Source of the DNA: Haliea sp.
GTDB lineage: Bacteria; Pseudomonadota; Gammaproteobacteria; Pseudomonadales; Halieaceae
Assembly: GCA_002692965.1 (NCBI GenBank)
Contig: NZNC01000004.1
Span: 62,001 to 126,000 of the forward strand
DNA: 64,000 nt
Direction of reading: 5' to 3'
The notes below the pieces were generated by a model that saw only the letters and a list, made by a program, of their open reading frames with translations, ran no database searches and was not told where the DNA came from. Shown here one piece after another: positions 1 through 64,000 of this stretch. Numbering within the stretch: position 1 is the stretch's first letter; the number at the start of each line of letters is the position of its first letter. A program made the position numbers and the translations under genes.

Positions 1-1170
1 CGCGCCCTGGAAAACCCCGAAGGCAACAGCGGCGGCGAGGTCTACTATGACAACCGCGTGACCAGCGTGCTGGACGTGCTTTCCGGGGGCATGGGGGAGC
101 GTTTTGAACGCACCTACTCCGCGCCCTTTGCCCTGCTCTCTTTCGAGAAACAAACAATCAAGGACGCCGCGGGCAATGACATCCGCGACTTCCCGCCTCT
201 CGAGCACGCCGGCCGGCACCTGGACGACCCGGCGGACAAGTGGCCAGACGTGGCCCGCAAGAGCGCCGTGGGACTGGGCATCGGCTTGTTGTTCTCGGCC
301 CTGTTGATCCTGCCCCAGTGGTGGTGGCTGCGGGGGAGTACCTATCCCTGGTACGCCTCCTGGGCGGTGCAGGCCACCCTGGTGAGTCTGGCCGCGTGGA
401 TGGTCTATCTCAGCCGCTACTACCATATTCTGGGCACCGACCTGGGCGGCGCCGACGTGCTCTACCAGTCAATCAAGGGCATCCGCACCGGCGTATTGCT
501 GGGCACCCTGGCGACCCTGGTGATGCTGCCCATTGCGGTCAGCCTGGGCGTCATGGCCGGCTACTTCAAGGGTTGGGTGGACGATGTGGTGCAGTACCTC
601 TACACCACCCTCAGCTCGATCCCCGGCATCCTGCTGATCGCCGCCTCGGTGCTGCTGTTCCAGGTCTATATCGACCTCAACCCCGACTTTTTCGACGTCG
701 GCATGGAAAAGGCAGACGCCCGCTTTATCGCCCTGTGCTTCATCCTGGGGGTCACCAGCTGGTCATCCCTGTGCCGGCTGATTCGCGCGGAGACCCTGAA
801 AATCAGCCAGCTCGGCTATGTGCAGGCGGCCCACGCCTTCGGTGTCAGCCACACGCGGATCCTGGCCCGGCATATCCTGCCGAACACCGTGCACATCATC
901 CTGATCACCTTCGTCCTCGACTTCAGCGCCCTGGTGCTGGCCGAGGCGGTGCTCTCCTACATCGGTGTGGGCGTCGACCCGTCCATGGGCAGCTGGGGCA
1001 ACATGATCAACGGCGCGCGCTCGGAGCTGTCGCGCACGCCGACCATCTGGTGGACCCTCAGCGGGGCCTTCGTCTTCATGTTCACCCTGGTCCTCGCCGC
1101 CAATCTCTTCGCCGACCTGGTGCGGGATGCCTTCGACCCGCGAACCAGCCTGCGGAGGGCGGAGGCATGA
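1..1170 (+). CDS. Peptide-type ABC transporter permease (DppC/OppC/YejE family), 5' end outside window
   Basis: This is an inner-membrane permease of a binding-protein-dependent importer for peptides or similar solutes. The frame is open from base 1, so the true start lies upstream; the GTG at 58 is only the first in-window start-like codon. About five to six hydrophobic segments are visible. The family's cytoplasmic EAA loop, which docks the ATPase, reads AAHAFG followed 11 residues later by ILPN (about 840-895). The C-terminus ends with VRDAFDPR, typical of this family. Its stop overlaps the ATPase gene start (ATGA). The region before the GTDxGGxD motif holds hydrophobic segments and is longer than in simple DppC proteins, closer to YejE. 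The substrate cannot be told from sequence. Confidence 0.88.
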   Translation, partial: RALENPEGNSGGEVYYDNRVTSVLDVLSGGMGERFERTYSAPFALLSFEKQTIKDAAGNDIRDFPPLEHAGRHLDDPADKWPDVARKSAVGLGIGLLFSALLILPQWWWLRGSTYPWYASWAVQATLVSLAAWMVYLSRYYHILGTDLGGADVLYQSIKGIRTGVLLGTLATLVMLPIAVSLGVMAGYFKGWVDDVVQYLYTTLSSIPGILLIAASVLLFQVYIDLNPDFFDVGMEKADARFIALCFILGVTSWSSLCRLIRAETLKISQLGYVQAAHAFGVSHTRILARHILPNTVHIILITFVLDFSALVLAEAVLSYIGVGVDPSMGSWGNMINGARSELSRTPTIWWTLSGAFVFMFTLVLAANLFADLVRDAFDPRTSLRRAEA

Positions 1171-2795
1171 GCCGACAGCAAAAGGAAACGACCATGACTG
1201 CGGGCAGCCTGGCCATCAGGGACCTGGAGGTGATAGTGGCGGAGAGTGGCGAGGCCATTCTCAAGGGCGTCAGCCTGGAGCTGCAGGCTGGGAAAATATT
1301 CGCCCTGGTGGGGGAGTCCGGCAGCGGCAAGTCGGTCACCTCCCTGGCCAGCATGCGCCTGCTGCCGGAAGCCCTGCGCATCACGGCGGGCCAGGTATTC
1401 CTGGGCCAGGAAGATCTGTTCAATCTGCCCGAGGCGCGGATGCAGGAAGTGCGCGGCCGGCGTGTCGCGATGATTTTCCAGAACGCCATGAGTGCCCTCA
1501 ACCCGGTACAGACCGTGGGGCAGCAGGTCGCCGAGACCCTGAAACTGCATACGGCCCTGCGCGGGCAGGCCCTGCGCCAGCGGGTGGTCGACCTGTTTGC
1601 CGAGGTGGGCATTCCCCAGCCTGAGCAACGCTTTGGCTTCTTTCCCCACCAGCTGTCCGGCGGGCAGCAACAACGGGTGATGATCGCCCTGGCCCTGGCC
1701 TGCGAGCCGGAAGTGCTGATTGCCGACGAACCCACCACGGCCCTGGATGTCACCATCCAGGACCAGGTGCTGCGCCTGATCCGCGAGCTGACCCACTCCC
1801 GCCAGCTTGCCGTCCTGCTGATTACCCACGACATGGGCGTGGTGCGACAAACTGCCGACGAGGTCGGCGTGATGTTCCGCGGGGAGCTGATCGAACGCGC
1901 CGCGGTGGACGACTTCTTCCGGGCGCCGAAACAGGCCTACAGCCGCGCCCTGATTGATGCCCTGCCCGATCTCGGCCACTTCCGCGAGCCGACAAGCGAA
2001 GCACCGCTCCTGGTGCTGGATGACGTCAAGGTCCACTTCCCGGTGCGCAGGGGTCTGCTGCAGCGGGTTGTCGACTACACTCGCGCCGTTGACGGGGTCT
2101 CGCTGGAGATTCGCCGCGGGGAAACCTTTGCCCTGGTGGGGGAGTCCGGCAGCGGCAAGTCCACCCTGGGACGGGCCATTCTCAACCTCGAAGCCATTGC
2201 CGGCGGCAGCATTCACTTCCGCGGCGAGTCACTCCACAAGCTCGATCGCAATGGCATGCTCCCCTGGCGGCGCGAGATACAGGTGATCTTCCAGAACCCC
2301 TTCTCCTCCATGAACCCGCGCATGAGCGTCGGCGAGATCATCGCCGAAGGCATGCTGAGTCTCGGGGTGGAAGCGGATGCCGGACGGCGCGAGGCACGGA
2401 TTCGCGAGCTCTTGCAGCGGGTCAGGCTGGAGCCCTCACATGCCAGCCGCTACCCCCATGAGTTTTCCGGGGGCCAGTTGCAGCGTGTCGCCATTGCGCG
2501 CGCCCTGGCGGTCAACCCGCAGCTGATTATCTGCGACGAGCCCACCAGTGCGCTGGATGTTTCGATTCGCGCCGAGGTACTGGAACTGCTGGCGGAACTG
2601 CAGCGGGAGTTCGGGGTATCCTACCTGTTCATCACCCACGACCTGTCTATCGTGCCCTCGCTGGCGCACCGGGTCGGGGTCATGCAATGGGGGAAACTGG
2701 TGGAACAGGGCACCGCGGAGCAGATTCTGACCGCACCGCAGCACCCCTACACCCAGGCCCTGCTGGCCTCGGTGCCCACCCTGGACACTACATGA
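1167..2795 (+). CDS. Double ABC ATPase of peptide-type importer (YejF-like)
   Basis: This is the cytoplasmic energy subunit, with two fused nucleotide-binding domains. Each has a Walker A (GESGSGKS), a signature motif (LSGGQQQR in the first, FSGGQLQR in the second), a Walker B ([20 protein letters not shown]) and the OppD/OppF-type C-terminal extension (PYTQALL at the end). The first ATG (1167) overlaps the permease stop. A second in-frame ATG at 1194 has AAAGGAA just upstream and is an equally good start; the choice changes nine residues. 542 aa fits the 530-550 aa YejF/GsiA type. Operon with the permease; it converges on gdhA with an 8-bp overlap. Exact orthology to YejF is inferred. Confidence 0.9.
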
Positions 2796-4143
2796 CGCCG
2801 TAGGCAATCATCGCCGCGGCCACCTTGTTGAAGCCGGCGATGTTGGCGCCCTTGAAGTAGTCGACATGACCGTCGGCGGCGGTGCCAAACTCCACGCACT
2901 GGTCGTGGATGCCGCGGATGATCTTGCGCAGATGCTCGTCGACCTCCTTGCGGGTCCACTGCAGGCGCAGGCTGTTCTGGCTCATTTCCAGGCCGGAAAC
3001 CCCCACACCGCCCGCATTGGCTGCCTTGCCCGGGGCGTGCAGGAGGGTTTTGCCCGACTGGATGGTGCGAATCGCCTCAGGGGTGGTGGGCATGTTGGCG
3101 CCCTCGGACAGGCCCCGGCAGCCGTTATCCAGCAGCATCCGGGCATCCTCGGCGGAGATCTCGTTCTGGGTGGCGCAGGGGAAGGCCAGATCGCAGGGTA
3201 CCGACCAGGGCTTCTCGCCTTCGTGGTAGGTGCCGCCGAACTCCCGCACATATTCCTCGATACGGCCGCGACGGTTGTTCTTCAGATCCATGACCCAGGC
3301 CAGCTTGGCCTTGTCGATACCCTCGGGATCGTGGATGTAACCAGCGGAATCGGAAAGCGTGACCACCTTGCCACCCAGCTCCAGCAACTTCTCCACACAG
3401 AAAGTCGCCACATTGCCGGACCCGGAGACCACACAGGTACGCCCCTCGATCGACTCATTGTGGTGCTGAAGCATCTCTTCCATCATGTAGACAGCACCGT
3501 AGCCGGTCGCTTCCGCGCGGATGCGGCTGCCGCCAAACTCCAGCGCCTTGCCGGTGAGGACGCCCTCGAAACGGTTCACGATGCGCTTGTACTGGCCGAA
3601 CATGTAGCCTACTTCCCTGGCACCCACGCCGATGTCCCCCGCGGGCACATCGGTATCCGGGCCAATATGCTTGTGCAGCTCGGTCATGAAAGCCTGGCAG
3701 AAACGCATGATCTCGCGATCACTCTTGCCCTTGGGGTCGAAATCCGCACCGCCCTTGCCGCCGCCCATGGGCAGGCCGGTGAGGCTGTTCTTGAACACCT
3801 GCTCGAAGGCGAGGAACTTGAGCACTGACTGGTTCACCGAAGGGTGAAAGCGGATGCCGCCCTTGTAGGGGCCGATGGCATTGTTTTGCTGTACGCGATA
3901 GCCGCGATTGACGCGGATCTCGCCGTTGTCATCCTCCCAGACAACCCGAAAGCTGACGATGCGGTCAGGCTCGGTCATGCGCTCCAGGATCTTGAGGTCC
4001 CGGTAGATCGGTTTGTCGGCGATATAGGGGATGATATCCATGGCCACTTCCTGCACCGCCTGCAGGAATTCCGGCTCGTTGGGGTTACGGCGCTCCACCC
4101 CGGCCATGAAGGTGGCCAGGTCATCGGCGTAGTGTGAGTTCAC
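2788..4143 (-). CDS. gdhA: NADP-type glutamate dehydrogenase
   Basis: Catalyses reductive amination of 2-oxoglutarate with ammonium to glutamate (nitrogen assimilation, cytoplasm). The catalytic-lysine block GLPMGGGKGGADFDPK and the upstream PYKGGIRFHP are the hexameric small-subunit GDH signatures; a Rossmann NAD(P) domain follows (VSGSGNVA). I place the start at the GTG at 4143, preceded by AGGAGAG at good spacing and giving 451 aa, against 447 in E. coli; a longer frame to 4236 has no RBS. A TATGAT -10-like hexamer lies upstream at 4193-4198, without a convincing -35. The gene stands alone and runs convergently into the ABC ATPase. Confidence 0.96.
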   Translation of the reverse strand: MNSHYADDLATFMAGVERRNPNEPEFLQAVQEVAMDIIPYIADKPIYRDLKILERMTEPDRIVSFRVVWEDDNGEIRVNRGYRVQQNNAIGPYKGGIRFHPSVNQSVLKFLAFEQVFKNSLTGLPMGGGKGGADFDPKGKSDREIMRFCQAFMTELHKHIGPDTDVPAGDIGVGAREVGYMFGQYKRIVNRFEGVLTGKALEFGGSRIRAEATGYGAVYMMEEMLQHHNESIEGRTCVVSGSGNVATFCVEKLLELGGKVVTLSDSAGYIHDPEGIDKAKLAWVMDLKNNRRGRIEEYVREFGGTYHEGEKPWSVPCDLAFPCATQNEISAEDARMLLDNGCRGLSEGANMPTTPEAIRTIQSGKTLLHAPGKAANAGGVGVSGLEMSQNSLRLQWTRKEVDEHLRKIIRGIHDQCVEFGTAADGHVDYFKGANIAGFNKVAAAMIAYGVM

Positions 4144-4288
4144 GCGTGCTCTCCTGATGCTTGCTGTTTTTGACGTCACGGGGTCATGACGCATCATAAT
4201 TGTGCTTAAACTGCACCCTGATGGTGCGGATGTCAAAATGCTGTGCGAGGGTAGCGGCAGACCGTGCCCACGTCTACCCGCACGTACA

Positions 4289-4957
4289 TCAGCGAGGCGG
4301 GTCGATACGCTGTGCGCTGGAGGTATTGACCCGAAACCAGCCGGCGATGGAATAGCGATCGCGGGCCGCGGGCAGAACCTCGTGGGGAAACTCCTCGCTC
4401 AGGAACACCACCAGGGTGCCCAGACGCGGCGACACCCTCAGCTCACCTTCCGCAGTATAGAGCACAAGTTCGCCACCTTCCCCCGGCTGCCAGTCGCGAT
4501 TGAGATAGGCCACCAGCGACAGGCGGCGGTTGGCCTCCCCAGCGAAGGCATCCACATGCCGCCGGTAGAAGTCCCCGGGGCCGTAATGGGCGAAGTGGCT
4601 CTCGAAGGAAAACAGGCCGAGCAGGAGCTCGCGATTCAAGCGGGTCTGCAGGGCCGCGCTCCAGTTCAGCCAGGCCTGCCCGGCGGGTGACTCACCATTG
4701 ATCCAGCAGATCGCATCCCGGCGCACGCTGCCCGCCAGGGTGAAGTCCTGTTGCCGACCAATGCCCGCCCGGTGGAACTGGCTGTCGGGCATCTGTCGCA
4801 GGTGCGTTAGCAGGCTCTCCTGCAGAGTGTCCGGCAGGGCATCCGGACAGACCGCATGGCCGCGGCCACGCAGCCCCTCCGCGAGAGCCGCAAACAGGCG
4901 ATCCTCGACCGGCAAGGCGCCGGCGTCAGCAGGCACAGCGGCAAGCGGGGCATTCAT
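4289..4957 (-). CDS. 2-oxoglutarate/Fe(II) oxygenase, prolyl-4-hydroxylase-like
   Basis: A 222-aa dioxygenase of the prolyl 4-hydroxylase superfamily. The iron triad is visible: His134-x-Asp136 (YRRHVDAF) and His192 (EFPHEV), with Arg201 nine residues later as the probable 2-oxoglutarate carboxylate ligand. The substrate is unknown; the family hydroxylates side chains in proteins, peptides or small molecules. The ATG at 4957 overlaps the stop of the upstream ATP-grasp gene (ATGA), so the two are translationally coupled and probably act together. No signal peptide, so cytoplasmic. The longest frame runs 61 codons further upstream inside the ATP-grasp gene and is rejected. Confidence 0.85.
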   Translation of the reverse strand: MNAPLAAVPADAGALPVEDRLFAALAEGLRGRGHAVCPDALPDTLQESLLTHLRQMPDSQFHRAGIGRQQDFTLAGSVRRDAICWINGESPAGQAWLNWSAALQTRLNRELLLGLFSFESHFAHYGPGDFYRRHVDAFAGEANRRLSLVAYLNRDWQPGEGGELVLYTAEGELRVSPRLGTLVVFLSEEFPHEVLPAARDRYSIAGWFRVNTSSAQRIDPPR

Positions 4958-6408
4958 CGGCCGCGACGTTCCAGGCGCTGCTGAAACTCGGCCATGATCA
5001 GCATGTAGAGCTCCTTGCCCAGGTAGGCATCCTCCACACGGTGTTCGATGCTCGGGTTGTCGTTCACCTCGAGCACATAGACCTGCTGGCCCTTCTGCTT
5101 GATATCCACGCCGTAGAGCCCCTGCCCCACCACCCGGCACGCCTTTAGCGCCGCATCGAGCACCACCTTGGGAACCTCAAAGGTCGGCAGGGTCTCGAAA
5201 CCCCCGGAACTGTGGCGCTTGGCACCGTGGTTGTAGATCTGCCAGTGGTTGCGTGCCATGTGGTAGCGACAGGCGTAAATTGCCCGCCCGGCGAGTACGC
5301 CGATACGCCAGTCGAAATCGGTGTAGAGATACTCCTGCACCAGCACCAGCGCCGTGTCACTGAGCAGTTCGGTCAGGCGCGCGGCGAGTTCCTCCCGCGT
5401 GTCGACCTTGAATACGCCCCGGGAGAAGGAGCCTTCGGGCATCTTCAACACACAGGGGTAGCCGAATTGTTCTTCGATGGCGTCCAGCTCCGCCTCGCCG
5501 GCACTGATCACCGTGCGCGTGCGCAGGGACGGTACCCGGTGGTAGCTGAAGGCGTCGTGCAGGAACACCTTGTTGCAGCAGCGCAGAATGGACGTGGAAT
5601 CGTCGATCACCACCAGGCCCTCGCGCTCGGCGCGGCGGGCCAGGCGGTAGGTGTAGTGATCAATGGCCGTGGTCTCGCGAATGAACAGGGCGTCGTACTG
5701 CGCTATCTGGCCGGCCTGCCGGGCGGTGATGGTTTCCGCATTGATACCCGATTTGGCCGCGGCAGTCACAAAACGCTTGATCGCCTCGCTGTCGCTCGGG
5801 GGAATCCGCTCCTCCGGATTGATCAGGATGGCCAGGTCCCAGCGCGAGGGCTTGCGCGCGGACGAAGAGCGCCAGACCTGTTCGATAAAACGGTCGAGAC
5901 GCGGCTGAAACAGCGCCCGCTGTTCGGAACTCAGCCGGGCATAGGCGTGGCGGCGAACACTCAGGCGCAGCTCGCCGCCCTCTTCGAATAGACGCAGGCA
6001 CAGCAGCGGCGCGGGGTAGCGATCGAACATGCGCCGGGCCAGGCGGGTCAGGCGCTCGTCCTCGACCCAACCAAAATAGGCGATACAGGTCAGCTCCCCG
6101 CCCGCCGCCTGCACCAGCCCGGCATAGCCCCCCAGGTTGACGTCATCGTCGGCGCCCAGGGTCAGGTCGCGCAGGTCATTGATGGTGCTGATGGTCGGCA
6201 GAACGCGGTGCTGCCGCGCCTCCGCCAGCAGGGAACAGTAATAGCCGCGACTGAGGTAATACTCGGTATCGCACAGGTTGATGATGCGGGTCTTCGGTTC
6301 GTTGCGCTTGGGGTAGTCCTGCAGGTAGCGCTCGAAGGAAATCACTTCCTGGGTCCCTTCCAGCAGCTGGGAATCGGCCTCGTCGACGACGATAATGGTC
6401 TTGTACAT
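4954..6408 (-). CDS. RimK-like ATP-grasp ligase with N-terminal RLAN-type domain
   Basis: A 484-aa two-part protein. The N-terminal half (about residues 1-200) resembles the RLAN region found before some RimK-like ligases. The C-terminal half is an ATP-grasp fold with an ATP-binding lysine and glycine-rich loop (CVLKMPEGSFSRGVFKV), VQEYLYTDFDWRIGV, and the metal-binding end motif LEVNDNPSIEHRVED. RimK relatives add glutamate or other amino acids to a peptide carboxylate using ATP. Here the acceptor is unknown. It is about 180 aa longer than RimK itself (300 aa), so it is not rimK. First gene of a two-gene operon with the hydroxylase at 4289-4957. Confidence 0.85.
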   Translation of the reverse strand: MYKTIIVVDEADSQLLEGTQEVISFERYLQDYPKRNEPKTRIINLCDTEYYLSRGYYCSLLAEARQHRVLPTISTINDLRDLTLGADDDVNLGGYAGLVQAAGGELTCIAYFGWVEDERLTRLARRMFDRYPAPLLCLRLFEEGGELRLSVRRHAYARLSSEQRALFQPRLDRFIEQVWRSSSARKPSRWDLAILINPEERIPPSDSEAIKRFVTAAAKSGINAETITARQAGQIAQYDALFIRETTAIDHYTYRLARRAEREGLVVIDDSTSILRCCNKVFLHDAFSYHRVPSLRTRTVISAGEAELDAIEEQFGYPCVLKMPEGSFSRGVFKVDTREELAARLTELLSDTALVLVQEYLYTDFDWRIGVLAGRAIYACRYHMARNHWQIYNHGAKRHSSGGFETLPTFEVPKVVLDAALKACRVVGQGLYGVDIKQKGQQVYVLEVNDNPSIEHRVEDAYLGKELYMLIMAEFQQRLERRGR

Positions 6409-6558
6409 GGGGAAATCTCACCGCGACCGGGTCGCGCTTGAACATGGCGGAAGAAAGCAGGCTAGATAGCACGCTGCCAGGGTGTTGGCAACCACGGTCA
6501 CTGGCAATCTGACTGCAGTGCGATAGCGTACACCCTGCCACAGACAGGGAAAGGATTC

Positions 6559-7869
6559 ATGCGCGAACTCTACTGGTTCCAAGGCGACCTGCGCCTGCAG
6601 GACAACCCCGGGCTGCTGGAGCACATTGCTGCCCGGGAACTGGTGCTGGTCTACATCTGGCAGGAGTGGCCCGCCTGGTGCAACCAGCACGGCATGGGGC
6701 CACAGCGTGAGCGCGTGCAATGGGAACACCTGCAGGCTCTGCAGACAGCGCTTCGCGCCCGCGATCAGGACCTGCTGGTCGTGCGCGGCCAGGCCGAGCA
6801 GGTACTCCCCCGGCTGGTGCGCCAGTGGCAGATTGAACGCGTGGGCACCAGTTTTCACCCCGGGGTCTACGAGGCGCGCCAACGCCGGATGCTGCAGGAG
6901 CGGCTCGCCGTGCCGCTACAGATACACCCGGGGAACAGCCTCTGGGAAAGGCGTCACCTGCCCTTCGCGCTGGACGACTTCCCCCCGCACTACACCCCCT
7001 TTCGGAAGGCGGTGGAAACCCTTCCCATACCTTCGCCCCTACAGGCGCCGGATCGCTTGCCACCGCCTCCCCGTGGGCTGGCCTTCCCGCCGTTGGCAGA
7101 GCCCTCGCGTCCGCCCACCGCCCTGCCTTTGCGCGGCGGCAGCCTGGCCGGGCGTCGGCGCCTGCAACAATACCTCGACGCGACGGACGGCCTGGCGGAC
7201 TATGCCCAGACCCGCAATACCCTCAATCCCTTCGATGGCTCCAGCACCCTCTCGCCGTGGCTGGCCGCCGGGGCGCTGTCAGCGCGGGAGGTCGCCCACG
7301 CGCTGGGCGCAGCCGAAGAGGCGTCCGGCAGCACCACGTCGACCGAGGCCCTGTTTCGCGAACTGCTGTGGCGGGAGTTCTTCCACTGGCGCGCCGCCCG
7401 CGATGGCCACTTCCTGTTCCGGCCCCACGGACGGGGCGTGCGCCGTCAGCGCCTGTGTACCTTCGATCCGCGAGCTTTCGCCCGCTGGTGCCAGGGTGAC
7501 ACCGACTATCCCCTGGTCAATGCCCTGCAGCGGCAACTGGTCGCCACCGGCTGGATGAGCAACCGCGGCCGCCAGATCAGCGCCAGCTGCCTGATACACG
7601 AGATGGGTGTGGACTGGCGCTTTGGCGCCGCCTTCTTCGAGCACCACCTGATCGACTTTGACATGGCCAGCAACTACGGCAACTGGCAATACATTGCCGG
7701 CGCAGGCGCCGACCCCCGCGGTGGCCGACACTTCAACCTGGACAAGCAGACACGGGAACACGACCCCGAGGGAGTCTTCATCGCCAAGTGGGGGGGACAC
7801 CGACCGCAGCAGCCTCGCTATGTCACTGACGCCGCGGACTGGCCGATCACTCTGCCTCAAGACGACTGA
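6559..7869 (+). CDS. DASH-family cryptochrome/photolyase
   Basis: Flavoprotein that uses blue/UV-A light, generally to repair cyclobutane pyrimidine dimers in single-stranded or looped DNA. The 436-aa frame has an N-terminal photolyase Rossmann domain (ELYWFQGDLRLQDNP) and a C-terminal FAD domain. The DASH hallmark ASNYGNWQYIAG followed by GADPRGGRHFNLDKQ is near the C-terminus. The start has GGAAAGGA upstream. It converges with the FeS photolyase gene and overlaps its end by 23 bp. Class I CPD photolyase is less likely given the DASH-type C-terminal block. Confidence 0.92.
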   Translation: MRELYWFQGDLRLQDNPGLLEHIAARELVLVYIWQEWPAWCNQHGMGPQRERVQWEHLQALQTALRARDQDLLVVRGQAEQVLPRLVRQWQIERVGTSFHPGVYEARQRRMLQERLAVPLQIHPGNSLWERRHLPFALDDFPPHYTPFRKAVETLPIPSPLQAPDRLPPPPRGLAFPPLAEPSRPPTALPLRGGSLAGRRRLQQYLDATDGLADYAQTRNTLNPFDGSSTLSPWLAAGALSAREVAHALGAAEEASGSTTSTEALFRELLWREFFHWRAARDGHFLFRPHGRGVRRQRLCTFDPRAFARWCQGDTDYPLVNALQRQLVATGWMSNRGRQISASCLIHEMGVDWRFGAAFFEHHLIDFDMASNYGNWQYIAGAGADPRGGRHFNLDKQTREHDPEGVFIAKWGGHRPQQPRYVTDAADWPITLPQDD

Positions 7870-9379
7870 GCAAGACCTCTCCCCAGTCGGTGATCGCCCG
7901 GCGCTCGGCGGCGGGCTTGCGCTGCCAATTGGCCAGCACCAGTTTCATGCGCGGGTTGCCGGAGAAACGCTGCCGGTGGCGGTCGATAAAATGCCAGTAC
8001 AGCGCATTGTAGGGGCAGGCGCCCTCGCCGGTGACCCGACGTGGATCGTAGCGGCAATGCCGGCAATGGTCGCCCTGGCGCTGGACGTATTTGCCGCTGG
8101 CGGCATAGGGCTTGCTGGCCATCAGGCCGTTGTCCGCATGCAGTGCCATCCCCAGAGTGTTGGGCAACTCCACCCACTCGAAAGCGTCCACATAGACGCC
8201 GAGATACCACTCGCAGACCGCCTCCACAGACAGGCCCGCGAGGAGGGCAAAATTGCCGATCACCATCAGCCGTTGGATGTGGTGTGCATACCCCAGTGAC
8301 AGGCTCTGCTCCAGGGCCTGGGAGAGACAGCGCATGTCCGTGTCACCGGTCCAGAACCATGGCGGCAGCGGACGGTGCGCCGACAGCGCATTGCGTTCAC
8401 GGTAGCCAGGCATTTCCAACCAGTAGATGCCGCGCACATATTCTCGCCAGCCCAATATCTGGCGGATAAAACCCTCCGCGGCCGCCAGTTCGCAGTCGCC
8501 CGCGCGCCAGGCTGATTCAACCCGGCGGCAGACGGCCAGGGGCTCGAGCAAGCCAATATTCAGATAGGCGGAGAGGCGGCTGTGGAAGAGCCAGGGCTCA
8601 CCGTCGGCCAGGGCATCCTGGTAGTGACCGAAGCGGGAGAGGCGCCGCCGGCAGAAGGCCTCCAGCTCGGCCTCGGCATCCTCCCGGGTCACGGCCCAGG
8701 CAAACTCCGACAGATCGCCCGGGCAGTCGGCAAAGCGTTCATCCACCTCGCGGATCACGGCCCGGGTCAGGGCATCAGGGGAGGTACCCTCCCGCGGCGG
8801 CGGCACGTCCTCACCCCGCCAACCGGCGCGGTTTTCGCGATCGTAGTTCCAGCGGCCTCCCTCGGGCCCGCCGTCGCCGTCCAGCAACAGGCCATAACGC
8901 TGCCGCATGTCACGGTAGAAATACTCCATGCGCAACTGCTTGCGCCCCGCCGCCCATTCGCGGAAGTCGCCATGGGAGGCCAGGAAACGGGTATCGCTCA
9001 GCAACTCGAAAGGCACATCCAGTGCCCGCGTCCAGTCGGCCATGGCGCGCCGCAGGCGATATTCGCCGGGCTCGGTGCAGCAGACCGCCTCGGGCTGCGT
9101 ATCCTCGACGGTACGGACAAGGGCATCAAAGAGGCTCGGGCACTGGCTCCCGAGATCAATATAGAGAACCCGCCAACCGGCGGATTCCAGCTCGCGGGCG
9201 AAGTGCCGCATGGCGGACAGCACCAGCACCAGCTTGTGCCGGTTGTGGCGCACGTAGCGGGTCTCCTCCACCACCTCGGCCATCAGCACGAGGTCGTGTT
9301 CCGGGTCGCCCTCTTGCAGAACCGGATTCTCGAAGGACAGCTGGTCGCCCAGCACCAATCTCAAGTGTCGAATCGTCAT
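7847..9379 (-). CDS. Prokaryotic FeS-containing (6-4) photolyase/cryptochrome (PhrB/CryPro type)
   Basis: Member of the bacterial photolyase-related family (COG3046) with an iron-sulfur cluster. Four cysteines, Cys351, Cys439, Cys442 and Cys455, match the 4Fe-4S ligands of Agrobacterium PhrB (350, 438, 441, 454) with an offset of one. The FAD/DNA-binding alpha-helical half contains GYAHHIQRLMV. Characterised relatives repair (6-4) photoproducts. I chose the ATG at 9379 (MTIRHLRLVLGDQLS), which matches the family N-terminus; the longer frame starts at 9403 without support. 510 aa is the usual length. Convergent with the DASH gene. Confidence 0.92.
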   Translation of the reverse strand: MTIRHLRLVLGDQLSFENPVLQEGDPEHDLVLMAEVVEETRYVRHNRHKLVLVLSAMRHFARELESAGWRVLYIDLGSQCPSLFDALVRTVEDTQPEAVCCTEPGEYRLRRAMADWTRALDVPFELLSDTRFLASHGDFREWAAGRKQLRMEYFYRDMRQRYGLLLDGDGGPEGGRWNYDRENRAGWRGEDVPPPREGTSPDALTRAVIREVDERFADCPGDLSEFAWAVTREDAEAELEAFCRRRLSRFGHYQDALADGEPWLFHSRLSAYLNIGLLEPLAVCRRVESAWRAGDCELAAAEGFIRQILGWREYVRGIYWLEMPGYRERNALSAHRPLPPWFWTGDTDMRCLSQALEQSLSLGYAHHIQRLMVIGNFALLAGLSVEAVCEWYLGVYVDAFEWVELPNTLGMALHADNGLMASKPYAASGKYVQRQGDHCRHCRYDPRRVTGEGACPYNALYWHFIDRHRQRFSGNPRMKLVLANWQRKPAAERRAITDWGEVLLSRLEAE

Positions 9380-9433
9380 GGCGGTAATACGCGGCAGCCA
9401 CACAAGTGGACTGCCGCGAACTGCGCCCGGGGC

Positions 9434-11884
9434 CTACTCCTCGAGCAGCAGGGTGTCGCCGATCTGCGCCGCGGCGATTTCCGCCTCGCAGAAGGGGAAG
9501 CGCAGCCACTGCTTGTCGGAATAGAGCGCGGTCTGATCCGCAAAATGCGGCGAGGCGGGATTGGTGGACTGCGAGGGAACCAGAACGACCTCCGCGACAG
9601 GACACTCGCTGTCATCCCAGGTCACCGCCTGCAGGTAGGAGTTGCCACTGGTCGGATTGATGTAGCCGCCGTCCAGCAGGTTCGCGCTGATCGCACCGTA
9701 CACCCCCATCGGGCCAGGTCCGCCGTGTATCGGGATGCCTTGTGCATTGCGTTCGAGCACCTGCAGCTCGCCCCAGCTGGCGGCCAGCGCAACCCCGGCC
9801 GCTGACAGCCGCGACTCCGCGGTGGACAGGGCGGCGATCACACGCGTTTGATTGTCCTGCACGGTAAGATCGATCCCCGCGGGCGTGTTCAGGGGATCCT
9901 CCGGATCGAAGTCCTGCGCCCAGAAAGTCTCGCTATCCACCACGTTCTGGAAAGGGTCTGCCAGGTCGTCGCGTATCGCCCGCCAGAACTCGATGAATAC
10001 CTGGGCCCCACGACTCTCCAGATTAACCCGGCCATCCCAATTTGCCAGGGCATTGCAGGCAGCCAGTACCGGCTCGGCCGAAGGCATCGCACACACGGCC
10101 ATGACATCCTCCAGCACCAGCTCGGCCGCATGCACCCGGTTGCTGTACATCATCGCCTTGAGGGTTTCCAGATCAAACAGCGGCTGGGCATCCAGACCGT
10201 CCGTAGCCCGGCGCCGCTCCTCCACCATCAGGTGTCCGATGCGCGTGCGCAGGAATTGCTGCTGCCCCTCGCCACCCAGTGGCCCCATCACCACGGGAAA
10301 GCCCTCCAGTGGGTGGTTGGCATCACTCAGCCAGTAGCTGTTATTGCTATTGCCCACGTAATCCGTGGTGCGCAGCTGGGGCAGCTGCGCGGCGCTGTAG
10401 AGGTTGCTGCCGGCAGGCGCGCGCGGGTCATTGCCCCACTCGCAGGCAGGGTCAGAGCCGTCCAGTGACAGAATCACGTTGCTCGTCGCACTCGCCAGCA
10501 GGGGCCCGATGGAACCGTTGATACAGCGCTCCAGCTGTTCGCTGGTCACGAAGGGGACCGCCGAAAGCTCGCCGTAGAAGGCCTCGCCGTGGCGGTCCGC
10601 GGCGATTTCGTGGAACACCGGGTTGCCGATATTGCCCAGGGCTTCAATGTAGTCATCCAGGTCCCGGGCCTGGCCCTTGCGAATCCACTGCTCAATACCG
10701 CGGATACCGGTGAGCAGGTTGGCATCCCGGAAGGCCAGCACCGAGCCATTGAACATCGGCCAGCCCGCCAGGGCCGGGCTCACTTCGGCCAGGTCCACAA
10801 CGGGTCCGTAGTGGGATTCCCAGAAACTCTTCTCACGGGTCTCCAGGCTGCCATCCGCGCGTCGCACCTGGATACTCACCGGCCGTTCGACAATCTCGCG
10901 CCATTCATCACCGTAGCGGTACTCTCGCGGATTGTCCGGATTCAGCTTGAGTTCGTAGAGACTGAAGCGATTCGCGTAGGAAACCGTATGCGTCCAGGCG
11001 ACATCCCGGTTGAAGCCGATACCGACAAAGGGAAAACCGTGCAGCGCGGCTCCGGCGACATCGTATTGCCCCGGCAAGGTCAGATGCACCTGGTACCAGG
11101 CACCGGCGCCAAACCAGGGCTGATGCGGGTTGCCCAGCAGCATGCCGCGGCCGTTGCGCGTCAACCCGCTGCCCAGCGCCAGGCCATTGCTGCCCCGGTC
11201 ATCGGGCACCACGGCCGGCACCGCGCGCCCCATGGCACCGGAAAGCGCAGCCGCGGAAGCTGCCGCGGGCGCGCCCTCGCCGTCGGGCCCGTTCGCCGCG
11301 AGGATCGCGCGCCGGAACAGCCCCTGGTCGGAACTGCCGCGCAGGGCCTCCCGGCGCAGAAACAGGAACAGATCGACGCTGTCAAACGCGAACACCCAGG
11401 GGGCATTGCGACAGCCCAGATCGCCCTCGGGCAGGTTGTCCAGCCCGGTCTCCTCGAGGTAGCGGTTCATGCCGCGCGTGTAACCCTCGGCCAGGTCGCG
11501 GGCAAACTGCGGCAGACTGTCGACAAACTCGCGCTCGAAACTTGCCTTGTCGCCATTCAGGTAGCGGAAAAGAAAATCGGATTCCACGCTGCCCTGTTCC
11601 TCTCCCATCAGTTCCGCGGAACGTCCCGTGGCAAAGACGATTTCACGCATGGCGACACAGAAATTGTCCTGGGCGTAGGCGTAGCCAAAGCCGTAGCCGA
11701 GGCTGCCCCAGTCATCGGCCTTGATGTGCGGAATACCGTACTCGGTTCGACGGATCTCCGCCGAGTAGTTTGTTTCGGGCTGCTGCGGCGGCAGCGGCGG
11801 TTGGGGCGGCGAGACAGCGCGATCACTGCTGTCGCTACAGGCCACCAACAGGAGGGAGAGGCCCAGAATGGCAAATCGGAACAT
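9434..11884 (-). CDS. Penicillin acylase-family lipoprotein (Ntn-hydrolase)
   Basis: Probable outer-membrane-anchored periplasmic amidase that hydrolyses N-acyl bonds (beta-lactam side chains, acyl-homoserine lactones or other N-acyl compounds; substrate unknown). Start ATG 11884 has GAGGTAAC upstream and gives a short signal peptide ending in the lipobox LLVAC (Cys16). The autoproteolytic nucleophile is Ser232 in DDRGSNGLALG, which becomes the N-terminus of the beta subunit after cleavage; the following NPHQPW is typical. A proline/glutamine-rich linker follows the lipidated cysteine. 816 aa fits the family. It faces the dipeptidase gene divergently with a 91-bp gap. Confidence 0.9.
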   Translation of the reverse strand: MFRFAILGLSLLLVACSDSSDRAVSPPQPPLPPQQPETNYSAEIRRTEYGIPHIKADDWGSLGYGFGYAYAQDNFCVAMREIVFATGRSAELMGEEQGSVESDFLFRYLNGDKASFEREFVDSLPQFARDLAEGYTRGMNRYLEETGLDNLPEGDLGCRNAPWVFAFDSVDLFLFLRREALRGSSDQGLFRRAILAANGPDGEGAPAAASAAALSGAMGRAVPAVVPDDRGSNGLALGSGLTRNGRGMLLGNPHQPWFGAGAWYQVHLTLPGQYDVAGAALHGFPFVGIGFNRDVAWTHTVSYANRFSLYELKLNPDNPREYRYGDEWREIVERPVSIQVRRADGSLETREKSFWESHYGPVVDLAEVSPALAGWPMFNGSVLAFRDANLLTGIRGIEQWIRKGQARDLDDYIEALGNIGNPVFHEIAADRHGEAFYGELSAVPFVTSEQLERCINGSIGPLLASATSNVILSLDGSDPACEWGNDPRAPAGSNLYSAAQLPQLRTTDYVGNSNNSYWLSDANHPLEGFPVVMGPLGGEGQQQFLRTRIGHLMVEERRRATDGLDAQPLFDLETLKAMMYSNRVHAAELVLEDVMAVCAMPSAEPVLAACNALANWDGRVNLESRGAQVFIEFWRAIRDDLADPFQNVVDSETFWAQDFDPEDPLNTPAGIDLTVQDNQTRVIAALSTAESRLSAAGVALAASWGELQVLERNAQGIPIHGGPGPMGVYGAISANLLDGGYINPTSGNSYLQAVTWDDSECPVAEVVLVPSQSTNPASPHFADQTALYSDKQWLRFPFCEAEIAAAQIGDTLLLEE

Positions 11885-11975
11885 GCTTGTTACCTCGTTT
11901 ATTGTTCTTACTGTGGTCCCCAGCATAACACTGATGTAGTCTTTGCTGACCGCTCCTCAAGGCCCCTGAAACCCG

Positions 11976-13145
11976 ATGCAGCGTCGTCTTGTCCTGATTT
12001 TGTCGAGCCTTGTCCTGCTCACGGCAGCCGCCGCTCTGTGGTTGCCGGGCTGGATCGAGAACCGCCTGAATCTCACCATTGCGCACCAACCCTGGCCGAT
12101 GAGCCCACAGGCCCAGATTCTGCACCAGAGCCTGGTGGTCGCCGACCTGCATGCGGATACCACCCTGTGGGACCGCGACCTGCTGGTTCGCAGTGATCGC
12201 GGTCACGTCGACGTACCGCGCCTGCGCGAGGGCAATATCGCGGTGCAGGTCTTCAGTGCGGTGACGCGCTCCCCCGTCGGCCAGGATTACCACAGCAACA
12301 GCAGCGAGGGGCTGGATGCCATCACGCTGCTGGCACTGGCACAGGCCTGGCCACCCCGGACCTGGACCAGCCTCTACCAGCGCGCCCTTTTTCAGGCCGA
12401 CAAACTCCACGACACGGCGGCCCGCGCGCCCGAACAACTCCAGGTAATCACAGACCGCAGCGAACTCCGCCAACTGCTGAGCCGTCGACAGGCGGGCATG
12501 CGCACGGTGGGTGCCGTGCTCGGCATCGAGGGGGCACATGCCCTGGAAGGCAGGTTGGACCGGATCGATGACCTCTATCAGGCGGGTTTTCGCATCGTCG
12601 GCCTGCAACACTTTTTCGACAACCGCCTGGGCGGCTCGCTCCACGGCGAATCCCGCGGTGGATTGACAGACTTCGGTCGGCAGGCGGTGGACGCACTGCT
12701 GGCGCGCGACATGATCATTGATCTCGCCCATTCCTCGGAGCAGGTGGTACGCGATGTTCTTGCACACACCGATCGCCCGCTGCTGATCAGTCACAGTGGT
12801 TTTTACGGGCACTGCCCCGGCCCACGCAACATCAGCGACGACCTGATGCGGGCCGTGGCCGCACAGGGCGGGCTAATTGGTGTCGGTTTCTGGGAAGCCG
12901 CCATCTGCGACCCCTCCCCCGACGGCATCGCCGCGGCCATTCGCTACGGCATTCAACTGGTCGGCGCCGAACACATCGCCCTTGGCTCCGATTTCGATGG
13001 CGCGGTGACCACGCCCTTCGATGCCACGGAAATGGCGGCAGTTACCCATGCCCTGATCGAAGCTGGGGTCAGCCACAGCAACATTCGACGGGTCATGGGC
13101 GGCAATCTGATCGAGTTCCTGCTCAACACACTGCCAACGGTATGA
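11976..13145 (+). CDS. Membrane dipeptidase (peptidase family M19)
   Basis: Zinc dipeptidase related to renal dipeptidase. It begins with a hydrophobic segment (residues about 5-24) that is either a membrane anchor or a signal peptide, so the catalytic domain is likely periplasmic. Zinc-site motifs are in order: DLHADT, GIEGAH, LQHFFDN, ISHSG and GSDFDG. 389 aa is normal. The stop overlaps the start of nagA by 4 bp (ATGA), which implies coupled translation. M19 enzymes cleave L-D or L-L dipeptides; with NagA this hints at use of cell-wall or chitin-derived material, but that is inference. Confidence 0.92.
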   Translation: MQRRLVLILSSLVLLTAAAALWLPGWIENRLNLTIAHQPWPMSPQAQILHQSLVVADLHADTTLWDRDLLVRSDRGHVDVPRLREGNIAVQVFSAVTRSPVGQDYHSNSSEGLDAITLLALAQAWPPRTWTSLYQRALFQADKLHDTAARAPEQLQVITDRSELRQLLSRRQAGMRTVGAVLGIEGAHALEGRLDRIDDLYQAGFRIVGLQHFFDNRLGGSLHGESRGGLTDFGRQAVDALLARDMIIDLAHSSEQVVRDVLAHTDRPLLISHSGFYGHCPGPRNISDDLMRAVAAQGGLIGVGFWEAAICDPSPDGIAAAIRYGIQLVGAEHIALGSDFDGAVTTPFDATEMAAVTHALIEAGVSHSNIRRVMGGNLIEFLLNTLPTV

Positions 13146-14320
13146 TCACAGAACAGGTACTGCGGGTAAGCCGGCTGTTCGACGGCCACCGCTGGCAGCG
13201 CGATCTCCGCATCGGCCTGACTGGGGGCCGGATTACATCGCTACACACCGGCCAGCAGCGCAGCCGCGGGACAGCCTCCGCAGACCGCTCGCTAGAGCAC
13301 GGTTTCCTGGTACCCGGCCTGGTGGACCTCCAGGTCAACGGCGGCGGCGGTGTGCTGCTCAATAACCGCCCCGACCCGGCGGGCCTGGAACAGATACTGC
13401 AGGCGCATTTGCAGGGCGGAACGACCTCAATCCTGCCGACCCTGCTCAGCGACCACCCCGACTGCCTGCGGGCCGCCATCGCCGCAGTGCGCGAATTGCA
13501 CCGGGCCAAGCCGGAGACCGGTGCCCTCGGGCTACACGTGGAGGGCCCCTGGTTCGCCACCTCCCGGCGCGGTGCGCACGCCGCAGAGCGGGTCCGCCCC
13601 CCGACAGGCGAGGAGATCGACACCCTCTGCCGGGCTGCGGATGTGGTCCGCGTGGTGACCCTGGCGCCGGAGGTGATGCAGACGGACCAGATTCGACAAC
13701 TGCACCGGGCCGGCATTCGCGTACTCGCCGGCCACAGCGAGGCTACAGCGAAACAACTGGCCGCGGCCCGCGAAGAGGGACTGTCGGGCTTTACCCATCT
13801 CTACAACGCGATGAGCCCCCTCAGCGCCCGGGAGCCCGGCATGGTCGGCACCGCCCTGAGTGTCCCGGGCTTTTTTGCCAGCCTGATTGCCGACGGCCAT
13901 CACGTGCACGCGGATGCCATTCGCCTGGCCGCCCGCTGCCTGGGCCCCGACAGGCTCTATCTGGTCAGTGATGCCATGGCCACGGCGGGAAGTGAATCCA
14001 AGCACTTTGCGCTCTACGGAGAGAACATCACCGAGCGCGACGGGCGGCTGGTCAACGCCGATGGACGCCTGGCCGGCAGTGCCATCCGCCTGCTGGATGC
14101 CCTGCGCCACTGCCATCTGACGGTTGGCCTGCCCCTGGAGGATTGCCTGCGCATGTGCACGGGCACACCCGCCGCGCTATTGCGCGACCTCCCCGTGGGA
14201 TTGATTGCCACCGGCCGCCGCGCCGACTTCCTCTGGCTCAGTGACGAACTGGAGGTGCTGGGCATCTGGCAGGCGGGGCGCCCGACGACAGCTTCGGCGT
14301 CGATCTCAGGGGTCGAGTAA
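13142..14320 (+). CDS. nagA: N-acetylglucosamine-6-phosphate deacetylase
   Basis: Cytoplasmic amidohydrolase converting GlcNAc-6-phosphate to glucosamine-6-phosphate and acetate. Visible motifs: DLQVNGGGG (with the Gln found in NagA instead of a metal His), Glu134 in HVEGPW, His198 in AGHSEA, His219 in THLYNAM and catalytic Asp277 in VSDAMA. 392 aa is typical. It overlaps the upstream dipeptidase by 4 bp. No nagB or GlcNAc transporter is in the window, so the usual nag cluster is absent here. Its 3' end overlaps the convergent acyl-CoA dehydrogenase by 15 bp. Confidence 0.95.
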   Translation: MITEQVLRVSRLFDGHRWQRDLRIGLTGGRITSLHTGQQRSRGTASADRSLEHGFLVPGLVDLQVNGGGGVLLNNRPDPAGLEQILQAHLQGGTTSILPTLLSDHPDCLRAAIAAVRELHRAKPETGALGLHVEGPWFATSRRGAHAAERVRPPTGEEIDTLCRAADVVRVVTLAPEVMQTDQIRQLHRAGIRVLAGHSEATAKQLAAAREEGLSGFTHLYNAMSPLSAREPGMVGTALSVPGFFASLIADGHHVHADAIRLAARCLGPDRLYLVSDAMATAGSESKHFALYGENITERDGRLVNADGRLAGSAIRLLDALRHCHLTVGLPLEDCLRMCTGTPAALLRDLPVGLIATGRRADFLWLSDELEVLGIWQAGRPTTASASISGVE

Positions 14321-15436
14321 CAGGGCGGCCAGCCGCCGCCTGTGATGGCGAGTATCCCCGTACATGCCCTGGCACCAGAGCGCCCGGCGCAGGTAGCGCT
14401 GGGCGTCACACTCCCAGGTAAAGCCCATGGCACCGTGGAACTGCACCGCGCGATCGCCGGCCTCGAGCAGGCTGTCTCCCGCCTGGGCCTTGGCCATCCG
14501 GCAGGCGATCTCCGCCTCGCGGTCCAGCTCTCCCGGCCCCACCAGCGAGGCGGCGTGGTAGATCAATGAACGACTGCTGTCGATGGCAATCAGCAGCGAT
14601 ACACAAGGGTGCTTCAGGGCCTGGTAGCTGCCGATCAGCTTGCCGAATTGCTTGCGCGTGCGCAGATAGGCCACCGTGGTATCCAGGCAGGCCGCCGCAC
14701 TCCCGGTCGCCTCGGCCGCCAGCAGCAGGGCCGCCAGCAAGCGCACGTCGCGGAGGGCCGAGCGCACCGCAGGGCCGCGCAGCTGGTGCTCCGGCGGCAC
14801 CGCGAGGCCATCGAGGCACAAACGCTGGGCCCGCCGGCTGAGATCCACCAGCTGGTGCTCGCGCCGGGCACTCGCGGGCACCGCATCCGTCGGCAGCAGC
14901 GCCAGTACCGGCTCCCCTGCCTGCTGCGCCACCACGACCAGCCATTCCGCTGCCGCCGCGTCCAGCACCTGCTGCTTGCTGCCAGACAGCACTCCCTCGG
15001 CGCTGAGCTCGCAGGCGATATCGCGTGCACCCCAATCCTCCGCCTCGAGCCAGGCAATGCTGGCGGGGGCACCTGAAGCCAGCTCCCGCAGCACCGACTG
15101 GACCACCGGGACATTGACGGCGGCTCGCTGCAGCAACTCGCCCGCAAGCAGGGAGGCCAACAGCGGAGTTCCCAGCAGGCCCCTGCCCAGGGCCTCGAAC
15201 ACCGGCACTGCGGCACCGATACCCAAACCCGCACCGCCCACGCTCTCCGCCAGTGACAGGCCCGGCCAGCCCAGCGCCACCATCTGCGCCCAGAGTGCCG
15301 GGTCGTAGCCCGGATCAGACTCCAGCCAGGGGCGCGCCTGCGCCCCCCCGTAGTCGCGGCTGAGCATCCGCGCCGCGTCCAGCAGCATGGCCTGCTCCTC
15401 ACTGAAATGCAGTGTGGTGTCTCCGGTCAGTGACAT
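14306..15436 (-). CDS. Acyl-CoA dehydrogenase-like subunit (small, probably pairs with 15447-16646)
   Basis: FAD-dependent alpha,beta-dehydrogenase fold, 376 aa. The C-terminal MGFTWECDAQRYLRRA block occurs in ACADs that form alpha2beta2 heterotetramers such as the FadE28/FadE29-type steroid side-chain enzymes, where one chain is degenerate. Start ATG 15436 is preceded by AAGGAGG; the frame upstream of it is part of the preceding gene. The gene begins 10 bp after the stop of the upstream ACAD. Last gene of a three-ACAD operon. Substrate unknown; steroid-like or branched acyl-CoA is a guess from family resemblance. Confidence 0.82.
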   Translation of the reverse strand: MSLTGDTTLHFSEEQAMLLDAARMLSRDYGGAQARPWLESDPGYDPALWAQMVALGWPGLSLAESVGGAGLGIGAAVPVFEALGRGLLGTPLLASLLAGELLQRAAVNVPVVQSVLRELASGAPASIAWLEAEDWGARDIACELSAEGVLSGSKQQVLDAAAAEWLVVVAQQAGEPVLALLPTDAVPASARREHQLVDLSRRAQRLCLDGLAVPPEHQLRGPAVRSALRDVRLLAALLLAAEATGSAAACLDTTVAYLRTRKQFGKLIGSYQALKHPCVSLLIAIDSSRSLIYHAASLVGPGELDREAEIACRMAKAQAGDSLLEAGDRAVQFHGAMGFTWECDAQRYLRRALWCQGMYGDTRHHRRRLAALLLDP

Positions 15437-15446
15437 CCCGCCTCCT

Positions 15447-16646
15447 TCAGCGCGGCAGGCCGAGCACCTGCTCGGCAATGATGTTGGCCTGGACCTGGCT
15501 GGTCCCACCACCAATCGTGGCGGCGAAACTGTTCAGATAGGCCCGCTGCCAAAAGCCACCCACTGGCACCCCGGGGTCGTCCACATAGAGGCCGCCATCC
15601 GCCCCCAGCAAGGCCACCGCCAACTGACGCAAACGCCGGGTACTTTCAGTGAAGCGCAGCTTGTGGGTCAGGGCCAGGGAGCCGGGGTAGTCGCTGGCCA
15701 GGGCCTCGATACGCGCCCGCCGCTCGCCGAGCAGGATGGCCTTCTCCTCGATGATGCGCTGCACCAGGGCATCGCGCACCAGCGGATCTTCCAGCACCGG
15801 TGCGCCATCGCGCTGCCGCTCACGCAGGCTGTCCACCAGGTCATCCACCACCACCCTGACAAAGGCCAGTCCGCCCGCGGCGCCAGCCTCCGCGGCCCGC
15901 TCGTACATCAGCGTGCGCATGGCAATGCGCCAGCCCTCACCCTCCTCGCCCATGCGGCAGCTGGCGGGAATCTGGGCGTCGGTAAAAAAGGTCTCGGTGA
16001 AACCGTACTCGCCGGTCAGCTTGCGAATCGGGCGTGTCTCGATACCTTCGCTCTGCATGGGCGCGAGAAAAAAGGACAGACCATCGTACTTGCGCGGTGC
16101 CGCGGGATCGGTGCGCGCCAGCAGAATCATGTACCGCGCGAAATTGCCCAGGGTGGTCCAGATCTTGGTGCCATTGACACGGTAGCTGTCACCATCGCGC
16201 TCGGCGCGGGTCTGCACGCTGACCAGGTCGGAGCCGTGGTCCGGCTCGGAAAAGCCCTGGCACCAGATATCCTCGCCGCTCAGGATACCCTTCAGATAAC
16301 GGGACTTGTCCGCCTCGCTGCCGATATCGTTGATCAGGGGGCCAGCCCAGCCGAGGCCAATCACGTTAAAGCAAATGGGCACCCCGTGGCGGCGCATTTC
16401 CTGGTCGGCGATGGACTGAAAGACCGGGTCGAGCCCCTGGCCGCCGTAGGCCCGGGGCCAGGCGATGCCCAGGTAGCCCGCGGACCAGACCTTGTGCTGC
16501 CACTCACGCAGGAACTCCAGCTGCTGCTCGCTGCCCACCTCCATGAAGGACTGCGGCAACAGAAAGCCCGGATCGGCGGGCTTGTTCTCTGACATCCAGG
16601 CGGACACCTGGGCGCGGAATTCCTGCTTTTCAGTATTCCCGATCAT
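15447..16646 (-). CDS. Acyl-CoA dehydrogenase
   Basis: Flavin enzyme introducing a double bond into an acyl-CoA; 399 aa. N-terminal helical domain, the GFSEPDHGSDL and KIWTTLG blocks of the middle beta domain, and a C-terminal helical domain ending in IGGGTSQVQANIIAEQVLGLPR, as in FadE-type ACADs from CoA-linked side-chain degradation. Start ATG 16646 lies 2 bp beyond the upstream ACAD stop. The longest frame extends to 17177 but lies inside that gene and is rejected. Neighbouring smaller ACAD suggests a heteromeric enzyme. Confidence 0.87.
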   Translation of the reverse strand: MIGNTEKQEFRAQVSAWMSENKPADPGFLLPQSFMEVGSEQQLEFLREWQHKVWSAGYLGIAWPRAYGGQGLDPVFQSIADQEMRRHGVPICFNVIGLGWAGPLINDIGSEADKSRYLKGILSGEDIWCQGFSEPDHGSDLVSVQTRAERDGDSYRVNGTKIWTTLGNFARYMILLARTDPAAPRKYDGLSFFLAPMQSEGIETRPIRKLTGEYGFTETFFTDAQIPASCRMGEEGEGWRIAMRTLMYERAAEAGAAGGLAFVRVVVDDLVDSLRERQRDGAPVLEDPLVRDALVQRIIEEKAILLGERRARIEALASDYPGSLALTHKLRFTESTRRLRQLAVALLGADGGLYVDDPGVPVGGFWQRAYLNSFAATIGGGTSQVQANIIAEQVLGLPR

Positions 16647-16648
16647 GA

Positions 16649-17821
16649 CTACAGACCGTACTGGCGGGCTGCGAGGTCGCGCATGATTTCCTCCGACCCG
16701 CCGCCGATGGCATTCACCCGCACCTCGCGATAAATACGCTCCACCCGATTGCCGCGCAGATAGCCCATGCCACCGAGAATCTGCATGGCCTCGCGGGCAC
16801 AGTACTCGAGGGTCTCGCTGGCCTGGACCTTGAGCAGGGCAATGTCCCCGGGATTGGCCTGGTCCGCCTCGATCGACTCGAAGCACAGGCGGATGTTGGA
16901 CTGGGTGGCATTGATCAGCTGCTTCATGCGGGCAATCTTGTGCCGGATCACCTGGTGATCCGCCAGGCGCTTGCCGAAGGTCTGCCGCTGTTGTGCCCAG
17001 GTCACCGCCTCTTCCAGGCACACCCGGGCCATGGCTTCCATGCCCGCCGCCATGGCCATGCGCTCGCGATTGAAGTTGGTCATGATGACCCAGAAGCCCT
17101 GGTTCTCCGGGCCGATCAACTGATCCGCCGGCACCCGGACATTGTCGAAATAAAGGGTCGCGGTGTCCGACGCCCACCAGCCCTGCTTCCGCGGCAGGGC
17201 GGTGCGGGAAAATCCCTCGGCATCGGTGGGAATCAGCAGCATGGAAATGCCCCTGGCTCCCGCCTCCCCGGTCCGCACGGCTGTGGAGACCCAGTCGGCG
17301 CGCATGCCGCCGGTGATGAAGGTCTTGCTGCCGTTGACAATGAAGCTGTCGCCCTCGCGGACCGCCGTGGTGCGGATGCTTGCGACATCGGAGCCACCAT
17401 CGGGCTCGGTGATCCCCAAGGAAATATGCTTGCTGCCAGCCAGCACCGCCGGCGCCACCGTCTGTTTCATCGTCTCGCTGCCCCAGAACATCACCGGTGG
17501 CAGACCGATGCCGTGTACCATCAGGCTGGCGGGGATTCCCCCCGCGCCAATGCGCGCCAACTCCTCCTGGGCAATCCAGGCGTGCCAGCTGTCGATACCC
17601 TCCAGGGTTCCGCCATACGCTTCCGGATAGCCGAGCCCCAGCAGCCCGACCGCGGCGGCCTTTGGCCAGAGGGTATCGGGAATGTGACCGGCTTCATCCC
17701 AGTCATCGGCGTGGGGCATGATCTCGGCGTCAATGAAGCGGCGCAGCTGCTGCCGCCAAGCATGATGGGATTCGGTCAGGTGCGGGTTGGGCAGTCGTGC
17801 GGAGTCGAAATCCAGGGCCAT
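16649..17821 (-). CDS. Acyl-CoA dehydrogenase, LCAD/IVD-like
   Basis: 390-aa flavin dehydrogenase, first gene of the operon. It contains the standard LGITEPDGGSDVASI and VNGSKTFITGG blocks. The C-terminal AIGGGSEEIMRDL lacks the MCAD-position glutamate, while a glutamate sits in NRERMAMAAG, where isovaleryl-CoA and long-chain dehydrogenases carry the catalytic base. This suggests a branched- or long-chain substrate. An inverted repeat at 17853-17866 just upstream could bind a regulator. It differs clearly from the two shorter downstream ACADs, so the operon is not a simple tandem duplication. Confidence 0.88.
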   Translation of the reverse strand: MALDFDSARLPNPHLTESHHAWRQQLRRFIDAEIMPHADDWDEAGHIPDTLWPKAAAVGLLGLGYPEAYGGTLEGIDSWHAWIAQEELARIGAGGIPASLMVHGIGLPPVMFWGSETMKQTVAPAVLAGSKHISLGITEPDGGSDVASIRTTAVREGDSFIVNGSKTFITGGMRADWVSTAVRTGEAGARGISMLLIPTDAEGFSRTALPRKQGWWASDTATLYFDNVRVPADQLIGPENQGFWVIMTNFNRERMAMAAGMEAMARVCLEEAVTWAQQRQTFGKRLADHQVIRHKIARMKQLINATQSNIRLCFESIEADQANPGDIALLKVQASETLEYCAREAMQILGGMGYLRGNRVERIYREVRVNAIGGGSEEIMRDLAARQYGL

Positions 17822-17852
17822 GTACGTCTCTTTTTATCGGGTCCGGAAGGCT

Positions 17853-17866
17853 GCATGTTGACATGC
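17853..17866. promoter_or_regulatory. Inverted repeat upstream of ACAD operon, possible operator
   Basis: GCATGT-TG-ACATGC is a perfect 6+2+6 palindrome located 32 bp upstream of the first acyl-CoA dehydrogenase start. Position and symmetry fit a TetR/MarR-sized operator; no regulator gene is adjacent. Confidence 0.4.
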
Positions 17867-17943
17867 GTTACACATCCTAACCCGAATCCGACCGGCGTGC
17901 CCAGCAGGCCGTGCGAAGCCCGCAACTGATCCGATGCGCAAGC

Positions 17944-19671
17944 TCAGCCGGCAGTGTCCGCAGCTTCCAGCGCCAGCGTCACCGGCTCCAGCAGCGCCGG
18001 GTGACGCTGGCCCAAGGCCTCCAGTTCCGCACGCGCCTGCCGGCGCAGGGCGGCCGATGCCGGGTCCTCGCAGCGCAGCAGCTCCGCCCGCAGCAGCCAT
18101 TCCTCGGGCCAGCTGGCCAGCTCGCGCGCCAGATCCTCGCGATCGACATCCGACTCGCCGCGCGCCAGCGCGTCCACCTGCCGGTACAGTGCCTGCAGGG
18201 CCGTGTCCCCGGATGGCGTGTACGAGGGCTCGGGCGTGGCGTCGCGGTAAAGCTGGTAACGCTCGCGGTCGGCCGTGCCGCCCCATACCGAATCAATGGC
18301 AGCGCCCACCGCCATGTCATAGCGCCCCCACTCGGGCTGGAACAGGGTGCGTCCGTCGAGATCGGTAACCGTGCAGTCCTCGAAGCTGAGCACCAGGTTG
18401 CGGTGCTCCTGCCGGAGAATATGACGCAGGCAGCCGCGCACGGTAATCCCGGAGAGAAACTCGAGGCTGACCTGTTCGTCGAGGCGGATATCGTGGGCTT
18501 TCAGCTCGTCCACCGAGTACTCCGAGAGGCAGCGGCTGAAGTCCTTGAGGCGACCCACCGGGGCGCCGAAACCACCGGCGTGAGCCTCGATGCCGTGGCC
18601 GTAGAGCTCGCTGTCCCGGAACGCCAGCTGCGTGGGGCCATCCGTGCGCAGATAGGTGGCATTGCCGACCGCATCGCAGCAGACCTCGACAAAGCGCCCG
18701 CTGACCTGGACCCCGGAGTCGTAGCCCGCGGTACAGACCGTCCCCGCGGCAATTGCCTTGCGCAGTGACTCGGCACCTCCGCGCTGAAAGCACATGCTGG
18801 CGGCAAACTCCTCCAGCACCTGGCTCAGGTGGCGGCAGCTTCGGGTCACGAAGAGTTGCGGCTGTTCGGTGGTGATGTCATAGGGGTAGCGCACCGCATC
18901 CACCGTCAGCGGCAATTTGCGGACGCGGCTGTCGTCGAGGCAGTGCCGGCTCTCACCCAGTGACGACAGCAGGCCGGCACCGAAGATGCGGTAGTCATCC
19001 AGCTCCCCGACCAGCCCGTACTCCACCGTCCACCAGTGCAGGCGCGTCAGCAGGGCCGCCTCCGAGGGCGCCTCTTCGCTCCGGGCCAGCTCCTGCAAGG
19101 TGGCTTCCGCCTCGCTGATGTCCTCGGGCCGGGTGCGCGGGTCCTCTTTAAGCCGGGACAGGCGACGCACTGCCTCGTACTGGGCCTCGTCGTGGCGCGA
19201 GGCCACCGCTTTCATGCCCACCTCGCCAAAGCGCTGCAGGAACTCCGCGTAATCGATATCGACGATAAATGGCGCGTGCCCCGCCGATTCGTGCACGATG
19301 TCCGGCGCCGGCGTGTAAAACAGGTGTTCGACACTGCGCATGTCGACGGCGATCACCAGGATGCGCAGGGCCTGGAATTCCATAAAGATCGCCGGCGGAA
19401 TGAACCCGTCCACAACCACCGCGCGCCAGCCCAGCCTGGCCAGGCAATCATTCATCTCTTCGATTGAAGGCACATGATCCAGGCTGATACCGGTGCGCTG
19501 CAGACCCTCGAGGTAGACGGGGTGGGCCGTGGTCCGCAGAGAAGCCACGAGATGGCGCAGGATGAAGCGCCACACGGCGTGATCCCGGGGCGTGTAGCGG
19601 GCCGGATCCTGCACCGCGACGAAGGGCCGCAGATGCGCCGGGAGACTGGCAATGATCTCTTGCTGCTGCAT
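17944..19671 (-). CDS. Aromatic amino acid (phenylalanine) hydroxylase, long form
   Basis: Non-heme iron, pterin-dependent monooxygenase, most likely phenylalanine to tyrosine. The iron ligands are His127 and His132 (PDIVHESAGHAPF) and Glu217 (HWWTVEYGLVGE). At 575 aa it is about twice the usual bacterial PhhA (about 260-300 aa): there is an insertion between residues 140 and 205 and a C-terminal region of about 280 residues (295-575) after the catalytic core, with no domain I recognise. RBS AGGAGG precedes ATG 19671. It lies 22 bp downstream of a MarR gene, so they form one operon. Tryptophan or tyrosine as substrate cannot be excluded. No pterin dehydratase gene is nearby. Confidence 0.88.
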   Translation of the reverse strand: MQQQEIIASLPAHLRPFVAVQDPARYTPRDHAVWRFILRHLVASLRTTAHPVYLEGLQRTGISLDHVPSIEEMNDCLARLGWRAVVVDGFIPPAIFMEFQALRILVIAVDMRSVEHLFYTPAPDIVHESAGHAPFIVDIDYAEFLQRFGEVGMKAVASRHDEAQYEAVRRLSRLKEDPRTRPEDISEAEATLQELARSEEAPSEAALLTRLHWWTVEYGLVGELDDYRIFGAGLLSSLGESRHCLDDSRVRKLPLTVDAVRYPYDITTEQPQLFVTRSCRHLSQVLEEFAASMCFQRGGAESLRKAIAAGTVCTAGYDSGVQVSGRFVEVCCDAVGNATYLRTDGPTQLAFRDSELYGHGIEAHAGGFGAPVGRLKDFSRCLSEYSVDELKAHDIRLDEQVSLEFLSGITVRGCLRHILRQEHRNLVLSFEDCTVTDLDGRTLFQPEWGRYDMAVGAAIDSVWGGTADRERYQLYRDATPEPSYTPSGDTALQALYRQVDALARGESDVDREDLARELASWPEEWLLRAELLRCEDPASAALRRQARAELEALGQRHPALLEPVTLALEAADTAG

Positions 19672-19693
19672 GGCGTCCTCCTGGGGGGCGGTG

Positions 19694-20152
19694 TCAGTCC
19701 GCCGTCTGTGCCTCGAGCGCCTGCAGGCGCTGGTCCAGGGTATCCAGAAGCTCGAACAGCTGCGCCCGCTGCCCCTGCGACAGGGGTTCGAGGAAATCCG
19801 CCTCCCACGCCAGCACCTCAGGTTCGATACGCCGATAGAGTGCGCGCCCCGAGGGGGTCAGGCTGAGCCAGGCGGCGCGGCTATCCTCTTCACAGGGCCG
19901 CCGCTGGAGCAGGTCACGCCTGGTCAGGCCCGCCACTGCCCGGGACACACGCACCTTGTCCATGGCCGTCAATCCGGTAATCTGGCTGGCACGAAGCTCG
20001 GGGTACTCCGCCAGGGTTACCAGGACACGCCACTCCGGCACGGAGATACCGAAGCGTTCCATGTAGATGCGCGAGAGGGAGTCGCTGATTCCCTGGGCCA
20101 GCCGGTTGGCCCGGTAGGGCAGGAACCTGGCGAGAGTCAATCGGGTGGGCAT
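19694..20152 (-). CDS. MarR-family transcriptional regulator
   Basis: 152-aa winged-helix regulator: VPEWRVLVTLAEYPELRASQITGLTAMDKVRVSRAVAGLTRRDLL is organised as the MarR helix-turn-helix, followed by a basic wing (RRPCEEDSRAAWLSLTPSG) and a long dimerisation helix. RBS AGGAG precedes ATG 20152. It is the first gene of the operon with the aromatic amino acid hydroxylase and its promoter carries a symmetric repeat, so autoregulation plus control of the hydroxylase is likely. Ligand unknown; an aromatic acid is the obvious candidate. Confidence 0.93.
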   Translation of the reverse strand: MPTRLTLARFLPYRANRLAQGISDSLSRIYMERFGISVPEWRVLVTLAEYPELRASQITGLTAMDKVRVSRAVAGLTRRDLLQRRPCEEDSRAAWLSLTPSGRALYRRIEPEVLAWEADFLEPLSQGQRAQLFELLDTLDQRLQALEAQTAD

Positions 20153-20168
20153 GCTGCTCCTGCTGTCT

Positions 20169-20214
20169 GAGTGAAACAGGCCGCCAATATAGTTTCACTC
20201 GCAACCAGTGTCCA
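20169..20214 (-). promoter_or_regulatory. MarR/hydroxylase operon promoter with flanking inverted repeat
   Basis: On the minus strand TGGACA (20214-20209), a 17-bp spacer and TATATT (20191-20186) form a good sigma-70 promoter. The 9-bp inverted repeat GAGTGAAAC (20169-20177) / GTTTCACTC (20192-20200), separated by 14 bp, brackets the -10 box: one arm lies in the spacer and the other at the expected start of transcription. A repressor bound to both arms would block the promoter. Confidence 0.65.
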
Positions 20215-20215
20215 G

Positions 20216-21643
20216 TCAGCGGCGATAGTCCAGGGGCGGCTCCCGGTCGCCCAGCAGGGGGCGATACTCGAAATCCTCTCCGCGGCGTTGTTCGAATTCC
20301 TCGCGGGCTGCCCGCAGCAAATCGCGATCACGGAACAGCTCCGCCGCGGTCAGTGCCAGGGTTCGTGCCGCCACCTGCATACCCTTCTCGCCAATGGCTG
20401 TGCCCCCCGCGGCAATCGCCTGCCAGGTGTGCGGCGCGGTACCGGGCACCCAGGTGGCCGCGCGCATTTCGCTGGTGGGGACCGTCCAGCTGACGTCACC
20501 CACGTCGGTCGAACCCATGCCCTGTTCTTCGGTGAAGGGCTCAATCCGGGCGGCGGCCGCGGCCAGGTCGGCCCCGGAGGTCTGCAGCGATGTCGCCAGC
20601 TGCCGCGCCCAGGCGAGGTCCCCGTCGTCGTACTGCACACCCCCCACCTGCTGCAGCTTGTCGTGCATCAGGCGCGACAAGGTCGCATTGGGGAGAACGC
20701 TGTGATTACCGTGAATCACCTCGTACTCGAGCCGCGTGCCAGTTCCGCGGGCGGCACCCTCCGCGGCGTCCTCCAGGCGCGCCCAGAGGCCTTCCAGTTC
20801 ACCCGCATCCGGGTGGCGCAGATAGTAAAAGACTTCGGCGAAATCCGGCACCACATTGGGGGCCGAGCCCCCGCTGGTGATCACATAGTGAAGTCGCGCG
20901 CTGTCCGGCATGTGTTCGCGCATCAAATTGGCCATGAAGTTCATGGCCTCCACCCCATCCAGGGCCGAGCGGCCGCGCTCCGGGGCAACGGCGGCGTGGG
21001 AGCTGACGCCGTGGAAGCGAAACTTGGCCGACTTGTTGGCCAGGGTCGAGGCGGCATTGGCGGCATTGCGGTCCGCCGGGTGCCAGACCAGGACCGCGTC
21101 GGCATCGTCGAAAAGGCCTGCACGGACCATGTAAACCTTGCCCGAGCCGCCCTCTTCCGCCGGTGTTCCGTACAGGCGCAGGGTGCCTTCCACACCCTCG
21201 GCCGCCATCCATTGGCGCACCGCGAGGGCGGCGGCGACCGAGCCAGCCCCGAACAGGTGGTGACCGCAGGCATGCCCGCTGTCCAGCTCCGGATGAGGCT
21301 CGCGATAAGGCGCGGCGGTCTGGGAAATGCCGGGCAGTGCGTCAAACTCCGCCAACATGCCAATCACCGGCTCGCCACTGCCGTAGCTGGCCACGAAAGC
21401 CGTGGGGATGCCCGCCACCCCACTCTCCACCGCGAAACCTGCCGCCGCAAGCTCCTCCTGCAACAGTCGACTGCTGCGCTGCTCCAGGTAGCCCAGTTCC
21501 GCGGTTTCCCAGAGGGTATTGGCGAGGGTCGCGAATCGCTCCCGCTCGCTGTCCAGGTAGTCGCTTATCAGGGACTGCTGCGCGACGGTGGGCAGGCAGA
21601 ACAGCGCGAGGGCAAGCGGAAGATAGCGGAATGACTTGGGCAT
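20216..21643 (-). CDS. Exported M20-family amidohydrolase (AbgB-like)
   Basis: 475-aa zinc amidohydrolase with an N-terminal signal peptide (SFRYLPLALALFCLPTVAQQ, cut around residue 21), so periplasmic. Metal-binding and catalytic segments: EFDALPG, SGHACGHHLFG and GTPAEEGGSGK; the dimerisation domain (FHGVSSHAAVAPERGRSALDG) is of the aminoacylase/AbgB type. AbgB relatives cleave p-aminobenzoyl-glutamate or other N-acyl amino acids; the actual substrate here is unknown. RBS TTGGAGA upstream of ATG 21643. It stands alone between the MarR promoter and the UrcA gene. Confidence 0.88.
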   Translation of the reverse strand: MPKSFRYLPLALALFCLPTVAQQSLISDYLDSERERFATLANTLWETAELGYLEQRSSRLLQEELAAAGFAVESGVAGIPTAFVASYGSGEPVIGMLAEFDALPGISQTAAPYREPHPELDSGHACGHHLFGAGSVAAALAVRQWMAAEGVEGTLRLYGTPAEEGGSGKVYMVRAGLFDDADAVLVWHPADRNAANAASTLANKSAKFRFHGVSSHAAVAPERGRSALDGVEAMNFMANLMREHMPDSARLHYVITSGGSAPNVVPDFAEVFYYLRHPDAGELEGLWARLEDAAEGAARGTGTRLEYEVIHGNHSVLPNATLSRLMHDKLQQVGGVQYDDGDLAWARQLATSLQTSGADLAAAAARIEPFTEEQGMGSTDVGDVSWTVPTSEMRAATWVPGTAPHTWQAIAAGGTAIGEKGMQVAARTLALTAAELFRDRDLLRAAREEFEQRRGEDFEYRPLLGDREPPLDYRR

Positions 21644-21725
21644 GGCGGCATCTCCAAGGGTAACCTGGCCAGTACCTTAGCACCGCCAGTCGGGGAATGC
21701 CTGATAAAATGGGCGGGGAAAGAGT

Positions 21726-21782
21726 CAGGGAACTGCCGTTGGCGACAGCTCCCTGGAGGCTCCCGACAGGGGTCCCGGGAGC
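21726..21782. repeat. Two adjacent hairpins downstream of UrcA gene
   Basis: CAGGGA/TCCCTG (21726-21755) and GCTCCCG/CGGGAGC (21759-21782) can each form a stem-loop just past the UrcA stop. Neither has a T-run, so intrinsic termination is uncertain; they may stabilise the mRNA 3' end. Confidence 0.35.
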
Positions 21783-21792
21783 AGAAAGGGGA

Positions 21793-22137
21793 TCAGTTGC
21801 TGGCCAGAGCCGCAGCCTGGGTGTCGGCCATTGCAGCGGAGAGCGCGCGCTCGTAGCAATCCTGGTTTTCAGCTGCCAGGCGCGGGCTGCCCGCGGCGCG
21901 GTAGTCCGCGGGACCGCAGACCCGGCGTGCCGCGCTGCTCAAGCGGTAGTGCAGGGCCTCCTGGCCTTCCATGGTGCCCAGGTTCAGGTCCGCCACGGAA
22001 ACCGTGACACTGTGGCTGCCCCGGCCCTCGACCAGGGTCTGTTCCACCGCGGGGGCGGAAGTGGCCGCGCTGGCGAGGCCGGTGCTGACAACGAATACCA
22101 GGGCGCCGAAAGAGGTGGTCGCGATGTGCTTTTTCAT
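21793..22137 (-). CDS. UrcA family protein
   Basis: 114-aa secreted protein of unknown function. A classical signal peptide (MKKHIATTSFGALVFVVSTG, cleavage after LASA near residue 24) is followed by a small domain with VTVSVADLNLGTMEGQEALHYRLSSAARRVCG and DCYERAL; the two cysteines probably form a disulfide. These features match UrcA proteins, common in proteobacteria that have many TonB receptors and sphingomonad-like lifestyles. RBS AGGAGAA precedes the ATG. It appears monocistronic. Confidence 0.85.
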   Translation of the reverse strand: MKKHIATTSFGALVFVVSTGLASAATSAPAVEQTLVEGRGSHSVTVSVADLNLGTMEGQEALHYRLSSAARRVCGPADYRAAGSPRLAAENQDCYERALSAAMADTQAAALASN

Positions 22138-22343
22138 GATGATTCTCCTGACCGTGTTGGGGTTCCCGGGAGTCGGCGCTGGTCGCCGCGCTCTCCATGG
22201 GGTGTCACACTAGGGCAGGGGAGCATTCATCGCAGCCCGCTTTCGACCAGCCGCCGGCTGCCCGCGACCAGTTGCTGGAATCCAGCGACGAACGGCCGCC
22301 GTAAACAGTCCGTCAGACGCGCAGACAACAGGAACCAGAGAGC

Positions 22344-23429
22344 ATGCACTACCAAGGACTGCCCGACTTCCGCCACGAAACCTCCGAGCGGATCGGTGTG
22401 TTGATTACCAACCTGGGCACCCCGGACGCCCCCGAGCGGGGTCCGCTTCGGCGCTACCTGAAACAGTTCCTGTGGGACCCGCGCGTGGTCGAGGTCTCAC
22501 GCCCACTGTGGGCCCTGATCCTGCACGGCATCATCTTGAACACCCGGCCGGCGCGCTCGGCCGAAGCTTATCGCTCGGTATGGACCGAGGAGGGCTCGCC
22601 CCTGCTGCTGCACACCCGCGATCAGGCGGAAGCGCTGCAGGCGAGCCTCACGGCCCGCTACGGCCATGGCATCGACCTGCGCTTCGCCATGCGCTACGGC
22701 AGCCCCTCGATTCCCGACACCCTGCAGGCCATGCTCGACGGCGGCATTCGCAAGCTGCTGGTGCTTCCGCTCTACCCCCAGTACTCCGGCGCCACCACCG
22801 GTTCCACCTTTGATGCCCTGGCCGCCGACTTCACCCGGCGGCGCTGGCTGCCGGAACTGCGTTTCGTTGCCAGCTACCACGACCACCCGGCCTACATCGA
22901 CGCCCTGGCGAGCTCGATCCGGCAACACTGGGAGAGCCACGGGCGCGCCGATCGCCTGGTCCTCTCCTACCACGGCGAGCCGGAGCGTTACCTGCACGCC
23001 GGGGACCCCTACCACTGCCACTGCCACAAGACCAGCCGGCTGCTCGCGGAGGCGCTGGACCTGGGCGACGACGACTACCTGACCTGTTTCCAGTCGCGTT
23101 TTGGCCGGGAAACCTGGCTGCAGCCCTACACCGATGAAACACTGAAATCCCTGCCCGGGCAGGGTGTGCGCAGTGTACAGGTGGTGTGTCCCGGCTTTTC
23201 CGCGGACTGTCTGGAAACCCTGGAGGAAATCGGAGTGGAAAACCGGGATTACTTCCTGGAAGCGGGCGGCGAGCGCTACGAGTTCATCCCCTGCCTGAAC
23301 GCCACGGAAGGGCACATCGAGGCCCTCGCGACCATTCTCGGTGAACAGTTGCAGGGCTGGTTGCCCCTCGATGGGGAAGCACCCGAAGCAACCCGGGAGC
23401 GCGCCCTGCGGGCCGGCGCCAAACAGTAG
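22344..23429 (+). CDS. hemH: Ferrochelatase
   Basis: Inserts Fe(II) into protoporphyrin IX, the last step of protoheme synthesis. 361 aa. Recognisable blocks: VLITNLGTPDAPE at the N-terminus, LPLYPQYSGATTGS, the active-site histidine in VLSYHGEPERYL, and VVCPGFSADCLETLEEI near the C-terminus. RBS AGGAACC/AGAG lies just before ATG 22344. There are no other heme genes beside it. The cysteines in CHCHK and elsewhere could be compared with [2Fe-2S] ferrochelatases, but I do not see a clear cluster motif. Confidence 0.96.
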   Translation: MHYQGLPDFRHETSERIGVLITNLGTPDAPERGPLRRYLKQFLWDPRVVEVSRPLWALILHGIILNTRPARSAEAYRSVWTEEGSPLLLHTRDQAEALQASLTARYGHGIDLRFAMRYGSPSIPDTLQAMLDGGIRKLLVLPLYPQYSGATTGSTFDALAADFTRRRWLPELRFVASYHDHPAYIDALASSIRQHWESHGRADRLVLSYHGEPERYLHAGDPYHCHCHKTSRLLAEALDLGDDDYLTCFQSRFGRETWLQPYTDETLKSLPGQGVRSVQVVCPGFSADCLETLEEIGVENRDYFLEAGGERYEFIPCLNATEGHIEALATILGEQLQGWLPLDGEAPEATRERALRAGAKQ

Positions 23430-23474
23430 CCGGTACCAAGGGCGAGCCCCAGCGGGCCCGCAATACTGTCGCCG

Positions 23475-23927
23475 CTAAAGCCAGCGCCGCACACGCTGGC
23501 GGTAGGCGCGATAATCGGCGCCGAAGCGCTCCTCGAGCAGGCTCTCCTCGGGCAGAATGTAGCGCCACTGGATGATCAGCATGAACAGCGGCGGTATCAG
23601 CAGTGCCGTCGCAGCCCCCACCGTTACCGCGGTGGCGAAGAGTATCAAGGTCATGCCCAGGTACATCGGGTTGCGCGTCCAGCGGTAGACACCGCCGGTC
23701 ACCAGCGCGGACACCTCGCGAAAAGGCACCATGTCGGTGCCCGCCCGCTTGAAACGCCCCCCGGCAATCACCAGCAGCGTCAGCCCCGCCAGCAGCAATA
23801 CCCCGCCCAGCCAATGGCCCAGGGAACTGGTGAAACGCAGCCCCGGAAAGTACTCGTTGCACACGAAAATCGCCACGATGCCGAATACCAGCCACATTGG
23901 GGGGTAGATAATGCGTTTGACTGTCAT
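23475..23927 (-). CDS. Isoprenylcysteine methyltransferase-like integral membrane protein
   Basis: 150-aa membrane protein with about four hydrophobic segments. The C-terminal GVYRWTRNPMYLGM block, followed by RFGADYRAYRQRVRRWL, is the ICMT/PEMT-type signature that binds S-adenosylmethionine at the membrane face. Bacterial relatives methylate small lipid-like or unknown substrates. I chose ATG 23927 (MTVKRIIYPP); the longer frame to 24008 enters the ZIP gene. It follows the ZIP gene by 19 bp and is probably cotranscribed with it. Confidence 0.8.
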   Translation of the reverse strand: MTVKRIIYPPMWLVFGIVAIFVCNEYFPGLRFTSSLGHWLGGVLLLAGLTLLVIAGGRFKRAGTDMVPFREVSALVTGGVYRWTRNPMYLGMTLILFATAVTVGAATALLIPPLFMLIIQWRYILPEESLLEERFGADYRAYRQRVRRWL

Positions 23928-23946
23928 GGTGACCGCTGTCCTCCCG

Positions 23947-24879
23947 TCAACCGTGCGCGAGATGCGCTCCCGCGGGTTCAAGACTTCCCAGGCTCCAGGC
24001 GAGCACAATGCCCAGCACGAAAGCCAGCGTCAACTTGATACGGTCGTGACTGTGGAAGTGGACTTCCGGCAGCAGATCACTCAGGGCAATGCAGACAAAG
24101 GCGCCCGCCGAGAAGGCCAGGGCCGCGGCCACCACGTGGTGCCGCGCATCGCCCAGCATGTCGACGCCGAAGAAGAACAGCAGCGCCCCCAGAGGGCAGA
24201 GCAGAGCGAACCCGAGGTTGGCCAGGCGCAGGGCGCGCGGACCCCAGCCCCCCGCCGCCATCAACGTGGTAATCGACATCGCATCCAGGGGCTTGTGCAA
24301 CAGGATGGCGAGGAAGACTCCCAGCCCCAGCAGGCCGGCAGCGTGGGCCGAGTCCCCCTGCATGGCCGCACCCAGGGCGATGCCATCGATAACCGTATGC
24401 AGGCCCAGGCCCAGGGCCAGTCCCAGCCAGCTGAGCCGGTGCACCTGGGCGCCCGGGACGACGGCCGTCGGATGCCCATCGCCGACACCGTGGTGGTGAT
24501 GGTGGTGTTCATGCCCGTGGGCGTGGCCGTGGCCCTCGTTTCCACCGGGCACAATCGCCACGGATTCCAGGTCCCCGGCGGCGCTGAAATCGTGCTGATG
24601 GAAATGGAACATGCGCAGCAGCAACAGCATCACCACCAGACCAATCATCAGCCACCAGGCAGCGGTGTCCGCGGCCCCGGGGTGATCCAGCACCACGATA
24701 CTGTGGGGAAGCAGATGATAGAAGGCGACCCCCAGCATCAGACCGGAAACAAAACTCATGGCCACCTGAGTCCGCGTATGCGTCATCCTGATCCGCGCCG
24801 GCAGCCAGCCGCCAAGCATGGAAAACCCGGCGATGGCCAGGCAATAACCTATCAGGAGCAGTTCGGCAGTCAGTGTCAT
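23947..24879 (-). CDS. ZIP family metal transporter
   Basis: Inner-membrane divalent metal (zinc or similar) transporter with about eight membrane segments. A histidine-rich loop (HGHAHGHEHHHHHHG, around residues 115-130) lies between segments III and IV, as in ZIP proteins. The conserved amphipathic segment LGLHTVIDGIALG supplies the metal-site HxxxE/D pattern. The longest frame begins at a TTG at 24909; I prefer ATG 24879 with GGGGAA upstream, giving 310 aa. It starts 38 bp after proB and may be read through from the obgE-proB transcript. Confidence 0.87.
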   Translation of the reverse strand: MTLTAELLLIGYCLAIAGFSMLGGWLPARIRMTHTRTQVAMSFVSGLMLGVAFYHLLPHSIVVLDHPGAADTAAWWLMIGLVVMLLLLRMFHFHQHDFSAAGDLESVAIVPGGNEGHGHAHGHEHHHHHHGVGDGHPTAVVPGAQVHRLSWLGLALGLGLHTVIDGIALGAAMQGDSAHAAGLLGLGVFLAILLHKPLDAMSITTLMAAGGWGPRALRLANLGFALLCPLGALLFFFGVDMLGDARHHVVAAALAFSAGAFVCIALSDLLPEVHFHSHDRIKLTLAFVLGIVLAWSLGSLEPAGAHLAHG

Positions 24880-24917
24880 GACAGCGGCATTCCCCGGAGC
24901 AGTGGACAATTCGAGAC

Positions 24918-26044
24918 CTAGAGCAGGACCAGGTTGTCGCGGTGTATGAGTTCCTCGTCACCCTGGTAGCCCAGCAGCCCGGCAATGGCCCCAGAGGGCT
25001 GGCCGAGGATGCGACGGGTTTCGATATCGCTGTAGTTGACCAGCCCGCGCGCCACTTCGCGACCGTCAGGCCCCAGGCAGGACACCATGTCACCGCGCTG
25101 AAAGCGTCCACGCACACCGCGCACACCGACCGGCAGCAGGCTGCGGCCCGCCTCCCGCAACACCCGCACAGCGCCCTCGTCCAGCTCGACGCTCCCGGGT
25201 ATCTGCACCATACCGGCCAGCCATTGCTTGCGTGCATTTTGCGGCTGCTTGCCGGTACGCAGCCAGGTCCCCAGGTTTTCGCCCGCGCTTACCCGGTGAA
25301 TGACGTCTTCCAGGCGGCCGCTGGTAATCAGCGTCTCGGTGCCGGAGCGCGCCGCCAGGCGGGCCGCGCGCAGCTTGGTGACCATGCCACCGCGCCCCAG
25401 GGCGCCGCCCTCACCGGCCATACTGTCGAGCGCCGTGTCGTGCACATCCCGCCTATCCACCAGGCGGGCATCGGGGTGCTGCCGCGGGTCGGCCTCAAAC
25501 AAGCCCAGCTGGTCAGTCAGCAACAGGAGGGCATCGGCGTCGATCAGGTTGGCCACCAGGGCGGCCAGGGTGTCGTTGTCGCCAAAGCGGATCTCGTCGG
25601 TCACCACCGTATCGTTCTCGTTGACAATCGGCAGCACGCCGAGCCCGAGCAGCGTGGTCAGGGTGGCCCGGGCGTTCAGGTAGCGGTCGCGGGCCGTGAT
25701 GTCGTCGTGCCCGAGCAGAATCTGGGCCGTGGCGAGGCCGTGGGGGTCGCAGGCATTCTCGTAGGCACGCACCAGAATCGACTGCCCGACCGCCGCGGCG
25801 GCCTGCAGATCGTGCAGCTGCTGCGGGCGGCGCGGCCAGCCGAGGCGCACGATACCCGCCGCCACGGCACCGCTGGAGACCAGCACCACCTCAGCACCGC
25901 GCTCGCGCAGGGCGACGATCTGGGCCACCAGGTTGGCAATCACATCATTGTCCAGGCCGCGACCATCATTGGTCAGCAGCGCACTGCCCACCTTGACCAC
26001 CCAGCGACGGGCAGAGGCAATTTCCTTGCGACTGTTGTCTGCCA

Positions 26045-26045
<1 letters not shown>
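24918..26045 (-). CDS. proB: Glutamate 5-kinase
   Basis: First step of proline synthesis: phosphorylates glutamate to gamma-glutamyl phosphate. 375 aa with the amino-acid-kinase domain ([15 protein letters not shown] at the N-terminus, [34 protein letters not shown]) and a C-terminal PUA domain (about residues 275-370), as in E. coli ProB. The start codon shares one base with the stop of obgE (TGATG), so translation is coupled. obgE-proB adjacency is common in gammaproteobacteria. proA is not in the window. Confidence 0.96.
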
Positions 26046-27250
<1,205 letters not shown>

Positions 27251-27270
27251 CTAGCCGGGGGTAATCAGTA

Positions 27271-27304
27271 TAAAAAAAAAGCCCCGTCAGACGACGAGGC
27301 TTTT
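27271..27304 (-). terminator. Rho-independent terminator after rpmA
   Basis: On the minus strand GCCTCGTC and GACGGGGC pair around a GTCT loop (one G-T pair) and are followed by a run of nine T. It lies 40 bp after the rpmA stop and 36 bp before the obgE start codon, on the same strand as both. Confidence 0.85.
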
Positions 27305-27343
27305 CCTGCAGACCCTCGCGGGTCACCTCATCAGGGACCCCGC

Positions 27344-27601
27344 TCAGGCGCTGACCACCTGAACAAACTTGCGGTTGTTGGGCCCGCGGGTCACGAACTC
27401 GACCTTGCCTTCCGCCGTGGCGAACAGCGTGTGGTCGCGACCGACGCGCACGTTGTCACCGGCGTGGAAGCGGGTGCCGCGCTGACGGACCAGGATGTTG
27501 CCGGCCTTGACCAGCTGACCGCCGAAGCGCTTCACGCCAAGGCGTTTACTTTCCGAATCGCGACCGTTGCGGGTACTGCCGCCTGCTTTCTTGTGTGCCA
27601 T
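27344..27601 (-). CDS. rpmA: 50S ribosomal protein L27
   Basis: 85-aa ribosomal protein at the peptidyl transferase centre. The N-terminus [20 protein letters not shown] is the intact form with no cleavable leader, and [18 protein letters not shown] follow the family. It begins 15 bp after rplU in the conserved rplU-rpmA-obgE order. RBS AGGAGGCTAGCGC region precedes the ATG. Confidence 0.98.
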
Positions 27602-27616
27602 TGCGCTAGCCTCCTG

Positions 27617-27925
27617 TTACGCCGAAATACCGGTGATTTTCACTTCGGTGAACCACTGACGGTGACCCGTCTCTCTCCGGTAGTGCTTGCGGCGGTTGAA
27701 CTTGACGATCTTCACCTTCTTGTGGCGGCCGTGGTTGACCACCTCGGCGGTGACCTTGGCACCCTCGACAACCGGGGTCCCAATCTTGACCTGCTCGCCC
27801 CCAACCATCAGCACGCGATCGAACTCGACCGTCTCGCCAGTGGGCACTTCAATTTTTTCCAGCTTGAGGGTCTCGCCCTCAACGACGCGGTGCTGCTTGC
27901 CGCCGCTCTCGATTACTGCGTACAT
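27617..27925 (-). CDS. rplU: 50S ribosomal protein L21
   Basis: 102-aa protein that binds 23S r[17 protein letters not shown] at the N-terminus and [17 protein letters not shown] near the C-terminus are diagnostic. First gene of rplU-rpmA(-obgE-proB), transcribed from the promoter at 28056-28084 with a leader of about 120 nt. Divergent from ispB, the usual gammaproteobacterial arrangement. Confidence 0.98.
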
Positions 27926-28055
27926 TGTACTCTCCGTTCAGTTAGCCTGCTCGCGATCGTAACAACCCTCGAGAGGGGGCAGAGCCAGGCACAGACAGGT
28001 TTCAGGGGACTCACCGGGCCCGCGCGCAGGCGCAGGGACAGGTCAGAGGGCGCGG

Positions 28056-28084
28056 ATTCTACCCGAAGCGCGCACATCGGGCAA
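28056..28084 (-). promoter_or_regulatory. Sigma-70 promoter for rplU
   Basis: Minus strand TTGCCC (28084-28079), 17-bp spacer, TAGAAT (28061-28056). It lies back to back with the ispB promoter, so the two operons start about 100 bp apart. Confidence 0.65.
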
Positions 28085-28112
28085 GTAAAGTTCACCAGCG
28101 CCTCACTGCTTC

Positions 28113-28141
28113 TTGACACCCCCCTGAGCGCCCCCTAGCAT
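28113..28141 (+). promoter_or_regulatory. Sigma-70 promoter for ispB
   Basis: TTGACA (28113-28118), 17-bp spacer, TAGCAT (28136-28141). The -10 box contains the ATG at 28140, so that codon is not in the transcript and the start must be ATG 28170. Confidence 0.7.
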
Positions 28142-28169
28142 GCCGGGGCACTCAACAGGCGGCCACAGC

Positions 28170-29132
28170 ATGCAGCAAATCCGCGCCAGCGTTGCCGGGG
28201 AATTCGAACAGGTCAATCAGCTCATTATCGAGCAACTCCACTCCGACGTCCCCCTGGTAGAAAATATCGGTCACTACATCGTCGATGCCGGAGGCAAACG
28301 GCTGCGCCCACTGCTGGTGCTGCTCTGCGCGGCGGCACTGGGCGACTGCCGCCAGCGGCAGATCACCTTCGCGGCGGTGATCGAGTTCATCCATACGGCC
28401 ACCCTGCTCCACGACGATGTGGTCGACCTCTCCACCCTGCGCCGCGGCCGCCCCACCGCCAATGCCGCCTTCGGCAATGCCCCCAGCGTCCTGGTGGGCG
28501 ACTTTCTCTACACCCGCGCCTTCCAGCTGATGGTGGCCCTGGACAACCCGGACATCCTCCGCTACATGGCGGACACCACCAACACCATCGCCGAAGGGGA
28601 AGTCCTGCAACTTTCCCGCGCGGGCAATGCCGACACCGCCGAAGCCGATTACCTCGATATCATCACCCGCAAGACGGCAGTCCTGTTTGCGGCGGCCTGC
28701 CACGGCGCCGCCTGCCTGGGTGATACCAGCGCCGCGGTTCGGGAGCAGCTCACCAGTTACGGCCTCCACCTGGGGATTGCCTTTCAGCTGGTGGACGACG
28801 TGCTCGACTACGAAGGCAGCAGCGAGACCATGGGCAAGAATGTCGGCGATGACCTGGCGGAAGGCAAACCGACACTGCCCCTGATTCATGTATTGAACCA
28901 CGGCGAAGCACGGGAACAGGCCCTGGTTCGCGACGCCATCACCCGCAAGTCGGCGGATCAGCTGGCGGAGGTGGTGGCTGCCGTCCAGCGCACCGGCGCC
29001 CTGGACTATTGCCGCACACTCGCCGCGGCCCACCGCAACAAGGCCCTCGCCACACTGGACTGCCTGACCGAAGGCCCGGCGCGAAAAGCCCTGCAGGACC
29101 TCGCCCTCCTCTCTGTGGACCGCAATCACTAG
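28170..29132 (+). CDS. ispB: Octaprenyl (polyprenyl) diphosphate synthase
   Basis: Trans-prenyltransferase that makes the C40-type side chain of ubiquinone from FPP and IPP. 320 aa with both aspartate-rich motifs (LLHDDVVD and LVDDVLDYE), GGKRLRPLL for IPP binding and GKNVGDDLAEGKPTLPL. Start ATG 28170 (MQQIRASVAGEFEQV) aligns with Pseudomonas IspB; the upstream ATG 28140 lies within the -10 box of the promoter. Chain length (C40 versus C45) cannot be read reliably. Confidence 0.95.
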   Translation: MQQIRASVAGEFEQVNQLIIEQLHSDVPLVENIGHYIVDAGGKRLRPLLVLLCAAALGDCRQRQITFAAVIEFIHTATLLHDDVVDLSTLRRGRPTANAAFGNAPSVLVGDFLYTRAFQLMVALDNPDILRYMADTTNTIAEGEVLQLSRAGNADTAEADYLDIITRKTAVLFAAACHGAACLGDTSAAVREQLTSYGLHLGIAFQLVDDVLDYEGSSETMGKNVGDDLAEGKPTLPLIHVLNHGEAREQALVRDAITRKSADQLAEVVAAVQRTGALDYCRTLAAAHRNKALATLDCLTEGPARKALQDLALLSVDRNH

Positions 29133-29154
29133 CCGCATTGCCCGCGCACTGAAA

Positions 29155-29183
29155 TTGCCTCGGGACCAGAGGCTTTCTATACT
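29155..29183 (+). promoter_or_regulatory. Sigma-70 promoter for pgi
   Basis: TTGCCT (29155-29160), 17-bp spacer, TATACT (29178-29183), 26 bp before the pgi start. It shows that pgi has its own promoter after ispB and that the TTG at 29155 is not its start. Confidence 0.7.
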
Positions 29184-29208
29184 GGTTGCTCAATGGACGG
29201 AGCCCCCG

Positions 29209-30876
29209 ATGTCATCCCCCGCGCCCTTTGCCCGGCTTCCCGGCCACCCGGAACGACAATCTCACGCTCAACGCCTGAGCGGCACCTCGGTACCCGGCCT
29301 GTTTCAGGCCGATCCGCAGCGAGCCGATGATTTCTGCGCCGAAGCCCTGGGGCTGCGCCTGGATTACTCCCGGCAGTGGCTGGACCGGCCGGCGCGGGAG
29401 GCGCTGCTGGCACTGGCCCCGGCGGCCGACCTGCACGGAGCTGCCAGGGCCCTGCTGGAGGGGCAGCCCCTCAATATCACCGAGTTGCGCCCCGCTCTGC
29501 ACAGCCTGCTGCGAGCCCGCAGTGCACCGCGTGGCCTGGAGGCGGAGTTCGCCGAAGTCGCAGCCACACGGCTGCGCATGCAAGCCTGCTGCGAGCAGCT
29601 GCACAGCGGCAACTGGCTCGGCTTCAGCGGCAACGCGATTACCGATGTCATCAACCTGGGCATTGGCGGCTCAGACCTCGGCCCGAGACTGATTGTCGAA
29701 GCTCTCGGCAGCTACCGAGGCGCAGTCGACTGCCACCATGTCGCCAACGTCGACCCTGCGGACCTGCAGGACACCCTCCTGGAGCTCGACCCCGCCACGA
29801 CCCTGTTCATCGTTTGCTCCAAGTCCTTCCAGACCCGCGAAACCCTGACCAATGCGCAGGTTGCGCGCAACTGGCTGCTGACCGCAGGCGCCAGCGAGGA
29901 ACAGCTTCCCAGGCACTTCCTGGCCATCACCACCAACCTCGAGGCGGCGGAAGCCTTCGGGCTGCCGGCAGACAACTGCCTGCCGATCTGGGACTGGGTG
30001 GGCGGGCGCTACTCCGTGTGGTCGGCAATCGGGCTCAGCAGTGCCATCGCCATTGGCTGGGACGCCTTCAGCGAGCTGCTGGACGGTGCAGCCGCGATGG
30101 ACCAGCACTTCGCCGAAGCACCGGTGGCCAGCAACCTGCCCATGCTGCTCAGCCTGCTGGAAACCTGGTGCTGCCAGTACCTCGGCGCAGAAAACCATGC
30201 GGTATTACCTTACGACCACGGGCTGCGCCACCTGCCCGACTACCTGCAACAGCTGACCATGGAGAGCAATGGCAAGGGGGTCGACGCACAGGGCTGCCCC
30301 CTGTCCTGGGACAGCGCACCCGTGCTCTGGGGCGCCGCCGGCACCCTCGGGCAGCACTCTTTCCACCAGCTGCTGCACCAGGGTACCCGGCTATGCCCGG
30401 CGGATTTCATCCTGCCCCTGCGCACTCGCACCGGCATGCACGAGCAACACCGACTGCTGGTGGCCAACGGTATCGCCCAAAGCCGGGCCTTGATGGTGGG
30501 CCGCAGCGCGGAGGAGGCCCGCAGCGAACTGCTCCAGCGCGGACTGCAGAAGCAGCGCGCCGACGCACTGGCGCCGCACCTGGCCATGCCCGGCAGTCGC
30601 CCGCACAACGTCATCAGCTTCGACGCGGTCACCCCCTGGCGGCTGGGCGCGCTGCTGGCCCTCTACGAGCACCGTACTTTCTGCAGCGCACAGCTCTGGG
30701 GCATCAACGCGTTCGATCAGTGGGGCGTGGAACTGGGCAAGCAAATTGCCGACTCACTGCTGGAGGAGATGTCCGGCCCGACCGACCCGTATCAACCAGG
30801 GGCCGGCAGGGTGGACCTGGACCCCGCCAGCCGCGCCCTGCTGGAAGCCTGGCGCCGGGCGCAAACCCCCGGCTAG
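29209..30876 (+). CDS. pgi: Glucose-6-phosphate isomerase
   Basis: Interconverts glucose-6-phosphate and fructose-6-phosphate. Phosphosugar-binding motifs [12 protein letters not shown] and [30 protein letters not shown] is a PGI signature, and the second signature region is [17 protein letters not shown]. 555 aa (E. coli 549). ATG 29209 has GGACGGAG upstream; the longest frame starts at a TTG inside the promoter. Its end overlaps the convergent phosphomannomutase gene by 4 bp. It supplies F6P for the mannose branch encoded next door. Confidence 0.97.
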
Positions 30877-32231
30877 ACCGCCTCCACCAGCGCCAGCAAC
30901 TCGCGGGTGCGCCGCTGCATCAGGTCTGTATCGCCGCGACTCTCGACATTCAGCCGAACCACCGGTTCGGTATTCGACAGACGCAGATTGAAACGCCAGT
31001 CGGCAAAGGCCATCGAGAGCCCGTCGACAGATTCTTCCGCAAGCGCGTCCTCACGATAGTGCAAGGCCACCCGCTGCAGCACTGCGGCGGGATCCTCGAC
31101 ACTGCGGTTGATCTCGCCGCTGCAGGGAAATGCCGCCATGCGCTCCGCCACCAGACGGGAAAGGGCTTGCCCCCGCTTGCCCAGCAGCTCGGCCACCAGC
31201 AGCCAGGGAATCATGCCACTGTCGCAGTAGGCGAAATCCCGGAAATAGTGGTGGGCGCTCATTTCCCCACCGTAGACAGCATTCTCCGCGCGCATCCGCT
31301 CCTTGATAAAGGCGTGCCCGGTCTTGCTTTGCACTGCATGCCCGCCCAGGCGCTCGACCATGTCGACCGTATTCCAGGTCAGGCGCGGATCGTGGATGAT
31401 GGTTTCACCGGGGTGACGGGTCAGGAAGGCCTCCGCCAACAGGCCCACCAGATAATAGCCCTCGACAAAATTGCCGCTCTCATCAAAAAAGAAACAGCGA
31501 TCGAAATCGCCATCCCAGGCAATGCCGAGGTCGGCCCGGTGTTCGCGCACGGCGTCGCTGGTGGCCTGACGGTTCTCCGGCAGCAGCGGGTTGGGCACGC
31601 CGTTGGGGAAATGCCCGTCCGCCTCATGCTGCAGCTTGATAAACGTAAAGGGCAGGTGCGGCTCCAGCAGATCAATGACCCGCCCGGCACCGCCATTCCC
31701 GGCATTAACCACAATGCGCAGCGGCGGCAGCGATTCCACGTCCACGTAACCGAGCAGATGGTCCCGATAGGCCTCGCGGAGGTCCAGGGCCTGGTAATCA
31801 CCCCGGCGGCTTGCAGGGGTAAACTCGCCCGCTGCGGCGAGGTCGCGAATATCGAACAGGCCGCTGTCCCCGGAAATGGGGCGCGACTGTTCGCGCACGA
31901 ACTTCATGCCGTTGTAATCGGCGGGGTTGTGGCTGGCAGTCACCACAATGCCACCGTCCATCCCGGCGTGACTGGTAGCGAAGTAGATTTCCTCGGTGCC
32001 GCACAGGCCGATATCAAACACATCCACACCCTGGGCGCGAAGGCCCTCCACCAGCGCGCCCTTGATGGCTTCGCTGGTCAGGCGGATATCGTGCCCCACC
32101 ACCACGCGACGAGGCCGCAGCACCTCGGCAAAAGCCCGGCCGATATTACCGGCGATCGTCTCGTTCAGCTGATCGGGCACCCGTCCGCGAACGTCGTAGG
32201 CCTTGAAACACGTCAGTGGCGACATCGACAT
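30873..32231 (-). CDS. Phosphomannomutase (CpsG/ManB type)
   Basis: Converts mannose-6-phosphate to mannose-1-phosphate for GDP-mannose. Alpha-D-phosphohexomutase fold: phosphoserine loop TASHNP (Ser100), magnesium loop DGDFDR, sugar-specificity loop GEMSAHHYF and C-terminal phosphate loop [15 protein letters not shown]. 452 aa matches CpsG (456). Two ATGs, 32231 and 32225, are possible; both follow GAGGGG. The long frame to 32669 lies inside galU and is a shadow. It begins 5 bp after galU. AlgC-like dual phosphomannomutase/phosphoglucomutase activity is possible. Confidence 0.92.
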
Positions 32232-32236
32232 GCCCC

Positions 32237-33064
32237 TCAATCGCGTCGATAGTGGTTTTCGTAGACGAAGTTGGTCGCCTCCACAAAGCCCGGCACACTC
32301 CCACAGTCGAAGCGGCGCCCCTGGAAGCGGTAGGCCATCACGCAGCCCTGCTGGGCCTGAGTTTGCAGTGCGTCGGTGAGCTGGACTTCGCCATTGGCAC
32401 CGGGCGGCGTCTCGCGCAGAATATCGAAGATGTCCGGGGTCAGGATATAGCGCCCGATGATCGCGAGGTTGGACGGCGCGTCCTTCGGGTCCGGCTTCTC
32501 CACCATCTTGTCCACCCGGTACAGGCCGTCCTTGAGACTCTCGCCGGCGATCACGCCATACTTGTTGACCTCCTCCGGCGGCACCTCCTGGATGGCGACG
32601 ATGGAACAGCGAAACTGGCGATACAGTTCGGCCATCTGGGCAAGCACCCCGGGGCCGTCGTTGAGGCACAGGTCATCGGAGAGCACCACACCGAAGGGGT
32701 CACTGCCGATCAGCGCCTCCCCTGTGAGAATGGCGTGGCCCAGCCCCTTCATTTCACGCTGCCGGACCATGGTAAAGATGCCCTTGTCGAGCACATTGCG
32801 GATGCTGTCCAGATAGACCTCCTTCCCGGTACCGGAGATCTGGTGCTCCAACTCGTAGCTGATGTCAAAGTGGTCCGCGATGGAACGCTTGCCGCGACCG
32901 GTCACCATGGCACAGGTGGTCATCCCCGCCTCAATGGCCTCCTCCACGCCGTACTGAACCAGTGGCTTGTTGACGATGGGCAGCATTTCCTTGGGCATGC
33001 TCTTGGTCGCGGGGAGAAACCGGGTGCCATAACCGGCAACGGGAAAGAGGCATTTATGAATCAT
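32237..33064 (-). CDS. galU: UTP-glucose-1-phosphate uridylyltransferase
   Basis: Makes UDP-glucose from UTP and glucose-1-phosphate. 275 aa. N-terminal nucleotide motif [20 protein letters not shown], substrate motif [19 protein letters not shown] and [17 protein letters not shown] lies upstream of ATG 33064. It sits 21 bp after manC and 5 bp before the phosphomannomutase, giving a manC-galU-cpsG operon for GDP-mannose and UDP-glucose supply to surface polysaccharides. Confidence 0.96.
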
Positions 33065-33085
33065 CGGGAAGGCTCCTGGCGGTTC

Positions 33086-34516
33086 TCAGGTGGTGGCGAG
33101 GTTGGCGGGCGCCTCGCGCCCATAGACATCTTCAAAGCGCACGATGTCGTCCTCCCCCAGGTAGCTGCCGGATTGCACCTCGATCAGCTCCAGGGGTATG
33201 CGACCCGGGTTGGCAAGGCGGTGCTTGCGGCCCAGGGGAATGTAAGTGGACTCGTCCTCCGCCAGCATGAACACACGGTCCTCGCAGGTCACCTCGGCGG
33301 TGCCGTGGACCACGATCCAGTGTTCGGCCCGGTGGTGATGCATCTGCAGGGACAGGGTCTGGCCGGGGTTGACGATAATTCGCTTGACCTGGAAGCGCTC
33401 GGCGCAGACCAGGGTCTCGTAGCTGCCCCAGGGCCGGTAGACCCGGGAGTGAAGAACGGCCTCTTGCCGGCCCGCGGCCTTCAATTGTGCCACGATGTGC
33501 TTGACGTCCTGGACCCGCTCGCGATCGGCCACCAGCACCGCGTCGGGGGTCTCGACCACCACCAGGTTGTCCACCCCGGTGGCCGCCACCAGGCGCGATT
33601 CACTGCGGAAATAGCTGTCCCGGCAGTTGTCCAGCAGCACGTCGCCCTGGGTGGCATTGCCGCTGTCGTCGCGCTCGGCCACCTCCCACAGGGAAGACCA
33701 GGCACCGACATCGCTCCAGCCGCAGTCCAGCGCCACCACCGCACCGTTGTCGGTGTGTTCCATTACCGCGTAGTCGATGCTGTCCGCGGGGCAGGACAGG
33801 AAGGCCTCGCTGTCCGGGCGAATGAAGTCCAGGTCCACCGCGGCCCCCGCCATGGCGGCGCGGCACTGTTCCACCATCTGCGGCTGCTCCCGGGCCAGTT
33901 CTTCCAGATAACTTGCCGCACGGAACAGGAACATCCCGGCGTTCCACAGGTAACTGCCGCTATCCAGGTAGGCCTGGGCGGTCTCCAGGTCCGGTTTTTC
34001 CACGAAGCTGTCCAGGGCAAAGCTGTCGTCGCCGAGACTCGCGCCGCAGCGCACGTAGCCGTAGCCGGTCTCGGGATGCGTGGGCACCACGCCGAAGGTC
34101 ACCAGCCGCCCTTCCCGCGCCAGGGGCAGCGCCACGCTGACCGCCCGGGTAAAGGCCGCCACGTCGCGGATCAGGTGGTCCGCCGGCAGCACCAGCAACA
34201 GCGCATCGGGGTCCCGGGCCAGCTCGCGCAGGGCCGCGAGGGCCACCGCCGGCGCCGTGTTGCGGCCCTGGGGCTCCAGCAGCAGCGCACCGGGCTTGAG
34301 GTCGACCTGGCGCAGTTGCTCTGCCACCATGAAACGGTGTTCCTCGTTGCACACCACCACCGGCGGGGCCGCCGTCAGGCCGTCGGTACGCGCCAGGGTT
34401 GCCTGTAACATGGAGAACTCACCCACCAGGGGCAGGAACTGCTTGGGGTGAAGCTCGCGGGAGACTGGCCAGAGTCGGCTGCCTACACCGCCGCACAACA
34501 ATACGGGCGTGAGCAT
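33086..34516 (-). CDS. manC: Mannose-1-phosphate guanylyltransferase / mannose-6-phosphate isomerase
   Basis: Bifunctional enzyme of the AlgA/CpsB type. N-terminal nucleotidyltransferase ([28 protein letters not shown]) makes GDP-mannose; C-terminal cupin ([21 protein letters not shown], residues about 380-470) is the type II mannose-6-phosphate isomerase. 476 aa (AlgA 481). I chose ATG 34516 with AAGGAAAG upstream instead of the longest frame at 34546. No alginate or exopolysaccharide polymerase genes are in the window. Confidence 0.94.
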
Positions 34517-34537
34517 GGCTTTCCTTGATCTGTCGGC

Positions 34538-34553
34538 CCGCGGCATGCCGCGG
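34538..34553. promoter_or_regulatory. 16-bp perfect palindrome in the manC/fabA intergenic region
   Basis: CCGCGGCATGCCGCGG is a perfect 16-nt palindrome 22 bp upstream of the manC start, in a position where an operator would act. It could also be a chance G+C-rich hairpin in the manC leader. Confidence 0.35.
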
Positions 34554-34632
34554 AATCGGATACGAGCGGTTTATGGTAGCCCAGCATCGCGTCCCGGGGC
34601 CAGCACGCGCGGGGCGGCGACTGCGGATCTGC

Positions 34633-34660
34633 TGGACTTGTGCCCCGCAGGGTTTAGAAT
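34633..34660 (+). promoter_or_regulatory. Probable promoter for fabA-fabB
   Basis: TGGACT (34633-34638), 16-bp spacer, TAGAAT (34655-34660), about 90 bp before the fabA start. I see no FadR-type operator near it. Confidence 0.45.
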
Positions 34661-34749
34661 GGGCACCCACGCAACGCGGCCGGCATGCCGGCCTCACTCA
34701 GGTACGCCCCAAGCCAGGGCTTCACATCCACGTCAGATCCGGACCCTCT

Positions 34750-35265
34750 ATGACAGCACAACACGCTTTCGCCAAGGAGGAGCTTGTCGCCTGCGGGCAC
34801 GGCGAACTTTTTGGCCCCGGTAACGCCCAGCTACCGACCAACAACATGCTGATGCTTGACCGTATCACCCACATCAGCTCCGAGGGCGGCCGCTACGGCA
34901 AGGGCGAGATGGTCGCGGAACTGGATATCCACCCGGACCTGTGGTTCTTTCAGTGCCACTTCCCGGGGGACCCGGTCATGCCCGGCTGCCTGGGCCTCGA
35001 CGCGATGTGGCAGCTGGTCGGGTTTTTCCTCGGCTGGCGCGGCAATCCCGGCAAGGGACGGGCCCTGGGTTCGGGAGAAGTCAAGTTCACCGGGCAGATT
35101 CTGCCCACCGCCAACAAGGTGACCTACAACATCCACATGAAACGGGTCATCGAACGCAAGTTGATCATGGGCATCGCCGACGGCGTCGTGTCCGTGGACG
35201 GTCGCGAGATCTATACCGCCAGCGACCTGCGTGTAGGCTTGTTCAAATCGACGGAGTCCTTCTAG
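34750..35265 (+). CDS. fabA: 3-hydroxydecanoyl-ACP dehydratase/isomerase
   Basis: Introduces the cis double bond of anaerobic-type unsaturated fatty acid synthesis. 171 aa; catalytic His70 ([20 protein letters not shown] region) and Asp84 match E. coli positions. ATG 34750 lacks a strong Shine-Dalgarno but is fixed by length and alignment of the N-terminus. It is followed 4 bp later by fabB, the standard unsaturated fatty acid pair. Confidence 0.97.
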
Positions 35266-35269
35266 TACC

Positions 35270-36496
35270 ATGAATAGACGCGTAGTCATCACAGGGCTGG
35301 GTATTGTTTCCTGCCTGGGCAACGACGCAGACAGCGTCGCCGATGCCCTGTACCAGGGGCGGTCCGGCATCGCGCTCCGACAGGAGCAGATCGATATGGG
35401 AATGCGCTCGCACATCGCCGGCGCACCGGATATCGATGTCAGCGAGCACATCGACCGCAAGCAGCTGCGTTTCATGGGCGATGCCGCGGCCTATGCCTAC
35501 ATCGCCATGCAGCAGGCGATCAAGGATGCCAACCTGACAGAGCGGGAAGTGTCCAATGTGCGCACCGGCATCATTGCCGGCTCCGGTGGAGCCTCCTCGG
35601 CCAGCCAGACCGAGGCCGCGGATATCCTGCGGGAGAAAGGCCTGCGGCGCGTCGGCCCCTACCGGGTGACCCAGACCATGGGCAGCACCGTGTCCGCCTG
35701 CCTGGCCACACCGTTCAAAATCAAGGGGGTCAACTACTCGATCTCCTCGGCCTGCTCGACCAGCGCACACTGCATCGGCAACGCCATGGAACAGATCCAG
35801 ATGGGCAAGCAGGATGTGGTCTTTGCCGGCGGCGGCGAAGAACTGCACTGGACACTGAGCAGCCTCTTCGACGCCATGGGCGCCCTGTCCACCAAGTACA
35901 ACGACGCGCCGGAGCAGGCCTCGCGGGCCTACGATGCGGACCGCGACGGCTTCGTCATTGCCGGCGGTGCGGGTATGCTGGTGCTCGAAGAACTGGAGCA
36001 CGCCCGCGCCCGGGGCGCGAAAATCTACGCCGAATTGGTGGGCTATGGCGCCACCTCCGACGGCCACGACATGGTAGCGCCCTCCGGCGAAGGCGCGGTG
36101 CGCTGCATGCAGCAGGCCCTGGCCACTGTCGAGGGCCCGATCGACTACATCAATGCCCACGGCACCAGCACGCCGGCGGGGGATATCCAGGAGCTGAAGG
36201 CGGTGCGTGAAGCCTATCAGGACCTCGGCTACATTCCGGTGATCAGCTCGACCAAATCGCTCTCCGGCCACTCCCTTGGGGCCGCCGGCGTGCAGGAGGC
36301 GATCTACTCGCTGTTGATGCAGCAACGCGGCTTCATCGCCGCCTCGGCCAACATCCAGAACCTCGACCCCGAGGCCGAGGGCCTGCCGATCGCTCGCGAG
36401 CGCCACGAGAACGTCGACCTGCAACGGGTGATGTCCAACAGCTTCGGTTTCGGCGGCACCAACGCCTCGCTGGTGTTCCAGAAGCTCAGCGACTGA
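35270..36496 (+). CDS. fabB: 3-oxoacyl-ACP synthase I
   Basis: Condensing enzyme that elongates the cis-3-decenoyl-ACP made by FabA. Cys-His-His triad: Cys162 (SSACSTSAH), His297 (NAHGTSTP), His334 ([12 protein letters not shown]). 408 aa. It begins 4 bp after the fabA stop. A strong bidirectional hairpin terminator follows its stop. Confidence 0.97.
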
Positions 36497-36506
36497 ATAC
36501 CGGGAC

Positions 36507-36545
36507 GGGCAGGCCGGAGAAAATCTGGCCTGCCCTTTCAGTTTT
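36507..36545. terminator. Intrinsic terminator between fabB and moeA
   Basis: GGGCAGGCC (36507-36515) pairs perfectly with GGCCTGCCC (36527-36535), followed on the plus strand by TTTCAGTTTT. It closes fabAB. Confidence 0.8.
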
Positions 36546-37749
36546 ACCCGAAAGGCGCCAGAAGCCGAACCTCCAACCAGTCTCCTTCCTCCACCGTGGC
36601 CTGTTCCGGCACCACGACCAGAGCATCGGCCTCGCTCACGACGCTGAGCACACCGGAACTCTGGTTGCCAACGGATACTGCCCACCACTCCCCGTCTCGA
36701 ATTTCGATACGCACGCGGCGGAAGTCGCGACGGATACCCGGTCGTTCGACACAGAAGGCTGCGCGCGCGTGGAGCGCCGGCAGAGGCCTGGGCTCCTCGC
36801 CCTGGCAGCGCTGCAGGAAAGGCCGGGCCAGCAGACAGAAGGTGACAAAACTGGAGGTGGGATTGCCCGGGAGCCCGATGAAGGGCTTGCCGCACACCCG
36901 ACCAAAGGCCAGGGGCTTGCCCGGCTTGATGGCCAGACGCCACAGCAGAAGCTCGCCGAGGGCCTCCACCTGGCTGCGGACGTGGTCCTCCTCGCCCACG
37001 GAAACGCCGCCCGAGGCCAGCACACAGTCCGCCTGCACTGCCGCATCTTCCAGGGCCGCCACCACCGCCGCGGGACTGTCGGGCACGATACCCGGGTCCC
37101 AGACCTGCATGCCCAGGGCCTCCAGCAGGCCAGCCAGCATGTATCGGTTGCTGTCGTAGATCTGCCCCGACCGCAAAGGGCCGCTACCGGGGGCAACCAG
37201 CTCACTCCCGGTACACAGAAGCGCGACACGCAGGGGACGATAGACGCTGGCCTGGTTCATCCCCAGGGAAGCCAGCAGCCCGAGGTCCGCGGCCCGCAGG
37301 CGCTGCCCGCGCCGCAGAACAACGGTACCCTCGACGATGTCCTGACCGCGCAGGCGAATATTCTCGCCCGGACACACGGCGCCAGTGACGACAATGGCGT
37401 CGTCGGCAGGCTGCGTGTTTTCCTGCATGACCACGGCATTCGCCCCCGGTGGCACCGGCGCCCCGGTGAAGATACGCGCCGCAGTGCCCGCCCGCAGCGG
37501 CTCCGGCCTACTGCCCGCGGGAATACGCTGACTTACGGGCAGCGGACCGGCACCGAGGTCTTCCACCCGCAGGGCGTAGCCGTCCATCGCGCTGTTGTCC
37601 TCCGGCGGGACCGCGAGGGCAGCGCATACATCCTCCGCGAGCACCCGGTGGCGAAGCGCCGGCAGCGGCAGGACCTCGACCCCGGGTGGCTCCGGTGCTG
37701 CCGCCAGCATGGCCGCGAGCGCATCATCCAGGGGCAGCAGCGGCTTCAT
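36544..37749 (-). CDS. moeA: Molybdopterin molybdenumtransferase
   Basis: Inserts molybdate into adenylylated molybdopterin. 401 aa with the MoeA landmarks [48 protein letters not shown] and the GLPGNPTSS active-site loop. The ATG at 37749 overlaps the moaB stop (ATGA); the upstream part of the longest frame is inside moaB. moaB-moeA supply the molybdenum cofactor to oxidoreductases that are not in this window. Confidence 0.96.
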
Positions 37750-38273
37750 TCGGCCGACTTTCGGGCTCGCAGCACCCCGACGAAGTTGCAGGGTCGGTGG
37801 TCGGCGTCCAGCTGCTCGCGAATGATGCCGTTCCACGCCGTGCGGCAGGCTCCGGTGGAGCCCGGCACGCAAAAAATGACCGTGTGGTTGGCCAGACCGG
37901 CGAGGGCGCGGGACTGGATGGTCGAGGAGCCGATTTCGGCCAGGGACAGCGCGCGAAAGACCTCGCCAAACCCATCGATTTGCTTGTCAAACAGGGGCAG
38001 CACAGCCTCCGGCGTGGAATCGCGACCGGAAAAGCCCGTGCCACCGGTTACCAGCACCGCATCGACTTCGGGGTCCGCGATCCACTGGGAGACAATCGCC
38101 CGAATACGGTAGATGTCATCGGCGACAATGGCCCGAGCCGAACAGCGATGTCCGGCCTCCACGACAGCGGTCTCCAGATAGTGACCGGAGGTGTCGGTAT
38201 CGACATTGCGGGTATCCGAGACGGTCAACACGGCAATCCCCAATACGGATGCGGCACTGGGCTGCTCAGACAT
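37746..38273 (-). CDS. moaB: Molybdenum cofactor biosynthesis protein B
   Basis: 175-aa MogA/MoaB-fold protein that adenylylates or otherwise binds molybdopterin. Motifs [31 protein letters not shown] and [18 protein letters not shown]. The start overlaps the end of the SDR-like gene by 8 bp and its stop overlaps moeA. The three genes form one minus-strand operon. Confidence 0.93.
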
Positions 38274-39156
38274 GGTTGCTTACCTGTTTCTGTTGCTGTT
38301 GATGACGGAAGTAAAGGCGTACGGTGTCCGCCACAAAACCGCGCCAGGGCACCTGCTTGATGGCGAAGGTATCCCGCAGGCGCTGGCAGCGCAGGCTGCG
38401 ATTGCGCTCCAGCGCATCATCCTCGCAGACTTCCAGCTGAATGCTGCCGGGGGCGAAATCGGTAAACTGGGATACCGAAGCCAGCAGCACCTCGGCAAAC
38501 TCGTAGCAGGTGGTGACATCCGAGCTGCAGTAGTGGAAATTGCCGAAGGCATCAGCACCGGCACTCATCTGATCGATCACACCGGCAATCACCCGGGCCG
38601 CATCGCCGGCTTCCACCGGACACCCCCGTCGCGCTGTACCCAATTGCAGGGTACCGCCGCTGAGCAGTTGCTCAAGCATGTGCGTGAGCACATTGACGCC
38701 CTCGTGGGAAAATACCGGCCCCAGACGCAGGATAAAATGGCGCTCGCAGGTCGAGCGCACCACCTCTTCGGCCCGCGCGATCAGCTGAGCGACCGACTCG
38801 TCACTGTCGGGCGCATCGTCTTCCTGCCGGGAACGCTCACCCAGACCGCTGAAGACCCGGGCGCTGGACACCAGAAAATGACGGCCCGCGCTACGCTGAC
38901 AGGCCTTGGCAAGCCAGTGGGTACGTTCGACATCTTCGTCCGATACGATCTCACCGCTGTCCGCTGCCGCCTGTAGACGGGTATCCACCAGCACATCGGC
39001 ACGCGCCCGCCGCACGGCCTTCTTCGCCTGGCGCTCGCTCTTCCAGCGAGACGCCGCGAGGGAAATCAGCTCGACATCGTGCCGCCCCCAGCGACGCAGA
39101 TGATGCACCAACGCCAGTCCGAGGGAAGAGTCGGAACCGATCAACAGGACCCGCAA
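38266..39156 (-). CDS. RmlD-like SDR/sugar-nucleotide-binding protein, probably non-canonical
   Basis: 296-aa extended-SDR-type protein. The N-terminal nucleotide loop reads GSDSSLG where RmlD has GxxGxLG, so the middle glycine is lost. The SSARVFSG segment corresponds to the SSDYVFDG of RmlD, but the catalytic YxxxK is absent (the region reads DESVAQLIARAEEVV). It may therefore not be a dehydrogenase. The start is a TTG at 39156 preceded by GGGAGG. It is the first gene before moaB and follows ssb by 45 bp. Function unknown. Confidence 0.72.
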   Translation of the reverse strand: MRVLLIGSDSSLGLALVHHLRRWGRHDVELISLAASRWKSERQAKKAVRRARADVLVDTRLQAAADSGEIVSDEDVERTHWLAKACQRSAGRHFLVSSARVFSGLGERSRQEDDAPDSDESVAQLIARAEEVVRSTCERHFILRLGPVFSHEGVNVLTHMLEQLLSGGTLQLGTARRGCPVEAGDAARVIAGVIDQMSAGADAFGNFHYCSSDVTTCYEFAEVLLASVSQFTDFAPGSIQLEVCEDDALERNRSLRCQRLRDTFAIKQVPWRGFVADTVRLYFRHQQQQKQVSNHV

Positions 39157-39201
39157 GAGTCGCCTCCCGAAATTCTCACACCTGGCGAGATCACCACATT
39201 T

Positions 39202-39711
39202 CTAGAAGGGAATATCGTCGTCAAAGTCATTGAAGTCCTGGGGCGGAGGCGCCGGCTGCTGGTTGCCGCCAGCCTGGCCCTGGGGCCCCGCCGGCACCTG
39301 CTGCCGCTGCGGTGCCGGCTGCTGCTGGCCATAATCCCCGGGGCCTGAGCTGTAGTTGTCCTGGCCCATGCCGCCGCGGCTGTCCAGCATCTGCATCTCG
39401 TTGGCCACGATCTCGGTGGTGTAGCGATCCTGGCCGTCCTGGCCCTGCCACTTGCGGGTGCGCAGAGAGCCCTCGACATAGACCTTGGAACCCTTGCGCA
39501 GGTACTCTCCGGCGATCTCCGCCAGGCGATTGAAAAACACCACGCGGTGCCACTCGGTGCGCTCCTGGGGCTGGCCGGTCTGCTTGTCCTTCCACTGGTC
39601 GCTGGTGGCCAGATTGACGTTGGTCACCGCCCCGCCGGAGGGCATGTAGCGGGTTTCCGGATCCGCCCCCAGGTTGCCGATCAGAATCACCTTGTTGATG
39701 CCCCTAGCCAT
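39202..39711 (-). CDS. ssb: Single-stranded DNA-binding protein
   Basis: 169 aa. OB-fold N-terminal domain ([26 protein letters not shown], split across conserved turns) through residue 110, a glutamine/glycine/proline-rich linker, and the acidic protein-docking tip DFDDDIPF. I chose ATG 39711 (MARGINKV) over the longer frame at 39750. The MFS-ssb order opposite uvrA is conserved in Pseudomonas-like genomes. Confidence 0.97.
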
Positions 39712-39865
39712 GTTCTTGCCCTCTGTCAGGATGCGCTGCGGATGTTGCAATGGAGTGCGCGACTATAGCAATCCGGCCCTGCAAATGCGACACGCGGGAG
39801 CGGGCACAAACCATCAGATGGCAACCGCAGCGGCCAGCCGAACCCCGCGATAACACATCGCGGTT

Positions 39866-41062
39866 TCAGCGCGCTTTTGAGGTCAGGGCCTCTTCCGCGG
39901 CTGCCCGCTGGCCATGCCGCGGCAGGGCAAGCAGGCACCACAGCCCGCAAAGACCCACGCAGAACAGCAGCACCGACTGGCTGCCGTAGTGCTGCAGGAG
40001 CCAACCACCCAGGGCGCCACCAGCAAAGATGCCCAGGAACTGGGCGGTGGAATAGATGCCCAGGGCAGTCCCCCGCCCGCCCGGAAACACCGCCTTGCTC
40101 ACCATTGATGGCAGCGTGGCCTCGAGGTAATTGAAACCGACGAAAAACAGCCAGGCGGCCAGGTAGATCGTCCAGCCACTGGCCGCCAGACCGAGCGCCA
40201 CCAGAGCGACCACCAGCGCCAGGATGGCCGCCAGGAACACCGGCGCCGGCCGACCGCCCCGCTCCGCCAGCCGCATCATGGGTAAGACACCCAGTACCGA
40301 GAGCAGAATCACGGGCAGGTAGACCTGCCAGTGCTGATCCCGGGGCACGCCGGCCAGGCCCTCGATCAGGCCCGGGAGCACCAGGAACAGCGCCATCAGT
40401 ACACAGTGGAGCGTGAAAATACCCGCGTCCAGGCGCAGCAGAGCCGGGTCGCGCAGGGCGCGTCCGAACAGGTTGCCGCGGGGCGCGGCAGATTCCACGG
40501 TCTGCCCGCTCTCGGGCTCGGGGATCCGCCACAGGACCAGCATGCCGAGGACAGCCAGCACCGCCGTGATGGCAAAGACCAGATCGAGTCCGCCAAAGGC
40601 CGCCAGCAGAGGGCCCACGACCAGCGCCACGGCAAAGGCGAGGCCGATACTGGCCCCGACGATGGCCATGGCCTTGGTCCGCTGTTCGTCGCTGGTCAGG
40701 TCGGCCACCAGCGCCATGATGCTGCTGGCGATGGCCCCCGCTCCCTGCAGCAGGCGGCCAAGCACGATCCCGTGGATGCTCTCCGACCAGGCAGCCAGCA
40801 GGCTGCCCAGGGCAAAGACCAGCAGGCCTCCGACAATCACCGGCTTGCGGCCAATCCGGTCCGAGAGCCAGCCCAGGGGAACCTGCAGCAGGGCCTGGCT
40901 GAGGCCGTAGATACCCAGGGCCAGCCCGATCAGGGCGGGCGTCGCGCCGCGATAGTCGGCAGCGTAGAGGGCCAACAGGGGCAGGACCATGAACAGGCCC
41001 AGCATGCGCACGTTGTACAGCAGGGCAAGAGACAGCACCGCGCGGCGTTCCGCCGCTGTCAT
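39866..41062 (-). CDS. MFS transporter
   Basis: 398-aa major facilitator protein with about 12 hydrophobic segments; the loop 2-3 motif GWLSDRIGRKP (residues about 70-80) is the MFS signature. It belongs to the drug/solute antiporter-like group normally found between uvrA and ssb; no substrate can be inferred. I chose ATG 41062 (MTAAERRAVLS); the longer frame from 41161 has no support. The membrane-spanning part starts at once after this Met. Confidence 0.9.
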   Translation of the reverse strand: MTAAERRAVLSLALLYNVRMLGLFMVLPLLALYAADYRGATPALIGLALGIYGLSQALLQVPLGWLSDRIGRKPVIVGGLLVFALGSLLAAWSESIHGIVLGRLLQGAGAIASSIMALVADLTSDEQRTKAMAIVGASIGLAFAVALVVGPLLAAFGGLDLVFAITAVLAVLGMLVLWRIPEPESGQTVESAAPRGNLFGRALRDPALLRLDAGIFTLHCVLMALFLVLPGLIEGLAGVPRDQHWQVYLPVILLSVLGVLPMMRLAERGGRPAPVFLAAILALVVALVALGLAASGWTIYLAAWLFFVGFNYLEATLPSMVSKAVFPGGRGTALGIYSTAQFLGIFAGGALGGWLLQHYGSQSVLLFCVGLCGLWCLLALPRHGQRAAAEEALTSKAR

Positions 41063-41218
41063 GGGATTCTTGGTGATCACGAACTCGGACTGTGAAAGGC
41101 TTGGACCGCGAATTCTAGCAGCTTGGCCGCCGCAGCGACATCCGCGCGGCACGCAAGGCACATCCAGCTCGCCGGACCGCGCGTAAACTGCCCCGTAGTT
41201 GCGGCCCTGCGATAGCTT

Positions 41219-41247
41219 TTGCCCGCCCTACCCCCAGCGCCTATACT
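41219..41247 (+). promoter_or_regulatory. Sigma-70 promoter for uvrA
   Basis: TTGCCC (41219-41224), 17-bp spacer, TATACT (41242-41247), about 34 bp before the ATG. No CTG-N10-CAG LexA box is visible in the 218-bp intergenic region. Confidence 0.7.
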
Positions 41248-41280
41248 GGCAGGTTTGATCGACCCTCATCAGGGAGAGTC

Positions 41281-44106
41281 ATGGACACTATTCAGGTCCG
41301 CGGTGCACGTACGCACAACCTCAAGAACATCGACCTCGACATTCCCCGGGACAAACTGGTGGTCATCACCGGGCTGTCCGGCTCCGGGAAGTCATCACTG
41401 GCCTTCGACACGCTCTACGCGGAGGGCCAACGGCGCTATGTCGAGTCCCTGTCCACCTATGCGCGCCAGTTCCTGTCGATGATGGAAAAACCCGACATCG
41501 ACCATATCGAGGGTCTGTCGCCGGCAATCTCCATCGAACAGAAGTCCACCTCTCACAACCCCCGCTCCACCGTCGGCACCATTACCGAAATCTACGACTA
41601 CCTGCGTCTGCTGTTCGCCCGGGTCGGCGATCCCCGCTGCCCCGAGCACGGCGAGACCCTGCAGGCCCAGACCATCAGCCAGATGGTGGACAGCGTGCTG
41701 GCCCTCCCCGAGGGCAGCAAGCTGATGCTGCTGGCACCGGTGGTGCGCGATCGTAAGGGTGAACACCTGCACGTGTTCGAGGAGCTGCGCGCGGGCGGCT
41801 TCGTCCGCGCCCGGGTGGATGGCATCGTCACCGACCTCGACGACCTGCCGAAACTGGACAAGAAGCGCAAGCACAGCATCGACGTGGTGGTTGATCGCTT
41901 CAAGGTGCGCCCCGACCTCAACCTGCGCCTGGCGGAATCCTTCGAGACCGCGCTGGGGCTCACCGATGGCCTGGCCACGGTGAGCTACATGGACGGCGAC
42001 GGTGAAGACCTGATGTTCTCCGCCCGCTTTGCCTGTCCGGTCTGCGGCCACAGCATCGACGAACTGGAGCCGCGACTGTTCTCTTTCAACAATCCGGCCG
42101 GGGCCTGTTCCAGTTGCGACGGCCTGGGGGTCAAGCAGTACTTCGACCCGGAACGCATCGTGGTGCACCCCGAATCAAGCCTGGCCGAGGGCGCGATCCG
42201 CGGCTGGGATCGCCGCAACGTGTATTACTTCCACATGCTGACCAGCCTGGCGGAGCACTACGGCTTTTCCATCGACACCCCTTTCGCCAAGCTGAAGAAG
42301 AAGCAGCGGGAGGCAATCCTCTACGGCTCGGGTGATGAAGAGGTCAGCTTCGCCTATGTGAATGACCGCGGCGACGTATTCAAGCGCCGCCACCCCTTCG
42401 AGGGCATCATCCATAACATGGAGCGGCGCTACCGGGAGACCGAATCCCAGAGCGTCCGCGAGGAGCTGGCCCGCTTCCTTGCCTCCCAGCCCTGCCCCGA
42501 CTGCGGCGGCACCCGCCTGTGCCGGGACGCCCGCCACGTCTTCGTGGATGACCGCAGCCTGCCCTCGATCACCGAAATGCCGGTGGGCGAGGCGGAGGTC
42601 TATTTTGAACAGCTGGCTCTGGAGGGCCGCAAGGGGGAGATCGCCAGCAAGATTCTCAAGGAGCTGCGCGCCCGCTACCGTTTCCTGGTCGATGTGGGCC
42701 TGAATTACCTGACCCTGAGCCGCAGTGCGGAGACACTCTCCGGCGGCGAGGCCCAGCGCATCCGCCTGGCCAGCCAGATCGGCGCTGGCCTGGTGGGGGT
42801 AATGTACATCCTCGACGAGCCCTCGATCGGCCTGCACCAACGGGACAACGAGCGCCTGCTGAACACCCTCAACCACCTGCGCGACCTGGGCAACACGGTG
42901 CTGGTGGTGGAACACGACGAGGACGCCATCCGCAGCGCCGACCACATCATCGACATCGGCCCGGGTGCCGGTGTCCACGGCGGTCGCATCGTCGCCCAGG
43001 GCACCTTCGAGGACATTATCGGCACCGAACAGTCGCTCACCGGCGCCTACCTCTCCGGGAAGCGGCGGATCGAGATTCCCGCCAAGCGCGTGGCTCGCGA
43101 CCCCAAGAAGACCATCCGACTGCTGGGTGCCCGGGGCAACAACCTCCAGGGCGTCGACCTGGAACTGCCGGTCGGCCTGCTCACCTGTATTACCGGCGTA
43201 TCCGGTTCAGGCAAGTCCACCCTGATCAACAACACCCTTTACCCGATCGCCGCCACCCAGCTGAACGGCGCCACCTCCCTCAACCCGGCGCCCTATGAGC
43301 GCATCGAGGGGATGCAGCACATCGACAAGTGCATTGATATCGACCAGAGCCCGATTGGCCGCACACCGCGTTCCACCCCGGCCACCTATACCGGCATTTT
43401 CACGCCGGTACGGGAGCTTTTTGCCGGCACGCAGGAGGCCCGCTCCCGCGGCTACAAGCCGGGGCGCTTCAGCTTCAACGTCAAGGGCGGCCGCTGTGAG
43501 GCCTGTCAGGGGGATGGTGTCACCAAGGTGGAGATGCACTTCCTGCCGGACATCTACGTACCCTGCGATATCTGCAAGGGCAAGCGCTACAACCGCGAGA
43601 CCCTGGAGATCCGCTACAAAGGCAAGAGTATCCACGAGGTCCTGGAAATGACCGTGGAGGATGCCCTGGCCTTCTTCGAGCCGGTACCCTCGATCGCCCG
43701 CAAGCTGCAGACGCTGATGGACGTGGGCCTGTCCTATATCCGCCTGGGCCAGGCGGCCACTACGCTATCCGGCGGCGAGGCCCAGCGGGTCAAGCTGTCA
43801 CGCGAACTGTCCAAGCGCGACACCGGAAAGACGCTCTACATCCTCGATGAGCCGACCACAGGCCTGCATTTCGAGGACATTCGACAGCTGCTGGATGTGG
43901 TGCACCGACTGCGCGATCATGGCAATACCGTGGTCATCATCGAGCACAACCTGGACGTGATCAAAACTGCCGACTGGCTGGTGGACCTAGGCCCCGAGGG
44001 CGGCAGCGGCGGCGGCCAGATCATCGCCACCGGCACACCGGAAGAAGTGGCCAAAGTGAAGCGCTCCCACACGGGACGATTTCTGAAGCCGATGCTGAAG
44101 GGCTGA
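41281..44106 (+). CDS. uvrA: Excinuclease ABC subunit A
   Basis: DNA damage recognition subunit of nucleotide excision repair. 941 aa with two ABC ATPase modules: Walker [10 protein letters not shown] (about residue 31) and GVSGSGKST (about 640); signature LSGGEAQR twice. Zinc-finger cysteines CPVCG...CSSC in the first half and CEAC...CDIC in the second. GGAGAG precedes ATG 41281. Divergent from the MFS-ssb genes. Together with the two photolyases it makes three DNA-lesion repair genes within 35 kb. Confidence 0.98.
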
Positions 44107-44115
44107 CCTGAAACG

Positions 44116-44394
44116 TCAACGATTCTCGCGCGTGTGCCAGAGACGCAGCACGATGATCGATTCGGTCTGAACTTCGTAACGAATTTCATAGCGCCCAACC
44201 AGGATGCGCCGCACTTCACGCGGCGCAAACTGAAACAGCTGCTCGCCCAGGCGGGGATTCTCCCGCAGGCGTTCGGGCGCCCTGGCCAGTGACTGCACCG
44301 TGCGCGCAGCGGCCAACCGGCTGTCCCGCTCAAGAAAGTCATACAGGCGCTGCAGGTCCGCGAGCGCTCTGCGGCTCCACTGCAACTCTCTCAA
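44116..44394 (-). CDS. ParE/RelE-type toxin
   Basis: 92-aa protein of the ParE/RelE superfamily: LQWSRRALADLQRLYDFLE at the N-terminus and VGRYEIRYEVQTESIIVLRLWHTREN at the C-terminus are typical. RelE-type members cut ribosome-bound mRNA and ParE members act on gyrase; sequence alone does not decide. ATGA overlap with the upstream antitoxin. It lies directly after uvrA on the opposite strand, in an otherwise conserved region, so it is probably an insertion. Confidence 0.88.
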   Translation of the reverse strand: MRELQWSRRALADLQRLYDFLERDSRLAAARTVQSLARAPERLRENPRLGEQLFQFAPREVRRILVGRYEIRYEVQTESIIVLRLWHTRENR

Positions 44395-44660
44395 CGCGAA
44401 ACCGGTTCTGCAACATCTCCGGCGCTCAAGCCATCAGCCCAGGCAAGAACCGACTGATGGTCGATGATGGCGCCGGAGTCGACTTCCGCCAAGGCCTCTC
44501 GCGTCAGGCTGTCGCGCTCGTCCTCCAGCGCTATCCAGCTCGCCAGAGCCTGCTTCACGATCCAGCCACGGGAGCGCTCCAGACGCTCGGCCAGCCTGTC
44601 CACCTGCTCCGCCATGTCGGTGGGCACATGTGCAGTCAGCACTCTCGTCTCGCTTTTCAC
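44391..44660 (-). CDS. Ribbon-helix-helix antitoxin (CopG/ParD-like)
   Basis: 89-aa antitoxin. N-terminal RHH DNA-binding domain (TRVLTAHVPTDMAEQVDRLA then RLERSRGWIVKQALASWI) and a C-terminal toxin-neutralising region with SGAIIDHQSVLAWADGL. The start is GTG 44660. It is encoded before the toxin with a 4-bp overlap and has an operator-like palindrome at its promoter, as in autoregulated type II modules. Confidence 0.88.
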   Translation of the reverse strand: MKSETRVLTAHVPTDMAEQVDRLAERLERSRGWIVKQALASWIALEDERDSLTREALAEVDSGAIIDHQSVLAWADGLSAGDVAEPVSR

Positions 44661-44684
44661 AACAACACCCCGCTTTAATCAAAA

Positions 44685-44729
44685 TCAATCAACGTGATTG
44701 AAATTAGACCACGCGTGAAAAAAAGACAA
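44685..44729 (-). promoter_or_regulatory. Toxin-antitoxin promoter and operator
   Basis: Minus strand TTGTCT (44729-44724), 17-bp spacer, TAATTT (44706-44701), followed directly by the palindrome TCAATCA-ACG-TGATTGA (44685-44701). The operator touches the -10 and covers the transcription start, which fits repression by the RHH antitoxin. Confidence 0.65.
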
Positions 44730-44746
44730 GTCTGGCGATAGCAGGG

Positions 44747-45550
44747 TCAATACCCGCCAGGTACAGGCACCTCCGCCGGTGCCGATTTGCAGCGTCCCAG
44801 CACCCGCTGGGCCGCCTGCCGCAGCAGGCTGATATCGATGGCTACGGCAATGAAGTCAAAGCCCAGGTCGCGGTAGCGACACGCCGCGGGTTCCCCGGGC
44901 GCCAGGATACCCACGGCCTTGCCCGCCGCCTTGGCCGCCGCGGCCACCGACTCAATGCAGGCCTGCACCTCGGGGTGCTCGGGCTGGTCCGGAAAGCCCA
45001 GGTCGGCGGAGAGATCCACCGGGCCAATGAAAATGGCATCGACGCCCTCCACCTCGGCTATCTGGCGGATATGCTCGGCACCGCGGCGACTCTCCACCTG
45101 CAGGATCAGGCAGATTTCCTCGTGGGCGCGGTGGATATAGTCGCCGATGGCACCCCAGCGGGTCGCCCGCGTGAGACCGCCGCCGACCCCGCGGATGCCA
45201 CCCTGGGGCGGATAACGCGTCGCCCGCACCAGCTCCCGGGCCTGCTCGCCCGTCTCCACCATGGGAATCATCAGGCTCTGGGCGCCGACATCCAGATACT
45301 GCTTGATCAGCGCCGCATCCCCGTTCACCGGCCGCACCACCGCGGAGACCGGGTAGGGCGTCACCACCTGCAGCTGCTCCAGCACCGAGGGCACCGAGTT
45401 CGGCGCGTGCTCGCCGTCAATCAGCAGCCAGTCCGCACCCGTCGTCGCGCAAACCTCCGCCGCATAGGCACTGCCCAGCGCCAGCCAGAGCCCGTACTGC
45501 GTCTCACCGCGGGCCAGCGCCGCCTTGAACTGATTGACCGGAACCCGCAC
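44747..45550 (-). CDS. HpcH/HpaI-family aldolase
   Basis: 267-aa class II (metal-dependent) pyruvate aldolase of the HpaI/GarL family. Motifs LLIDGEHAP with the catalytic histidine, RPVNGD, LMIPMVETGEQA, QVESRRGAEH and IFIGPVDLSADLG. Such enzymes cleave 4-hydroxy-2-oxo acids from aromatic or sugar acid catabolism. The start is GTG 45550, preceded by GAGGGATG. No other meta-cleavage genes are adjacent, so its substrate is open. Confidence 0.88.
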   Translation of the reverse strand: MRVPVNQFKAALARGETQYGLWLALGSAYAAEVCATTGADWLLIDGEHAPNSVPSVLEQLQVVTPYPVSAVVRPVNGDAALIKQYLDVGAQSLMIPMVETGEQARELVRATRYPPQGGIRGVGGGLTRATRWGAIGDYIHRAHEEICLILQVESRRGAEHIRQIAEVEGVDAIFIGPVDLSADLGFPDQPEHPEVQACIESVAAAAKAAGKAVGILAPGEPAACRYRDLGFDFIAVAIDISLLRQAAQRVLGRCKSAPAEVPVPGGY

Positions 45551-45607
45551 GCCGCATCCCTCATCGCCAGAAAGGCCGCCATTTTAGCACCCTGAGCCAG
45601 ATGCGCA

Positions 45608-45720
45608 GCCAAGCGAAGCCATGCCAGGTTCCGGGACCGTCGCCGGCCAGGGAAGGCCGGCGCCGAGCGCACAGGGATGTGCTTGTAGCGTGTCCCGGAA
45701 TTGGCATGGCTTCGCTTGGC
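45608..45720. repeat. Large nested palindromic intergenic repeat
   Basis: Left arm 45608-45637 (GCCAAGCGAAGCCATGCCA then TTCCGGGAC) pairs almost perfectly with right arm 45692-45720. Inside are two smaller hairpins: CGCCGGCC/GGCCGGCG (45641-45662) and GCACA/TGTGC (45669-45682). Both loops carry the same AGGGA-type sequence. It lies between the pnp terminator and the aldolase start and resembles a REP/ERIC-type mobile palindromic unit, though only one copy is in this window. Confidence 0.75.
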
Positions 45721-45736
45721 GCCACGGAGCAGGCAC

Positions 45737-45760
45737 AAAAAAGGGCGCCATAGCGCCCTG
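45737..45760 (-). terminator. Rho-independent terminator of pnp
   Basis: Minus strand AGGGCGC-TATG-GCGCCCT followed by TTTTT, 38 bp after the pnp stop. Confidence 0.88.
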
Positions 45761-45797
45761 ATTCGAAGCGAGGTGCCCGCCACAGCGGGCCCCAGGC

Positions 45798-47921
45798 TTA
45801 CTCGTCGTCGACCGTGCCCACCGGCTCGGCGATGATGTCGTCTTCCAGCAATTCCTTGATGGACAGCTTGATGCGGCCGCGCTGGTCCACGTCCAGGACC
45901 TTCACTTCCACTTCCTGGCCTTCCTTCAGGTAGTCGGACACATTCTCCACCCGCTCGTTGGCGATCTGGGAGATGTGTACCAGGCCGTCCTTGCCAGGCA
46001 GGATGTTGACGAAGGCGCCGAAGTCGACGATACGCGCGACGGTGCCCTTGTAGATGGCACCGACTTCCGCCTCGGCCGTGATCTCTTCGATCATCGCCAC
46101 CGCCTTGTCGCGGGCGCCCTTGTCCAGACCGAAGACACGGACGGTACCGTCGTCGTCGATGTCCACGGTGGCGCCGGAGGCTTCGGTGATGGAGCGAATG
46201 GTCGCGCCACCCTTGCCGATGATGTCGCGGATCTTCTCGGCATCCACCTTCAGGGAGATCATGCTAGGCGCGTTGTCCGAGGTGACCTTGCGCGGCTCGG
46301 GCAGCACGGCATTCATCTGGCCGAGGATGTGCAGACGGGCCTGCTGGGCCTGCTGCAGCGCCACTTCCATGATCTGCTCGTTGATGCCTTCGATCTTGAT
46401 GTCCATCTGCAGGGCGGTGATGCCCTCGGCAGTACCGGCGACTTTGAAGTCCATGTCGCCCAGGTGGTCTTCGTCACCCAGGATATCGGTGAGTACGGCG
46501 AACTGGTTGCCATCCTTGACCAGACCCATGGCGATACCGGCAACCGGAGCGCGCAGGGGCACACCGGCGGCCATCAGCGCCAGGGAGCCGACACATACGG
46601 AAGCCATGGAGCTGGAGCCGTTGGACTCGGTGATCTCGGAAACCACGCGCACGGTGTAGGGGAATTCCGCCTCGGAAGGCAGTACCGCTGCCAGGCCACG
46701 ACGGGCCAGGCGACCGTGACCAATTTCCCGGCGACCGGTAAAGCCCACACGCCCGGCTTCACCCACGGAATAGGGGGGGAAGTTGTAGTGCAGCATGAAG
46801 GGGTCGCGGCGCTCGCCTTCCAGGGCATCGATGATCTGCGCGTCACGCGTGGAGCCGAGGGTGACAGCACCGATGGCCTGAGTCTCGCCGCGGGTGAAGA
46901 GTGCGGAGCCGTGCACCTTGGGCAGCACGTCAACTTCACAGGCAATGGCGCGGACGGTGCGATTGTCACGGCCGTCAATACGCGCTTCACCATTGAGGAT
47001 GCGCTTGCGTACCAGGGTCTTCTCGACGCGCTTGAACACGTCCTTGACTTCGTCTTCGCTGGGGCCACCCTCGACCGCCAGGGCTTCGACACAGGCCTGA
47101 CGCACCTGGGCCACACGCTCGTAGCGCTGGGCCTTCTCGGTAATGCGATAGGCTTCGCCGAGATCCTGCTTGACCTGGGCTTCCACGGCAGCCAGCAGCT
47201 CGGCGTCGACGGCAGCGGCCTCCCAGTCCCAGCGCGGCTTGCCAGTTTCGGCGGCCAGTTCCTTGATTGCCTGGATCGCTACCTGCATTTCCTGCTGGGC
47301 GAAAAGTACCGCACCCAGCATCTGGTCTTCGGTCAGCTCCTTGGCCTCGGATTCGACCATCAGCACCGCGTGCTCGGTGCCTGCAACCACCATGTCCAGC
47401 TTGCTCTCGGTCAGCTCGACGTAGGTCGGGTTGAGCAGGTAACCCTGGGCTTCGCTAAAGCCGACGCGGGCACCGGCAATCGGGCCATTGAAGGGGATAC
47501 CGGAAATCGCCAGGGCCGCGGAGGTCCCGAGCATGGCGGGAATATCCGGGTCGATGTGCTTGTCCGCGGACATCACGGTGCAGATCACCTGCACTTCGTT
47601 CATGAAGCCTTCGGGAAACAGCGGGCGAATGGGGCGATCGATCAGACGCGAGGTGAGGGTTTCCTTCTCGCTGGGGCGTCCCTCACGCTTGAAAAAGCCG
47701 CCGGGGATCTTGCCGGAGGCGTAGGTCTTTTCCTGGTAGTGCACTGACAGGGGGAAGAAGGGCTGGCCCGGCTTGGCGGTTCTGTCCGCCACCACCGTAC
47801 ACAGCACCGAGGTATTCTCAACGGTCACCAGCACCGCGCCGGTCGCCTGGCGGGCGATGCGGCCGGTCTCCAGGGTGACCGTCTGACCACCGTACTGGAA
47901 AGTTTTGGTTACTGGATTCAC
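45798..47921 (-). CDS. pnp: Polyribonucleotide nucleotidyltransferase (PNPase)
   Basis: Phosphorolytic 3'-5' exoribonuclease, degradosome component. 707 aa with two RNase PH domains (residues 1-220 and 310-545; the second has the active-site [13 protein letters not shown]), then KH (about 555-620) and S1 (about 622-690) RNA-binding domains ending in acidic residues. The start is GTG 47921, with TTGGAGAAA upstream. A hairpin between rpsO and pnp (47948-47970) could serve as the RNase III or attenuator site that governs pnp in other gammaproteobacteria. Confidence 0.98.
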
Positions 47922-47947
47922 TCTTTTTCTCCAATTCCGAAAATGAC

Positions 47948-47970
47948 TACCGGGGCACTGGGCCCCGGTA
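47948..47970 (-). promoter_or_regulatory. Hairpin between rpsO and pnp
   Basis: TACCGGGGC and GCCCCGGTA form a 9-bp stem with a 5-nt loop, in the 60-bp rpsO-pnp gap. The minus strand continues GTCATTTTC, so termination would be weak. In E. coli this position holds a partial terminator and a double-stranded RNase III processing site. Confidence 0.6.
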
Positions 47971-47981
47971 TGAAATACTGC

Positions 47982-48251
47982 TTATCGACGCAGGCCGAGT
48001 CGCTTGATGAGGTCCGTATAGCGGGACACATCCTTGCGCTTCAGGTAGTCCAGCAGCTTGCGGCGCTGGTTGACCATGCGGATCAGGCCGCGGCGCGAGT
48101 GGTGATCCTGCTTGTGGCTCTTGAAGTGGTCCTGCAGCTGTTCGATGTTTGCAGTCAGCAGTGCCACCTGCACTTCCGGAGAGCCGGTATCGCCTTCACC
48201 ACGCTGGTACTGCTTGACGATCTCTGCTTTCTGTTCAGCCAGTAATGCCAT
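47982..48251 (-). CDS. rpsO: 30S ribosomal protein S15
   Basis: 89-aa primary 16S rRNA binder; [16 protein letters not shown], then [24 protein letters not shown] and [21 protein letters not shown] match S15. RBS AGAGGAC. A hairpin in its leader (48280-48301) may be the S15 autoregulatory element. Part of the truB-rpsO-pnp string. Confidence 0.98.
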
Positions 48252-48279
48252 GTCGATAGTCCTCTTGTGTAATCTGCGT

Positions 48280-48301
48280 GCCCCGGTTGCTTTCGCGGGG
48301 C
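48280..48301 (-). promoter_or_regulatory. Leader hairpin upstream of rpsO, candidate S15 autoregulation site
   Basis: GCCCCG/CGGGGC with a 10-nt loop lies 29 nt before the rpsO start on the minus strand. S15 represses its own translation by binding structured leaders; the match to this site is inferred only from position. Confidence 0.4.
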
Positions 48302-48347
48302 GTGAATGAAAAGAGCCTGTCCGTGCAGATTGACAGACAGGTTCGCG

Positions 48348-49277
48348 TCACCTCCCGGTGACTATCAGTCGACGCGGCGCCACGCGCCCATCGTCCAATA
48401 TTTCGCCAATACCCAGAAACTCACCGTTTTCCAGGGTCATGCGCACCAGGCCATCGGCCGGTGCCCGGGCCACCCGCACCGGCTGGCCCTGACGCATGTA
48501 AAAACCCGCGGACTCGCCCAGGCACACCCGGGGCAGCCCCTCAATCGCCGCATCCATCGGCAACAGCAGGCTGTCCATGTGCGCCAGCTCCTCGGCGTCC
48601 CGCAGCGCCTGCAAGGCAGGCAGCGTCACTGCCTGCGACAGGTCGAAGGGACCGGCCTGGGTGCGACGCAGGGCACCCACATGGGCACCACAACCAAGCA
48701 ATTTACCCAGGTCGTCCGCCAGCGCACGCACATAGGTGCCCTTGCTGCAGCGCATGCGGATATCCGCCTCCGCTCTGGGACCCGCGCGAAAGGCCAAAAG
48801 TTCCAGCTGGTACAGTGTGACCCGCCGTGCCTTGCGCTCCACTTCCTGCCCCTGGCGCGCCAGCTTGTACAAGGGCTGGCCACCCTGTTTCACCGCCGAA
48901 TACATCGGCGGCACCTGTTCTATCTCGCCCCGGAAAGTATCCAGAGCCGCGGCAACCTCCGCTTCCGTCAGGCCGCTGGCATCGCGCTCCTCCAGCACCT
49001 CACCCTCCGCATCCGCGGTGGTGGTGGTAGCGCCGAGGACAAAGGTACTCTCGTAGGCCTTGTCCGCATCCAGCAAATACTGGGAAAACTTGGTCGCCTC
49101 GCCAAAACACAAGGGCAGAACACCGGTCGCCATGGGGTCCAGGCTACCGGTATGCCCCGCCTTGGCGGCAAAGTATAGTCGTTTTGCCGTCTGCAGTGCG
49201 TGGTTGGAGCTCATCCCCGCCGGCTTGTCCAGGACCAGGATACCGTCCACGGGCCGACCCTTGCGACGTCGGGCCAC
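48348..49277 (-). CDS. truB: tRNA pseudouridine-55 synthase
   Basis: Forms pseudouridine 55 in the T-loop of tRNAs. 309 aa; VLDKPAGMSSNHALQ and the catalytic aspartate in HTGSLDPMATGVLPLCFGEATKFSQ. C-terminal PUA-like region. The start codon GTG 49277 follows the rbfA stop directly (TGAGTG), so the two are coupled. Confidence 0.97.
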   Translation of the reverse strand: MARRRKGRPVDGILVLDKPAGMSSNHALQTAKRLYFAAKAGHTGSLDPMATGVLPLCFGEATKFSQYLLDADKAYESTFVLGATTTTADAEGEVLEERDASGLTEAEVAAALDTFRGEIEQVPPMYSAVKQGGQPLYKLARQGQEVERKARRVTLYQLELLAFRAGPRAEADIRMRCSKGTYVRALADDLGKLLGCGAHVGALRRTQAGPFDLSQAVTLPALQALRDAEELAHMDSLLLPMDAAIEGLPRVCLGESAGFYMRQGQPVRVARAPADGLVRMTLENGEFLGIGEILDDGRVAPRRLIVTGR

Positions 49278-49679
49278 TCAGTGCTCCTCGCCCGGCTCGT
49301 CCTGGCGCAGGCCGAGCTCGCGGTCCGCCTCCGCGGCACGCTGGATCAAATCCTCCATGTCGCGACCGCGACCCACGCTGGTATCGAAGCGAAAGCCCAG
49401 CTGCGGCACGCTGCGCAGGTTGCTATCCCGGGAGAGCAGGCTGCGCAGAAAGCCCGCAGCGCCATTGAGCGCCTTCGCAGCCTCGCTAGCCTCTTCCGGG
49501 GTATCGCTGCCCAGGCGGGTAAACCAGACCCGCGCGTGGGCGAGGTCACGGCTGACATCGACACCGGTGATGCTGACCATGCCGATGCGCGGATCGCGCA
49601 GCTCCTGCTGGATCAACTGCGCCAGCTCCCGCTGCAGGTAGTCGGCGACCCGTTGGGTACGGCTGAATTCCCTGGCCAT
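49278..49679 (-). CDS. rbfA: Ribosome-binding factor A
   Basis: 133-aa 30S assembly factor. N-terminus REFSRTQRVADYLQRELAQLIQQELRDPRIG (split in fact across two helices) and MVSITGVDVSRDLAHARVWF are diagnostic of RbfA. It begins 13 bp after the infB stop and ends against truB. Confidence 0.96.
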   Translation of the reverse strand: MAREFSRTQRVADYLQRELAQLIQQELRDPRIGMVSITGVDVSRDLAHARVWFTRLGSDTPEEASEAAKALNGAAGFLRSLLSRDSNLRSVPQLGFRFDTSVGRGRDMEDLIQRAAEADRELGLRQDEPGEEH

Positions 49680-49692
49680 GACGGACCCGCCC

Positions 49693-52425
49693 CTACAGGG
49701 TGCGGGCCACCTCCTTCACTTCGTAGACTTCGATCAGGTCACCGACCTTGATATCGTTGTAGTTCTTCACGCCAATACCGCACTCCATGCCGTTGCGGAC
49801 TTCGCTGGCATCGTCCTTGAAGCGACGCAGGGACTCCAGTTCGCCCTGGAAAATCACCACGTTGTCGCGCAGGACACGGATCGGCCTGCTGCGATAGACG
49901 GTGCCTTCGATCACCATACAGCCGGCCACCTGGCCAAACTTGGGCGACCGGAAGACATCGCGCACTTCGGCAATCCCCAGGATCTCCTCGCGCATCTCGG
50001 GCGGCAGCATCCCGGACAGGGCCTGCTTGACGTCGTCGATCAGGTCGTAGATCACGTTGTAGTAGCGCAGGTCGACGCCCTCGCTCTCGACCAGGCGACG
50101 GGCCGCGGCATCGGCGCGCACGTTGAAGCCAAAGACCACTGCCTCGGCGGTCATCGCCAGGGTAATGTCGGTTTCGGTAATACCCCCGACACCACCGGAC
50201 ACCACGTTGACCTGGACTTCCTCGTTGCCCAGTTCCAGCAGCGAGGTCTGAATCGCCTCCAGGGAGCCGCGCACGTCGGCCTTGACCACCACGTTGAGCG
50301 TTTTCTTCTCGCCCGCGGTCATGCTCTCGAACATGTTGTCCAGCTTGGCCGCCTGCTGGCGCTGCAGCCGGGTGGTACGCAGCTTTTCCTGACGGTAGTC
50401 GGCGATTTCCCGCGCACGCTTCTCGTTTTCCACCACGGCGAACTGGTCGCCCGCATCCGGGGTACCGTCGAGGCCGAGAATTTCCACCGGGATACTCGGG
50501 CCGGCCTCATCGATCGGCTTGCCGTTCTCGTCCAGCATGGCGCGCACGCGGCCGGACTGCAGGCCCGCCAGGATAATATCGCCCTGGCGCAAAGTACCGC
50601 TCTGGACCAGCAGCGAAGCCACCGGACCCCGCCCCTTGTCCAGGCGCGACTCGATGACAATACCCTGGGCGGGAACATCGCGGGGCGCTTCCAGCTCGAG
50701 GATTTCCGCCTGCACCAGGACCGCGTCCAGCAGCGCATCAATGCCGTCACCGGTGTGCGCGGACACCGGCACGAACTGCGTATCGCCACCCCATTCCTCG
50801 GGAATCACTTCCTTGGCCGCCAGCTCACTCTTGACCCGGTCGGGATCGGCGCCTTCCTTGTCCATCTTGTTGATCGCCACAATCAGCGGCACACCGGCGG
50901 CGCGGGCGTGCTGCACCGCCTCTTCCGTCTGTGGCATCACACCGTCGTCGGCAGCCACTACCAGGATCACGATGTCGGTGCTCTTGGCACCCCGGGCGCG
51001 CATCGCGGTAAACGCCGCGTGGCCAGGGGTATCCAGGAAGGAAATCATGCCGTGGCCCGTCTCAACGTGGTAGGCCCCGATATGCTGGGTAATCCCGCCC
51101 GCTTCACCAGAAGCAACCTTGGCCTTGCGGATATAGTCCAGCAGGGACGTCTTGCCGTGGTCGACGTGCCCCATCACGGTGACCACGGGCGCGCGCGGCT
51201 CCGGCGTACCCTCGTGCTGAGCCAGGGTTTCCTCGAGCTTCTCCTCCAGGGCATCGGCACTGATCAGCTTGGGCTTGTGGCCCAGTTCTTCCACCACCAG
51301 CACGGCGGTATCCTGGTCGATCATCTGGTTGATGTTGGCCATCACGCCCAGTTTCATCAGTTCCTTGATGACCACACCGGCCTTGACCGACATCTGCTGG
51401 GCCAGGCCACCGACGGAGGTCATGTCCGCCAGCTCGACCTCGTAGACCTTCTTCTCGGTAGGCATCTCGAATCCATGTTTGCTGTGCTCGGCATGGGCGG
51501 CCTTGCCCTTGCGGCGACCACCGCGGCGGCGCGCCATCCCGGACTCCGCTGCTTCCAGGTCGGAAAGGGACAGGTTGTGGCCGCGCTGCTTGCCGCGCCC
51601 GCCGGGCATGCTGCGATCCAGGCGACCGCGGCCCGCCTTTTTGCGCTGCTCGTCGTTCTGCACCGGGGCCGGCGCTTCGTGCAGCCGCTTGGGCTTGCGC
51701 GCTTCAGCCGCTTTCTCGCGCTCCACCTTGGCGGCGGCTTCCGCGCGGACACGCTCTTCTTCCGCTTTCTTGGCCTCCAGGGCAGCCTTGCGCGCCTCGG
51801 CCTCTTCGGCTTCGCGCTGCATGCGACGCAGGGCGGCGCGCTGGCGAAGCACTTCGGGATCGAGGTTCTTGAGCTTTTCCTCTTCTTCCTCTTTCTGGCG
51901 CTGGCGCTCGCGCTCCTCGGCGGCTGCCGCGGCCGCGGCCGCGGCTTCCTCGGCGGCCTTGCGGGCCTCCTCGGCCTCCGCCTGGGCCTTCACTTCCGCC
52001 TCCTGACGCGCCCGCTCCTCGGCTGCCTGCTGCTCGGCCAGCTGGCGAGCTGCAGCCTCGTCGGCTTCGCTTGCCTGGGGTGCTTCTGTCGCGGCCACGG
52101 CCTCTTCCGCCTGACCAGCTTCCGCATCGCGCTTGACGTAGGTGCGCTTCTTGCGCACCTCGACGTTGACCGTCTTGCGGCCCTGGGCACCGGAGGTTCG
52201 CAGGGTGCTGATGGTCTTGCGCTTCAGGGTAATGCGCTTGGGCGCAGCGTCGGACGCCTCGCCGTGGCTGCGCTTGAGGTAGGCCAGCAGCGTCTGCTTG
52301 TCCTCTTCGGATACCACTTCACCGGCAGCGGCATGGGGCAGACCCGCGTCCTTCATCTGCGCCAGCAGACGGTCCACGGATGCTCCCACTGTCTCTGCCA
52401 GTTGCTGTACTGTCACCTGCGCCAT
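49693..52425 (-). CDS. infB: Translation initiation factor IF-2
   Basis: 910-aa GTPase that brings initiator tRNA to the 30S subunit. N-terminal IF2N modules ([20 protein letters not shown]...), a long charged Glu/Ala/Arg-rich linker (about residues 95-290), then the G domain: G1 GHVDHGKTS (about 418-426), G3 DTPGH, G4 NKMD. C-terminal domains II-IV. RBS AAGGAGAAG. In the classic nusA-infB operon next to the initiator tRNA it serves. Confidence 0.98.
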
Positions 52426-52478
52426 GCACTCTTCTCCTTGATCCCTTTCTGCCCTGCGTTGCGATCGATGGTAGCGGC

Positions 52479-53972
52479 TTATTCCGCTTCCTCGGCAAAC
52501 CAGGGGGCGCGCGCGGTCATGATCAGCTCGGCTGCGCGCTCTTCAGTCATGTCGGGAATATCCAGCAGCTCTTCCACACTCTGCTCCGCCAGATCTTCCA
52601 TGGTGATGATGCCGCGGCTGGCCAGCAAAAAAGCCAGGTGGCGATCCATCCCGTCCATTTCCAGCAGATCCTGCGCCGGCTCGTTGGCATCCAGCTGTTC
52701 CTCGGAGGCGATCGCCTGCGTCAGCAGGGCGTCCTTGGCTCGCGCCCGCAGCTCCTCGGCGATGTCGGCATCGAAGCCTTCGATGCTCATCATCTCGTCG
52801 AGGGGTACGTAGGCCACTTCCTCCAGGGTGGTGAAACCCTCTTCCACAAGAATCTCGGCCACTTCCTCGTCAATATCCAGGCTCTGCATGAACAGCTGAA
52901 TGACCTGGCCGGCTTCCGCCTCGTGGCGTTCCGCGGCCTCTTCCGTGCTCATCACGTTGATGGTCCAGCCGGTCAGCTCGCTGGCCAGGCGCACATTCTG
53001 ACCGGCGCGGCCGATGGCCTGGGCCAGGTTGTCTGCCGCCACAGCAACTTCCATGGTGTTGCTGTCCTCGTCCATGACAATGGACTCGACCTCGGCGGGC
53101 GACATGGCGTTGATCACCAGTTGCGCTGGATTGTCGTCCCACAGAATGATGTCGACGCGCTCGTTGTCCAGCTCGTTGGACACTGCCTGGACACGCGACC
53201 CGCGCATGCCGACGCAGGCGCCGACCGGGTCGATGCGCTGGTCATTGGTCTTGACCGCAATTTTGGCCCGGGAGCCCGGGTCGCGAGCCGCGGCGCGAAT
53301 CTGGATCACACCCTCGGCGATCTCCGGCACTTCGATACGGAACAACTCGATCAGCATTTCCGAGCAGGAGCGGCTGAGGAGCAGCTGGGGCCCGCGGGTC
53401 TCGCTGCTGATATCCTTGAGGATCGCCCGCACGCGGTCGTTGATGCGGAAGGTCTCGCGACCGACCAGCTGATCGCGGGGCAACAGGCCTTCCGCATTGT
53501 TGCCGAGGTCGACAATGATGTTGTCCCGGGTGACTTTCTTGACCGAGCCGGACACCAGTTCGCCGACCCGGTGGCGGTACTGTTCCACCACCTGCGCTCG
53601 CTCGGCATCGCGCACACGCTGCACGATCACCTGCTTGGCGGTCTGGGCGGCGATACGGCCGAAGCCGACGTTCTCGACCACTTCCTCGTGGACGTCGCCC
53701 GGCTTCAGGGACGGGTCCTTCTCCGCGGCTTCCTCGGTGGTCAGCTCCGTGCCCAGCAGAGCCAGCTGGTCGTCGGGTACCACCAGCCAGCGGCGCACGG
53801 TCACGTAGTCGCCGGTCTTGCGGTCGATGGTCACGTGAATGTCGGCGTCCTCGTCGTAGCGCTTCTTGGTCGCCGTGGCCAGTGCCAGCTCGATCGCCTC
53901 GAAGATGATGTCCTCGGACACCCCCTTCTCGTTCGAGACGGCTTCCGCCACCATCAGGATTTCCTTTGTCAT
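52479..53972 (-). CDS. nusA: Transcription termination/antitermination factor NusA
   Basis: 497 aa: N-terminal RNAP-binding domain ([17 protein letters not shown]), S1 domain (about 135-200, [21 protein letters not shown]), two KH domains (about 205-345, with [14 protein letters not shown] and [13 protein letters not shown]), and two C-terminal acidic repeats as in E. coli. I chose ATG 53972; the longer frame begins 36 nt upstream without an RBS. Between rimP and infB, as is standard. Confidence 0.97.
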
Positions 53973-54000
53973 GTCTCGCCTCGCCAGTTCACTGACCGCA

Positions 54001-54456
54001 TCAATCAATGCGGGGATACACGCGCGCCTTCTCTATCGCGCCGCCGGGCAGCAAGTACTCGTGGTCATCCACCTGCACCACGACGTCCTCGCCTTCGATA
54101 CCCTTCAATTCGCCCTTGAAATTGCGCCGCCCCTCGAAGGGCCTGCGCAGCCGCACTTCCAGCAGCTCACCGACATAGGCCGGGTATTGCTCCAGCCGGA
54201 ACAGCAGGCGGTCAACGCCCGGCGAAGACACCTCCAGGGTGTACTCGCCGGCAATCGGGTCCTCGACATCCAGAACCCCGCTTACCTGCTCGCTGACACG
54301 GGCACAGTCGTCCACGGTGACACCTTTTTCAGCGTCTATATAAAGACGCAGTACGCTGTGCTTGCCCTGGGACAAAAACTCCACCCCCCAGAGCTGGTAA
54401 CCCAGCGCGGTCACCGATGGCTCCAGCAGCGTCTGCAGTTCCTCTTGTCTGGCCAC
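54001..54456 (-). CDS. rimP: Ribosome maturation factor RimP
   Basis: 151-aa 30S maturation factor. [13 protein letters not shown] is its best signature. The start is GTG 54456 ([15 protein letters not shown]), matching E. coli RimP length (150 aa). The longest frame runs back through the terminator and the tRNA gene to 54678 and cannot be real. First protein of the rimP-nusA-infB operon. Confidence 0.95.
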
Positions 54457-54500
54457 TACCGACACCCCCGTCGCCCTGCCGAACTTTTTCCGCACAAACG

Positions 54501-54524
54501 AAAAAGCCCCTGAAAGGGGCTTTG
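54501..54524 (-). terminator. Terminator after initiator tRNA gene
   Basis: Minus strand AAAGCCCC-TTTC-AGGGGCTTTTT: a stem of about 8 bp followed by T5, 40 bp past the tRNA 3' end and 45 bp before the rimP start. It would cut tRNA transcripts from the rimP operon unless read through. Confidence 0.82.
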
Positions 54525-54563
54525 ACGAAACGTGTCGCAATCTAGGAGCGGGCGACACGTAAT

Positions 54564-54640
<77 letters not shown>

Positions 54641-54716
54641 TCAAAACAGTCTCCGGTGAAGGCCCCTTGGCACTTCACACCCGGGTTCTTTAAGACCCCC
54701 GGTCGAGAGGCTGTGC

Positions 54717-54745
54717 ATTATAGGGAGGCGACCCCCAGTGGTCAA
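54717..54745 (-). promoter_or_regulatory. Strong sigma-70 promoter for the initiator tRNA (and rimP operon)
   Basis: Minus strand TTGACC (54745-54740), 17-bp spacer, perfect TATAAT (54722-54717), about 75 bp before the tRNA 5' end and just after the hppD stop. Confidence 0.8.
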
Positions 54746-54765
54746 CCGCTCCCGGAAAAATTTCC

Positions 54766-55854
54766 TCAGGAGGTGCTTTTCTCCGCCTCCCCGAGCACGC
54801 CCCGCGCCATCTGGTCCCGCTCGATGGACTCGAACAGGGCCTTGAAGTTCCCCTCGCCGAAGCCCTCGTCATCCTTGCGCTGGATAAACTCGAAGAACAC
54901 GGGTCCCAGGAGGTTGGCGGAAAAAATCTGCAACAGTAAGCGCGGCGCCCCACCCTCCGTAGTACCGTCGAGGAGAATGCCCCGCCGACGCAGTTCGTCC
55001 ACCGGCTCGCCGTGGCCCGGCAATCGCTCCTCCAGCATATCGTAGTAGGTGTCAGGGGGCGGCGGCATGAAGCGCAGGCCCGCCGCCTTGAGCCGGTCGT
55101 AGCAGGCGAGGATGTCGTCACAGGCGAAGGCGATATGTTGAATACCCTCACCGTTATAGGCCATGAGAAACTCCTCGATCTGGCCACCGCCGCGAGCCTC
55201 TTCGTTGAGCGGGATACGGATCTTGCCGTCCGGGGCCGTCATCGCCTTGGACAGCAGCCCGGTGTATTCGCCCTTGATATCGAAGTAGCGGATTTCCCGG
55301 AAATTGAACAGCTCTTCGTAATATTTGGCCCAGTAGTCCATTCGCCCCCGGTAGACATTGTGAGTCAGGTGATCCAGCGTGTGGAAACCGAAGCCGGGCG
55401 GGCGGCGCTCGACGCCGTCCAGCCAGTGAAAATCGATGTCGTAGATGCTCCAGCCCTCGGCGTAGCGGTCGATCAAGTACAGTGTCGCCCCCCCGATGCC
55501 CTTGATCGCCGGCAGGCGCAACTCCATCGGGCCGGTCTCGACATGGACCGGCTGGGCACCCCGCTCCAGGGCGCGCCGGTAGGCCCGGGTAGCATCCCGG
55601 ACGCGGAAAGCCATGCCACAGGCAGAAGGGCCGTGCTCCCGGGCGTAGTACCAGGCGTGACTGCGCGGCTCGTAGTTGGTGACGAAATTGATGTCACCTT
55701 GTCGCCACAGTTCGACGGCCTTGGTCCGGTGGCGTGCCACACGGGTAAAGCCCATGGATTCGAAAACCGGCTCCAGCATGCCCTTCTCCGGCGCGGTGAA
55801 CTCGACGAACTCGAAGCCGTCCAGCCCCATGGGATTGTCAAACAGATCTGTCAT
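54766..55854 (-). CDS. hppD: 4-hydroxyphenylpyruvate dioxygenase
   Basis: Converts 4-hydroxyphenylpyruvate to homogentisate in tyrosine catabolism. 362 aa; iron ligands His162 ([12 protein letters not shown]), His240 (GIQHIAF) and Glu322 (FFEFIQRK) match Pseudomonas HPPD (161, 240, 322). GGAGG precedes ATG 55854; the frame upstream to 55911 overlaps the operator and is not used. Functionally joins the aromatic amino acid hydroxylase at 18-20 kb, although 35 kb away. No homogentisate dioxygenase in the window. Confidence 0.97.
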
Positions 55855-55893
55855 CGGCCTGCCTCCCGGGCACCGCCTGGTGTGGAGGCCCGA

Positions 55894-55938
55894 AGTATAG
55901 TTGCCGGCCAAACTGGTTGCAAATGTAACCAGTTTGGC
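55894..55938 (-). promoter_or_regulatory. hppD promoter overlapped by a 32-bp palindromic operator
   Basis: Minus strand TTGCAA (55922-55917), 17-bp spacer, TATACT (55899-55894). The perfect 12-bp inverted repeat GCCAAACTGGTT (55907-55918) / AACCAGTTTGGC (55927-55938), with an 8-bp centre GCAAATGT, covers the -35 box. The centre itself keeps partial symmetry. A regulator bound here would exclude or contact RNA polymerase. Confidence 0.75.
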
Positions 55939-56074
55939 AAGACCCTTTCCCCGGCATCAGTCCGGTTGGACTATCCGCACCACCAGAGATGCTTCTGCCC
56001 CACTCGCTGGCCGCCAAGCAGGCCCTGGGTCATACTCGCGACTGGTTGATAACAACGACTCTGGAATACCTGTC

Positions 56075-57880
56075 ATGCCCAACGGTTACCGCGCCCTACT
56101 CGCCCCCCTTTGCGCCCTGCTCGTCAGCACCAGTCACGCCACCGCTGCCGGTTCGCGAGCCTGGTTCGGCGAACTTCACGTGCACACCATGAACTCCCCC
56201 GATGCCTTCATGCTGAACGTGCGCACCTCCCCCGACGACGCCTATCGCTTTGCCCTGGGGGAAGCCATCGAGCATGTCAGTGGCGTTGAAATCCAGCTGC
56301 GGGAGCCACTGGACTTTGTCGCCATCACCGATCACTCCGAATACATGGGTATCCTGCCGCGCCTGTTCGACGAAAACAGCGAGCTGTCCGAGCTGGAACT
56401 GGCCGGCCGCCTGGCCGCCAATGACCCCGAGGAACGCCAGCACGCCCTGCTGGAAGTTCTGATGTCCATGGGCGACAACCGGCCCCTGGAGGCGCTGGTC
56501 GACCCCGACCTGCGCCACAGCATCTGGCAGAATTATGTCCGCCTGGCGGAGCAATACTACCGGCCGGGAGAGTTCACCACCCTGGTGGGCTATGAATGGA
56601 CCTCATCCGGTGGCATGGAAGAGATCAACCTGCACCGGAACGTGATCTTTCGCAGCGAAAAGGTCCCGGCGCAACCTTTCTCCAGTTTCGATAGCCCGGA
56701 CCCCCGCAAGCTCTGGGAATGGCTGGATGCCCAGCGCGACGCGGGCATCGAGGCGCTGGCCATTTCCCACAACTCCAACCTCAGCAACGGTTTGATGTTC
56801 CCGGCGGAAAAAGCTTTCGACGGCAAGCCCATTGATGCCGAGTACGCCGAGTTGCGCCAGCGCAATGAACCCCTGGTGGAAATCGCCCAGATCAAGGGCA
56901 CCTCGGAGAGTCACCCACTGCTGTCACCCAACGACGAATGGGCGGGCTTTGAATTGCTGGAAGACCTGCTCGGCGGCCAGGGCACCATCGGCGAGCCCAA
57001 GGGCAGCTACGCCCGCGACGCCTGGCTCACAGGCCTGCAGATGGAAGAAACCCGGGGCTTCAACCCCTACCGTTTCGGCGTGATTGCCGCCAGCGACAGT
57101 CACAACTCCGGCTCCCAGGTCGAGGAAGACAACTACCACGGCAAGATCGGCAGCGCCGACGGCACCCCGGAAACTCGCCGCGGTGGCAGCTTTATCAACA
57201 CGCACCACATCCGCTACAGCTCCTCCGGCCTGGCCGGTGTCTGGGCCCCGGAAAACACCCGGGAGCAGGTCTATGACGCGCTGGCCCGGCGGGAGGTCTT
57301 CGGCACCAGCGGCCCGAGGATCCAGGTGCGTTTCTTCGCCGGGCCGGGCTGGCCGGAAGACATTCTGGAGCAGCACGACTGGGTCGAACAGGGTTACGCC
57401 GGCGGCGTACCCATGGGCGGCGACCTGAGCGCGGCCGATGTCGCCGAGGGCGGCCCGGAATTCCTGCTCTGGGCGGTCAAGGACGCCTCGAGTGCCTGGC
57501 TGCAGCGCCTGCAGGTGGTCAAGGGCTGGGTCGAGGATGGCGAAACCCGGGAGCAGGTCTACGACGTCGCCTGTGCCGACGGCCTGAGCCCGGACCCGCA
57601 GACCCACCGCTGCCCCGACAACGGCGCCACGGTGGACCTGAAGACCTGTGACTTCGATCGCCACCGCGGCGACGGCCAGCTGGCGACGCGCTGGCGCGAC
57701 CCGGCATTCAACCCGGATCAGCGCGCCTTCTATTATGTGCGCGTGCTGGAAAACCCTACCTGCCGCTGGAGTACCTGGGACAGCCTGCGCACCGGCCTGC
57801 CGCTGCCGGAGGACGTACCGCCGACACTGCAGGAGCGTGCCTGGAGTTCACCCATCTGGTATCGGCCGGAAGAAAGCTGA
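56075..57880 (+). CDS. Exported DUF3604 protein (PHP-like metal hydrolase fold)
   Basis: 601 aa with a signal peptide (hydrophobic from residue 6 to 22, ALLAPLCALLVST; cleavage near ATAAG). The motifs resemble the PHP superfamily: GELHVHT (His35, His37), ITDHSEY, ISHNSNLSNG, ASDSHNSGS. The region after about residue 420 carries several cysteines (VACADG, HRCPDN, KTCDF, NPTC). I chose ATG 56075; the longest frame extends to 55901 inside the operator. Function unknown; a periplasmic metal-dependent hydrolase is the inference. Paralogue at 61920-63791. Confidence 0.85.
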   Translation: MPNGYRALLAPLCALLVSTSHATAAGSRAWFGELHVHTMNSPDAFMLNVRTSPDDAYRFALGEAIEHVSGVEIQLREPLDFVAITDHSEYMGILPRLFDENSELSELELAGRLAANDPEERQHALLEVLMSMGDNRPLEALVDPDLRHSIWQNYVRLAEQYYRPGEFTTLVGYEWTSSGGMEEINLHRNVIFRSEKVPAQPFSSFDSPDPRKLWEWLDAQRDAGIEALAISHNSNLSNGLMFPAEKAFDGKPIDAEYAELRQRNEPLVEIAQIKGTSESHPLLSPNDEWAGFELLEDLLGGQGTIGEPKGSYARDAWLTGLQMEETRGFNPYRFGVIAASDSHNSGSQVEEDNYHGKIGSADGTPETRRGGSFINTHHIRYSSSGLAGVWAPENTREQVYDALARREVFGTSGPRIQVRFFAGPGWPEDILEQHDWVEQGYAGGVPMGGDLSAADVAEGGPEFLLWAVKDASSAWLQRLQVVKGWVEDGETREQVYDVACADGLSPDPQTHRCPDNGATVDLKTCDFDRHRGDGQLATRWRDPAFNPDQRAFYYVRVLENPTCRWSTWDSLRTGLPLPEDVPPTLQERAWSSPIWYRPEES

Positions 57881-57913
57881 GCAGCTGGCAGGACTGAGCA
57901 GCCCGGAAACGGC

Positions 57914-57932
57914 GGCCCCGCGAACGCGGGGC
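57914..57932. terminator. Hairpin between convergent genes
   Basis: GCCCCGC-GAAC-GCGGGGC, a 7-bp perfect stem with a tetraloop, midway between the convergent DUF3604 and D-aminoacylase genes. There is no long T-run, so it is a weak terminator candidate for both strands. Confidence 0.45.
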
Positions 57933-57949
57933 GCGCCGGAGCTTTCACC

Positions 57950-59674
57950 TCAGGCGGTCGGCGCCGCCTGCTGCCCGCGCACCAGACGCCCCGGCAGAGC
58001 CCCGGTGGCCTCGCCCTCGCGATAGACCGCAACGCCATTGACGAGGGTGGCTACATAGCCCTCTGCACGCTGCACCAACCGGCGGCCCTGGCCAGGCAAG
58101 TCGTAGGTAATTTCCGGCGCGTGCAGGGCCAAACGGTCGAAGTCGATCAGGTTGATATCCGCCCGGTAGCCCGGGGCCAGCAGGCCGCGATCTTCCAGCC
58201 CCATGGTCAGAGCCGTTGCGCGACTGAGCCGGTGAATCAGCTCGGGCAGGGGCAGTTTCCCCTCGGCGCGGTCGCGGCCCCAGTGAGTCAGGGCGAAGGT
58301 GGAATAACTGCCGTCACAAATGGTGGCCGCGTGGGCCCCCCCATCCCCCAGACCGGGAAGCACATCCGGGTGTCGCAGGATCTCGCCCACCGCGTCCAGG
58401 CTGCCATCGGCGTAGTTGGCCATGGCCAGGTAGAGTACGGTGCCGCGCTCCCCCTCGACCATCAGGTCGTAGGCCATTTCCTCCGGTGATACGCCTCGGG
58501 CCTGAGCCCGGCCTGCAATACTCTGCTCCCAGGGTTGCTCGTAATTGGGCGGATCCCCCAGCAGGAACATGTGGTCGAAGTCGCGCACCATGCGGCCCAG
58601 CACCAGGGCCGGATCCGGGTCCATCGGCTCGGCCAGGATGCGTTCGCGCCGCGCAGGGTCACGCAGGGCCTGCAGCCGCTCGGCCAAGGGCAAGTCCGCC
58701 ACCTCCCGGTAGCCCGCGGTGGTATAGAAGGGGTTCAGGGTCAGCTCCACCCCAAGCATCATGCCGATGGCCCGCGGCATGACCTGGCCCTTGACTGTGG
58801 CTCCCGCCGCGTTCGCGGCCTCCAGGTCTTTCAGCAACTGGGGCCAGATGTGCGGGCCGGTATTGCCGGTGCCGATGGAGAAGGTCAGGGGGCGACCCGC
58901 AGCCTCCGCCAGCTGGCGCAGCACGCTGACATCCTTGCCCGGCAGGTGGATGTCCTCGACAATCTGGAACACACCCTTGCCCTTGCGGCGCAAGGTCTTT
59001 GCCAGCGCCAGCAGTTCCTCGTTGCTGGCCTCCAGCGTGGGAATCGGCTTGCCGTCGCTGGAGCGGTGGAACAGGGTGCGCGAGGTGGCAATCCCCATGG
59101 CGCCAGCATCTAGCGCTTCCTCCAGCAGCTCGCACATGCGCTGTATATCCTCTTCTGTGGCGGGCTCGCGGTTGGCACCGCGCTCACCCATCACATAAAC
59201 CCGCAGCGCCGCATGGGGCAGATAGCCTCCCACATCCATGTCGTACTCGCGAGAGGCAATCAGATCCAGGTATTCGGGAAAGCTTTCCCAGGTCCAGGGG
59301 AGGCCCTCCGCCAGCACCGGGTAGGGGATGTCTTCGACCCCATCCATCAGGCGAATCAGGGTATCGTGATCAGCTTCGCGACAGGGCGCGAAACCGACAC
59401 CGCAATTACCCATGATCGCGGTTGTCACCCCGTGGCAGGAGGACGGCCGCAAGCGGTTCTCCCAGGTAACGTGGCCATCGTAGTGGGTATGCACGTCGAC
59501 AAAGCCCGGTGTGACAAGTAACCCGCGGGCATCGATCTCTTCACGTCCCGGCCCGAGGTTCCCGCCGACCGCAGCGACGATGCCATCGCTTATCGCCAGA
59601 TCGCACACCCGGCCTTCATTACCCGTGCCATCGAGCAGCGTGCCGCCGCGAATCACCAGATCGTAGTCGCTCAT
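57950..59674 (-). CDS. D-aminoacylase / N-acyl-D-amino-acid deacylase family amidohydrolase
   Basis: 574-aa metal-dependent amidohydrolase (COG3653 type). N-terminal GGTLLDGTGNEG and the metal pair in VDVHTHYDGHV, then GNCGVGFAPC, where the cysteine is a D-aminoacylase metal ligand; GLGDGGAHAA toward the C-terminus holds the catalytic aspartate. Relatives hydrolyse N-acyl-D-amino acids, dihydropyrimidine-like rings or are uncharacterised. The start ATG 59674 overlaps the TauD-like gene stop by 4 bp, so both are one operon. No signal peptide. Confidence 0.87.
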   Translation of the reverse strand: MSDYDLVIRGGTLLDGTGNEGRVCDLAISDGIVAAVGGNLGPGREEIDARGLLVTPGFVDVHTHYDGHVTWENRLRPSSCHGVTTAIMGNCGVGFAPCREADHDTLIRLMDGVEDIPYPVLAEGLPWTWESFPEYLDLIASREYDMDVGGYLPHAALRVYVMGERGANREPATEEDIQRMCELLEEALDAGAMGIATSRTLFHRSSDGKPIPTLEASNEELLALAKTLRRKGKGVFQIVEDIHLPGKDVSVLRQLAEAAGRPLTFSIGTGNTGPHIWPQLLKDLEAANAAGATVKGQVMPRAIGMMLGVELTLNPFYTTAGYREVADLPLAERLQALRDPARRERILAEPMDPDPALVLGRMVRDFDHMFLLGDPPNYEQPWEQSIAGRAQARGVSPEEMAYDLMVEGERGTVLYLAMANYADGSLDAVGEILRHPDVLPGLGDGGAHAATICDGSYSTFALTHWGRDRAEGKLPLPELIHRLSRATALTMGLEDRGLLAPGYRADINLIDFDRLALHAPEITYDLPGQGRRLVQRAEGYVATLVNGVAVYREGEATGALPGRLVRGQQAAPTA

Positions 59675-60585
59675 GCCGTTTCCTCCTGCTGCTGTTCTTC
59701 TTCGATAATCCGGCCCATTTTGACGGTGCCACGGATCGTGCTTCGCTGCACAACCCGCACCTCATCCACCGGGTGGCCAAAAGCCATGTGCATGGTGCGC
59801 CGGTTGTCCCAGAGCACGATGTCATTCTCCTCCCAGTCGTGAATGTACTGGAACTGTGGCTGCAGCGTATGTTCGATCAGCTGCTGAATCAGCGCATCGC
59901 TCTCCCGCTCCGGCATGCCGAGAATACACTGGATATTCAGGGTGCTGACATTGAGGATACGCTGTCCGGTCTGGGGATGAACCCAGACCAGCGGGTGTGC
60001 GACCGGCGGAAAGCTGGGCAGATTCTTACTGCTGGCCTGCAGCAGCTCGCCCGCCTGCCGGTTGAAGCGCATGCCACTCAGATCTGCGCAGAAAATATAC
60101 TTGGCCTCCAAACCCTCGATACGCGCCTTGGTCTGCTCGTCCAGGGCCTCCCAGGCCATGGCGGTGTCGAGCCAGCCGGTCTGCCCCCCGTGCGCGCTCT
60201 TTTTTACCATGCGCAGCAGGGCGCCGGCGTTGGGCGTGGTGGCGAAGGCCAGGTCGGTATGCCAGGGAATACGCCCATAGGTCGGCACACCATCGAAGGC
60301 GTAAACCGGCCCGGTCAGGCCCTTTTCGTTACTGAGCAGAATCAACTCGGGGTATCCCGGCAAACGGAAATGTTCAATCGGATGAGGCTCCAGCTCACCG
60401 AAGCAGCGAGAAAGCTGAAGCAGTACCTCGGGTGACGTACCCAGGCCGCGAAACAGGACAATGCCTGCCTCCAGCCAGAGCTCCCGCAATGCCGCCACCG
60501 TGGTCGATGACATGGCGTCGCTGACCTCGAGACCGGTCACTTCCACGCCGACACCACCCGGCAGGGGCTTCTTATTGAATGTCAT
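59671..60585 (-). CDS. TauD/TfdA-family 2-oxoglutarate dioxygenase
   Basis: 304-aa Fe(II)/2-oxoglutarate oxygenase. Iron triad His109-x-Asp111 (PWHTDLAF) and His266 (DNRRTMHMA), with Arg281 or Arg285 for 2-oxoglutarate. TauD/TfdA members hydroxylate sulfonates, aryloxyacetates, carnitine precursors and more; the substrate here is not predictable. TTGGAGA precedes ATG 60585, which I prefer to the longer frame at 60639. First gene of an operon with the amidohydrolase, and divergent from a LuxR-type regulator 158 bp away. Confidence 0.87.
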   Translation of the reverse strand: MTFNKKPLPGGVGVEVTGLEVSDAMSSTTVAALRELWLEAGIVLFRGLGTSPEVLLQLSRCFGELEPHPIEHFRLPGYPELILLSNEKGLTGPVYAFDGVPTYGRIPWHTDLAFATTPNAGALLRMVKKSAHGGQTGWLDTAMAWEALDEQTKARIEGLEAKYIFCADLSGMRFNRQAGELLQASSKNLPSFPPVAHPLVWVHPQTGQRILNVSTLNIQCILGMPERESDALIQQLIEHTLQPQFQYIHDWEENDIVLWDNRRTMHMAFGHPVDEVRVVQRSTIRGTVKMGRIIEEEQQQEETA

Positions 60586-60743
60586 CTGTGCATCTCCAAT
60601 CGTGTGCGTGCCCGGCCACTGTGCCCTATCCGGGACCAAGCGACATCAGGCATATGGACTAGGTCACGACGAGGACAGTGACCCTGACACAGCGAGCACG
60701 CCATGCAGTACCATGTGGCGGGTCAGAGACGGGATTTTCCTGC

Positions 60744-61877
60744 ATGAGTACGCCAACGCCCCCTATCGCACTGATCCAGACACTGTTCGACAGCTTGCTC
60801 GCCGAACCGCCGTGGCTGGACTTCCTGCGCGAGATGGAAACCTGGCTGCAAGGCCACCACGGCGCCATGGTGCTGCGCCGTCCGCGCCCGGGCGACCCCG
60901 GCACCCTGATTTCGACCCAGAGCAATACCGCGGCCCTGACGGTGCTGCAAGAGCACATGTTCAGCGAATCGCCTATCCTCGACCTGCCCCTGGATGAAGT
61001 TTGCATTCTGAGTGAAATGCTCAGCCGACAGGAACTGACGTCGCGGCACAAGCGCTTTTATGCCTACATTCAGGAGTATGGCTCGGTCGAGGACATTATC
61101 GGCGTCAACGTCGAAGAGGCGGAAACCGGAATGATCTTTCGGCTCCGCTGCGCCCGACTTACCGGCCAACCGAATTTCTCTGGTGAGGACCGGGACAGGA
61201 TACTGGCGCTGCTGCCCTGGCTGCGCACGGCCGTCAGCCTGTATGCACGGCTGGCGCGCAAGGACTATCAGCTGAGTATTTCCGAGGCCGCCATCGGCCA
61301 GCTCACCATCGGTTCCCTGGTGATCGACGAACAGGGACAGGTCCTGATCACCAACCCGGTTGCCGAGCGTGCACTGGAAGCGGCTGATGGGCTCGCCCTG
61401 GCCCGCGGAAAACTGGTCGCAAGCGGCGGCGACAAGGCTGCGCTGCACGCCGCCCTGCGACGACTTTTCGACCGCGAGACGGGCTCGGTCAGCGAAACCC
61501 TGCAGCTGGCGCGCCCGGACGGCCGGTACTGGAACCTGCTGATGCGACGCACACCGGCACGCCCGGGACTGGACGAACGCGTCTCGAGAACCGCGCTGTT
61601 GCTGTTTCGCGATGCCGGCGGCCCCCGGGAGGTCAGCGAGGAGCTGCTGATGGAATTGTTCGGCCTGACCCGCGCGGAGGCGGCGCTGGCAGCGCGGCTG
61701 GTACAAGGGGAAAGTCTCAGTGACGCCGCCGAGTCCCTGGGCCGCTCGCGCTATACCGCGCGCGCCCAGCTTGCGGCGATCTTTGCCAAGACGGACACCC
61801 ACCGGCAACCTCAGCTGGTCAGCCTGATCCTGCACACCATCAGCCAGCTGTGGGGGGAAGCCAGCACCGACACCTGA
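60744..61877 (+). CDS. LuxR-family helix-turn-helix regulator
   Basis: 377-aa transcription factor. The C-terminal domain FGLTRAEAALAARLVQGESL with SDAAESLGRSRYTARAQL is a LuxR/GerE-type HTH. The large N-terminal region (residues 1-300) has no autoinducer-binding signature I recognise and may sense a small molecule. ATG 60744 (MSTPTPPIALIQ) is chosen over 60678, which lies close to the divergent promoter. It probably controls the divergent TauD-amidohydrolase operon and perhaps the DUF3604 genes. Confidence 0.85.
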   Translation: MSTPTPPIALIQTLFDSLLAEPPWLDFLREMETWLQGHHGAMVLRRPRPGDPGTLISTQSNTAALTVLQEHMFSESPILDLPLDEVCILSEMLSRQELTSRHKRFYAYIQEYGSVEDIIGVNVEEAETGMIFRLRCARLTGQPNFSGEDRDRILALLPWLRTAVSLYARLARKDYQLSISEAAIGQLTIGSLVIDEQGQVLITNPVAERALEAADGLALARGKLVASGGDKAALHAALRRLFDRETGSVSETLQLARPDGRYWNLLMRRTPARPGLDERVSRTALLLFRDAGGPREVSEELLMELFGLTRAEAALAARLVQGESLSDAAESLGRSRYTARAQLAAIFAKTDTHRQPQLVSLILHTISQLWGEASTDT

Positions 61878-61919
61878 AGGTAGAGACAGCGCTCGACGCT
61901 GCCGTACGTACCCCTTGGC

Positions 61920-63791
61920 TCACTCCGGCCGATACCAGATCGGCGACGTATAGGCGCGCTCCTGGTGCACCAGCTCCGTTCCCTCGGGCAGATCCACGCC
62001 GAGACGCACCTTGTCATAGAGCGTCCAGCGCGGCGTGGGAATTTCCAATACCCGCAGGTAATAGACCGCGGCTTGCGCGGGGTCGAAATCGGGGTCGGTC
62101 CACAGCGCAGACAGCTCGGCACTGCCAATGCTGTTGCTGTAACGGGCCTTTTCGCGATCCACGCTGTCGCCAACCGGGGGCAACTTGCCCCGGGCGTCCG
62201 GCTGCCGGTCACCCGACCAGGCAACATCGTAAACGGCTTCGTGCATTTCACCCCAGCTGTCCAGCCAGCCCTTGACGATCTGCACCCGATCCAGGTTAGC
62301 CCCCTCGGGATCCTTCAGAGCGTGCACCATGAAACGCGGTGCACCCGCGGCGCCGGAGGAGCTCAGCTCACCGCCCATGGGGACCCCCTTGCGATAACCG
62401 TTCAGCGCGGGATTGGGCCCCTGCAGATCCTGCTCCTCCAGGTTCCAGCCCCCAAAGAAGCGCACGCGCATGCGCGGCCCGGTAGTGGCGTAGACCTCGC
62501 GACGCTGCATGGCGTCAAACAGGGCCTCTCGGGTATTGTCGGTGGCCCAGACCGCGGCATAGCCGGAGGAGACTTGCAGGGTATTGGACATTTCCGCCTC
62601 GGGTATGCCCCAGATGGTCTGGGTGCGCCGGGGCCCGGGTTCATCCCCCGCCTTCTTGCCCCAGAAATTGTCCTCCTCGACGGCGGCCAGGGCGGTATGG
62701 GAATCCGTGCTGCCGATCATGCCAAACTGGAAGGGATTCACGCCGAGCTGCTGCCCCAGTCGCAGCCCCAGTTGCAACGCGGGGCGCGCGTACTGATAGG
62801 GCTGCATCTCCGGACGCTGGGCCTCGTTCATCGCGATATTGAACTGGTCCCAGGTACCGTAGTCGGCAAACTCGTCATTGGGCGAAAGCAGCGGATGGGC
62901 CTCGCTGTCGCCCTTGATCTGGGTAACCTCCAGCAGCGGCTCCCAGCGGGCCCGACGCCGGGCATAGTCCGTGTCCAGGGGCTGGCCGTCGAGGGTCAGG
63001 TCGGAAAACATCTGCCCGCCACTCAGATTGCTGTTGTGGGGAATCGCCAACACCTGGCCGCCGGTCTTTTCCTCGTAATCCGCCAGCCATTGCCACAGGT
63101 CTTCGGGGTCGTCGCTGTCGAAGGCAGAAAAGGGCGTCACCTGATCGGCGCGTGCAGAACCATCGCGGAAGACCATGATCCGGTGAAGGTTGTTGCCGCC
63201 CGGCATGGCCGACCACTCGTAACCGATGAAGGCGGTAAACACACCCGGCTGGTTTGCCGCATCGGCCGCGCGGTTATTGGCTTCCCAGGGAGACGGCACG
63301 CCCTCCGGCAAGGTCAGTAGCGGCTCGCCATCCTCGTAGGAGTTGCCGATTTCCAGCATCAGCCGGCCGAAGGCGGTGGGCTCTCGCTGCTCGACGATGC
63401 GCTGCCAGGCGCGCGCCGTTTCATTCTGCATCATGCGGGGGTCGGCATCGCGGATCAGCGGCATTACTCCCAGGTACTCGGCGTGATCCGCCACGACCAG
63501 GAAATCCAGCGGTCGGCTCAGGCGGGCCGGCATGCCATTGGCCGCCGTCACGGTCTCACCCCGGGCAAAGCGGTAGGCGGCCTCGGGGCCGAGGCCGGTG
63601 ACCCCGAACAGGTTCGCGTCCATGGACACCGAGGTGTGCAGGTGGGTATCCCCCCAGTAAACCTCCCGGGGGTAGTCCTGATTGGCCCAGGGCGAGTAGT
63701 CGCGACGCGGGTCGGGCGCCTCATCCTGGGCGGCCAAAGGCACGGCCAGCGAAGCCAGCAAAAGCGGAATCAAACCTAGGGGACTACGCAT
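61920..63791 (-). CDS. Exported DUF3604 protein (PHP-like fold), paralogue
   Basis: 623 aa with a signal peptide (PLGLIPLLLASLAVPLAAQ, cleavage after AAQ near residue 22). Same motif order as the protein at 56075: GDTHLHT (His50, His52), VADHAEYLG, IPHNSNLSGG, STDSHTA, and both end in SPIWYRPE. AGGAGGA precedes ATG 63791; the longer frame from 63833 has no RBS. It lacks most of the C-terminal cysteines of its paralogue, so the two are related but not a recent duplicate. Function unknown, likely periplasmic. Confidence 0.85.
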   Translation of the reverse strand: MRSPLGLIPLLLASLAVPLAAQDEAPDPRRDYSPWANQDYPREVYWGDTHLHTSVSMDANLFGVTGLGPEAAYRFARGETVTAANGMPARLSRPLDFLVVADHAEYLGVMPLIRDADPRMMQNETARAWQRIVEQREPTAFGRLMLEIGNSYEDGEPLLTLPEGVPSPWEANNRAADAANQPGVFTAFIGYEWSAMPGGNNLHRIMVFRDGSARADQVTPFSAFDSDDPEDLWQWLADYEEKTGGQVLAIPHNSNLSGGQMFSDLTLDGQPLDTDYARRRARWEPLLEVTQIKGDSEAHPLLSPNDEFADYGTWDQFNIAMNEAQRPEMQPYQYARPALQLGLRLGQQLGVNPFQFGMIGSTDSHTALAAVEEDNFWGKKAGDEPGPRRTQTIWGIPEAEMSNTLQVSSGYAAVWATDNTREALFDAMQRREVYATTGPRMRVRFFGGWNLEEQDLQGPNPALNGYRKGVPMGGELSSSGAAGAPRFMVHALKDPEGANLDRVQIVKGWLDSWGEMHEAVYDVAWSGDRQPDARGKLPPVGDSVDREKARYSNSIGSAELSALWTDPDFDPAQAAVYYLRVLEIPTPRWTLYDKVRLGVDLPEGTELVHQERAYTSPIWYRPE

Positions 63792-63870
63792 ACTGCGTCC
63801 TCCTGCAAATGTCTTGTTATTGTTTTTCCGCACCGTCCGTCGAAAGACGGCAGGACTGTGACGCCCGGGT

Positions 63871-64000
63871 TTACTCGGGTGTCCCGGCGCCGGCTTCCGG
63901 CATCTGCAACAGTTCGAGGTACAGTGGAAAATCCGGATTTTCCAGGTAAGCGAATACGGTGTCGCTGTTCCAGCGCTTGTACCAGTAGGGGGTGTAGCCC
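63871..64000 (-). CDS. C-terminal end of an unidentified protein (start beyond window)
   Basis: On the minus strand 43 codons are open to the window edge and end in TAA (63873-63871). The peptide includes GYTPYWYKRWNSDTVFAYLE and PLYLELLQMPEAGAG and is rich in aromatic residues. Same strand as the DUF3604 gene, 79 bp upstream of it, so possibly cotranscribed. I do not recognise the family. A small hairpin (63837-63850, CCGTC/GACGG) lies between them without a T-run. Confidence 0.6.
   Translation of the reverse strand, partial: GYTPYWYKRWNSDTVFAYLENPDFPLYLELLQMPEAGAGTPE

Follow-up and report, generated by a model that had tools for sequence, protein, structure and literature searches.

The 32-bp palindrome upstream of hppD, the gene for 4-hydroxyphenylpyruvate dioxygenase, most probably (we put the chance at roughly 85%) serves as the operator of a MarR-family protein encoded 35 kb away in the same 64-kb window (the whole stretch of DNA analysed), which would be an HmgS-like repressor of phenylalanine and tyrosine breakdown. 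The reading draws on an operator core that recurs at three promoters of the pathway, on its conservation in relatives and on its co-occurrence with the MarR gene. Judged from sequence comparison, one switch probably controls the tyrosine-breakdown pathway. The features are listed in Table 1.

Table 1. Coordinates and supporting evidence for features of the 64-kb window.
Feature	Position	Strand	Evidence
32-bp palindrome	55907..55938	.	Exact match
Conserved 18-bp operator core, minus strand TGGTTACATTTGCAACCA	55914..55931	.	Matrix score 27.93 and conservation in relatives
hppD promoter, TTGCAA-17-TATACT	55894..55922	-	Promoter scan; -35 within the right half of the core
hppD, 4-hydroxyphenylpyruvate dioxygenase	54766..55854	-	4HPPD equivalog
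Proposed MarR-family repressor acting at all three promoters	about 19694..20152	-	Pfam MarR_2, 42.5 bits; site upstream in many relatives
Aromatic amino acid hydroxylase, phenylalanine hydroxylase type	17944..19671	-	NF010657, 663.6 bits (cut-off 346)
Operator at the MarR-hydroxylase promoter, between TGGACA and TATATT	20190..20207	.	Matrix score 23.4, promoter-like hexamers

The palindrome at the hppD promoter

The palindrome has the form GCCAAACTGGTT-N8-AACCAGTTTGGC, found without a mismatch by an exact search of the window; when extended, its arms reach 15 nt, are 93% complementary and are spaced by 2 nt. It lies 52 bp upstream of the ATG (55854) of hppD, the product of which scores 395.2 bits against the 4HPPD equivalog model (cut-off 277). 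The promoter is read on the minus strand towards hppD, with TTGCAA starting at 55922, a 17-bp spacer and TATACT ending at 55894. An earlier note on this DNA was right that a palindrome stands in front of hppD and overlaps its -35 hexamer, although the span that it gave, 55894-55938, runs on to the end of the -10 at 55894, beyond the palindrome itself. It also stated that no regulator is adjacent, and this is true for the reading frames inspected on the rimP and DUF3604 sides of hppD. DUF3604 proteins are encoded at 55901-57880 and 61920-63833 (737 and 810 bits), separated by genes for a TauD-type dioxygenase and an amidohydrolase and by a frame without a Pfam match. Since the first DUF3604 gene is divergent from hppD, the operator might also touch its promoter.

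By itself, the bare palindrome is mildly unusual. Counting hairpins of 12 or more perfect pairs with a spacer of 0-8, we find one in the window; among 1000 simulated windows with the same dinucleotide make-up, 75 contain one or more. The inner 24-bp pattern occurs exactly once in the genome to which the window belongs, and its five matches with up to three mismatches in that genome are at the level of the control (four). The palindrome gains its weight from the conservation of its inner core, not from the rarity of the hairpin.

A search of 58 genomes gave hppD matches at E 0.001, some of them weak, in 32, and the upstream DNA of 30 loci was inspected; several close relatives have in common the core AGTTNCANNTGNAACT, not the full 32-bp palindrome. 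We then compared 140 genomes of a family that we infer to be Halieaceae, of which 45 have hppD at 1e-100; the 45 upstream regions used come from 44 of these (G081 is cut by a contig end) and from G016, which has a partial gene. The core, with at most one mismatch, is found upstream of hppD in 16 of the 45, where it is kept among divergent flanks. In all 16, TTGNAA lies within the core and a hexamer resembling a -10 comes 16-18 bp further on (TATACT in 15, TACTGT in G159). We base the name of the family on the Haliea and Parahaliea loci L107-L110, whose operators and flanks agree with those of the family loci L211, L212, L055 and L054. Outside the family but in the same order, genome G037 has a MarR relative (45% identity) divergent from hppD, with a matching site between the two genes. 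The earlier note had proposed conservation of the arms upstream of hppD orthologues as a check on its reading: the inner arms are conserved, the outer ones (GCCAAA...TTTGGC) are not. The palindrome thus very probably serves a regulator as its operator at the hppD promoter, as that note held, whereas its notion of a dedicated regulator is not supported, the core being shared with marR and hmgA.

One core at three promoters of the pathway

The distant regulator belongs to the MarR family, with 42.5 bits against PF12802 (cut-off 27) and 33.8 bits against PF01047 (cut-off 24.6), and the hydroxylase gene (phhA) follows it in the same direction. Its own promoter carries AGTTTCACTCGCAACC at 20191-20206, and this core fills the spacer of the scanned promoter TGGACA-17-TATATT. 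Elsewhere in the same genome, GGTTTCACTTGCAACT lies directly upstream of hmgA, the reading frame of which is overlapped by the following fumarylacetoacetase frame (fahA). There the core closely follows a TATATT that was picked out by eye; the promoter scan calls no promoter at hmgA.

We scored these sites with a matrix (consensus TAGTTTCAAATGAAACTA) built on 65 sites, none from the window's own genome, which were chosen with a consensus drawn up after the window site was known. Scoring covered the window and locus L035, and the regulon may have further members elsewhere in the genome. The scores are 27.9 for hppD, 23.4 for the MarR promoter and 27.8 for hmgA, and the next best position of the window reaches 4.6. 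In 20 Mb of simulated sequence the hppD and hmgA scores were never attained; at each site's own score, the expectation per 3.8 Mb is 0 for hppD, 0.19 for marR-phhA and 0 for hmgA. Pattern scans, unlike the matrix derived from relatives, did not separate signal from noise. In the own genome AGTTNCANNTGNAACT with up to two mismatches has 102 matches against 145 for the reversed control, with no enrichment. A strict core pattern, picked after the three promoters had been inspected, matches exactly these three there, against four matches of its control, and across nine genomes it gives 21 matches against 43. Both scans are uninformative, because the controls match as often or more often. On the matrix scores we rejected the idea of different motifs at the hppD and MarR sites. 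The contrast that had been drawn between the two palindromes is therefore wrong for the inner core, and the suggestion that the two halves of the pathway have different regulators is not supported: since the matrix finds the same core at all three promoters, one regulator for phhA, hppD and hmgA-fahA is the better reading.

MarR protein matches at E 0.001, paralogues included, occur in 21 of 25 genomes; at the 22 MarR loci examined (of 30), the core lies upstream with at most one mismatch in 15 and with two in one, and is absent from six. A scan of named genomes was confined to the best 80 of 578 confirmed MarR loci. Among these 80, the flanks contain hppD, hmgA or phhA in 54, and the core with at most one mismatch lies within 300 bp upstream of the MarR gene in 54, compared with 8 of 2137 control stretches from the same loci; it was not found upstream in the other 26. 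The site is present in 49 of the 54 loci with such neighbours and in 5 of the 26 without them. The named loci with a site include Haliea and Parahaliea, Xanthomonadales and alphaproteobacteria, and in L107-L110 the hydroxylase lies downstream of MarR, as in the window.

At family hmgA loci, the core is found upstream in 8 of 15 and is lacking in 7 (L232, with a partial gene, was left out). Two tandem cores lie between divergent MarR and hmgA genes in G019 (L059/L087) and G086 (L225/L230). Four genomes have a second MarR paralogue (48-49% identity) about 3 kb from hmgA (L071 in G032, L072 in G010, G068:C89:115017-115454 and G071:C47:156647-157084) as well as a closer MarR relative (64-65%), and in these four the pathway may be split between the two paralogues.

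Co-occurrence with MarR and competing explanations

Within the family, all 16 genomes with the hppD site encode a MarR relative that is 51% or more identical (a threshold set by us), as do 4 of the 29 without it (Fisher p 7.5e-9, a value that is only indicative, as the genomes are related); the four are G009, G063, G064 and G083. Loci without the MarR site tend to show another regulator: in 22 of the 29, hppD has as its neighbour an Lrp/AsnC gene that is 61% or more identical to the G016 one (four of the 22 were compared over 85-87 residues only); in three the locus contains a 35-36% relative, and four have none in the sequence covered. None of the 16 loci with the MarR site has such a gene at 61% or more, the highest identity being 34% (G017). 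The Lrp/AsnC gene is divergent from hppD in other genera of the family, for example at L034:888-1346 and L198:891-1358. Within one family hppD seems to be tied to one of two regulators, MarR or Lrp/AsnC, and the one has apparently replaced the other; that Lrp/AsnC regulates hppD is a guess from its position.

We propose that a MarR dimer would bind the 16-18-bp core (TRGTTNCANNTGNAACYA) and repress phhA, hppD, hmgA-fahA and its own gene by covering their promoters. The -35 hexamer of hppD is part of the core, the marR-phhA core occupies the spacer between -35 and -10, and the one at hmgA-fahA closely follows TATATT, so that at each promoter a bound dimer would exclude RNA polymerase. MarR regulators of aromatic breakdown are generally released by aromatic compounds of the pathway, and for this reason we infer that an intermediate, most likely homogentisate or 4-hydroxyphenylpyruvate, would release the protein. 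Some MarR proteins act as activators, and this one might activate, or both activate and repress. We regard this as improbable: an activator site is expected upstream of the promoter, whereas the core covers the -35 at hppD, sits within the promoter at marR-phhA and comes after it at hmgA-fahA, and a position that differs in this way relative to -35 and -10 suits a blocking repressor better.

A separate, dedicated regulator that binds the hppD palindrome and leaves MarR in control of the hydroxylase operon only would account for the different outer arms of the hppD and marR sites and for the lack of a regulator gene next to hppD in the window. It would leave unexplained the shared core at hppD, marR and hmgA, the many other genomes in which a MarR gene preceded by the site is found close to hppD or hmgA, and the co-occurrence of the hppD site with MarR in the family; we hold it to be as improbable as activation. 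Less probable still is control of hppD by TyrR/PhhR, as in Pseudomonas. The TyrR box has the consensus TGTAAA-N6-TTTACA. No match to it with up to three mismatches lies near hppD, and the three matches with three mismatches in the window compare with a chance mean of 2.42, which led us to reject such a box at hppD even though several gammaproteobacteria have their hpd, hmg and phh genes under TyrR/PhhR control, according to the accessible part of PMC5343134. Least credible of all is that the palindrome arose by chance or is a terminator between divergent genes. The simulated windows speak for chance, but the core is conserved and a scan of 55820-56120 found no terminator-like site; a chance origin is refuted for the core and possible for the outer arms.

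Outer arms of the operators and known regulators

The repressor reading leaves the outer arms to be accounted for. We compared the arms of 46 non-redundant sites, of which two come from the MAG L115, of undefined family. Positions 2-12 beyond the core are complementary between the arms in 202 cases against 153.5 +/- 10.3, a number reached in none of 5000 shuffles that paired left arms with right arms from other sites; positions 13-24 of the same sites show no excess (147 against 142.6). A mixed set of 61 sites, taken over positions 1-12, gives 290 against 252.1 +/- 11.6 (2 of 5000 shuffles). When this set is split, the 23 family sites have 104 complementary outer-arm positions against 80.9 +/- 7.1 (6 of 5000), whereas the 38 sites from outside the family show no clear excess (134 against 124.2 +/- 9.0; 723 of 5000). 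We therefore rejected a universal effect, given the result for the 38 sites and that at 13-24 bp. The excess is due to a minority (the hppD sites of the window, G032, G160 and G020 and the marR sites of L052, L055 and L216), most sites being near chance. Arms that are complementary to each other yet unlike between promoters are seen at 55907-55938 of the window and in L009, L052, L055 and L216. No excess was seen in a control set of 32 non-redundant LexA-like boxes, drawn from 30 of the family's genomes (93 against 97.1 +/- 8.4); the comparison is imperfect, because these boxes often stand in tandem.

The outer arms differ among the hppD, marR and hmgA sites of the own genome, and recognition by MarR does not explain them, since the three have unrelated arms. 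Folded as single-stranded DNA, the hppD site of the window gives -12.8 kcal/mol (z -4.1) and L052 gives -19.3 (z -7.8), whereas the own marR and hmgA sites are not unusual, which argues against a hairpin required by the regulon as a whole. One tentative and rather unlikely possibility is that some family operators keep their outer arms complementary while the sequence drifts, either through a hairpin or cruciform holding the -35 or through template switching that re-perfects or lengthens palindromes. Template switching creates and repairs inverted repeats and extends the identity between arms, according to the accessible parts of PMC8794818 and PMC3820800, respectively; in the open-access literature, as far as our partial coverage extends, we found no work on it at bacterial operators. 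If true, either reading would mean a new force shaping bacterial operators; as it stands, the covariation of the outer arms is an odd, statistically supported leftover.

Among known regulators, the closest in family and role is HmgS, a MarR-family protein that, in the accessible part of PMC5343134, is predicted to control hmgAB in several Alteromonadales and Pseudoalteromonadales, with 3 genomes and 6 sites listed; in these lineages it stands in for TyrR, HmgR and HmgQ. Both would act on the homogentisate pathway through a local operator; HmgS sites serve hmgAB, while those of the window regulator cover phhA, hppD and hmgA-fahA. Linkage of the HmgS type is seen in the sites at hppD and hmgA of the own genome and in the 54 of the best 80 of 578 MarR loci near hppD, hmgA or phhA, with the caveat that the window MarR gene has the hydroxylase gene as its partner and not hmgA. 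HmgR of Pseudomonas putida, which represses hmgABC with homogentisate as anti-repressor (PMC5343134, accessible part), is from a different protein family, IclR. HpaR (TIGR02337) is a related MarR regulator of aromatic breakdown, but the window protein, which scores 42.3 bits where the equivalog cut-off is 121.2, is not HpaR. The Lrp/AsnC gene is similar in standing beside hppD in the same family and different in its regulator family. A closer description of MarR control of tyrosine or homogentisate breakdown than that in PMC5343134 was not found in the part of the open-access literature covered.

In place of an unknown dedicated regulator of hppD, the analysis names a candidate, gives a consensus for its site and proposes a regulon that spans the pathway, with phhA, hppD and hmgA-fahA. 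The results suggest that tyrosine breakdown is under HmgS-like MarR control well beyond the three genomes reported in the accessible part of PMC5343134.
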